Positions 1 through 37,095 of a DNA stretch of 37,095 nucleotides are shown piece after piece (positions within the stretch are counted from its first letter, which is position 1; every line of letters starts with the position of its first letter). Below the pieces are notes generated by a model. That model had not been told where the DNA came from and made no database searches. It worked only from the letters and a program-made list of their open reading frames with translations. Source of the DNA: Thiobacillus sp. (GTDB lineage Bacteria; Pseudomonadota; Gammaproteobacteria; Burkholderiales; Thiobacillaceae); assembly GCA_024709685.1 (NCBI GenBank), contig JANJWF010000125.1, positions 1 to 37,095 on the forward strand. Direction: 5' to 3'. Made by a program: the position numbers and the translations under genes.

Positions 1-629
1 GCGATCGCCCAGGGTTGCCCATCCGGTTTCGTGTCGCGGGCGCGCATCTCGCCGTCGATGCCGACCAGATAGCGGGTGATGCCCAGGGTGTCGAGACAGC
101 GGGCCAGCCGATCGACGCCGTAGCCTTTGGCGATGCCCGAGAGGTCCAGTGTGATGGCCGCCTGTTTGCGAACCCGGCGATGCTCGGCATCGATCTCCAG
201 CACGTCCGTGGCCGGCCGGTGAGGCTGGGCTTTCAATGCCTTGATCCGCTGCTCGTCTATCCGCCCTTCGCCAGGACCAAAACCCCAGGCGTGGACCAGT
301 TCGCCGACACCGATATCGAATGCGCCGTGCGATTGCCGGCTGACGCGCAGGGCGGCATCGAGCACTGTGCACAGTTCTGCAGGGATGCTCAGCCATTGCT
401 GCGCGGACGCGTCATTCAGGCGGTTCAGATCGGAGTTGGGTTTCCAGCTGGACATCTGCCGGTCCACTTCATTCACCGCAGCGAAGAGGCGGGCATTGAT
501 CGCCGCTTCATCGGCGCCCGGGGCGGCGAAAAATACGGCGCTGTAGCGCGTGCCCATCGTCGGGCCATGCAGGCTGTAGCGTTGCCAGGCGACGGCGGGC
601 GCATCCTGCTGATCAGTACACGTCTTCAC
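1..629 (-). CDS. apbE: FAD:protein FMN transferase (ApbE family), C-terminus beyond window edge; likely GTG start overlapping the upstream gene
   Basis: Minus-strand translation VKTCTDQQDAPAVAWQRYSLHGPTMGTRYSAVFFAAPGADEAAINARLFAAVNEVDRQMSSWKPNSDLNRLNDA...LDLSGIAKGYGVDRLARCLDTLGITRYLVGIDGEMRA; DLSGIAKGYGVD is an ApbE signature. Absent from the ORF track (no ATG, open end). Confidence 0.9.
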   Translation of the reverse strand, partial: MKTCTDQQDAPAVAWQRYSLHGPTMGTRYSAVFFAAPGADEAAINARLFAAVNEVDRQMSSWKPNSDLNRLNDASAQQWLSIPAELCTVLDAALRVSRQSHGAFDIGVGELVHAWGFGPGEGRIDEQRIKALKAQPHRPATDVLEIDAEHRRVRKQAAITLDLSGIAKGYGVDRLARCLDTLGITRYLVGIDGEMRARDTKPDGQPWAI

Positions 630-2838
630 GATAGCGCCCCTGTAGTTTGAGTGTCCGGACGTCCAGGCCGATGGGCGAGAGAATCCCCTCCATCGCCTGC
701 ATGATGCTGCCCGCCATGGCACGGCTGCCGCAGACGAGAATCTGTGCGCCGTTTTCGATCAATCGGCGCATCTGTGAGGCGTTGTCCAGAACACGATCCT
801 GGACGTAGGCGCCTTCCTTGACGCGCGAAAAGACCGCGTGCAATTGGGTCAGACGGCGATCGGCCAGGTATTCGCCCAGCTCCGGTTCATAAAGAAAATC
901 AGAAGCCGGGTCACGGCCCCCCCAGTACAGGTACATCGGGTACTTGCCGGTGTTGTTGCGGATGAAGCCGGCCAGTGGCCCGATGCCCGCGCCCGCGCCG
1001 ATAAGAATGACGGAGGACTTGCCGGACGCCGGGCGGAAATCCGGATTGGAGCGGATAAAGACCTCGATGCGTTCGCCGGGTTTGAGACCATGCAGCATCT
1101 GCGAGCACAGGCCTCCCGGCTGCTTGCGCACGCAGATTTCCAGGAAGCCGTCTTTTGCTCCGCTGGCCAGTGAATAGAATCGCGGCACGGGGCTGCCCGG
1201 CGGCACGACCCCCACCAGATCGCCCGCCTCGAAGCGAGGCAGGCCGTTGAGTCCGATCAGGCGCCGGAAGCGGGCGATACGGTTTTGCGGCACGATGGGA
1301 CCGAATCGCAGGATGCTGGTGGGCGCCTGCACCTGTGCGCCGTAGTCGATCCGTTCGATCAATTCCAGGGCCTGGGTTGGCGGAAGCGTGGGCGCGTACG
1401 CCAGCGTCAACTCGTGCCCGAGCAGCTGCCCGACGGCCTGTCCCCATTGGGCGAACGCTTGTGCCGACTGCCTGTCGACGGTACCGAGATCGAGAGACCG
1501 GTGCCACCCGCGCTCAAGCAAGGCGTCTTGCACGTCCCGGGCGAACTGGCAGAATTTCGGGAACTGACGATCGCCAAACCCCAGGACAGCGAAGCTCGGT
1601 CGATGGGTGCCGGCAAACCCGTCCAGCCGCGCGAGGAATCGATTGGCCGAGGCGGGTGCGTCGCCTTCTCCGTAGGTCGAGGTCAGGATGAACAGATGCC
1701 GTGCCTGGCGATACTCCGTTGCCAGCTGGTTTATGGACACCGTGTGTACGCGCTGTCCGGCCTGGCGCAAGGCATCGTGCAACGCCTTTGCGAAACCCCA
1801 TGTGCTGTTGCCTTCGCTGCCCACCAGAATGACCGTATCGGCCGATTGCGGTCCGCTGTTGTCTGCGATGCGCGGCATCGAGCGGCGGCGCTGCCACCAC
1901 ATCGAAACGCCGGTGACGCCCATCAGCGGTACGCTCAGCACGCTGAGCCCCAGGAACAGGCCCAGCCACCACAGACCTTCGCCGGTATGCAATTGGTAGA
2001 TCAGTTCATACGCCCTGTGAACGCCGTCATGCGCCCGCCAGGATAGAAGGGCGCCGGTCGCCTGATCGACATAGCCGTCGCCTTGGGCGGTACGCAGGGA
2101 ATAGAAGTCCTCGGGGTTGCCCGGGCTGGGATACACCAGTTCGCGCAAGTCGTTCAGGTCGGTGGCGAGCAGGGCAGGCAATGTGCCGATCGGCGCGGCG
2201 GGACCCGTCGCTGCCGCGGTGGGAAAGTCTGGTTCGTTCTGCATGCCGTCGGCGACCAGGCCGAAGGTCGCTGCCGACATATAGAGTCCCGTCACCGCGG
2301 ACACCAGCAGTCCGGCTAGCGCGAGCCGCCCCAGCTCCGCATGCCAGCGTTGGCTGAAATTCCCGCGCAGCGGGCGCGCGAGTTGCCGCCATCCGCCCAC
2401 GCGCCTCGCCAGCAATGCCATGCCCGACAGGCACAGTGCGAGCATGGCCAGGGCCGAGACGCCCGCCACGGCCTGGCCAGGCGTGCCGGCGAGGAGCGAG
2501 CGATGCAGCTTCTTAACCCAGCGCGTGAATGCGGAGGGCGCATAGGAACCGATGCCCTGGCCGCTGAGCGGATCGATCCGCTCAGCGCCGGTCCGGCCAT
2601 CCCGGCTGTAGTACACGATGACCGAGCCGGACGGTGAGCGCTGGATCTGTTCCACGCCCGGATAATGCCGCGCCACCCGGTCGGCCAGCGTGGCCACGCT
2701 GATCTGGCCGTTGTCGGGGACGCGGGTACCCAGCCGATCCATCGCTGGATCGACCGACAGGATTGCGCCAGTGAGCGCCAGCACGGCGAGCAGCAAGGCA
2801 ACGATCAGACCGGGTAGTGAGTGAATCCGGCGCAGCAT
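613..2838 (-). CDS. PepSY-associated TM protein fused to flavodoxin and FAD/NAD(P)-binding reductase domains (sulfite reductase flavoprotein-like)
   Basis: 741 aa; N-terminal PepSY_TM helices, then flavodoxin motif (TSTYGEGDAPASANRFLARL), FAD motif (PRFYSLAS), NAD(P) motif (VILIGAGAGIGPLAGFI). Confidence 0.9.
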   Translation of the reverse strand: MLRRIHSLPGLIVALLLAVLALTGAILSVDPAMDRLGTRVPDNGQISVATLADRVARHYPGVEQIQRSPSGSVIVYYSRDGRTGAERIDPLSGQGIGSYAPSAFTRWVKKLHRSLLAGTPGQAVAGVSALAMLALCLSGMALLARRVGGWRQLARPLRGNFSQRWHAELGRLALAGLLVSAVTGLYMSAATFGLVADGMQNEPDFPTAAATGPAAPIGTLPALLATDLNDLRELVYPSPGNPEDFYSLRTAQGDGYVDQATGALLSWRAHDGVHRAYELIYQLHTGEGLWWLGLFLGLSVLSVPLMGVTGVSMWWQRRRSMPRIADNSGPQSADTVILVGSEGNSTWGFAKALHDALRQAGQRVHTVSINQLATEYRQARHLFILTSTYGEGDAPASANRFLARLDGFAGTHRPSFAVLGFGDRQFPKFCQFARDVQDALLERGWHRSLDLGTVDRQSAQAFAQWGQAVGQLLGHELTLAYAPTLPPTQALELIERIDYGAQVQAPTSILRFGPIVPQNRIARFRRLIGLNGLPRFEAGDLVGVVPPGSPVPRFYSLASGAKDGFLEICVRKQPGGLCSQMLHGLKPGERIEVFIRSNPDFRPASGKSSVILIGAGAGIGPLAGFIRNNTGKYPMYLYWGGRDPASDFLYEPELGEYLADRRLTQLHAVFSRVKEGAYVQDRVLDNASQMRRLIENGAQILVCGSRAMAGSIMQAMEGILSPIGLDVRTLKLQGRYREDVY

Positions 2839-2867
2839 GATGGGGGTCTCCTATGCCTGGGTGACGA

Positions 2868-3344
2868 TCACATGTCGTAGACGAATGACTGGACATAACC
2901 GCGCCCGGCGGCCGGTTTGCCAGCACCGGCCGCAGTCAGCGGTGTGCGCACGTCCGCGGGATTGTCGCGCCCGTCTTCCACCGCGGAGTCCACGCGTATC
3001 TCGTAGCCCGCATCGATCAATGCATCAGCGAGATCGACGGTGACTTTCAGGGAGCGTCCGCTGCCGACGCTCGCGCCACTCACGCCGTCGAATTCACTCG
3101 GCTTCATGCCGCTGCCGCGTGCCCAGTCACGCAGATTCTTGTAGTACTTGGCCTTCTTGCCCGATACCCAGAGCGTTTTCTGATACTTGCCCTTGGTGTC
3201 GGTGACGTAGATTGCCAAATAGGCGCCCTCGCCACCGTAGTTTTTCAGCTGGGTGGTGAGGGTCACGGGTCTTGCCTGAGCCAGCCCGGGCAGGGTAATG
3301 GCGCCGGCCAAAAAGAGGGAAAGCGCGGTTTTATTCATGGTCAT
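2868..3344 (-). CDS. DUF2271 family periplasmic protein
   Basis: Signal peptide and LTTQLKNYGGEGAYLAIYVTDTKGKYQKTLWVSGKKAKYYKNLRDWARGS, typical of DUF2271 proteins next to PepSY/ApbE genes. Confidence 0.8.
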   Translation of the reverse strand: MTMNKTALSLFLAGAITLPGLAQARPVTLTTQLKNYGGEGAYLAIYVTDTKGKYQKTLWVSGKKAKYYKNLRDWARGSGMKPSEFDGVSGASVGSGRSLKVTVDLADALIDAGYEIRVDSAVEDGRDNPADVRTPLTAAGAGKPAAGRGYVQSFVYDM

Positions 3345-3377
3345 TCTCCAGATTGTTGCGTGATGACGGGTGGCCGC

Positions 3378-3704
3378 TTATTGGCCTCGACCCGGTTCCT
3401 GATCCAGGTAATCGGCGGCGTCGCCGTGTTTGCCAAAGTTGATTTCCAGTTTGCGGATGCGTAACGACACAGGGGCGTATTCGGCCTTGAACGCGTTTCC
3501 GTTCCTGTCCATGCCCCTGACTTCGTAGCAGCCGTCATTCACCTTGATGCGCTGCACGGTCCAGCCACGTTGCTCCAGACGCTGTCGCAATACTTCGCGC
3601 GGCTGCCAGTTCGCTACGGAGTCGGTGCAGCCGTCGTCGGCCAGCGCGGCGCCGCTGACAATCAGGCTGGCCAGCACTGCGCCTGCGAGAGGGTGAGGTT
3701 TCAT
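3378..3704 (-). CDS. PepSY domain-containing periplasmic protein
   Basis: MKPHPLAGAVLASLIVSGAALADD signal peptide; PREVLRQRLEQRGWTVQRIKVNDGCYEVRGMDRNGNAFKAEYAP PepSY-like pattern; start chosen at internal ATG 3704. Confidence 0.8.
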   Translation of the reverse strand: MKPHPLAGAVLASLIVSGAALADDGCTDSVANWQPREVLRQRLEQRGWTVQRIKVNDGCYEVRGMDRNGNAFKAEYAPVSLRIRKLEINFGKHGDAADYLDQEPGRGQ

Positions 3705-3810
3705 GGATACGGTCTCCTTGGTGAGCGTGCAAGGCAGACTGTAGAGATGCATTCTTATGCAAGCCTGAAGACCCGGCGTTTGGACCGAGGCTTCACTCGG
3801 GGGAAGGGGT

Positions 3811-3942
3811 ATGCGAGTACTGCTGATGGAGGGAACTGCCGACGCGGGCCAGGTGCTTGACAGATTGAGCTGCTCTATTCTCCAGCCCCCGGAATCCCAT
3901 AGACAGGGCCTCGGCTATGATGAATTGGGCTATCAGAAATAA
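3811..3942 (+). pseudogene. Possible truncated N-terminus of an OmpR-type response regulator
   Basis: 43-aa ORF MRVLLMEGTADAGQVLDRLSCSILQPPESHRQGLGYDELGYQK; only the first ~19 residues resemble MRVLLVEDD...G..L receiver N-termini. SD-like GGGGAAGGGGT precedes ATG. Confidence 0.4.
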
Positions 3943-3999
3943 CGGCCCAGCCTGCACCGAACAGGAGGCAGGGAGTTTTTGCCCACAGGAAATCTACCC

Positions 4000-4422
4000 A
4001 TGAAATGGATCACCCGGGAACGCCCCAAGATCGATCGCATCGCCTGCCCCTGGCTGATCGCCCGCTTCATCGATCCGGATGCCGAGTTTCTTTACGTGTC
4101 GGCAGATCAGGTGCTGACGGTGGCGGCGGAATCGGGCGCCATTCCCTACGATATCCCGGACGTCGAATACGGCCATCGCGGCGAGAAGTGCAGCTTCGAC
4201 GCATTTCTTGAAAAGCATGGCCTGAACGATCCCGCTTTGCAGGGTTTGGCTGTCATTGTTCGCGGCGCGGACACCCATCGACTTGACCTGGCGCCTCAAT
4301 GCGCAGGCCTGTTGGCCATCTCGCTAGGGCTCTCCCGGAATTACAGGGACGATCACGAAATGCTGAAGCAGGGTATGGTTATTTACGATGCGCTCTATGC
4401 CTGGTGCGAAGCGCACCCGTGA
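4000..4422 (+). CDS. Chromate resistance protein ChrB C-terminal-like domain protein
   Basis: MKWITRERPKIDRIACPWLIARFIDPDAEFLYV...YDIPDVEYGHRGEKCSFDAFLEKHGL; RIACPWLI.RFIDP is the ChrB-C signature. Confidence 0.85.
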   Translation: MKWITRERPKIDRIACPWLIARFIDPDAEFLYVSADQVLTVAAESGAIPYDIPDVEYGHRGEKCSFDAFLEKHGLNDPALQGLAVIVRGADTHRLDLAPQCAGLLAISLGLSRNYRDDHEMLKQGMVIYDALYAWCEAHP

Positions 4423-4463
4423 GATACGTGGGGCCGACCAAAACGGTAGTCGGGTGACGGCCC

Positions 4464-4697
4464 TCAAGTAGCGCGCTGCGCGGTTGCACTGATCAGGCGG
4501 CCGTTGTCAATCGCCATCCATACGGCGCGAGATGCGCCACCGCGCAAGCGAATGGCGAAATTCACGCGAGGCTCATCCAGCATCCAAGTGGCGTAATCGG
4601 GCATGAGCACGCTGGGCCCGGTTGCGAACATCGTCGAATAAAAATGGACCGCGGCGGCGAGGTCATCGACAACGAAGCTGACGTGTTGGCGGTTCAT
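4464..4697 (-). pseudogene. Truncated VOC-family protein resembling the N-terminus of ArsI/CadI
   Basis: MNRQHVSFVVDDLAAAVHFYSTMFATGPSVLMPDYATWMLDEPRVNFAIRLRGG matches CadI/ArsI N-terminus; only 77 aa against roughly 150 expected. Confidence 0.6.
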
Positions 4698-4706
4698 GAG
4701 ATGCGC

Positions 4707-5165
4707 TCACGCTGCAAGCAGGCCGAGTCGGGCATTTGCGCGATCAGGGCCGGGCAGGCAGGACCGTGGCGTCATCGTTGCCATGAGCGGCCGGCCGATC
4801 CCAAGGTCTCCGAGCAGCCGCATGACGTGTCGGCATAACTGGTTGTTCAGTTCGGCGGTGCCTTCGTTGACATCGACCGTGAGGTGCCAGTCGATCCGGC
4901 CGCCGCAGTTGTGTGCGACGACCGGGCCCGAGCAGCCAGGTGCATGAATGACCACAGCCAGGCCAGCGGGCGCGCAAGTGAAGGCTGCTGTTGAATCGAC
5001 GCCGTCAGGATCCGCGGCTTCAACCTCCATGCAACCGTCTGCCAGCAGTCTCGTCCAATCCGCCGCCAATTTCGCCGCAAGGCCATTGCCGCCAGCCAGG
5101 AACAACACATGCAATACCGAACGGCCTTCTCTGTGGCCTGTTTCCTGCGAGCCAATGTGCAGCAT
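4707..5165 (-). CDS. ArsC/LMW-phosphatase-like protein lacking the catalytic CX5R loop (pseudo-enzyme candidate)
   Basis: MLHIGSQETGHREGRSVLHVLFLAGGNGLAAKLAADWTRLL...RIDWHLTVDVNEGTAELNNQLCRHVMRLL; compare ArsC VLFLCTGNSARS...HWGIEDP. Start at ATG 5165 preferred over 5243. Confidence 0.5.
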   Translation of the reverse strand: MLHIGSQETGHREGRSVLHVLFLAGGNGLAAKLAADWTRLLADGCMEVEAADPDGVDSTAAFTCAPAGLAVVIHAPGCSGPVVAHNCGGRIDWHLTVDVNEGTAELNNQLCRHVMRLLGDLGIGRPLMATMTPRSCLPGPDRANARLGLLAA

Positions 5166-5213
5166 CCTCGTGTCCCTCGCGTGTTGTCGAGGCAGCCACC
5201 TTAGCGCGCAGCG

Positions 5214-5231
5214 GTGACAGGTTCGTGACAG
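5214..5231 (-). promoter_or_regulatory. Candidate Pho box (PhoB site), minus orientation
   Basis: Minus strand CTGTCAC-GAAC-CTGTCAC: two 7-bp repeats at 11-bp period, near E. coli Pho-box consensus. Confidence 0.65.
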
Positions 5232-5237
5232 GACACC

Positions 5238-5281
5238 CTGCAATATTCCTGCAATATTTTTTCAATATTTCTGCAATGTTC
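5238..5281 (+). promoter_or_regulatory. Four 11-bp direct repeats upstream of pstS, candidate PhoB array
   Basis: ctgcaatattc / ctgcaatattt / tttcaatattt / ctgcaatgttc at exact 11-bp spacing; followed by -10-like TAGTAT (5288-5293). Confidence 0.6.
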
Positions 5282-5343
5282 GCTGCTTAGTATCTCCGGC
5301 GTCGGCTACTTCTGGTTCGACCAACAAATCTTCGGAGGCTTCT

Positions 5344-6375
5344 ATGTCTGTTTCTAAGCGTGTGTACTTCAAACTGGTTGGCGTGGCCGCCGCCCTGGCC
5401 ATCGGCTCTGCCACCTCGTTTTCTGCACTGGCCGCCGACATCACCGGTGCGGGCGCGACCTTCCCCTATGCCGTCTATACAAAGTGGGCCGAAGCCTACC
5501 AAGTCGCAACCGGCAACAAGGTCAACTACCAGGGCATCGGCTCGTCGGGCGGCATCAAGCAGATCAAGGCCAAGACGGTCGATTTCGGCGGCACCGATGC
5601 CCCACTCAAGGAAGCCGAGCTGGACAAGGCGCATCTGGTGCAGGTGCCGACCGTGATGGGGGGCGTCGCCATCGTCATGAACGTTCCGGGTATCGAATCC
5701 GGCAAGCTCAAGCTGGACGGCGTCACTGCCGCCGACATCTTCCGCGGCGCCATCACCAAGTGGAACGACCCTGCCGTTGCGAAACTGAACCCCGGCCTTG
5801 CGCTGCCGGACTTGGCTATCACCGTCGCGAGTCGTTCGGACGGCTCCGGGACCACCCAGGTTTTCACGAGCTATCTGGCCAAGCAGTCGATGGCGTTCAA
5901 GCGCGACGTCGGCGCGGACAAAACGGTGAACTGGCCTGCCAACGCCGTCGGTGGCAAGGGCAACCCGGGTGTCGCCGCCAACGTGCAGAAGATCAAGGGT
6001 GCGATCGGCTATGTGGATATTGCCGATGCGATGAAGAACAACATGAACTTCATTGCGCTGAAGAACCGTGCCGGCAACTACATCGTGCCGAACCAGGATG
6101 CCGTGGCCGATGCGGCTGCTGGCGCCAACTTCAAGGTTCGCGGCATGGCGCCCGACCTGCTGGACCAGGCGCACAAGAACGCCTGGCCCATCACGACCGC
6201 AACCTATGCGCTGGCGTATGAAAAAGGCGACGATGCCGCCAGGCAGAAGGGCGTGGTGGACTTCTTCACCTGGTCGCTGAACAACGGCCAGAAAATGGCT
6301 GAAGAACTGGGCTTTGTGGCGCTTCCGGCCAACGTCGTGAAAATGGTCGAAGCGGAAATGAAAAACATCAACTGA
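5344..6375 (+). CDS. pstS: Phosphate ABC transporter substrate-binding protein PstS
   Basis: ITGAGATFPYAVYTKWAEAYQVATGNKVNYQGIGSSGGIKQIKAKTVDFGGTDAPL...SRSDGSGTTQVFTSYLAK: classic PstS. Confidence 0.97.
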   Translation: MSVSKRVYFKLVGVAAALAIGSATSFSALAADITGAGATFPYAVYTKWAEAYQVATGNKVNYQGIGSSGGIKQIKAKTVDFGGTDAPLKEAELDKAHLVQVPTVMGGVAIVMNVPGIESGKLKLDGVTAADIFRGAITKWNDPAVAKLNPGLALPDLAITVASRSDGSGTTQVFTSYLAKQSMAFKRDVGADKTVNWPANAVGGKGNPGVAANVQKIKGAIGYVDIADAMKNNMNFIALKNRAGNYIVPNQDAVADAAAGANFKVRGMAPDLLDQAHKNAWPITTATYALAYEKGDDAARQKGVVDFFTWSLNNGQKMAEELGFVALPANVVKMVEAEMKNIN

Positions 6376-6413
6376 CTTTTGCGGCGGAACAGCTAAAGTT
6401 CAAGTATTGAGCA

Positions 6414-6445
6414 GAAGCCCCCCAGGAATGGCTGGGGGCTTCTTT
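6414..6445 (+). terminator. Rho-independent terminator downstream of pstS
   Basis: aagccccccaggaatggctgggggcttcttt: GC-rich hairpin followed by T-rich tract. Confidence 0.8.
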
Positions 6446-6544
6446 ACGCGGTTAGCCTATGTGCGAATCGTCCATAGGCCCATAGGCGTCCCCTTTTTAT
6501 GAGCTCAACGAGCACGCGCTTGCCCGGGCGACCAAAGGGACACC

Positions 6545-6934
6545 ATGAAGCGACTCATCCTTGCCCTCACGACTTTGACCTTCAGTGTCGCCGTGTCTGC
6601 TGACTGGATGAAGATGGGTGAAACTGAAAATTACGAGGTTTTTATCGACCCGAATACGATTTCTGCCGAGGGCTATCTAAGGAAATCCTGGCAGATTCGA
6701 AACCTGAAAATGCAGAGCCGGGCTGGCGAATCGGATCAGTACCGGATGGAACATGACTGCAAGGAGAAAAAAAGCCGGACACTTTACTGGAGCGTCCACT
6801 CAAGATATTTTGCCGGGGGAGAGTTGATGAAACTGGCGCTGGAAACAAGTTATTGGCACCCCGTCCTGCCGCACACGATTGATTGGGACATACAGAAAAT
6901 CGTCTGCTCAGGGCAGTTCAGCACGAGACGCTGA
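6545..6934 (+). CDS. Surface-adhesin protein E-like secreted protein
   Basis: Signal peptide MKRLILALTTLTFSVAVSA, then DWMKMGETENYEVFIDPNTIS...KSWQIRNLKM...HDCKEKKSRTLYWSVHSRYFAGGE; family pattern by reading. Confidence 0.6.
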   Translation: MKRLILALTTLTFSVAVSADWMKMGETENYEVFIDPNTISAEGYLRKSWQIRNLKMQSRAGESDQYRMEHDCKEKKSRTLYWSVHSRYFAGGELMKLALETSYWHPVLPHTIDWDIQKIVCSGQFSTRR

Positions 6935-7212
6935 GAAGCCTCTGAACGGAACGTCGGCAGGAAATCCTCGCCGCCGGTTCTGACACTTTTCCACTGGCGC
7001 CATGCGTCGCCCTGACGCCCCCTCCCGCCAAGCCCCCTTTCGCGACGCCTATCGCCAGCGCCGCTGCCTGGTTCCAGCTGACGCCTTCTAAGCGTCTAGA
7101 CTCTGATCAGGTGCCAGTTCTGCATCCTGGTTGTCGCAAGTGCGCACTATGTGGATCGACCGGCTTGTGCAGTTGCGCAGGTTTGGAGCAATCGTTCGTC
7201 ACTGGAGGTGGC

Positions 7213-8907
7213 ATGCAAGCAAGCGAATTGGCGGGAAAGCCCGCCCCGCTGACCATGTTGGTCAATGTGCCCAGGCTCGTCACGGCCTACTACAGCAACG
7301 TCCCCGACCCTGCGGTGCCGGGGCAGCGAGTCGCGTTCGGCACCTCGGGGCACCGTGGGTCCGCGTTCGACAACAGCTTCAACGAATGGCACGTCCTTGC
7401 CATCAGTCAGGCCATCTGCCACTACCGCACGCAGCAGGGTGTCGATGGCCCGTTGTTTCTGGGCATCGACACGCACGCGCTTTCGGAGCCGGCGTTTGCC
7501 AGCGCGCTCGAAGTGCTGGCGGCCAACGGTGTCGACGTCATGATCGCGGACAAGGGCGAATACACGCCCACCCCGGTGATTTCCCACGCGATACTGACCT
7601 ACAATCGCGGCCGCACGAGCGGGCTGGCGGACGGCATCGTCATCACGCCGTCGCACAATCCGCCCGACAGCGGAGGGTTCAAGTACAACCCGCCCAACGG
7701 CGGGCCGGCGGACAAGGATGTCACCGGCTGGATCGAGGCCCGTGCCAATGCGCTGCTGGAAGGCAACCTCAAGGGCGTGAAGCGGGTTCCTTTCGAGCAG
7801 GCACTACGCGCCGCGAGCACGCACCGGCATGATTTTCTCAATGCCTACGTCAGCGATCTCGGCAGTGTGCTCGACATGGATGCGATTCGCGGCGCGAGCC
7901 TCAGCATGGGGGTGGACCCGCTGGGTGGCGCCGGCGTTCACTACTGGGGCCCGATCGCCGAGCGCTATGGTCTGGATCTCACGGTCGTCAATGAAGCCGT
8001 CGACCCGACCTTTCGCTTCATGACGGTCGATTGGGACGGCCGGATTCGCATGGACCCGTCCTCGCCCTACGCCATGCAGAGCCTGATCGGTCTCAAGGAT
8101 CGCTTCGACATCGCCTTCGCCTGCGACACCGACCACGACCGGCACGGAATCGTCACCAGGAACGCGGGTTTGCTGCCGCCCAACCACTACCTTGCGGTCG
8201 CGATTTTCTACCTGTTCCAGCATCGACCGGGGTGGAGCCAGCAGGCGGCGGTGGGCAAGACGCTCGTCAGCAGCCAAATGATCGATCGCGTCACCGCGAA
8301 GCTCGGCCGCACGCTGTACGAGGTGCCGGTCGGCTTCAAATGGTTCGTGGCGGGCCTGCTCGACGGCTCGCTCGGTTTCGGCGGGGAAGAGAGCGCGGGT
8401 GCCTCGTTTGTCCGCCGGGACGGCAGCGTCTGGACGACCGACAAGGACGGCATCGTCCCGGCTTTGCTGTCGGCGGAGATTGCCGCACGCATGGGCCGCG
8501 ATCCCGGCGAAATCTACCATGAGCTGACGCGCGAGTTCGGCGAGCCGGTTTACGACCGTGTCGAGGCGCCGGCGACCGCCGAGCAGAAACAAAGGCTGGC
8601 GCAGCTCTCACCGGAACAGGTGCTGTCTGCAGAACTGGCTGGCGAGAAAATCCAGCGCATTCTCACCCGGGCGCCGGGCAACGACGCACCCATAGGCGGC
8701 CTGAAGGTCGTGGCGGAGAGCGGCTGGTTCGCAGCGCGTCCGTCGGGTACCGAAGACATCTACAAGATCTATGCCGAGAGCTTTCGTGGCGAGGATCATC
8801 TGCGCCGTGTCCTGGCGGAAGCCCAGACCATCGTCGGCGCTGCGCTGGCGGCGCCCACGCCGCCGGCACAGATTGTGTCGGGGAAAGAATTGAAGGAAGT
8901 GCCATGA
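7213..8907 (+). CDS. pgm: Phosphoglucomutase (alpha-D-glucose phosphate-specific)
   Basis: [33 protein letters not shown]...[36 protein letters not shown]; start at ATG 7213. Confidence 0.95.
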
Positions 8908-11450
8908 GCGAAGCCGCACGCATCAGTCATCTGAAGCAGCGCCCCCCATCCACGGACGTGGAGGGTTTCGATTCGCTGGCCGAACTGGCCCTGGATATGC
9001 GTTCGTCGTGGAATCACGCGACCGACCGGGTGTGGCGACAGCTGGATCCGGTTCTGTGGCAGTTGACCCAGAATCCCTGGGTCGTGCTGCAGACGGTGTC
9101 GCGCGAGAAACTCCAGCAGGTGCTGGCCGATCCCGCTTTCCGTAAAAGCGTGGACGATCTGGTGCAAGCCCGGCGCGATGCGGCGGAGGCGCCTGCATGG
9201 TTCCAGCAGGCCTATCCGCAATCCCCGTTGGGCAGTATCGCGTATTTCAGCATGGAGTTCATGTTGAGCGAGGCCCTGCCCATCTATTCGGGCGGCCTCG
9301 GCAACGTCGCCGGCGATCAGCTCAAGGCCGCCGCCGATCTGGGTGTTCCGGTCGTCGGCGTGGGGCTGCTCTACCAGCAGGGCTATTTTCGCCAGGAGAT
9401 CGACAAGGACGGCGCGCAGCAGGCCCTTTACCCGTACAACGACCCCGGGCAGTTGCCGATCACGCCGCTGCGCAAACCGGACGGCGAATGGCTGCGTCTG
9501 GAGATCGCCTTGCCCGGCTACTCGGTCTGGCTGCGCGCCTGGCAGGTCCAGGTCGGCCGCGTGAAGCTGTTCCTGCTCGACAGCAATGACGCCGCGAACT
9601 ACCCGGCGCATCGCGGCATCACCAGCGAGCTATACGGCGGGGGGCCGGAGCTGCGCCTGAAACAGGAACTGGTGCTCGGCATCGGCGGGTGGCGGCTGCT
9701 CGCGGCGCTCGGCATCGAGCCCGAAGTCTGTCACCTGAATGAAGGGCACGCCGCCTTGGTGGTACTGGAACGTGCGCGCAGCTTCATGCAGAAAACCGGC
9801 CAGCGCTTCGACGCCGCATTGGCCGTCACCCGCGCGGGCAACCTCTTCACCACCCACACGGCGGTGGCCGCCGGCTTCGATCGTTTCGCTCCCGGACTCG
9901 TCGAGCAGTACCTCGGCGGATATGCCGTGCAGGAGCTGGGCATGACCCGACACAAGCTGCTGGCCCTGGGTCGCAAGAACCCGGACGACGCTTCGGAACC
10001 CTTCAACATGGCCTATCTGGCAATCCGCGGCAGCGGGGCGGTCAATGGCGTGAGCAGTTTGCATGGCAGGGTGAGCCGGCGCCTGTTCGAAGCGCTTTTC
10101 CCACGTTGGCCGACGGAAGAAGTCCCGGTCAGACACGTGACCAACGGCGTTCACATGCCGACCTGGGACTCGGCCCCGGCCGACGATCTCTGGACCGAGG
10201 CCTCCGGCAAGGACCGCTGGCTGGGAACGGTGGAGACGCTGGAGCAGGATATTCTCCGGGTCTCGGATGCCAAGCTATGGCAATTCCGCGCCGACGCCAG
10301 CCTCACGCTCGTCGATTACGCTCGCGAACGCCTGTCCAGGCAACTGGCCGCGTCAGGCGCTCCGCCCGAGACGATTGACGAGGCGAAGCAGGCGTGTGAC
10401 TGCAACGTCTTGACGCTGGGCTTCGCACGCCGTTTTGCGACCTACAAGCGACCGAACCTCTTGCTGCACGATCCGGAGCGGCTGCTGCGACTGCTGACTG
10501 ATCCGCAGCGACCGGTGCAGCTCATCCTGGCCGGCAAGGCCCATCCCGCGGACCAGGCAGGCCAGGCCCTGATCCGGCAGTGGGCGCATTTCATCCGGCG
10601 GCCCGAGGTGCGCCGCCGCGCGATCTTCCTCAGCGATTACGACATGCATCTGACCGAGCACCTGGTGCAGGGCGTGGATGTCTGGCTCAACACGCCGCGA
10701 CGCCCCTGGGAGGCCTGTGGAACCAGCGGCATGAAAGTACTGGTCAACGGCGGACTCAATCTGTCGGAACTCGACGGCTGGTGGGCGGAAGCCTACACGC
10801 CGGAAGTCGGGTGGGCGCTGGGGGACGGCAGGGAACACGGTGACGACCCCGCGTGGGACGCCATCGAAGCCGAAGCCCTCTACGACCTGCTCGAACATGA
10901 GGTGATCCCGGAGTTCTATACGCGCGACGAGCAGGGCATTCCCACTGCCTGGGTGGCGCGGATGCGGGAAAGCATGGCGCGCCTGACGCCGCGCTTTTCA
11001 TCCAGCCGTGCGGTACGCGAGTACACCGAGCAGCACTACCTCCCGGCCGCCGCGGCCTACCGCGATCGCGCCGCCGGCAACGGCGCGATCGGCGCGGAGC
11101 TGGTTGGCTGGCGGCGCGCGTTGGACCAGAAATGGGCCGCGCTGCGCTTCGGCGACGTGAGGGTGACGACTGACGGCGGGCAGCATGTATTCGAAGCACA
11201 GGTGTATCTCGACGAGCTCGATCCGGAGGCGGTGCGGGTCGAGCTTTATGCCGTTGGCATCGACAGTAAGCAATCCGAGCGGGTGGCGATGCAGTGCGTG
11301 CGGCAACTGGTGGGCTCGGCAAACGGCTATGCCTATCGCGCAGAGGTGCCCGCGACCCGCCCGGAGACGGACTATACGGCGCGCGTGATCCCGTACCGGG
11401 ATGGCGTGACGGTTCCCCTGGAGGCTGCCCATATCCTGTGGCAGCGATGA
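8904..11450 (+). CDS. glgP: Alpha-glucan (glycogen/starch) phosphorylase, GT35
   Basis: [49 protein letters not shown]...[38 protein letters not shown]; start overlaps pgm stop. Confidence 0.95.
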
Positions 11451-11543
11451 TTTCGCACATGGCGCGATGCGAGCCCGCCCGGGGATCCCGCAGCCCGCCG
11501 GGGCGGGCCGGAAGGGGGCGAGCGCGGCTTGCCAATACCCGAT

Positions 11544-11563
11544 CACTGTATAAAAATACAGTA
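11544..11563 (+). promoter_or_regulatory. LexA-type SOS box overlapping the translation start of the downstream helicase
   Basis: CTGT-ATAAAAAT-ACAG at 11546-11561, a perfect CTGT-N8-ACAG palindrome ending 1 nt before ATG 11563. Confidence 0.75.
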
Positions 11564-13689
11564 TGTCAGAAGCCGCCGTAACGCCGTTCCTTGAAGCGCC
11601 GCCCACCCGCGAAGTCCCGTCCGATCCCGATCCGCATCCGTATCTCACCCGCCTCAACCCCGAGCAGCGCCGTGCCGTCGAACACGGCGTGGCGGGCGGC
11701 GAGACCGCCGGCCCGCTGCTGGTGATCGCCGGCGCGGGCTCGGGCAAGACCAATGTGCTGGCGCACCGCGTGGCGCATCTCGTCGCCCACGGCGCCGATC
11801 CCGGTGCGATCCTGCTGCTGACCTTCTCGCGGCGCGCCGCGGAGGAAATGGCCCGGCGTGTGGAGCGCATCGTGCGCCAGGTCGCCGCCGGCCGCCCGCA
11901 TCTCGCGGGGGCAAAGCTCGCCTGGGCAGGCACTTTCCACAGCGTCGGCGCGCGTCTCTTGCGCGACTACGCGCCGCGTATCGGCCTCAATCCGGCCTTC
12001 ACCATCCACGACCGCGAGGACGCTGCCGACCTGCTGAACCTGCTGCGTCACGAACTTGGCCTCGCCGATACGGCAAAGCGCTTTCCGCGCAAGAACACCT
12101 GCCTCGCGATCTACTCGGCGGTGGTCAACACGCTCGCCCCGCTGGGTGAGATACTGCAGCGCCGCTATCCCTGGTGCCTCGAATGGGAGGACGAACTCAA
12201 GCGTCTGTTCCGGGCCTACGTCGAGGCGAAGCAGGCCCAGTACGTGCTCGACTACGACGACCTCCTGCTGTACTGGGCGCAGATGGCGGCGGAGCCCGCG
12301 CTGGCGAGCGAGATCGGCGCGCGTTTCGCTCATGTCCTTGTGGACGAATACCAGGACACCAACGCGCTGCAGGCGAGCATCGTGCGCGCGTTGAGGCCAG
12401 ACGGCAGTGGCGTGACGGTGGTCGGTGACGACGCCCAGTCGATCTACGCGTTCCGCGGCGCGACGGTGAGGAACATTCTCGACTTCCCCGCGCAGTTCAC
12501 GCCGCCCGCGCGAGTCGTGACGCTCGCGCGCAATTACCGTTCCACGCAGCCCATCCTCGCCGCCGCCAACGGTGTGATTGCCCGCGCCGCGGAGGGCTAC
12601 GCCAAGTCACTGTGGAGCGAGCGTGCTTCGGCCGAGCGGCCGCAGCTGGTGAGCGTGCGCGACGAGACCGACCAGGCCGCGTTCGTGGTGGAGGAAGTGC
12701 TGGCGCGGCGCGAGGCCGGCATCGCGCTGAAGGCGCAGGCGGTGCTGTTCCGTGCATCTCACCACAGTGCGACGCTGGAAATCGAACTGACCCGGCGCAG
12801 CATTCCCTTCGTGAAATTCGGCGGGCTCAAGTTCCTCGACGCCGCGCACGTCAAGGACGTGCTCGCGGCGCTGCGCTGGATCGAGAATCCGCGCGACCGC
12901 GTCGCCGGCTTCCGCGTGCTGCAGCTGATGCCGGGCATCGGGCCGAAGACGGCGGCGCAAATTCTCGACCTTGTCGCCCGCGCAGAGGACGTCAAGATGG
13001 CGCTCGGCGAGGCGCGCGTGCCGTCCGCCGCCGCGCATGCCTGGCAGGATTTTCTGGTGCTGATCGGCGCGCTCCACAACCGCGAGCTGCCGTGGCCGAT
13101 AGAATTCGAGACCATCGAGGCCTGGTACGCGCCGCATCTGGAGCGCCTGTACGACGACGCGGTCGTGCGCCAGGGCGACATCACCCAACTCGTGCAGATC
13201 GCCCGCACCTACCCCTCGCGCCAGAGCTTCTTGACCGAGCTCACGCTCGATCCGCCCGACGCCACCAGCGACGAGGCGGGCGTGCCGCTGCGCGACGAGG
13301 ACTACCTGATCCTCTCCACCATCCACTCTGCCAAAGGGCAGGAATGGGCAGCGGTGACCCTGCTGAACGCGGTCGACGGCTGCATTCCGTCCGACATGGC
13401 GACCGGCAGCCCGCAGGAGATCGAGGAAGAGCGGCGGCTGCTGTACGTCGCGATGACGCGCGCCAAGGACCATTTGCAGATCGTCGTGCCGCAGCGCTTC
13501 TACGTTACGCAGCAGCAGGGCTACGGCGACCGCCATATCTACGCGGGCAGGACACGCTTCATTCCGCCTGGCATGACGGATCTTTTCGAAACGAGGGTCT
13601 GGCCGGAAGCTGCGGCGCAGCCTGCCGCAAGTCCGCCACCCGCCGAAGTCGTTGAGCTGCTCTCGAAGATGAAAGCAATGTGGAGCTGA
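11563..13689 (+). CDS. UvrD/Rep-family ATP-dependent DNA helicase
   Basis: LNPEQRRAVEHG...LLVIAGAGSGKTNVLAHRVAHLV; LLLTFSRRAAEEM; VLVDEYQDTNALQ; VVGDDAQSIYAFRGA; STIHSAKGQEW; RRLLYVAMTRAKDHL. Confidence 0.95.
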   Translation: MSEAAVTPFLEAPPTREVPSDPDPHPYLTRLNPEQRRAVEHGVAGGETAGPLLVIAGAGSGKTNVLAHRVAHLVAHGADPGAILLLTFSRRAAEEMARRVERIVRQVAAGRPHLAGAKLAWAGTFHSVGARLLRDYAPRIGLNPAFTIHDREDAADLLNLLRHELGLADTAKRFPRKNTCLAIYSAVVNTLAPLGEILQRRYPWCLEWEDELKRLFRAYVEAKQAQYVLDYDDLLLYWAQMAAEPALASEIGARFAHVLVDEYQDTNALQASIVRALRPDGSGVTVVGDDAQSIYAFRGATVRNILDFPAQFTPPARVVTLARNYRSTQPILAAANGVIARAAEGYAKSLWSERASAERPQLVSVRDETDQAAFVVEEVLARREAGIALKAQAVLFRASHHSATLEIELTRRSIPFVKFGGLKFLDAAHVKDVLAALRWIENPRDRVAGFRVLQLMPGIGPKTAAQILDLVARAEDVKMALGEARVPSAAAHAWQDFLVLIGALHNRELPWPIEFETIEAWYAPHLERLYDDAVVRQGDITQLVQIARTYPSRQSFLTELTLDPPDATSDEAGVPLRDEDYLILSTIHSAKGQEWAAVTLLNAVDGCIPSDMATGSPQEIEEERRLLYVAMTRAKDHLQIVVPQRFYVTQQQGYGDRHIYAGRTRFIPPGMTDLFETRVWPEAAAQPAASPPPAEVVELLSKMKAMWS

Positions 13690-13898
13690 GCGTTTGCCCG
13701 TTGCGCATGCTGTCCATGCCTGGCGAAGCAATCGCGAACCTGTTCCTTCTTTTTGCCAGGCCGATTTCGATGCCTTGAGCGCGCTGATTCTCGTGTTGCT
13801 GGAGAACCGGGTTTCCCGCTGACGCCATCAAGCAGTTGCCACGTCGCTTCCTGGACACCCGGTCGCCTCGTCGTCCTCGTACAGCCAGCGCAGATACC

Positions 13899-14444
13899 TT
13901 ATCTCAGGCCTGGCGGGGGCGGCGGAGGCATCCCGGGAGGCGGCGGCGGAGCCCCAGGGGGCGGCGGGGAATAGGTCGGCGCGGGCGAATAGGTCGCGGG
14001 CGATTGTCTGTAGATGCGTCCGGAAACCGGCACCTGATGGCCCTTGGCGTACATGCACTGGACGTAGGCTGCGTCGTACCGGCGCTGCAGGTCGTAGCCC
14101 GACGTCCGCGCGGATTCGGTACCGGCGAGGCTGCCGACCAGGAGCCCCGTTCCCGCCCCCACGCCTGCTCCCTCGTGTCCCCCGATCGCCGCACCGGCGG
14201 CGGCACCCACCACCGTGCCGACCACTGCGCTGCCCACACCGCTCTGCTGGGCCGCCCCGCTGGGCGTCACGCCGCCGATGCTGGCGAGCGCATAGTTCCG
14301 GCATTCGTAATCGTCGGCACGAAAGTGGTCGAAGCTCTTGCCGGTTCCGGGCAGCACCATCACGCCGGGGCCACTCGGCATCGTGGTGCAGGCGGCGATG
14401 AGCAGCGGCACGGCGAGTATCGATAATCTTGCCAGCAATCTCAT
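13899..14444 (-). CDS. Glycine-zipper lipoprotein with proline-rich C-terminus
   Basis: MRLLARLSILAVPLLIAACTT lipobox; VGSAVVGTVVGAAAGAAIGGHEGAGVGAGTGLLVGSLAG; tail PPPPGAPPPPPGMPPPPPPGLR. Confidence 0.8.
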   Translation of the reverse strand: MRLLARLSILAVPLLIAACTTMPSGPGVMVLPGTGKSFDHFRADDYECRNYALASIGGVTPSGAAQQSGVGSAVVGTVVGAAAGAAIGGHEGAGVGAGTGLLVGSLAGTESARTSGYDLQRRYDAAYVQCMYAKGHQVPVSGRIYRQSPATYSPAPTYSPPPPGAPPPPPGMPPPPPPGLR

Positions 14445-14446
14445 GT

Positions 14447-15007
14447 CTATCTCTCCTCGCCGTCTGGCCGCGGGGAAACGGCCCGCCAGCCCCCGGGGCA
14501 CTCCCTGACGTCGGGGTAATAGCCTTGCGGATCGGCGCAGTAGTACCAGTAGGCCGACGTCCCGCCGGTTGCGGCTGAATCGTCTTCGCGCTCGATGTAT
14601 ATCGGCGGCGTGGCCGGCACGGTCACCACCGCGGGCGGGTAGTAGGGGTAAGGAGAGTAGGGGTAGTAGGGGGGATAGTAGTACGGGCCGGGGGCATACC
14701 AGGAGTCATACCAAAAGGGATTGACGACGACACCGACACCCCAGTGGGAACGTCCGTCATGCCGATCATATCCACCAGGCCGCCGGTCGGGCCTGCCATA
14801 CCTAACCTGCGCATCTCGCCCACCGGGCCTGGCCTGCGCGCCTTGCCTATCGGGCCTGGCCTGTGCACCCTGCCCACCGGGCCTGGCCTGCGCACTTTGC
14901 CCACCGGGCCTCGCCGTACCTTGCCCACGGTCCGCCATGGACATGCCGCCCGTTCCCGACAGGAGCAGCCCCAAGAATAAAACCGACCACTTGCCACGCT
15001 TGTTCAT
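14447..15007 (-). CDS. Secreted protein with GGQGAQARP-type repeats and Tyr/Pro-rich segment
   Basis: MNKRGKWSVLFLGLLLSGTGGMSMA signal peptide; repeats; PYYYPPYYPYSPYPYYPP; WYYCADPQGYYPDVRECPGGW motif. Confidence 0.7.
   Translation of the reverse strand: MNKRGKWSVLFLGLLLSGTGGMSMADRGQGTARPGGQSAQARPGGQGAQARPDRQGAQARPGGRDAQVRYGRPDRRPGGYDRHDGRSHWGVGVVVNPFWYDSWYAPGPYYYPPYYPYSPYPYYPPAVVTVPATPPIYIEREDDSAATGGTSAYWYYCADPQGYYPDVRECPGGWRAVSPRPDGEER
14798..14926. repeat. Imperfect 27-bp coding tandem repeat (9-aa unit ~GGQGAQARP)
   Basis: Successive copies TARPGGQSAQARPGGQGAQARPDRQGAQARPGGRDAQVR; recurrent cgggcctggcctgcgcac... on + strand. Confidence 0.8.
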
Positions 15008-15102
15008 TGTGGCTCCTGCTACTTGAGGCGCCGCGGGTGCATGCACCGACGAGGCAGAATAAGGGCCGGTTCGCTGGCTACAAAGGCGAGCAGCCCGGTC
15101 CA

Positions 15103-15219
15103 CTACTTCCTGAGGTGGAGCGCGTTCGAAAATAGCCGGGCGAGCGACGCCCAGCAGCTTGCCAGGATGCTTATTTTCTTGCCCGACTCGATCTCGATGA
15201 GTTCAGAACTGAATTCCAT
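15103..15219 (-). CDS. Possible 38-aa small protein
   Basis: MEFSSELIEIESGKKISILASCWASLARLFSNALHLRK*, with strong SD-like GGGGAGGGATC before ATG; below the ORF track size cutoff. Confidence 0.4.
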   Translation of the reverse strand: MEFSSELIEIESGKKISILASCWASLARLFSNALHLRK

Positions 15220-15299
15220 GATCCCTCCCCATGTTGTGCGACAAACAGGGTCCCCATGTTTACGATATCGGACACGGACTCCGTAACTTCAATATAGCC

Positions 15300-15321
15300 A
15301 AAGCTTCACCGCTGTGAAGCG
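15300..15321 (-). terminator. Hairpin downstream of the solute-binding protein gene, possible terminator
   Basis: GCTTCACAGCGGTGAAGC on minus strand followed by TTTGGCTATATT. Confidence 0.4.
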
Positions 15322-15421
15322 AGCCTTTGTTCGAGTTCGAGGATGGAACGGCGCAAGGGACCGCCCTGAACAGACAGGCGTGGCTCTCGTCGGCTTGGGA
15401 ATCTGCGCGGAAGCGTCAACG

Positions 15422-16909
15422 TCAATGGCATGAAGCGGAAGGTTTGCCTACCTTCAGCAGATCGTCCAGGCCGGCATCGGGCAGGTAGCGCCGGTAGATC
15501 TTTTCGAAGGTGCCCTCCCGTTTCAGGCAGTCGAGGGTCGACTGCCACGCCTGCACCACATCGGCGGGCGTATCCCGTGAAAAGGCAATGTAGAAATCGG
15601 TCTGGAGCACCGTGAAGACGGGCTCCAGATCCTGCATGCCGTATCCGGCGTCGCGGACGATTTCGGGGATCGTGATATCGGTGAAGATCGACAGCTGCAC
15701 CTCGCCGTTCATGAGCTGCCTGACGTTGGTACGCGGATCCGGGGAACTGAGCAGGTTCCTGAATCCCTCGCGCCTGAGATGCTGCTCGGTGAACCAGTTG
15801 GTCGTCGTGGCGATGGCGGCAACGGACCGGGCCTGTTCCAGGCTGTCGATCGTGATGCCGGCACCTTTCCTTGCGTAGAGCATGGCGCTGTTCTTGCCGA
15901 CAGGGCCCACCCACTGGAACAGCTTCTCCCGCTCCGGCGTGCGTTCGGCGCTGAAAAGCACCACCTTCGGATGGAGCAGCGCCATGTTGTAGGCGTTCTT
16001 CCAGGAGGTGAGCCGGATGTTGTCCGGAATTGCCTGGCGAGCGGCGATTTCCCGCACGATGTCCGTCACGAAACCGGACGGCTTGCTATCACGCATGAAG
16101 GTGACGGGCGGGTATTCCTCGGTCATCAGCTGGAAGATTCCGGGCGGAATTTCGGCCGGCAGCCACCTGGCGTAGATCCTCGCGAAGCTGCCGTCGCGCT
16201 TCATCTCGTCCAGCGCGTCCTGCCAGCGGGCAACCAGCCGCGGCGACGCTCGCTTCGAGAAAGCGATGTAGAACAGATCGGTCGAGAGGGTGAAGGCATT
16301 CTCCACGTCGTCCATCGATCCGCCCATTTTTTCCAGGGCTGCCGGCATGCCCAGGTTGCTCGAGGCCAGCAGGTTCACCTTTCCGTCCAGCAGCGCGCGT
16401 ACGGTGGCCTCGCGGCTCGGGTAGCTTTGCGCATTGGCAAATCCCTCCTTCGCGAGCACCTGGTCCGAATAATATTTTGCGACGGTCGCAATCCTGTCCA
16501 CCTTCCTGGCGTCATCCAGATTGGTGATCGCAATGCCCGATCCCTTCCGCGCATAGAGATTGGTGTCCAGGATCGCCAGCGGGCCCACCCATTGGAACAG
16601 GGGCTTGCGTTCCGCCGTCATGACCGTGGAGAAGAGCGCGACATCGGGCTGCTCCAGGAGCGCCTGGTAGCCTTCCTGCCAGGGAACCAGGCGGATGCGT
16701 GCAGCGGTCCCGGTCCGTTTGACAAGCTCCCCGACGACCTCGGTTGCGAGGCCGGTTACTTCGCCGTCCCGGATGAAATTCAGAGGGGGGCTTTCTTCCG
16801 TCAGAACCTTCAGGCCAGCCGCTTCCGCAGCCGCTGCCCAGGCGCCGACTGCGAATCCAGGCAGGATCGCCAAGACCATCGAGCAAACAAACCGACGTTT
16901 CCTGATGAT
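15422..16909 (-). CDS. Tandem-duplicated SBP_bac_3-type periplasmic solute-binding protein; start at ATC 16909 proposed (first ATG at 16879)
   Basis: Two homologous halves: LLTEESPPLNFIRDGEVTGLATEVV / LMTEEYPPVTFMRDSKPSGFVTDIV and FYIAFSKRASPRLVARWQDALDEMKRDGSFARIYARWLP / FYIAFSRDTPADVVQAWQSTLDCLKREGTFEKIYRRYLP. Confidence 0.85.
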   Translation of the reverse strand: MIRKRRFVCSMVLAILPGFAVGAWAAAAEAAGLKVLTEESPPLNFIRDGEVTGLATEVVGELVKRTGTAARIRLVPWQEGYQALLEQPDVALFSTVMTAERKPLFQWVGPLAILDTNLYARKGSGIAITNLDDARKVDRIATVAKYYSDQVLAKEGFANAQSYPSREATVRALLDGKVNLLASSNLGMPAALEKMGGSMDDVENAFTLSTDLFYIAFSKRASPRLVARWQDALDEMKRDGSFARIYARWLPAEIPPGIFQLMTEEYPPVTFMRDSKPSGFVTDIVREIAARQAIPDNIRLTSWKNAYNMALLHPKVVLFSAERTPEREKLFQWVGPVGKNSAMLYARKGAGITIDSLEQARSVAAIATTTNWFTEQHLRREGFRNLLSSPDPRTNVRQLMNGEVQLSIFTDITIPEIVRDAGYGMQDLEPVFTVLQTDFYIAFSRDTPADVVQAWQSTLDCLKREGTFEKIYRRYLPDAGLDDLLKVGKPSASCH

Positions 16910-17064
16910 GTTTTCTCCATCGATGGATGGCGCTGTGCCCCAGTGCCGTGGTCGTGTCTGACGAGGTTAACTATAGATCCCTGTTGCCTCGATCACCCTT
17001 GAGCGCATGGCGTGCAAGCTGAGGCTTGGCAGAGGAAAAAAAAGAAATGGACGGACATGCTTGG

Positions 17065-18597
17065 CTATGCGTCGATGCACACGCGCCCGGCCTGCTCGTC
17101 GGCGCCGAGCGGCTCTTCCGTATCGAGCTGATGCTGCAGCACGCCGAGGTCGGCCTCGGAGGCGTCGCCGCCTGTGCGCGAGCGCTGGACGATGCGTTCG
17201 CGCAGGGTGGCGACCGGGACGGGGAAATCGATGATGCGGAATTCAACCTTGCGCGCCTGCGCGGTTTCGCGCAGCAGGTCGCGTTGCCAGCGCGCGGTGA
17301 AGGTGGCGTCGACGATCACGGGCCAGCCGGCGTCGAGCAGCCGTCCGGCGAGATCGGCGAGGCGGCGGTAGGTGTGCCGGGTGGCGTCGGCGGCATAGAG
17401 CTGCGCGCCGACGCCGGAGCCGCTTTTCGCCAGCGCGTCGAGCCCTGCGATGCGCTTGCGCTCGACGTCGGAGCGTAGGCGGATTGCGCCCGGATCCTGC
17501 ATGAGCGTGCGCGTGACGGTGGTCTTGCCCGAGCCCGACAGGCCGTGGGTGATGTCGAGCCGCACAGGCTGGGGATGCGTCAGCGTGGTCGCAAGATCAA
17601 GCAGGGTGTGCGCTTCGGCGAGCGCCGCGTCGCGGCCGGCGCCGGTGGTCTGCCCGGCGCGCAGCACGGCGACCTTGACGCGCACCATGGCACGATACAC
17701 CGCGTAGAAGCGCAACAGCGCCAGCCCGGCATGATCGCCGGTCGTTTCCAGCCAGAGGTTGAGGAACAGCCACACCCAGTCGGCGTGGCCGCGTTGCAGC
17801 AGGTCCATCCAGCAGAAGGCGATCTCGGACTGGATGTCGATCCAGCGCAGGCCGGGGTTGAACTCGAGACAGTCGAACACCAGCAGCTGGCCGTCGACCC
17901 AGGCGAGGTTGCCGAGGTGCAGGTCGCCGTGGCATTCGCGCACGAAGCCGTCGCGTTTGCGCGCAGCCATCAGCGGCGCGAGGCATGCATGCTCGGCTTC
18001 GCTCCAGGCATGCAGGGCGTCGAGTTGCCGGCGGTCGGCGGGGTCGGCGAGCCAGGGTTCGATGTGCAGGAAATTTTCCGCGACCGGCTGCCAGATCGCC
18101 TTCGGGGACCCCCAGGGGCTGTCTTCCGGTGCGCGGTCGCAATCATGCAGATGGAAGCGGGCGATGGTTGCCGCGATGGTCTCGACCATCTGCGCCGTCA
18201 TGCCCGCCTGGGCGTCGAGCCGGTCGAGCGTGTCGTCCGCCGGAAACTGCCGCATCTTCACCGCGTACTCGAAGGCCTCGCCGGCACCGTTGATGCGCGG
18301 CGCGGACGGGGTGCCGGTGATCGGCACCACGCCGAGATAGATGGCCGGCGCCAGCCGCCGGTTGAGGCGCACCTCTTCTTCGCAGGTCTGCAGGCGTTTG
18401 TCGAGCGTGCTGAAGTCGAGGAACCCAAGATCGAGCGGCTTCTTGATCTTGTATGCGAATTCGCCGGTGAGAAGGAGATAGGAAATGTGGGTTTCGATGA
18501 GGCGGACCGGGCCTGCCGCATGGTCGTAGCAGGCCGGGTCGCGCAGGCTGTGGATCAGTTCCGGCGGCCTGTCGGTGGATTCCACTAGCGGGCTCAT
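17065..18597 (-). CDS. Two-domain kinase: aminoglycoside phosphotransferase-like (COG2187) plus P-loop kinase (COG0645)
   Basis: HISYLLLTGEFAYKIKKPLDLGFLDFSTL; ECHGDLHLGNLAWVDGQLLVFDCLEF; C-terminal ITHGLSGSGKTTVTRTLM Walker A. Confidence 0.9.
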   Translation of the reverse strand: MSPLVESTDRPPELIHSLRDPACYDHAAGPVRLIETHISYLLLTGEFAYKIKKPLDLGFLDFSTLDKRLQTCEEEVRLNRRLAPAIYLGVVPITGTPSAPRINGAGEAFEYAVKMRQFPADDTLDRLDAQAGMTAQMVETIAATIARFHLHDCDRAPEDSPWGSPKAIWQPVAENFLHIEPWLADPADRRQLDALHAWSEAEHACLAPLMAARKRDGFVRECHGDLHLGNLAWVDGQLLVFDCLEFNPGLRWIDIQSEIAFCWMDLLQRGHADWVWLFLNLWLETTGDHAGLALLRFYAVYRAMVRVKVAVLRAGQTTGAGRDAALAEAHTLLDLATTLTHPQPVRLDITHGLSGSGKTTVTRTLMQDPGAIRLRSDVERKRIAGLDALAKSGSGVGAQLYAADATRHTYRRLADLAGRLLDAGWPVIVDATFTARWQRDLLRETAQARKVEFRIIDFPVPVATLRERIVQRSRTGGDASEADLGVLQHQLDTEEPLGADEQAGRVCIDA

Positions 18598-18628
18598 ACG
18601 GCTCGGCCGCCGGAGCAGGGCAGGGCGC

Positions 18629-18934
18629 TTACAGCTGGCGTGCGTAGTCTTCCAGCTGCCTGATGGCGGCGTCGAAGGCGTTGCGCAGCGCAACGTAGGC
18701 ATCCTCGTTTTCCTGCCGGTCCACCACGATCTCCGTTCCGGGCACGCTGAGATCGATGTGGACGTTGAACGGGTTCCCCTGCTGGCGATGCTTGCCGGGC
18801 TGCCCCACCACCACCTTGCAGCCGATCAGGCCCGGAAAATGACGATCCAGCTTCTGGGCCTTTTCCCGAATATGGGTTTCGAGGGCATCCGAGTGCGGGA
18901 TGTCACGGAAGGTGATCTGGAGTGGGATTTGCAT
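18629..18934 (-). CDS. Ribosome hibernation promoting factor-like protein (short HPF/RaiA, S30AE)
   Basis: MQIPLQITFRDIPHSDALETHIREKAQKLDRHFPGLIGCKVVVGQPGKHRQQGNPFNVHIDLSVPGTEIVVDRQENEDAYVALRNAFDAAIRQLEDYARQL. Confidence 0.85.
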   Translation of the reverse strand: MQIPLQITFRDIPHSDALETHIREKAQKLDRHFPGLIGCKVVVGQPGKHRQQGNPFNVHIDLSVPGTEIVVDRQENEDAYVALRNAFDAAIRQLEDYARQL

Positions 18935-18989
18935 CGTGAATCCTTTGCATGGTGAGGTTTGGTTGAGGAGTCCTTGCCGGGCAGGCTGA

Positions 18990-19388
18990 CTACATTTTCG
19001 GGTGGCCTTCCTGCACATATTCCTTTTCGTGCTTTTCCTGGCAGACGATGCAGCGCTTGGCGGTCGGGTAGGCCTTCAGGCGAGCGAAGCCGATATCGCC
19101 CCCGCAGTCGATGCATACGCCGTATTCCCCATCCTTGATGCGCCGGAACGCGGCCTCGATGTCCCGGATCGCCTGAACCTGACGGTCCAGTCTGGCCACG
19201 TTGAAATCAGCCAGCGCATTGGCCACCGATTCGTCGCCGGTATCGCCGGGCTCGGCGTTGAGCAGGCCGATGCGGTGCTGATCGTCCGAGTCTTCCAGTT
19301 CGTCCCGGACCTCGCGCAACAGCGTCTGATAATCCGTCTTGAGTCTCTTGACGAGCTGATCGAGCTGGGACTGGCTAAGTTCGGGCAT
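18990..19388 (-). CDS. TraR/DksA family zinc-finger protein
   Basis: RIKDGEYGVCIDCGGDIGFARLKAYPTAKRCIVCQEKHEKE: C4 zinc finger after a coiled-coil N-terminus. Confidence 0.92.
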   Translation of the reverse strand: MPELSQSQLDQLVKRLKTDYQTLLREVRDELEDSDDQHRIGLLNAEPGDTGDESVANALADFNVARLDRQVQAIRDIEAAFRRIKDGEYGVCIDCGGDIGFARLKAYPTAKRCIVCQEKHEKEYVQEGHPKM

Positions 19389-19509
19389 CAAGCCTCCTGC
19401 GCAGGTCGGGTTGGATCGAAACCAACCCCCAGAATAGCAACACCCTGAATCAATGGCGAACCGAAGATTGCCGGGCCCGTGCTTCGCTTTCTCCTCAGGC
19501 AGCCCATGC

Positions 19510-20748
19510 CTACGCCTCCACGAACATGTGTCCCGTTTCGAGGCAGTCGCACAACGTGCGATAGACCTGCTGCTGGCGCGCGATCGAACCGTCTTGGGCA
19601 AGCGCCCGCAGGATGCGGCGGGCAAGCGGCCCGTGTTCCAGCATGACGTGCAGGGTCTCGAACCAGAAAGTGGAACGGTTCAGCCCGGTCCGGATGATGA
19701 GGTGCCGCCACAGTTCGCCTGCCCGATAGGATGGATCGGACAGCCCCAGCAGACGCAGATACCCGGCATCGTCGATCACCGCCTGATCGGCGTCGCGGAT
19801 GCAGGCGTGCAGGATCTTTGCCAGGCTGTCGGTACTGATCGCCTGCTGCAGGGCGAGCGACGACCATCTTCCGTCATAGAGCGTCCGGATGACGGCGCTG
19901 GCGGCGGCAGCGATGGCAAGGTCGGCACGCGGGCATTCCTGCACGTCGATCACGCGGATTTCGAGGGCGCTGCGGTCGAAGCGCGGGATCGCGCCGCGGG
20001 CGTTGAGCCATTCGTGACGCAGCAGCCCCTCGGGGTCGAGTGGGGCGATGTCGCGGTACATCGGTGCCAGCACCTGCGTCTCGTACTCGGCACGGCTGCC
20101 GGCCGTATCCGGGATCACCTGGCCGATCACCGAGGGGACGCGCCGGACGGCCGTGCAGTAGCAGGCCATGCGGGTGTCCAGATAGCCGCCCGGCGCGCCG
20201 TCGGCGATCGGCGAACTCGCGGCGATCGCAGGCAGGATGGGCAGCAGCACCCGCACCGCGGCGTGCAGGCGGGCGAACTCGGCGTCGTTGGCGAAGGGCA
20301 GGTTGAGGTGCACGCTCTGCAGGTTGGCCTGGCCGTGCTGCCTGCAGTCGAAGATGCGGTCGTAGGCCTGATAGATGGAGGCCTGGTCGTGGGGCCACAA
20401 ACGGGTTTCGGCGGCGGGATTCATCCACGGGTGCATGCCAGCCGGCATGAGGCAGGCGCCCATGGGCTGCAGCAGGCGATTGATGGCGCCGATTTCGGCC
20501 TGGAAGCCGGCGACGAGCGATTCGAGTGAAGGTTGGGGGCGGGTGTTCTTGAGCTCGACGAGATGCAGCACGATCTCGTTGGACCACCCGAAGCGCCCAC
20601 GCTCGACTTCCGATGCATCGCTTCCCGCTGCCGCCCGCAGCAGGGCGTCGGCGATCGGCGCGACCGCGAGTGTGCGCCGGTCGACGATCATGTATTCGAG
20701 CTCGACGCCGTAGCCCGCGAAAGCATGCAGCGCCCGCGCAGCCGTCAT
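19510..20748 (-). CDS. Glutamate-cysteine ligase family 2 (GCS2)-like carboxylate-amine ligase
   Basis: GYGVELEYMIVDRRTLAVAPIAD...NEIVLHLVELKNTRPQPSL...MPAGMHPWMNP...SVHLNLPF: GCS2 pattern. Confidence 0.88.
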   Translation of the reverse strand: MTAARALHAFAGYGVELEYMIVDRRTLAVAPIADALLRAAAGSDASEVERGRFGWSNEIVLHLVELKNTRPQPSLESLVAGFQAEIGAINRLLQPMGACLMPAGMHPWMNPAAETRLWPHDQASIYQAYDRIFDCRQHGQANLQSVHLNLPFANDAEFARLHAAVRVLLPILPAIAASSPIADGAPGGYLDTRMACYCTAVRRVPSVIGQVIPDTAGSRAEYETQVLAPMYRDIAPLDPEGLLRHEWLNARGAIPRFDRSALEIRVIDVQECPRADLAIAAAASAVIRTLYDGRWSSLALQQAISTDSLAKILHACIRDADQAVIDDAGYLRLLGLSDPSYRAGELWRHLIIRTGLNRSTFWFETLHVMLEHGPLARRILRALAQDGSIARQQQVYRTLCDCLETGHMFVEA

Positions 20749-22214
20749 GCGTTGACCCGCTTTCGCGCCTCGATGCGGCGCACGAACGAGCCAATGATCT
20801 CGCGGTAGAGGGCGTCCTTCAGCACGCCGTCCTCGTTGCCGGCGTCGATATTGGGATTATCGTTGATCTCGATGACATGGCAGCGGCTGCCTACCTGCTT
20901 GATGTCCACGCCGTAGAGGCCGTCGCCGATCAGATTGGCGGCCTTCAGCGCGAGCTTCACCACCTCTTCCGGCGCCTCGGCCACCGCCATGGCCTGGACC
21001 GGGCCTTCTTCGTATCCGTGGCGCCCGGCTTCGCGCTTGACGATCTGCCAGTGATCCTTGGCCATGTAGTACCTGCAGACGAATAGCGGGCGCCGGTCGA
21101 GGATGCCGACGCGCCAGTCGAACTCGGTGGGGAGCCATTCCTGCGCGACGATCAGTTCCGACTTTTGCAGCAATGCGCCGACCTTGGCGGCCAGTTCAGG
21201 CTCCGACTCGAGCCTCGCCACGCCGAGCGAACCCGAGCTGTCCGGCTGCTTCAGCACGCACGGCAGCCCGAGGCCTGGAATGATCTGGTCGAGGTTGCCC
21301 TGGTGCACCATCAGCGTGCGCGGCGCGGGGATGTTGTGGCGGGCGAGCAGTTCGGCGAGATAGACCTTGTTGTTGCAGCGCAGGATGGAATCGGGATCGT
21401 CGATCACCACCAGGCCTTCTGCAGCCGCCCGCCGTGAGAAGCGGTAGGTGTAGTGGTTGGGGTAAGTCGTGTCGCGGATGAACAGCGCGTCGAACTGGGG
21501 TAGCCGGCCCAGATCGGCGCGGGTGATGAATTCAACCGCCAGCCCGACCTCGGTTGCGGCCTTCTCGAATAGCTGCATGGCGCGGGCGTTCGATGGCGGT
21601 TCCGCATCGTCGGGGTTATGCAGGATGGCGAGATCGAAGCGCGGCGCAGGGCGCCTGTGCGCAGGGCGCCGATGGCCCATGAAATACGCGGTGGCGGCTT
21701 CGACCACGAAGTCATGGTGCGGCGGCGGAATGTCGCTGGCGGCAATGGCACGCACGCTGCGAAGATGCCACCTGCCGCAACGACGCTCGAAATGCGCGCG
21801 CAGCAGGGGCGCCTGCAGACGGCTGAAGAGCTGGTGGCTGAGGGCATCGTGGCGGCTCGCCACGTTTCGGCCGAAATAGATACTGAGTTCAAAATCGTCT
21901 GATTTGATGGATGCGAGCGACCTCTGCACCAGCTCGTCGAGGTCCTCGGTGAGCAGCCGCACCATGTTCTGCGACTGCAGGTCCTCCATCGTGCTCACCC
22001 TGGGCAGCGGCTTGTGGCCGCGCGCCTCGGCCAGCAGGGAGACGTAGTAGCCGAGGCTCTGGTAGCGATACGAGCGGCACAGATTGAATGCCTTGACCGA
22101 GTGGTCTTCGCCGAAGGCGGGATCGGTCAGGTAGGCACGTGCCGACACCACGCTCACGCCGGGAATGTCGAGCGGCCAGTCGCGCGGGTTGTCGACGACG
22201 ATGAGGATGCTCAT
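20745..22214 (-). CDS. RimK-like ATP-grasp ligase with RLAN-type N-terminal domain
   Basis: N-terminus MSILIVVDNPRDWPLDIPGVSVVSARAYLTDP...; C-terminal ATP-grasp: LPCVLKQPDSSGSLGVARLES...LIVAQEWLPTEFDWRVGILDRRPLFVCRY...GVDIKQVGSRCHVIEINDNPNIDAGNED. Confidence 0.92.
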   Translation of the reverse strand: MSILIVVDNPRDWPLDIPGVSVVSARAYLTDPAFGEDHSVKAFNLCRSYRYQSLGYYVSLLAEARGHKPLPRVSTMEDLQSQNMVRLLTEDLDELVQRSLASIKSDDFELSIYFGRNVASRHDALSHQLFSRLQAPLLRAHFERRCGRWHLRSVRAIAASDIPPPHHDFVVEAATAYFMGHRRPAHRRPAPRFDLAILHNPDDAEPPSNARAMQLFEKAATEVGLAVEFITRADLGRLPQFDALFIRDTTYPNHYTYRFSRRAAAEGLVVIDDPDSILRCNNKVYLAELLARHNIPAPRTLMVHQGNLDQIIPGLGLPCVLKQPDSSGSLGVARLESEPELAAKVGALLQKSELIVAQEWLPTEFDWRVGILDRRPLFVCRYYMAKDHWQIVKREAGRHGYEEGPVQAMAVAEAPEEVVKLALKAANLIGDGLYGVDIKQVGSRCHVIEINDNPNIDAGNEDGVLKDALYREIIGSFVRRIEARKRVNA

Positions 22215-22942
22215 GGCCCGTCCTTCGGCGCGGCCCGCGGCGGGTAGACCAGCAGCAGATTGGCGTCGTGGGTCACGATGCCGAGCAGGATCGCGCCGAT
22301 CACGCGATCGATACTGACCCAGTATTCATGCGACGGGCTGTAGGGGTGGCGCCAGTAGGGGTCCGCCACCAGCACGCTGTGCTTTGTCCGGTCGTAACCG
22401 GCGATCACGACGAAATGCCCGGCGGGCAGGCCGCGAATGTCGTCCGGCAGATCGTCCGGTCCGTATTCGCGCGCCGCACGATACAGGTAGGTGGAACTCA
22501 GCCCCGTGATGATGGGTTGATTGCGGCGCAGCAGGCCGCGGATCAGCGGGCGCGAGAGGTCGGCCAGACGCAGTCGTCCGCCCAGGCGCAGGAACTCCAG
22601 ATAGCCCTCGGTGACGTGCTGCAGCCTGGCGTCCTGCTTGTGCGTGCGCTGCTGTCGCAGGCGCTCGGCGATGTCTACTCCCGGCGCAAACCAGGTGGGA
22701 TCGAACACCGTCAGGTTGTAGGTGTAGATGGTGGCCTGATAGCCGTGGCGCAGGGCATCGCAGGCCAGGAAAATCGCAAAGGTGCCGCCGTGCGCCAGCC
22801 TGTGGGTGCGATCGATCACCTCCGCAAGCCGCACATCGCCCCCCCAGTAGTTGTAGACGGCCTGCAGGCAGGTGGGGCCGCAGGTCGTCTCGTCCGGTTG
22901 CGGCAGCATCCTGACCGGCAGGCGCAGCTTGACGGGGTGCAT
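22211..22942 (-). CDS. Stand-alone C39-type papain-like cysteine peptidase
   Basis: QPDETTCGPTCLQAVYNYWGGDVRLAEVIDRTHRL...LPAGHFVVIAGYDRTKHSVLVADPYW: Cys, His and Asp of the C39 active site, no ABC transporter fusion. Confidence 0.85.
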   Translation of the reverse strand: MHPVKLRLPVRMLPQPDETTCGPTCLQAVYNYWGGDVRLAEVIDRTHRLAHGGTFAIFLACDALRHGYQATIYTYNLTVFDPTWFAPGVDIAERLRQQRTHKQDARLQHVTEGYLEFLRLGGRLRLADLSRPLIRGLLRRNQPIITGLSSTYLYRAAREYGPDDLPDDIRGLPAGHFVVIAGYDRTKHSVLVADPYWRHPYSPSHEYWVSIDRVIGAILLGIVTHDANLLLVYPPRAAPKDGP

Positions 22943-22992
22943 GGACGGGCTTCGCCTGGAGCTGCTTGTCGTTGGTCAGGGCGGGGTGGCGG

Positions 22993-23487
22993 CTAGCGTT
23001 GCCACGTCACGCGCAGCAGGTTCTCCTGTTCGTTGTAGTGGTACTCCAGCTCACCCTGGTAGGCATGATGCAGTGCTTCTCCGATGCCGCGGGCGAGATG
23101 GATATCGGTCGTGGTGATCTGGATACCGTCGTCCTGATCCTCGATCTTCATGATCCGCTTCAGCGGATGCTCGGCCTTGGTCCGGCTTTCCTCGTTCCTG
23201 GCCAACTGCAGCAATTCCTCGCGGTGATCCTTGAAGAACGTCCCGCTCACGGTCACATACCCGGCGGGGTATTCGTCCTGAATGCGGTGGCACGCCGGGC
23301 ACATTTCCTCGTGCGCCTCGGCAGGCCTCGTGAGCCATTGCCAGCGGCCCTCGTGGAAAACGGCGCCACATTGCGGACAAACCGTCGGTTCCGGCAACTT
23401 GTGCGTGACCTTGTAAGCGTCGTGGCGGGATTCCTGAACCAGGCGGTCGCGTCGGACAGGGTGGAAGTCGGTGAACCGGGTCTTCAT
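22993..23487 (-). CDS. BCAM0308-like Zn-ribbon protein
   Basis: MKTRFTDFHPVRRDRLVQESRHDAYKVTHKLPEPTVCPQCGAVFHEGRWQW...EEMCPACHRIQDEYPAGYVTVSG: two CxxC pairs. Confidence 0.7.
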   Translation of the reverse strand: MKTRFTDFHPVRRDRLVQESRHDAYKVTHKLPEPTVCPQCGAVFHEGRWQWLTRPAEAHEEMCPACHRIQDEYPAGYVTVSGTFFKDHREELLQLARNEESRTKAEHPLKRIMKIEDQDDGIQITTTDIHLARGIGEALHHAYQGELEYHYNEQENLLRVTWQR

Positions 23488-23559
23488 GTTGCGCTCCTTC
23501 GGTGATGGCAAAAAGTCGGCTTACAGCCAGTAGCAGGACGCGCGAAGCGTGACGGCGGC

Positions 23560-24069
23560 TCAGCGGGACGGCTTCAGCAGCCTGAGGGTCTCGCGCATGA
23601 ATGCCGGCAGGTCGGCTGGCCGCCGCGAGGTGACCAGCGCGCCATCCACCACCACTTCGCTGTCTTCGTATTCCGCGGCCGCCTGCTGCAGTTCTTCGGC
23701 GACCGAGGGTGAGCAGGTGGCACGCCGGCCGGCCATCACGCCCGCGGTGATCAGGATCTGCGGGCCATGGCAGATGGCGGCAACGGGCTTGCCGGCGCGC
23801 ACGAAGGCCTGGGCGATCGCGATCGCGGCCGCTTCTCTGCGCAGCTTCGAGGGGGCCTTGCCGCCCGGCAGGATGAGAAGGCCGTAGGCTTCGGGATCGA
23901 CGTCGCGCAGTGCGATGTCGGCGACGACCTCGTAGCCGTGCTTGCCGACGATCCTTCCCCTGGCGATCGACGCGACGTCGACCTGCATCCCTTCCTCCTG
24001 CAGCCGGTAGTACGGATACAGCAGTTCGGTGTCCTCGAAATGGTCTGCGCTGACGATCAGTGCTCTCAT
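23560..24069 (-). CDS. DJ-1/PfpI family protein
   Basis: MRALIVSADHFEDTELLYPYYRLQEEGMQVDVAS...GLLILPGGKAPSKLR...GKPVAAICHGPQILITAGVMAGRRATCSPSV: AICHG nucleophile motif. Confidence 0.93.
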   Translation of the reverse strand: MRALIVSADHFEDTELLYPYYRLQEEGMQVDVASIARGRIVGKHGYEVVADIALRDVDPEAYGLLILPGGKAPSKLRREAAAIAIAQAFVRAGKPVAAICHGPQILITAGVMAGRRATCSPSVAEELQQAAAEYEDSEVVVDGALVTSRRPADLPAFMRETLRLLKPSR

Positions 24070-24072
24070 CGG

Positions 24073-24234
24073 TTATGCCTTCCGTTCCAGCGAGATGCCG
24101 ACCAGTTCGATGAGCACCCCCAGCGCAAGCACCCCCAGCCCGGCCCAGGCTTCGGGCGCCAGGAACAGCAGCACGCCTCCCGCCACCACCAGGAAGATCG
24201 CCAGAATTCGCCTCGGCCGCCGCTTGCTCAACAT
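24073..24234 (-). CDS. Small hydrophobic membrane protein, 53 aa
   Basis: MLSKRRPRRILAIFLVVAGGVLLFLAPEAWAGLGVLALGVLIELVGISLERKA*; below ORF track cutoff; fills the gap upstream of the PfpI gene. Confidence 0.7.
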   Translation of the reverse strand: MLSKRRPRRILAIFLVVAGGVLLFLAPEAWAGLGVLALGVLIELVGISLERKA

Positions 24235-24258
24235 GTGGGTTCTCTCGCTCCTGGCGGT

Positions 24259-24759
24259 CTATTCGTAGCGAATGAAGTTTTCGGCGAGGGCGTCGGCGCC
24301 AAAATATTCGATCAGCGCCTCGATCTCCGCCAGCAGCGTGTCGTCCTCGTCCTCGTCCATCACGCCGTCGCCCACCAGGCGCGCGCCCAATCCGCCGATC
24401 AGGGCTTCGCGGACGGTGGCCAGCGTCGGGAAATTTTCGCGGTTGTCGTCGTTGACTACCCATTCGATCGCGCGCGAGAGCTGCTCGCTCGCATACGCCT
24501 GTGCGAAGTCGACGGCCAGCGCGCTGGCGCCGAATTCCTCGATGAGGGCGTCGAGTTCGTCGAGGAGCGACTCGTCGATGTCGATGTGGTGGAGTTGTTC
24601 GGCCTCGTTGAAGTCGGTGGGGAGGAGGTCGGCGAGAAAGCGACGCACAGCAATCAGCGTGACGGGTTGCTCGGACTCCGGATTGTTGATCCGGGCCCTG
24701 AGCAGTGCCGACAGGCGCGGACTGACGCGGCTGGCAATATCGATGGGATTTCGGGTCAT
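24259..24759 (-). CDS. Uncharacterised acidic protein with internal duplication
   Basis: MTRNPIDIASRVSPRLSALLRARINNPESE...; DESLLDELDALIEEFGASALAVDFAQAY and DDTLLAEIEALIEYFGADALAENFIRYE are duplicates. Confidence 0.7.
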   Translation of the reverse strand: MTRNPIDIASRVSPRLSALLRARINNPESEQPVTLIAVRRFLADLLPTDFNEAEQLHHIDIDESLLDELDALIEEFGASALAVDFAQAYASEQLSRAIEWVVNDDNRENFPTLATVREALIGGLGARLVGDGVMDEDEDDTLLAEIEALIEYFGADALAENFIRYE

Positions 24760-25013
24760 GGCGTGTCCTGCTGTCTGAAGCCACAGGTGGCGAATAGTGA
24801 ATTTGTCGAACTCACTGCCTATATAAAGGTATAGCAGAAGGTTTTCGGGTCTTGCGCGTGCGTCGGCGTGCCAGCGGGCGAATGAGCCCTGCAACCCGAC
24901 TGAGACGTCTGCGTGAGGCCGAGGCGTGTCGGAACCTGCGAAGGGTGGTAGGCTGGGATCGGCTATCGCGGCCGCAATGGCCGCCGTCTTTGAACGCTTT
25001 CCAGGAATTCCCC

Positions 25014-27725
25014 ATGCGCACCACTGCCCCGAAAACGGTCCATCTCAAGGACTACACGCCCCCCGCCTGGCTCGTCGACACGGTCGATCTGCATGTTTCG
25101 ATCCATCAGGGTCACGCCGAGGCCCGCGCCCGGCTTGCCTGCCGGCGCAATCCGCAAGGGGCGGGCGGCCCGCTCGTCCTGAACGGCCAGGAACTCGCGT
25201 TGCAGTCCGCGAGCCTCGACGGCGCCGCACTTGAGCCGTCGCGCCATACGCTCGACGAGGAAACGCTGACCATCGCGGGCGCGGATTCCGCGCCGCTGCC
25301 GGACGCCTTCGTGCTCGAAACCGTCGTGCGCATCGAGCCGGACGCCAATACCCAGCTATCCGGCCTCTACCGCTCGAAAGACGGCTACTTCACCCAGTGC
25401 GAGGCCGAGGGTTTCCGCCGCATCACCTTCTTCCCCGACCGCCCGGACGTGATGGCGCGCTACAGCTGCACCGTGGAGGCCGAGCGCGAGCGCTTCCCGC
25501 AGTTGCTGTCGAACGGCAACCTCGCCGCTGCCGGCGTCTGCGAGCACGACCCCGCGCGTCACTGGGCACGCTGGGAAGACCCGTTCCCCAAGCCGTCGTA
25601 TCTCTTCGCGCTGGTCGCAGCCAAGCTCGACGTGCTCGAGGACCGCTTCGTCACGCGCTCCGGCCGCACGGTGCGGCTGGCGATCCACGTCGAACCCGGC
25701 AAGCTCGACCAGTGCGGCCACGCGATGACGGCGCTGACGAAGGCGATGCACTGGGACGAGGAACGCTTCGGCCTCGAGATGGACCTCGACTGCTACATGA
25801 TCGTCGCGGTGGGCGACTTCAACATGGGGGCGATGGAGAACAAGGGCCTCAACATCTTCAACACGAAGTACGTGCTGGCCCGCCCCGACACCGCGACCGA
25901 CGCCGACTACCAGGGCATCGACCGCGTCGTCGGCCACGAGTACTTCCACAACTGGACCGGCAACCGCGTCACCTGCCGCGACTGGTTCCAGCTCTCGCTG
26001 AAGGAGGGCCTCACCGTCTTCCGCGACCAGGAGTTCGGCGCCGACATCCATTCGCGCGCCGTCACCCGCATCCAGGAAGTGCGCGGCCTGCGCGTCGGCC
26101 AGTTCCCCGAGGACGCCGGCCCGATGGCGCATCCGGTGCGCCCGGCGTCCTACGCCGAGATCAACAACTTCTACACCGCGACCGTCTACAGCAAAGGCGC
26201 CGAAGTCGTGCGCATGATCCACACGCTCGTCGGACGCGAGGGCTTCCGCACCGGCATGGACCTCTATTTCCGGCGCCACGACGGCCAGGCCGTCACCTGC
26301 GACGATTTCGTCGCCGCGATGCAGGACGCGTCAGGCGTCGAGCTCAACCAGTTCCGCCGCTGGTACGCCCGCGCCGGCACCCCGCGCCTCAAGGCCGAGG
26401 GCAGCTGGGATGCGGCGACCAAGCGCTACACGCTGACGCTCACGCAAAGCCTCGCCGCGACCGCCTACGAGCGCCGGATGACGGAGACGGGCATGGCGGT
26501 CGACGAAGGCCCGCTCCACATTCCCGTTGCGCTCGGCCTGGTGCTGCCCGACGGCAGCGACGCCCCACTGCGGCTTGCCGGCGAGGCCGCGCACGCCGGC
26601 ACCACGCGCGTGCTCTCGCTCACCGAAGCCAGCCAGACCTTCGCCTTCGAGGACATCGCGGCAGCGCCGGTCGCCTCGCTGCTACGCGACTTTTCCGCGC
26701 CGGTGATCCTGGAATTCGACCAGTCCGACGCCGAACTCGCCCACCTGATGGCGCACGATTCCGATGCGTTCAACCGCTGGGATGCCGGCCAGCGTCTCGC
26801 CACCCGCGTGCTGCTCGCCGGCATCGCGTGCGGAGGGGAGGGCACAGACTGGATCCCCGCCGACTTCGTCGCCGCCTGCGGCCGCGTGCTCGACGCCGGC
26901 CTCGCGGAAGATCCCGCGCTCGCCGCCGAAGCGCTGGTGCTGCCGGCCGAGCAGGTGCTGGCGGAGGAGGTCGCCAGCCGCGGCGAAACCATCGACCCCG
27001 AGGCCATCCACCGCGCCCGCATCAGCCTGCGCCGCTATCTCGCCGTGCAATTGCGCGATCGTTTCGAGGCGGTCTGGGCCGCCCTCGCTCCCGCCGAGCC
27101 CTACGCACCCGACGGCGCCCAGGTCGGCCGCCGCGCATTGCGCAACCTCTGCCTCGGCTACCTTGCCGAGAGCGACGGGACGTATCTGAAAGCCGCCGTG
27201 CTCCCGCGTCTCATGGCGCAATTCGAGCAGGGCGGCAACATGACCGACGTCATCGCCGCGCTTTCCACGCTGGCCAACCTCGACCTGCCCGAACGCGAGA
27301 CCGCGCTCACGGCGTTCTACACGCATTGGCAGGACGAGGCGCTGGTGGTCGACAAATGGCTGCAGGTGCAGGCGACCTCGCGCCTGCCCGGCACCGCGGC
27401 GCGGGTACGCGAACTCATGCGTCACCCGGCCTTCGATATCAGAAACCCCAACAAGGTCTATTCGCTGGTGCGCAGCTTCTGCGCCGCCAACCCGTGCCAC
27501 TTCCATGCCGCAGACGGCAGCGGCTACGCACTCGCGGCCGACGTCATCGTCGAGCTGCAGGCGATCAACCCGCAGGTGGCCTCGCGCCTGGCACGCAGCT
27601 TCGACCGCTGGCGCCAGTTCGACGCCGTGCGCCAGGGGCATGCACGGGCGGCACTGGAGCGGATCCGGGACTGCGAAGGGTTGGCGAAGGATGTCGCCGA
27701 GGTGGTTGGCAATGCTTTGAGGTGA
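25014..27725 (+). CDS. pepN: Aminopeptidase N (M1 family)
   Basis: MRTTAPKTVHLKDYTPPAWLVDTVDL; GAMENKGLNIFN; HEYFHNWTGNRVTCRDWFQLSLKEGLTVFRDQEF: HEXXH-X18-E zinc site. Confidence 0.97.
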   Translation: MRTTAPKTVHLKDYTPPAWLVDTVDLHVSIHQGHAEARARLACRRNPQGAGGPLVLNGQELALQSASLDGAALEPSRHTLDEETLTIAGADSAPLPDAFVLETVVRIEPDANTQLSGLYRSKDGYFTQCEAEGFRRITFFPDRPDVMARYSCTVEAERERFPQLLSNGNLAAAGVCEHDPARHWARWEDPFPKPSYLFALVAAKLDVLEDRFVTRSGRTVRLAIHVEPGKLDQCGHAMTALTKAMHWDEERFGLEMDLDCYMIVAVGDFNMGAMENKGLNIFNTKYVLARPDTATDADYQGIDRVVGHEYFHNWTGNRVTCRDWFQLSLKEGLTVFRDQEFGADIHSRAVTRIQEVRGLRVGQFPEDAGPMAHPVRPASYAEINNFYTATVYSKGAEVVRMIHTLVGREGFRTGMDLYFRRHDGQAVTCDDFVAAMQDASGVELNQFRRWYARAGTPRLKAEGSWDAATKRYTLTLTQSLAATAYERRMTETGMAVDEGPLHIPVALGLVLPDGSDAPLRLAGEAAHAGTTRVLSLTEASQTFAFEDIAAAPVASLLRDFSAPVILEFDQSDAELAHLMAHDSDAFNRWDAGQRLATRVLLAGIACGGEGTDWIPADFVAACGRVLDAGLAEDPALAAEALVLPAEQVLAEEVASRGETIDPEAIHRARISLRRYLAVQLRDRFEAVWAALAPAEPYAPDGAQVGRRALRNLCLGYLAESDGTYLKAAVLPRLMAQFEQGGNMTDVIAALSTLANLDLPERETALTAFYTHWQDEALVVDKWLQVQATSRLPGTAARVRELMRHPAFDIRNPNKVYSLVRSFCAANPCHFHAADGSGYALAADVIVELQAINPQVASRLARSFDRWRQFDAVRQGHARAALERIRDCEGLAKDVAEVVGNALR

Positions 27726-27872
27726 GTAACACTGCCGGGTTACTCTATGACGCGTTTCCGTCCATATTTAGGACGGCCTAAAAAAAGATAAGCAGTTGTT
27801 TGTTATATATTTTTTTAATCGTTTGTCCCGAATGACGCTTTATAAACCGTCATTTAGGATGGACACTTTACG

Positions 27873-28264
27873 TTAGGCAACAAACATGACCGGCAGCGAA
27901 AGTACAGTCTCCGACAAGAAGAAGGCTTTCTATGCGAAAAGCATCTACGAACTCACCTACGTGGGCTTTTTCTTCGCATCGTGGTTCGGGCTCTCAGTGC
28001 TCCTTTATGATCCGCTTTGCGAGAAGCGCGGCTCAAACGCAGCGGGTGGCTTTGTAGTTATCGTTTTTCCCCTAGTTTCACTACTGATCGCCGGGTTAGC
28101 AAAGTTTTTTATTCACCACTATTACGTACGCAAAAAGTTCGGCCCCGTAGCGACAGAACTCTTTTATGGCCGTGGCTCATCCAAGTATCTCGACAAGGAG
28201 TGACTACGTTGCCTAACACTGCGGTCAAGCGGGACGCGCTAGAGCGCGCCCCTTACCTCCAACG
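27873..28264 (+). mobile_element. Putative integron gene cassette 1
   Basis: Lies between GTTAGGC core (27872-27878) and GTTAGGG of the attC at 28264-28270; recombination point taken as G^TT. Confidence 0.75.
27886..28203 (+). CDS. Cassette-encoded hypothetical membrane protein, 105 aa
   Basis: MTGSESTVSDKKKAFYAKSIYELTYVGFFFASWFGLSVLLYDPLCEKRGSNAAGGFVVIVFPLVSLLIAGLAKFFIHHYYVRKK: two hydrophobic segments. Confidence 0.7.
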   Translation: MTGSESTVSDKKKAFYAKSIYELTYVGFFFASWFGLSVLLYDPLCEKRGSNAAGGFVVIVFPLVSLLIAGLAKFFIHHYYVRKKFGPVATELFYGRGSSKYLDKE

Positions 28265-28270
28265 TTAGGG
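28211..28270 (+). repeat. attC recombination site 1
   Basis: GCCTAAC-actgcggtcaagcgggacgcgctagagcgcgccccttacctccaac-GTTAGGG: RYYYAAC...GTTRRR ends with imperfect dyad, 60 bp. Confidence 0.85.
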
Positions 28271-28691
28271 GTCTCCTGTGAATCTCGATGAGTTGGCAAC
28301 CGCGATGAAGAAGACTTCTGGCGATCCAGTCGCTTTGAAACTCTCCGACCTGGTTTCAGCTTGGAAAGACGACGAGTCGAACGCAAAAGAACTCGAAAGC
28401 ACCGTCGAGCGATACATTGGCAATTCATGGATCTCCAACACAGCAGAACACAAAGAAATCTATAGCTTGTGGTCCCAGTTCCGGAACGATGCGATACACG
28501 GGATCGGAGGCATGACAATGAACGAAAGGCTGTATTCCTTCAGCCTATTTCCACGTTGGGACAGTGCTCAAACGGATGAAGATCGAAAGGCAATCTATGC
28601 AAAGTTGCTGGCCAACCCCTAACACTGCGGTCGAGCGGGACGCTACGCCAGCAAGCTTCGCTTGCTGTCTCCGCGCCCCTCACCTTCAACG
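28265..28691 (+). mobile_element. Putative integron gene cassette 2
   Basis: Bounded by R' cores of the two attC sites. Confidence 0.75.
28278..28622 (+). CDS. Cassette-encoded hypothetical protein, 114 aa, GTG start
   Basis: MNLDELATAMKKTSGDPVALKLSDLVSAWKDDESNAKELESTVERYIGNSWISNTAEHKEIYSLWSQFRNDAIHGIGGMTMNERLYSFSLFPRW; stop TAA lies inside the attC R'' core. Confidence 0.7.
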   Translation: MNLDELATAMKKTSGDPVALKLSDLVSAWKDDESNAKELESTVERYIGNSWISNTAEHKEIYSLWSQFRNDAIHGIGGMTMNERLYSFSLFPRWDSAQTDEDRKAIYAKLLANP

Positions 28692-28697
28692 TTAGAC
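28617..28697 (+). repeat. attC recombination site 2
   Basis: CCCTAAC-actgcggtcgagcgggacgc...CAGCAAGCttcGCTTGCTG...gcgcccctcaccttcaac-GTTAGAC; arms nearly identical to attC 1 (19/20 and 21/23 nt). Confidence 0.85.
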
Positions 28698-28706
28698 ATC
28701 AAAATC

Positions 28707-28817
28707 ATGGACCAAAAATCCTGGAGCGATAGAGTGGCTGGTCTTGCAGTGGACGCCTTATTGACTGCGCAAATTGTGAAGAAAGAAGACTTCGAGCGCG
28801 CGGTGACAGAGAAATAG
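28707..28817 (+). CDS. Possible 36-aa ORF of a third, probably truncated, cassette
   Basis: MDQKSWSDRVAGLAVDALLTAQIVKKEDFERAVTEK* immediately after attC 2; no third attC found downstream. Confidence 0.45.
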   Translation: MDQKSWSDRVAGLAVDALLTAQIVKKEDFERAVTEK

Positions 28818-28821
28818 GGTC

Positions 28822-28850
28822 GGACACGATATTGAAAAGACATCGTGTCC
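28822..28850. repeat. 9-bp perfect inverted repeat at distal end of cassette array
   Basis: GGACACGAT-attgaaaagac-ATCGTGTCC. Confidence 0.7.
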
Positions 28851-28890
28851 ATTTATCGCCCCCCGTTGCCTCAGTCGATTTTCACGACAT

Positions 28891-29775
28891 CTAGCGTGGA
28901 ACGATATTGCCGCTGTCATCGGAGAGGATGATTTCCACGCGCCGATTCAATTGACGACCGGCTGCCGTGTTGTTGGTCGCAACCGGATAGCTATCGGCAT
29001 AGCCGCGTGTTTCAATGCGGTCGCCGCTGATCCCCATGCCGACCAAAGCCGACCGCACGGCATCGGCGCGTTGCTCGGAGAGCGGCTGATTGATGCTGCG
29101 ACTGCCGGTGCTGTCGGTGTGGCCTTCAATCAACACCTTGCGTTGCGGGTATTGGTTGAGAAAGTCGGCCAACTTTTGCACATTGCGCGTGCCCCCCGCC
29201 GACAGCTGCGCCTTGTTGACAGCGAACAGCACGTCGCCCAGCGTGATCACCATGCCGCGCTCTGTTTTCTTGGCCTCCAGCTCCCTGAGCTGCTGTTCCT
29301 GCGCCGCGATGAGTGCTGCGTTGCGTTGAGCCTCGGCACTGGCAGCCGCCAGTGCCGCAGCCTTCTCATCGGCGGACTGCCGCGCGATTTCCGCCTGCCG
29401 CCTGGCCGCTTCGGCTTCAGCCGTTCTCGCCTCAAGACGAACCTGGTCGCGTTGGGCGGTGGCATTGGCAATGGCCGTCTCGGCGGATTTCCGCTTGGCG
29501 GTTTCCTGTGCGATCGCCACGCGCTGCCTGGTGAGATAGGCCTGTTGCTCAACCGCGTCATTATCACCTTTACTCAGTGCCGCATCCGCTTTGCTCAGGG
29601 AGTCGCCGGCTTTCTGCAATTCAAGCGGCGCCAGACTCACAACCTGGGAATCGGTCCGTGCGCTGTTGTAAAGGCTACGCGCGTCTTCGAGTGATGAGTT
29701 TTGCGGCGGGACGGTGCTGCAGCCCACGAGAACCACGGCTGCGATCAGGCTGAGCGGAAGATATCGATTTTTCAT
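28891..29775 (-). CDS. OmpA-family lipoprotein with N-terminal DUF4398-like region
   Basis: MKNRYLPLSLIAAVVLVGCSTVPP lipobox; C-terminal KVLIEGHTDSTGSRSINQPLSEQRADAVRSALVGMGISGDRIETRGYADSYPVATNNTAAGRQLNRRVEI. Confidence 0.93.
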   Translation of the reverse strand: MKNRYLPLSLIAAVVLVGCSTVPPQNSSLEDARSLYNSARTDSQVVSLAPLELQKAGDSLSKADAALSKGDNDAVEQQAYLTRQRVAIAQETAKRKSAETAIANATAQRDQVRLEARTAEAEAARRQAEIARQSADEKAAALAAASAEAQRNAALIAAQEQQLRELEAKKTERGMVITLGDVLFAVNKAQLSAGGTRNVQKLADFLNQYPQRKVLIEGHTDSTGSRSINQPLSEQRADAVRSALVGMGISGDRIETRGYADSYPVATNNTAAGRQLNRRVEIILSDDSGNIVPR

Positions 29776-29794
29776 GATGAGCTCCATTTGACGA

Positions 29795-30187
29795 TTACCT
29801 GGACTGACGTTCGATTTCTTCACGCAGGACCCGGATATCCTCCTGCAGGGCATCCGCTGCTTTTTGTGCCTTGGTTGAACGCACTATCTCGGCAGCAAGC
29901 TTGGCGTCGACCTCCGCCTGTTCCGCCAGCCGCAAAGCGAGCTCATAATTTTTGTCTGCCATTGCCTGCTCGGCAGCAGCCATCTTGTCCAATGCGGACT
30001 TGGTCTGTACCGGTGCAAACTGGTTGCCCCCGGTGCTCAGGGCATTGTTGACTGCGGCCCGGGAAACGGCCATCTGCTCCGTCGGCGCCGGAGAGCTTGC
30101 GCAACCCGCGATCAACATGACGGCCGAGACGGACATGCCGATCCTGTGCATCGCCTGATTCGGGTTGAGGAAATATGTGTTTTTCAT
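29795..30187 (-). CDS. DUF4398-like lipoprotein
   Basis: MKNTYFLNPNQAMHRIGMSVSAVMLIAGCASSPAPTEQMAVSRAAVNNALSTGGNQFAPVQTKSALDKMAAAEQAMADKNYELALRLAEQAEVDAKLAAEIVRS. Confidence 0.85.
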   Translation of the reverse strand: MKNTYFLNPNQAMHRIGMSVSAVMLIAGCASSPAPTEQMAVSRAAVNNALSTGGNQFAPVQTKSALDKMAAAEQAMADKNYELALRLAEQAEVDAKLAAEIVRSTKAQKAADALQEDIRVLREEIERQSR

Positions 30188-30463
30188 CATCGTTTCACCC
30201 ATTGAGTTGAACATCGGCCGCATTCGTGACAAAAAGCGCTTGGTGTGGGGCTACGTTTCTTAGAGTAGTAAAAAAAATCCGCGGGGCAATTTTGCGTGCG
30301 GTTCTGCGTTTAGTTGGGGTAATACTGGGCCAGGAAGGGCTGCACGTGCGGGTTTCAGATGGACCCGGACGTTCCGGGGGGCGGGCTAATCGCTGTGGAA
30401 GGTTCGGCCGGCCGTGCGGCGCGATCAGGGCTTATGAAAAAACGGGGAGGGGATCGATGTGAT

Positions 30464-30485
30464 AATAAAAAACCCCAAGGGTTTG
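30464..30485 (-). terminator. Possible Rho-independent terminator, minus strand
   Basis: Minus strand AAACCCTTGGGGTTTTTTATT: short hairpin plus T-tract downstream of the 30563-30820 ORF. Confidence 0.5.
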
Positions 30486-30562
30486 ATGTGACCCCGAGGG
30501 CTTTGAGAACTAGCATCCATCTTCACCAAGGCGGCGTTGACCAGGAGTATTTCAGTAGCTGG

Positions 30563-30820
30563 CTAAGCTTTTCGCCAGTAATTATTTGCCGCCGCTATCG
30601 TCTGGAATTCGATCGCGATAACCTGGCTGGAGGCGATGAGGCTATCGGGGTCGGAGGCGTAGGTTTTGCGGCCTTCCTTGAGAACATCGAGATCCGGCTG
30701 GATGTTGTGAATCGTATGGCGGGCCATCAACATTGCCAGGGCGCGTCCTTCCTCGGGTGTGTCGGTAATCAATGTCCCGCCAGGCACCAGGACCAATTCT
30801 GTATCCGGTAAACGATCCAT
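30563..30820 (-). CDS. Hypothetical protein, 85 aa
   Basis: MDRLPDTELVLVPGGTLITDTPEEGRALAMLMARHTIHNIQPDLDVLKEGRKTYASDPDSLIASSQVIAIEFQTIAAANNYWRKA; followed by terminator-like hairpin. Confidence 0.6.
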   Translation of the reverse strand: MDRLPDTELVLVPGGTLITDTPEEGRALAMLMARHTIHNIQPDLDVLKEGRKTYASDPDSLIASSQVIAIEFQTIAAANNYWRKA

Positions 30821-31011
30821 CGTATTTCTCCTGTTCCTGCTTTGAAAATCGAAAAAAACACTTTACCGATTCAACATAGCATAGTTCGCTTTTCGGGATG
30901 CCCAGTGCGTTAGCCCGACCCAGAGGGATCTGATTTGATCTGCCACCTATGTTGCTACACTTTGCACTGGCGAACGGCACGTATTTTTCACTTCGGTAAA
31001 AGGAGCGCAAC

Positions 31012-31356
31012 GTGAACGCACGACGTTTCATCGTCACTTTGGGACTCATGGCGTTTGTGGCAGTCCCTTCGATGAGTTTTGCAGAAGGGAAAGCCGTGAT
31101 CACGTCGCCAGCAGATGGCGCCACCCTGGACGGGATGGACGAAAACCGGATCTCTTATGAGGTGGAGTACGGCCCACGTGGCGATCACGCCCATCTTTAC
31201 GTCGATAACAAGGAAGTGGCGATATTGCGCAAGCGCAAGGGCAGCTATCTGCTTGAAACCTTGTCATCCGGCAAGCACAGCCTCTGCGTCAAGGTGGTGA
31301 ACAAGGCCCATGTGCCGATCGGCATTGAACAGTGCATCAATGTCACGGTGAGCTAA
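31012..31356 (+). CDS. Secreted hypothetical protein with Ig-like/DUF4399-like pattern
   Basis: Signal peptide MNARRFIVTLGLMAFVAVPSMSFA; KAVITSPADGATLDGMDENRISYEVEYGPRGDHAHLYVDNKEVAILRKRKGSYLLETLSSGKHSLCVKVVNKAHVPIG. Confidence 0.7.
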   Translation: MNARRFIVTLGLMAFVAVPSMSFAEGKAVITSPADGATLDGMDENRISYEVEYGPRGDHAHLYVDNKEVAILRKRKGSYLLETLSSGKHSLCVKVVNKAHVPIGIEQCINVTVS

Positions 31357-31394
31357 ATCTAAAAGCCCGGAAAGCCCGAGGTTCACCGTGGAGA

Positions 31395-31970
31395 TCAGGG
31401 TCGGTCACGATGTGGGAGTCCTCTGTCATCGAGGATCTTCTGCAGCTTGGTGCTCTGCTCGTTTGTGAGCGTCGTCCGAAGAAGGGTCCCGCCGTAGCCG
31501 GCGAGATGGTCGACCACATGGACCGGATCGGCGGTACGAATCCATGCGAAGATCGCGGAGTCACCCGGCTCGATCAACGCGCCGACGCGCCTGACGAAAT
31601 CCTCGGGAATCCCGAATTCATGCTTCCACCAGTCGGCATCCGCGGCGCCGCCCAGCGCACCGAGGGCGCCACCGCCGAGAGCGCCGGTCGCAAGCGCGCC
31701 CCCAGCCGCCACGGCGCTCGCCCCGGCGGTGAACGGGACGGCTAGCAAAGCCCCGATCAGCGATCCCCATAGGAATCCCCAGCCCGCACCGATTCCGACG
31801 GTTTGCTGGTAACTATAATCGAGGCGCAACTCGCCTCTGCGGTCCCGATAGACCGCGACGGCGTCCCTGATATCGATGACCCAATCATCATTCAGGAATC
31901 GCAATTCATCAAGAACCCGTGCGGCGCGAGAAGTGTCCTGCTTGAATCCGACTACGATAAGTTCTGACAT
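31395..31970 (-). CDS. DUF1269 family membrane protein
   Basis: MSELIVVGFKQDTSRAARVLDELRFLNDDWVIDIRDAVAVYRDRRGELRLDYSYQQTVGIGAGWGFLWGSLIGALLAVPF: DUF1269 pattern. Confidence 0.88.
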   Translation of the reverse strand: MSELIVVGFKQDTSRAARVLDELRFLNDDWVIDIRDAVAVYRDRRGELRLDYSYQQTVGIGAGWGFLWGSLIGALLAVPFTAGASAVAAGGALATGALGGGALGALGGAADADWWKHEFGIPEDFVRRVGALIEPGDSAIFAWIRTADPVHVVDHLAGYGGTLLRTTLTNEQSTKLQKILDDRGLPHRDRP

Positions 31971-32234
31971 GTCATTTCTCCTTCAGCGGGGAAGTCCCGT
32001 GCTTTGATTGAAGACAACTGCCATTGACGGAGCGGTCCACACGTAACCCTTATTGGTGTCGCCGAACGTCGCGACAACAATCCGATCTATGGCCGATGCC
32101 GTTTGGGAAAATGTCTTTCTAGTACGTCCTCTTCGGATGTCAACAGAAAGAACAAGAGCATAGAGAAGGATAGAGGGGGTGCTACCCTTATCCGGGTTAC
32201 GCTCAAGCGCAGCAACAGCCTCAGCGGCGCGTCT

Positions 32235-34313
32235 TCACAGTTCCACACGCTTGAGAAGCTGGGCGTTGATCGCTACGACCACGGTGCTTGCCGACATCAG
32301 CACCGCGCCCACGGCAGGCGTGAGCACGATGCCCTGACTATGAAGCACGCCTGCGGCCAGGGGAATCGCAACAATGTTGTACCCCGCGGCCCACCACAGG
32401 TTCTGCACCATTTTCCGGTAGGTCACGCGCGACAGCTCGACGATTTTCGGGATGTCGCGGGGGTCGGAGCGCACGAGGACGATGTGTCCGGCTTCCACCG
32501 CGACGTCGGTCCCCGCGCCGATTGCGATGCCGACATCGGCGGTGGCGAGGGCTGGGGCATCGTTGACGCCGTCGCCCACCATCGCGACTTTCTTGCCCTG
32601 GCTTTGCAGTTCGCGCACCTTCGTGGCCTTGTCCTCGGGCAGGACCTGGGCGAACACCGTGTCGATCCCCAACTCTGCGGCGACGCTGTCCGCTACCGCC
32701 TGTGCGTCGCCGGTGAGCATCGCCACCTCGATTCCCCGCTCGTGCAATGCGCGTATCGCCTCGCGACTCTCCTCGCGGATGGCGTCGGCGACCGCGAAAA
32801 CCGCCAGCGCCTGGCCGCCACGCAGCAGATAGATGGCGGCCTGCCCCCGACGGGCAGCCGCTTCGGCCGCGGGGCGGAGCGTTTCGGGCACCTGCGCGCC
32901 TTCTGCCGCCAGGAGCGCGGGGCCGCCCATGTGGTATTCGACCCCCTCGATCGAGGCGGCGACGCCTTTCCCCGTCAGCGCCCGGAAGCCGTCCGCCGCG
33001 GGCAGGTCGAGCTTTTGGTCCTCCGCCGTCCTGACGATTCCCCGGGCGATGGGATGCTCGGATTCGGACTCCACTCCGGCCGCGATCCGCAGTGCTTCCT
33101 GCCTCGACAGGCCTTCGCCCACCGCCATTTCGACCACGCGGAACTCACCCAGCGTGAGCGTGCCGGTCTTGTCGAAAATCACGGTGTCGAGGTTGCGCGC
33201 CTCTTCCAGCCCGCGCCGGTCCCGCACCAGCAGGCCGTTGCGTGCGCCCAGGGTCGTCGAGATGACGACGACCAGTGGCACGGCCAGGCCGAGTGCATGC
33301 GGACAGGCAATGACCAGGACGGTCACCACCCGGATGATCGAGAAATCGAGCGACGCCCCCAGCGCCTGCCAGACGACCAGCGTGAGCAACGCGGCGGCGA
33401 TGGCTACCCCGGTCAGGAGCCGGGCCGCACGATCGGCCAGATGCTGTGCCCTGGATTTTGACGTCTGCGCATCGGCCACGAGCCGCATGATTCCGGAGAG
33501 CTTGGTCTTCTCGCCGGTACCGGTGACCTCGACGCGCAGCGAGCCCTCGCCGTTGATCGTCGCCGCAATGACCTCATCGCCTTCCTGCTTCTTCACCGGC
33601 CGGGATTCGCCGGTGATCATGGCCTCGTTGAGGTCGCTCGTGCCTTTCCGGATCACGCCGTCGGCGGGCACGCTCTCGCCGGGGCGGACCAGCACGATGT
33701 CGCCCTCGCGCAGCGCGCTGACCGGAACCCGCTCTTCGCCCTGATCGGTGACCCGGGTCGCGGTGTCCGGAAGCAGCTTCGCGAGTTCCTGCAGCGCACC
33801 CTGCGCCCGCGAGATCGAGCGCATCTCGATCCAGTGGCCCAGCAGCATGATGGTGACCAGGGTGGCCAGCTCCCACCAGATGGGGTCCGCTTCGATCAGG
33901 CCAAGCTGCACGATCCACGAAAAAACCAGCGCCACCGTGATCGCCAGGGATATCAGGGTCATCATCCCCGGCAGGCGTGCCTTCAGCTCGTGCCACGCCC
34001 CTTTCAGAAACACCAGGCCGCCATAGAGAAAGACGATGGTGGCGAGCACCGGGGAAATCCAGCGCGATCCGGGAAACACGGGGGCGGTGTAGCCAAAAAG
34101 CGTCTGGATGTGCTCTGCCCAGATGACGACCGGAATGGTGAGGATCAGGGAGAGCCAGAACTTGTCGCGGAACATCTCCGGGGTGTGGCCGGCGTGCCGG
34201 TCGTGGCCCGCATGACTGGCGGCCGTGTGTCCATTCCCGTCCCCGTGAGGCGCCTCGTGGCCCGTGTGTGGCGCGGTTCCGTGGTCATGAGCATGGTGCG
34301 TCGTCTTGTTCAC
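32235..34313 (-). CDS. copB: CopB-type copper-translocating P-type ATPase (His-rich N-terminus, CPH motif)
   Basis: N-terminal MNKTTHHAHDHGTAPHTGHEAPHGDGNGHTAASHAGHDRHAGH; ACPHALGLAVPLV; FDKTGTLTLGEF; MVGDGVNDAPALA. Confidence 0.92.
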   Translation of the reverse strand: MNKTTHHAHDHGTAPHTGHEAPHGDGNGHTAASHAGHDRHAGHTPEMFRDKFWLSLILTIPVVIWAEHIQTLFGYTAPVFPGSRWISPVLATIVFLYGGLVFLKGAWHELKARLPGMMTLISLAITVALVFSWIVQLGLIEADPIWWELATLVTIMLLGHWIEMRSISRAQGALQELAKLLPDTATRVTDQGEERVPVSALREGDIVLVRPGESVPADGVIRKGTSDLNEAMITGESRPVKKQEGDEVIAATINGEGSLRVEVTGTGEKTKLSGIMRLVADAQTSKSRAQHLADRAARLLTGVAIAAALLTLVVWQALGASLDFSIIRVVTVLVIACPHALGLAVPLVVVISTTLGARNGLLVRDRRGLEEARNLDTVIFDKTGTLTLGEFRVVEMAVGEGLSRQEALRIAAGVESESEHPIARGIVRTAEDQKLDLPAADGFRALTGKGVAASIEGVEYHMGGPALLAAEGAQVPETLRPAAEAAARRGQAAIYLLRGGQALAVFAVADAIREESREAIRALHERGIEVAMLTGDAQAVADSVAAELGIDTVFAQVLPEDKATKVRELQSQGKKVAMVGDGVNDAPALATADVGIAIGAGTDVAVEAGHIVLVRSDPRDIPKIVELSRVTYRKMVQNLWWAAGYNIVAIPLAAGVLHSQGIVLTPAVGAVLMSASTVVVAINAQLLKRVEL

Positions 34314-34661
34314 AATGCCGGGTCCTCGATCGCCGTGGCGCCCATTCCTGTCCGGCGCGCGTCGTGTCCGCCCAACGGCCGGGCGGATCGACGACCCGTG
34401 GACAGAGCCTGATGCTCAGCTTAGACGACATCGCGATCCATGGAAGGGGCTGATGCTCAGGCGAGGCGACATGTCAGGATTGATTTTGAAAGTCCCACGC
34501 AACCGATGCCGCGCGACTCGGTAGACGAAGACCCGGCGTCAACTATGATCAATTTACGGTTGATTGCATCTGGACGCTTATGCACGCGGGCCGGCAAGAA
34601 TGGCCCGCTGTCCGCCGGTTCGTGAGATGCATCTTTTCAGCCATCCATGAAGGAGGAGACC

Positions 34662-35237
34662 ATGCTGCCCCTGACTTTCCTAGCGGCCTTGCTGTTGTTC
34701 ACCCTCATCGCCATGATTCCCCGCCGCGCAAGCGCCCATTGCGACACCGAGGACGGACCGGCCGTCAACGATGGGCGCAAGGCGCTCGAGACCGGCAATG
34801 TCAACCATGCGCTGAAATGGATCTTTCCCGAAGGGGAGGCGGAACTGCGCCCCATCTTCGACAAGGCTGTCAGGGTACGGGCCCTGGGTGCGGAGGCCGC
34901 CGAAGTGGCGGATCGCTATTTCCTCGAGAACCTGGTGCGCATCCACCGCGCCGGCGAAGGGGCGTCCTATGACGGCATCAAGCCTACCGGCACGGTGCTC
35001 GACCCCAGGGTGGTGGCGGCGGACCAGGCCATGGAGAACGGCGAACTGAAGCCGCTGCTGGCGCTGATCCCTGCGGACAAGCACGCGGAACTGCAGCGCC
35101 GCTTCGACAAGGCCCGGGCCCTGCAGCAGTTCGACGTCGACGATGTGGCGGCGGGCCGCGCGTACATCGCGGCCTATGTGTCTTTCTTCAAATATGCGGA
35201 AGGGGAAGAACACGACCACGGCCATCATCATCACTGA
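34662..35237 (+). CDS. DUF6448-like exported protein with His-rich C-terminus
   Basis: MLPLTFLAALLLFTLIAMIPRRASAHCDTEDGPAVNDGRKALETGNVNHALKWIFPEGEAELRPIFDKA...EGEEHDHGHHHH; SD AAGGAGGAG before ATG 34662. Confidence 0.75.
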   Translation: MLPLTFLAALLLFTLIAMIPRRASAHCDTEDGPAVNDGRKALETGNVNHALKWIFPEGEAELRPIFDKAVRVRALGAEAAEVADRYFLENLVRIHRAGEGASYDGIKPTGTVLDPRVVAADQAMENGELKPLLALIPADKHAELQRRFDKARALQQFDVDDVAAGRAYIAAYVSFFKYAEGEEHDHGHHHH

Positions 35238-35246
35238 GTCATCGGG

Positions 35247-35711
35247 ATGAACGGGCAATGGTTCGCAATCCTCGGGATTGCAGCGATTGCAGCCCTTCTG
35301 TTCCGGCGCCATGTCGGATTCGTGACCCGGGTGCACGCGCACTCGATGTGGCCGACGCTGCGGCCGGGGCAGTTCCTGTTCGCCCGGGCAGTGCATGGGC
35401 GGCAGATTCGCCGGGGCGACATCGCCGTGGTGCAATCCGCCGAGTTGGGTCGGACCATTGTCAAGCGAGTCGTGGGGTTGCCCGGGGATCGACTGAGGCT
35501 CGACGCCAGAGGCCTTGTCCGCAATGGCGTGCAGGTGGCCGAACCCTATGTGTCTCGCGCTGGAGGCAGGAACGGCGCGTGGCAGGTGCCGGAAGGTCAC
35601 TGCGTTCTGCTGGGAGACAATCGTGCCGCTTCCAGCGACAGCCGTTCCTGGAGGCAGCCGTTTGCACCGCTCGACAGCATCGTCGGGCGAATCAATCGGG
35701 GCACCCATTAG
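35247..35711 (+). CDS. Signal peptidase I-like (S26) protein
   Basis: VHAHSMWPTLRPGQFLFA (catalytic SMWPT), RRGDIAVVQ, IVKRVVGLPGDRLRL, LLGDNRAASSDSRSW: S26 boxes B-E. Confidence 0.88.
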   Translation: MNGQWFAILGIAAIAALLFRRHVGFVTRVHAHSMWPTLRPGQFLFARAVHGRQIRRGDIAVVQSAELGRTIVKRVVGLPGDRLRLDARGLVRNGVQVAEPYVSRAGGRNGAWQVPEGHCVLLGDNRAASSDSRSWRQPFAPLDSIVGRINRGTH

Positions 35712-35747
35712 CTGCTGTTACTGGTGTGCATTACGGGCTGGGGAACA

Positions 35748-36653
35748 ATGGCGTTTCTTCTCGAACCTGCACCCCCCTTTCGCCTCGACCTGACGGTTTG
35801 GGCGCTGCGGCGGCGGCAGAACAACGTCATCGATCGATGGGATGGCCGGACGTATAGCCGAACGCTGATCCTGAGCGGCAAGCCGGTCGAGGTCACAGTC
35901 GTTCAGACCGGCACAGCTGACAACCCTACTCTGAAAGTCGAGGCGACCGGTGCGAGGATTGCAGGTCATACCAAGCTTGAACTGAAGCCAGGCCTGGAGC
36001 GGATGCTCGGCCTGAACACGGACCTTTCGCACTTTTATGCCTTTGCATTGAAGGATGCCAGGTTGGCGCCGCTGATCGATCGCTTCCGCGGTGTCAAGCC
36101 GCCACGTTTTCCCGCTGTATTCGAAGGATTGGCGAACGGAATCGCCTGCCAGCAGCTCTCGCTGACCGTGGGCATTACCCTGCTGAGCCGGCTGGCTGAG
36201 CGTTTTGGCGCAAAAGCAGGTGATACCCACGCATTTCCCCGGCCCTGTGACCTGGCTGGACAGGATCCACGGCGAATCCGCTCTTTGGGATTTAGCGAGC
36301 ACAAGGTGCGGGCACTGCTCGAAGCCGCTGAAGAGATTGTGTCGGGGCGTTTGGATCTGGAGGCGCTTGCCTCACTGGATGACGATTCGGTGCAACGGCG
36401 CTTGCTGTCTCTGCGCGGAGTGGGGCGCTGGACGGCGGAATACGTCCTGCTACGCGGACTCGGACGGACCCATGTTTTTCCGGGCGATGACGTCGGCGCG
36501 CGCAAGGGTCTGGCAATGTGGCTGGAGCTGTCGTCCACCCCATCGGATTATGCCGGCACCCGAGCGATCCTCGATGCGTGGCGCCCTTACGCGGGCCTGA
36601 TTTATTTCCATCTGCTGCTGCAGGGACTGGCAGGGAAGGGCGACGTCACATGA
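35748..36653 (+). CDS. DNA-3-methyladenine glycosylase II (AlkA/HhH-GPD)
   Basis: GIACQQLSLTVGITLLSRLAERFG...RIRSLGFSEHKVRALLEAAEEIVSG...LLSLRGVGRWTAEYVLLRGLGRTHVFPGDDVGARKGL: HhH-GPD. Confidence 0.92.
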   Translation: MAFLLEPAPPFRLDLTVWALRRRQNNVIDRWDGRTYSRTLILSGKPVEVTVVQTGTADNPTLKVEATGARIAGHTKLELKPGLERMLGLNTDLSHFYAFALKDARLAPLIDRFRGVKPPRFPAVFEGLANGIACQQLSLTVGITLLSRLAERFGAKAGDTHAFPRPCDLAGQDPRRIRSLGFSEHKVRALLEAAEEIVSGRLDLEALASLDDDSVQRRLLSLRGVGRWTAEYVLLRGLGRTHVFPGDDVGARKGLAMWLELSSTPSDYAGTRAILDAWRPYAGLIYFHLLLQGLAGKGDVT

Positions 36654-37095
36654 AAAAGCGGGCGGCGCCACCCACGGTGTTCACGATCGGCCACTCCACG
36701 CTGGAGCTTGGCAAGTTCATCGATGTACTGCACGCCCATGGCGTGCGCCGTATCGTCGACGTGCGCACGATCCCTCGCTCGCGGCACAATCCCCAGTTCA
36801 ACCTGGAGACCTTGCCCGGCGCTTTGAAAGAGGCCGGCATCGACTATACGCACCTGCCCGGCCTTGGCGGCTTGCGTCGCACACGGCCCGACTCGCCCAA
36901 CAAGGCCTGGCGCAATGCCTCATTCCGTGGTTTCGCAGACTATATGCAAACCGCCGACTTCGCGGACGAGCTCGAACGGTTGATCGGGCTTGCCGGGCAG
37001 ACGCCCAGCGCGTTGATGTGTGCCGAGGCGGTGCCGTGGCGCTGCCATCGCTCCCTCATTGCCGATGCGCTCACGGTGCGAGGAATTCCCGTCGA
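36650..37095 (+). CDS. DUF488 family protein, 3' end beyond window
   Basis: MKKRAAPPTVFTIGHSTLELGKFIDVLHAHGVRRIVDVRTIPRSRHNPQFN...YTHLPGLGGLRRTRPDSPN...LMCAEAVPWRCHRSLIADAL; ATGA overlap with alkA stop. Confidence 0.92.
   Translation, partial: MKKRAAPPTVFTIGHSTLELGKFIDVLHAHGVRRIVDVRTIPRSRHNPQFNLETLPGALKEAGIDYTHLPGLGGLRRTRPDSPNKAWRNASFRGFADYMQTADFADELERLIGLAGQTPSALMCAEAVPWRCHRSLIADALTVRGIPV

Follow-up and report, generated by a model that had tools for sequence, protein, structure and literature searches.

Gene organisation of the locus

The window, by which is meant the whole stretch of 37,095 nucleotides that was analysed, corresponds to contig 76 of a MAG with an estimated completeness of 79%. 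It carries three consecutive minus-strand genes, encoding a peptidase and two ligases, which are listed below together with the features that flank them.

22993..23499, minus strand: BCAM0308-family protein, usually encoded next to the cassette, on its upstream side, in the genus
22211..22942, minus strand: stand-alone C39-like (papain-fold) peptidase, 243 aa (Pfam C39_2)
22211..22214, minus strand: ATGA start/stop overlap, C39 peptidase to ATP-grasp
20745..22214, minus strand: RLAN + RimK-like ATP-grasp amide ligase, 489 aa (Pfam RLAN, RimK)
20745..20748, minus strand: ATGA start/stop overlap, ATP-grasp to GCS2
19510..20748, minus strand: GCS2-type carboxylate-amine ligase, 412 aa (Pfam GCS2, YbdK/GCL-like fold)
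19391..19509, no strand: intergenic stretch directly after GCS2, in the slot where an FGase gene usually lies

The DNA at the two junctions reads gggccATGAgcatc (22214-22211) and aacgcATGAcggct (20748-20745), indicating that both 4-nt overlaps are real and, together with the gene coordinates, bearing out the preliminary description of three minus-strand genes joined by ATGA overlaps. The window's ATP-grasp is single-copy in its genome. Past GCS2 the next gene, which encodes a dksA/traR-type zinc finger, starts near 19388, about 120 bases on. Upstream, a BCAM0308-family gene was identified by neighbour clustering as a neighbour of the cassette in 12 loci of the genus and nowhere else; since it is a neighbour within the genus only, it is treated as context, and probably lies outside the system. 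The family takes its name from a gene in the low-oxygen-activated region of Burkholderia cenocepacia, and for the same reason of genus-limited adjacency the idea of low-oxygen regulation of the cassette was dropped. A PfpI-family gene (window 23560-24069) is also often found near the cassette in the genus, and an APH-like kinase region fused to an AAA_33 P-loop domain (window 17065-18702) recurs near it in several loci of the genus.

Domain assignments, active sites and predicted folds

The peptidase matches Pfam C39_2 (2.9e-12), and its residues Q15, C21, H176 and D194, which correspond to the Cys-His-Asp triad and oxyanion Gln of peptidase C39, are invariant among 28 relatives, in keeping with the stand-alone Cys/His/Asp peptidase originally proposed. 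It has no ABC exporter fusion, and its match to phytochelatin synthase is sub-threshold (17.9 bits versus a cut-off of 24.9). The second protein matches both RLAN (3.1e-49, 166.9 bits; cut-off 25) and RimK (4e-8, 33.5 bits; cut-off 21), and the third GCS2 (3.4e-30, 105.9 bits; cut-off 21), so that the initial assignments as an RLAN-type ATP-grasp and a GCS2-like ligase stand. Residues K283, K322, E449 and N451 of the ATP-grasp are invariant in diverse relatives, with D366 and R368 also intact, as are E16, E18, N57, E58, H147 and N149 of the GCS2 protein.

AlphaFold models of the two ligases are confident (pLDDT 87.5 for the ATP-grasp and 94.4 for GCS2). Foldseek matches to the last ~250-300 residues of the ATP-grasp model comprise RimK, LysX, ArgX and Ddl (E about 1e-14); among the 50 matches listed for this protein none is long enough to span the RLAN region too. 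The best matches of the GCS2 model are YbdK and plant glutamate-cysteine ligase (E 6e-13), with a weak match to PafA/Dop (E 3.5e-4 and weaker). Thus, the structure prediction and active-site comparison called for at the outset show that both ligases keep the expected folds and residues, and the loss of ligand-binding residues that had been named as evidence against a working system was not observed in either when the relatives were compared.

Neither ligase falls within a named equivalog, and both lie below every GshA and GshB cut-off. The ATP-grasp scores 25.1 bits against the S6 ligase equivalog NF007764 (cut-off 331) and 13.5 bits against TIGR04356 of the GAK system (cut-off 300), while TIGR03103 (NAGGN synthetase) is not among its listed matches. 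The GCS2 ligase is below the NCBIfam cut-offs for glutamate-cysteine ligase, EgtA and YbdK, the best score being 55.4 bits versus 176.4.

Conservation of the cassette

A close ATP-grasp is encoded in 17 of 55 other genomes of the same genus, mostly at 83-86% identity, and in three genomes from other families of the order, at 71-75% identity. A scan of named genomes added 80 ATP-grasp loci at 40-70% identity, in records of Nitrotoga, Desulfobulbaceae, Planctomycetota-type bacteria, Ignavibacteria, Bacteroidota, Fibrobacter, Legionella, Bdellovibrionales and Uhrbacteria. The same gene order on one strand was observed in Pseudomonadota, Bacteroidota, Fibrobacterota and Bdellovibrionota. Neighbour clustering revealed that just four genes travel together across phyla, namely those for the C39 peptidase, the ATP-grasp, GCS2 and, directly after GCS2, a 235-aa FGase-family protein (N-formylglutamate amidohydrolase-like; Pfam PF05013), whose catalytic residues C11-E12-H13, H36 and H127 are kept in diverse relatives.

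All four genes occur in order and on one strand at 49 of 98 ATP-grasp loci; at the others counted, the triplet lacks FGase (6/98), the cassette lacks C39 alone (11/98), as in flavobacteria, or the ATP-grasp and GCS2 occur by themselves (9/98). The cultured species Adhaeribacter terrigena (L044) is one that carries the complete set. The ATP-grasp and GCS2 constitute the most constant pair (75 loci), with C39 and FGase as dispensable members. All four of the cassette proteins (ATP-grasp, GCS2, C39 and FGase) are correlated in their pairwise distances, GCS2 versus ATP-grasp giving the highest coefficient (Spearman 0.77, a value uncorrected for shared ancestry). Judged by this co-occurrence in fixed order across phyla, the grouping of the triplet is beyond chance and the three genes form one system; a failure of the genes to co-occur in other genomes, which would have counted against such a system, was not encountered. 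More broadly, RLAN ATP-grasps are present in 81 of 398 sampled Pseudomonadota genomes.

Near-identical cassette ATP-grasps were observed in a 'Rickettsiales' MAG (L088) and a Marinoscillum isolate (L091), and one of these is likely to be a misbinned or misnamed record. The ATP-grasp has matches in just 11 plasmid records, and GCS2 in one. GCS2 and FGase occur together on a single plasmid, a 9-kb record of Legionella adelaidensis (L205, NZ_LR134436.1), which also encodes the ATP-grasp and is probably a chromosome fragment, since it carries fur, bamE and dapF. With few plasmid matches, and the sole plasmid with both GCS2 and FGase probably chromosomal, the notion of a mobile cassette was dropped, as was a role in anti-phage defence, given that six proteins tested gave no match to a PADLOC model and the ATP-grasp was found in no phage record.

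The missing FGase gene

The FGase gene follows GCS2 in 13 of the 14 same-genus loci examined, but not in the window, where the triplet stands without it. The triplet of the preliminary description is accordingly correct as a gene set for this locus, but the usual fourth member was overlooked. A cassette-type FGase is, however, encoded in trans:

contig C61 of the same MAG, L129 4978-5724, minus strand: cassette-type FGase

This protein shares 61-67% identity with most of the cassette FGases found in the genus and falls within the cassette FGase clade of the order (tree support 99), where, on the tree, it probably sits just outside the genus group (support 85). Its gene is preceded, on the same strand, by genes for arginine deiminase and carbamate kinase (L129 4978-8095) and so lies away from its usual partners. 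The assignment of C61 to the window's MAG may reflect a binning error.

Among 21 related genomes that lack the ATP-grasp, FGase is absent from 20 and present only as a truncated remnant in the other. In the latter (G006, L131 9477-16489), sensor-kinase and response-regulator genes lie between BCAM0308 and the remnant in place of the triplet, and the site is apparently an eroded cassette site. FGase therefore tracks the triplet even when unlinked, being in trans here and absent or a remnant in the 21 triplet-less relatives. In the genus genome G036, which is 99% complete, FGase is absent although the triplet is present. This genome and the flavobacterial cassettes without C39 indicate that the hydrolases are not always needed.

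Exchange of GCS2 and GNAT modules

The partners of RLAN ATP-grasps were then compared on a tree of 138 such proteins, built by a quick method, with partner genes scored within 3.5 kb. GCS2 is the partner at 77 loci and a GNAT acetyltransferase at 56, with neither at five and both at none; since the loci were picked by similarity, these counts are not prevalences. Loci with neither partner (L071, L083) offered no clue. One clade (support 100) holds all of the GCS2 loci together with 15 GNAT loci, the latter at three places, i.e. in Solimonas/Hydrocarboniphaga, in a group with GNAT-RLAN fusions, and at L037. On this tree GNAT appears to stand in for GCS2 three or more separate times within the GCS2 clade, and each swap may have run in either direction. 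At a Solimonas locus (L043) the GNAT start overlaps the ATP-grasp gene by 4 nt, exactly in the slot that GCS2 occupies in the window; Solimonas soli (L041) likewise has the GNAT version. Of 40 further RLAN loci from Pseudomonadota outside the window's order, 38 have GNAT, one (L177) is of the window type and one has neither partner; in many of these loci GNAT is fused to a C39-like DUF3335 domain, as shown by Pfam for L171 and L197.

The hydrolases also differ between the two types. FGase is confined to loci of the GCS2 clade and never lies beside GNAT in the 138 loci, whereas a DUF2817 gene adjoins the RLAN ATP-grasp in six of the 56 GNAT loci (L106, L107, L110, L179, L194 and L202), identified by Pfam for L106 and by clustering for the other five. 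DUF2817 overlaps the aspartoacylase/desuccinylase family in Pfam. For the GNATs the top-scoring match is RimI, which acetylates protein N-termini. As enzymes of both families acylate amines, GNAT with acetyl-CoA and GCS2 with ATP-activated glutamate, the step that they share is probably N-capping. The original interpretation of the triplet as one system stands, but the FGase and the GNAT/GCS2 swap, which are the facts most telling on the chemistry, had been missed.

Proposed function

The gene set and order, the catalytic residues, both ligase folds and the mutual exclusivity of GCS2 and GNAT are read directly from the sequence; the order of reactions, the substrates, the product and its physiology are what we infer. 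The leading interpretation, to which we would give an even chance, is that the cassette builds and breaks down a capped small peptide, similar in logic to glutathione or NAAG. In an ATP-dependent step GCS2 would couple glutamate, or a comparable acid, through its side-chain carboxyl to an acceptor amine, giving a gamma-glutamyl-capped amino acid, the free carboxyl of which would then be activated by the RLAN/RimK ATP-grasp for the addition of an amino acid or amine, much as GshB acts in glutathione synthesis and the RIMKL enzymes in NAAG synthesis. The C39-like enzyme would take off the residue added by the ATP-grasp, and the FGase-family hydrolase the acyl cap, such that the compound is turned over. 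FGase and aspartoacylase-type enzymes strip acyl groups from amino acids, and in the sister systems GNAT probably adds an acetyl cap that the DUF2817 aspartoacylase-like enzyme may remove. Several observations count against a capped peptide: RimK-like ligases are just as able to act on the C-terminus of a protein, the flavobacterial cassettes and G036 each do without one of the hydrolases, DUF2817 is present in just six of the 56 GNAT loci, the best GNAT score is to RimI, and the GCS2 fold has its weak link to PafA/Dop.

The last two points favour the main rival, reversible protein tagging, in which, on the model of RimK/RimB acting on RpsF and PafA/Dop acting with Pup, the ATP-grasp and GCS2 would attach amino acids to the terminus or a side chain of a protein, to be removed by the C39-like enzyme and FGase. 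The preliminary description had offered a gamma-glutamyl or other peptide metabolite and a reversible protein tag as alternatives; the metabolite is also the leading reading here, and the tag is considered rather unlikely. No target or tag gene linked to the cassette was found (although the target could be an unlinked housekeeping protein), the ATP-grasp is far below the S6 ligase cut-off, and small N-acyl amino acids are the substrates of FGase and aspartoacylase relatives.

In a narrower version of the capped-peptide reading, the product would be a gamma-glutamyl peptide that carries a thiol or binds metal, made alongside glutathione, and the C39-like enzyme would be a phytochelatin-synthase-like transpeptidase. 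This version is consistent with the YbdK and plant glutamate-cysteine ligase folds of GCS2 and with the sub-threshold phytochelatin synthase match of the peptidase, but is improbable: a canonical gshB is present in all eight genus genomes tested, with or without the cassette, and neighbour clustering revealed no metal or redox gene linked across phyla. On the strength of the same gshB genes, replacement of glutathione was rejected and, since the genome has an ordinary glutathione synthase, the product of the cassette is not glutathione itself. It is also quite improbable that the hydrolases are the purpose of the system, serving to degrade acyl-glutamate or gamma-glutamyl compounds that the cell takes up, with the ligases used for detoxification or storage. 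The family membership of FGase and the position of the MAG's own copy after arginine deiminase and carbamate kinase genes are in line with such salvage, but it is the two ligases that are most constantly linked and the hydrolases that are dispensable. Finally, ribosomal peptide maturation, with cross-linking by the ATP-grasp and leader cleavage by C39, has precedents in ATP-grasps that make graspetides and in ABC-transporter-type C39 peptidases that cut double-glycine leaders (PMC8939145), but is highly unlikely because no precursor is conserved: small ORFs near the cassette are genus-limited, no transporter travels with it across phyla, as had been noted for the immediate surroundings of the triplet at the outset, the stand-alone peptidase lacks both the exporter fusion and a conserved small ORF that would mark a double-glycine leader peptidase, and the ATP-grasp fold matches mainly RimK, LysX and Ddl.

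A wider form of the capped-peptide interpretation, which is put forward tentatively, is that RLAN ATP-grasps in general make widespread N-capped small peptides with an exchangeable cap, either acetyl (GNAT with an aspartoacylase-like enzyme) or gamma-glutamyl (GCS2 with FGase), in which a papain-like enzyme opens the peptide bond. If true, the peptides of RLAN systems would represent a previously undescribed class, equivalent in bacteria to NAAG and glutathione combined. The swap leads to the specific prediction that both types of system acylate the same kind of amine, with acetyl versus gamma-glutamyl, on a common ATP-grasp product, and knowing that product would assign a role to RLAN and DUF3335, as well as to much of the FGase family.

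Comparison with known systems

RLAN/RimK ATP-grasp systems with GNAT, often as a GNAT-DUF3335 fusion, share with the window type an RLAN-ATP-grasp core and a papain-like peptidase partner; the window type differs in having GCS2 for GNAT, a stand-alone peptidase of the C39_2 type and an added FGase. Either Pfam or Iyer et al. (2009) had reportedly already recorded the association of GNAT with papain-like domains. A literature search on RLAN, DUF3335 and their combinations, with Iyer et al. 2009 outside its reach, returned nothing direct, i.e. no functional study or product. Amidoligase neighbourhoods (Iyer, Abhiman, Burroughs and Aravind 2009, doi 10.1039/b917682a) likewise mix ligases with peptidases, and according to PMC4431377, which summarises that work, such operons combine ATP-grasp, COOH-NH2 ligase or GNAT proteins with peptidases. 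This agrees with the early statement that neighbourhoods of this kind were already described; linked amidoligases and peptidases are a known kind of neighbourhood, and the four-gene arrangement may already be tabulated in Iyer et al. 2009.

In RimK/RimB ribosome modification and the P. aeruginosa rlo operon, an ATP-grasp ligase is paired with an antagonistic peptidase (PMC12239564), but that peptidase is an aspartic retropepsin, and the excerpted account describes neither RLAN nor GCS2. Glutathione synthesis resembles the cassette in its use of a GCS-fold enzyme (glutamate-cysteine ligase) followed by an ATP-grasp (GshB); the cassette differs in that its ligases fall below the GshA and GshB cut-offs, in the ordinary gshB elsewhere in the genome and in its linked hydrolases. 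In the mammalian NAAG cycle an acyltransferase, a RimK-like ligase, a peptidase and a deacylase (NAT8L, RIMKLA/B, GCPII and aspartoacylase) serve one capped dipeptide. The synthesis of NAAG and its breakdown by GCPII are described in PMC8836185. The GNAT version of the RLAN systems matches this cycle most closely, and in the window type GCS2 and FGase stand in, the likeness being one of analogy.

Follow-up and report, generated by a model that had tools for sequence, protein, structure and literature searches.

Is an array of gene cassettes that lacks a neighbouring integrase the residue of an integron that has decayed in place, or did its cassettes arrive by secondary insertion? For CALINs this origin is usually guessed, and attI, the site that could reveal it, is hardly annotated outside class 1 integrons. 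The question is raised by a short array lying directly downstream of pepN in the window, by which we mean the whole 37-kb contig (C76; 37,095 nucleotides) of a 2.55-Mb Thiobacillus MAG (79% complete, 195 contigs). Judging from comparison with related sequences, we put a probability of roughly 0.85 on this locus being the remnant of a chromosomal integron, from which a deletion would have removed intI while attI and two complete cassettes were kept.

Two attC sites had been proposed here in an earlier note made from the sequence alone, together with a call for a covariance-model check. Our attC covariance model was derived from 33 sites that adjoin intI in other genera of the same order, none of them from Thiobacillus; its helices covary strongly. 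Both proposed sites scored high over the full length of the model and at exactly the positions given (E = 7e-13 for attC1 and 2e-12 for attC2; Table 1), on the same strand and 406 bp apart. Given how short and variable attC sites are, weak chance matches are to be expected, and the dyads might have been fortuitous or have belonged to another kind of repeat; however, the same model found a single 15-bit match in 953 kb of background (70 pepN loci, other genomes), as against 64-66 bits here, and the cassette boundaries are exact and a third cassette is mobile (see below), so we ruled this explanation out and regard it as hardly conceivable. The single-strand folds of the sites have z of about -3 to -4, and at both the bottom strand is the more stable (-16.0 vs. 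-15.3 kcal/mol for attC1; -21.1 vs. -17.8 kcal/mol for attC2), which is the asymmetry expected of attC.

The R' boxes lie at 27872-27878 (GTTAGGC) and 28264-28270 (GTTAGGG), and the R'' boxes start at 28211 (GCCTAAC) and 28617 (CCCTAAC). In both cassettes the leading R' is exactly complementary to the cassette's own R'', and such pairing at the boundaries is what the insertion of circular cassettes leaves behind; on this comparison the cassette structure is established. The lengths of the compact modules noted earlier match these boundaries, and their low GC content was borne out as well (0.49 vs. 0.64 for the window, within the lowest 1% of windows). Each cassette carries a single ORF, and the two share one orientation. 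Searches of plasmids and of 398 genomes from the order turned up no relative of either ORF, those of Pfam, PHROGs, NCBIfam and PADLOC gave nothing usable on function, and the single-sequence AlphaFold model of the cassette 2 product is of low confidence (pLDDT 65.5).

Table 1. Features of the pepN-linked array, with positions numbered from the first letter of the window.
Feature	Position	Strand	Details
pepN	24942-27725	+	M1 aminopeptidase N; Pfam M1 and DUF3458 domains
Integron leader (intI 5' region and attI)	27726-27871	+	146 bp between pepN and cassette 1
Residual intI 5' end	27744-27764	-	ATG and five codons (MDGNAS), then stop and pepN; reverse-strand translation
attI core	27824-27882	+	profile match 68.2 bits, E 6e-19; ends at insertion point G/TTAGGC (cut after G)
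Cassette 1	27873-28264	+	392 bp; leading R' GTTAGGC complements own R'' GCCTAAC
Cassette 1 ORF	27886-28203	+	105 aa; no family match
attC1	28211-28270	+	66.4 bits over full covariance model; fold
Cassette 2	28265-28691	+	427 bp; leading R' GTTAGGG complements own R'' CCCTAAC
Cassette 2 ORF	28278-28622	+	114 aa; no confident family match; low-confidence helical model
attC2	28617-28697	+	64.3 bits over full covariance model; fold
Cassette 3, truncated	28692-28805	+	95% identity over 133 bp to G326 cassette; sharp end at 28805
REP-like palindrome	28817-28852	.	GGGTCGGACACGAT..ATCGTGTCC, directly after truncated cassette 3

What precedes cassette 1 carries most of the argument. A DNA search with positions 27726-28890 against 57 Thiobacillus genomes aligned 27747-27878, at 74-80% identity, with the segment immediately upstream of intI in four of them (G330, G351, G306 and G328). 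The search yielded 20 aligned attI copies, of which 6 adjoin a complete intI and 14 do not; these 14 represent about ten loci, judged by shared flanks, and 11 of them head attC arrays on the expected strand. The aligned copies have in common AATGACG..CGTCATTTAGGATGGACACTTTAC before GTT, after which a different sequence follows in each, and in other families, too, the attI profile matches at the corresponding position next to intI (53.9 bits in L106, for instance). The six residual codons on the reverse strand correspond to the segment that starts intI in relatives; beyond them nothing of intI is recognisable in the leader, and no sigma-70-like promoter was found there. Comparison thereby identifies the segment between pepN and cassette 1 as the attI of a former integron, so that, measured against a complete integron, the array has the attI at its head but only six codons of the intI gene. 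Within the attI core, a 7-bp inverted repeat (AATGACG..CGTCATT, 27831-27862) is retained in most of the aligned copies. A MITE-like element was considered for this palindromic core and dropped because the core adjoins intI in several families; it was also disfavoured by the 11 of 14 copies without complete intI that are followed by correctly oriented attC sites.

The earlier picture of a CALIN-like, integrase-less array is therefore right as far as it goes: the two attC sites and their cassettes are there, and a TIGR02249 profile search, which establishes the absence of intI from the contig, found none over its 37 kb. It was incomplete in overlooking the attI at which the array starts, the residual intI codons and a truncated third cassette.

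The leader directly abuts the pepN stop codon, and loss of intI from the integron would explain why the 3' end of pepN now adjoins it. This pepN is 85% identical to that of another Thiobacillus MAG (G351, locus L013), and in every relative compared the DNA similarity ends at 27715-27726, where pepN has its stop codon. The earlier note would have counted syntenic sequence that is identical in all relatives, with no sign of mobility, against its reading; this is not what we find. The array is chromosomal, flanked by pepN on one side and an OmpA-family gene on the other. An Rfam search at the locus gave no useful match. At the pepN junction itself there is a short dyad (GAGTAAC..GTTACTC, 27724-27730 and 27739-27745) that resembles the R'' and R' boxes of an attC minus its middle. 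An attC remnant was considered at this point; the intI reading frame accounts better for part of the stretch, though not for the short dyad.

Nine relatives and G305 have a variable stretch between pepN and a common downstream block, and in three of these stretches there are attC sites. Near the pepN 3' end of G341, G323 and G340, attC sites occur with no attI match. From these alignments the pepN 3' end appears as a recurrent place for cassette DNA, the species being related and not independent cases. In one clade (L184, L186, L187, L319 and other pepN-downstream loci) this 3' end looks like a hotspot for insertions, with a variable stretch that often contains attC ahead of a conserved downstream block. 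Our initial idea had been that an integrase put the cassettes at attG, a secondary, non-integron site behind pepN where no platform ever stood. Insertion at attG is documented for IntI1 (as cited in PMC12444791), and the attC sites without attI in G341, G323 and G340 are in keeping with it; the array in the window, however, starts not at non-integron sequence but at a full attI that still has intI codons and is homologous to the site linked to intI. We dropped the idea once the leader had matched attI, and consider it very improbable.

We favour instead the loss of intI from an integron in place. A platform of intI, attI and cassettes would formerly have stood beside pepN; a deletion would have taken intI save its first six codons, bringing the attI leader up against the 3' end of pepN; in a further event the array would have been severed within cassette 3, next to the REP-like element; and the result would be the intact attI followed by two complete cassettes. 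Stages of such decay appear to survive elsewhere in the genus, where three of the 14 attI copies without complete intI have intI remnants of 88, 47 and 42 codons beside them. The 88-codon remnant belongs to G305, in which the order is pepN, about 370 bp, the intI remnant, attI and cassettes, the same order as in the window, and the graded remnants together with this order support an origin by intI deletion. At a fourth copy (L315) there is a weak 30-residue intI match that partly covers the leader itself.

Two further explanations meet this evidence. In the first, attI and array came to pepN as a unit, copied or moved from another locus, and intI never stood there. The genus has about ten loci where attI lacks a complete intI, and the window leader is closer to the locus shared by G303 and G330 (82 and 81% identity), a different one, than to the pepN locus of G305 (74%), so that the pepN-linked attI sites of the window and G305 may not be strictly orthologous. 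Relocation would nevertheless have to account for the 88-codon remnant lying between pepN and attI in G305, and the shorter remnants at other loci form the pattern of progressive deletion; we judge it unlikely, though less so than insertion at attG. In the second, the contig is an assembly chimera in which pepN was joined to an array that stems from a different place or a different organism, as the fragmentation of the source MAG and the different genes that follow pepN in every relative might suggest. Yet G305 offers an independent instance of attI and cassettes downstream of pepN, oriented as in the window, an agreement in order that argues against a chimeric contig, and the attC and attI types fit the genus; a chimera thus has only a slim chance of being correct.

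At its distal side the array breaks off. The sequence after attC2 (GTTAGACATCAAAATCATGGACC..) matches a cassette of G326 that is intact, has its own attC (GTCTAAC..) and lies among different neighbours. Because similarity to it stops at 28805, the window copy is truncated, and because the cassettes are 95% identical while the pepN genes of the two species are only 78% identical, the third cassette has moved laterally between species; both points are established by this comparison. The G303 array (L312) likewise has a 14-mer of the REP-like palindrome, in inverted pairs, at its distal end. Near that array-closing motif is a sequence that looks, by eye, like a REP-associated transposase.

Integron components are widespread in the genus: attC sites occur in 54 of the 57 genomes, with near-matches to the window attC sites in many, and 41 have an intI match. 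Clustering of the genes downstream of intI hinted at one common locus for most intact integrons, though by a chained comparison too loose to carry weight. The attI cores of orphan and intI-linked copies score alike (median 65.3 vs. 67.6 bits, p=0.84), in a set of copies that were found through similarity to the window and from which the profile was built. The window shares with sedentary chromosomal integrons its chromosomal site and an attC type of the host lineage, but not a large array with its own integrase, having two complete cassettes and no intI. The statement that there is no integrase applies to the window and not to the MAG as a whole, in which the only intI found is a diverged fragment (the first ~104 codons; 66% identity to the linked type) close to the end of another contig (C45) that has five attC sites. 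In this second integron (L009, 1-4304) the N-terminal ~104 codons give way, close to where the contig ends, to a reverse-strand frame that by eye resembles a LysE transporter, and the five attC sites lie on the other strand; this could be a truncated intI or an assembly break. Three more attC sites (54, 35 and 43 bits, one orientation) form a further cassette cluster on contig C167 of the same MAG (L331, 294-1475).

Two loci are informative on what becomes of an attI without its integrase. At the locus common to G303 and G330, neither genome has a recognisable intI and the flank is continuous into the leader. Over the 95 columns leading up to GTT, the two genomes are identical at 92 of 95 positions, compared with 76% in the flank (binomial p=2e-8), and no flank stretch of equal length is as conserved; the cassettes that follow are unrelated, with matches confined to attC sites. 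At the second locus, G302, G340 and G351 have the same flank junction, one of them with 42 intI codons left, and the sequences after attI are without similarity; here attI itself is not specially conserved. The same intI-less or intI-truncated junction followed by unrelated cassettes at two loci suggests an integrase acting in trans, and the simplest reading of these alignments is that an integrase from elsewhere recombined both sites after intI had been lost. Differing cassettes might instead stem from differential loss out of a long ancestral array, although an integrase would again be required if excision were site-specific; homologous recombination at attC sites might likewise account for them. 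We tentatively propose, at somewhat less than even odds, that orphan attI sites at about ten chromosomal loci in Thiobacillus form a network of docking sites, still filled and emptied by an integron integrase in trans, one integrase gene serving several arrays. By the same mechanism, an integron integrase from elsewhere in the cell might insert and excise cassettes at the window attI through the folded bottom strand of attC; in the window MAG, 79% complete, no intact intI is known, and service in trans is unsupported for this strain. With species pairs that have a common integrase-less junction and different cassettes, the action of an integrase in trans at orphan attI sites is open to direct test.

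The array is a CALIN in having two attC sites, single-ORF cassettes in one orientation and no intI nearby. It differs in that its attI and the first intI codons have been identified, and these reveal its origin directly; IntegronFinder does not detect attI outside class 1. The kind is already known, and the Thiobacillus array is a further member of it. An attI-headed CALIN has a precedent: that of Shewanella prophage M16-3 (PMC9892861) likewise has attI at the head of an intI-less array, but its setting is a prophage, next to a complete integron whose attI is the same, whereas the Thiobacillus sites are chromosomal and occupy about ten loci in the genus. The ilvD integrons and dispersed CALINs of Xanthomonas (PMC12444791), in the portion of that source drawn on here, are similar in that integrases have been inactivated or deleted while arrays persist, with CALINs at several chromosomal loci; those away from ilvD are described there without attI, whereas intI-less arrays in Thiobacillus are headed by it. 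In the Delta-attI-type cassettes of class 1 and 2 integrons (PMC12901181), attI sequence is also found away from its usual place beside intI, but in those a cassette ends in part of an attI in place of attC, and here a full attI heads the array. What may surprise specialists is the recurrence of orphan attI sites at multiple loci, together with the evidence of their turnover in trans.
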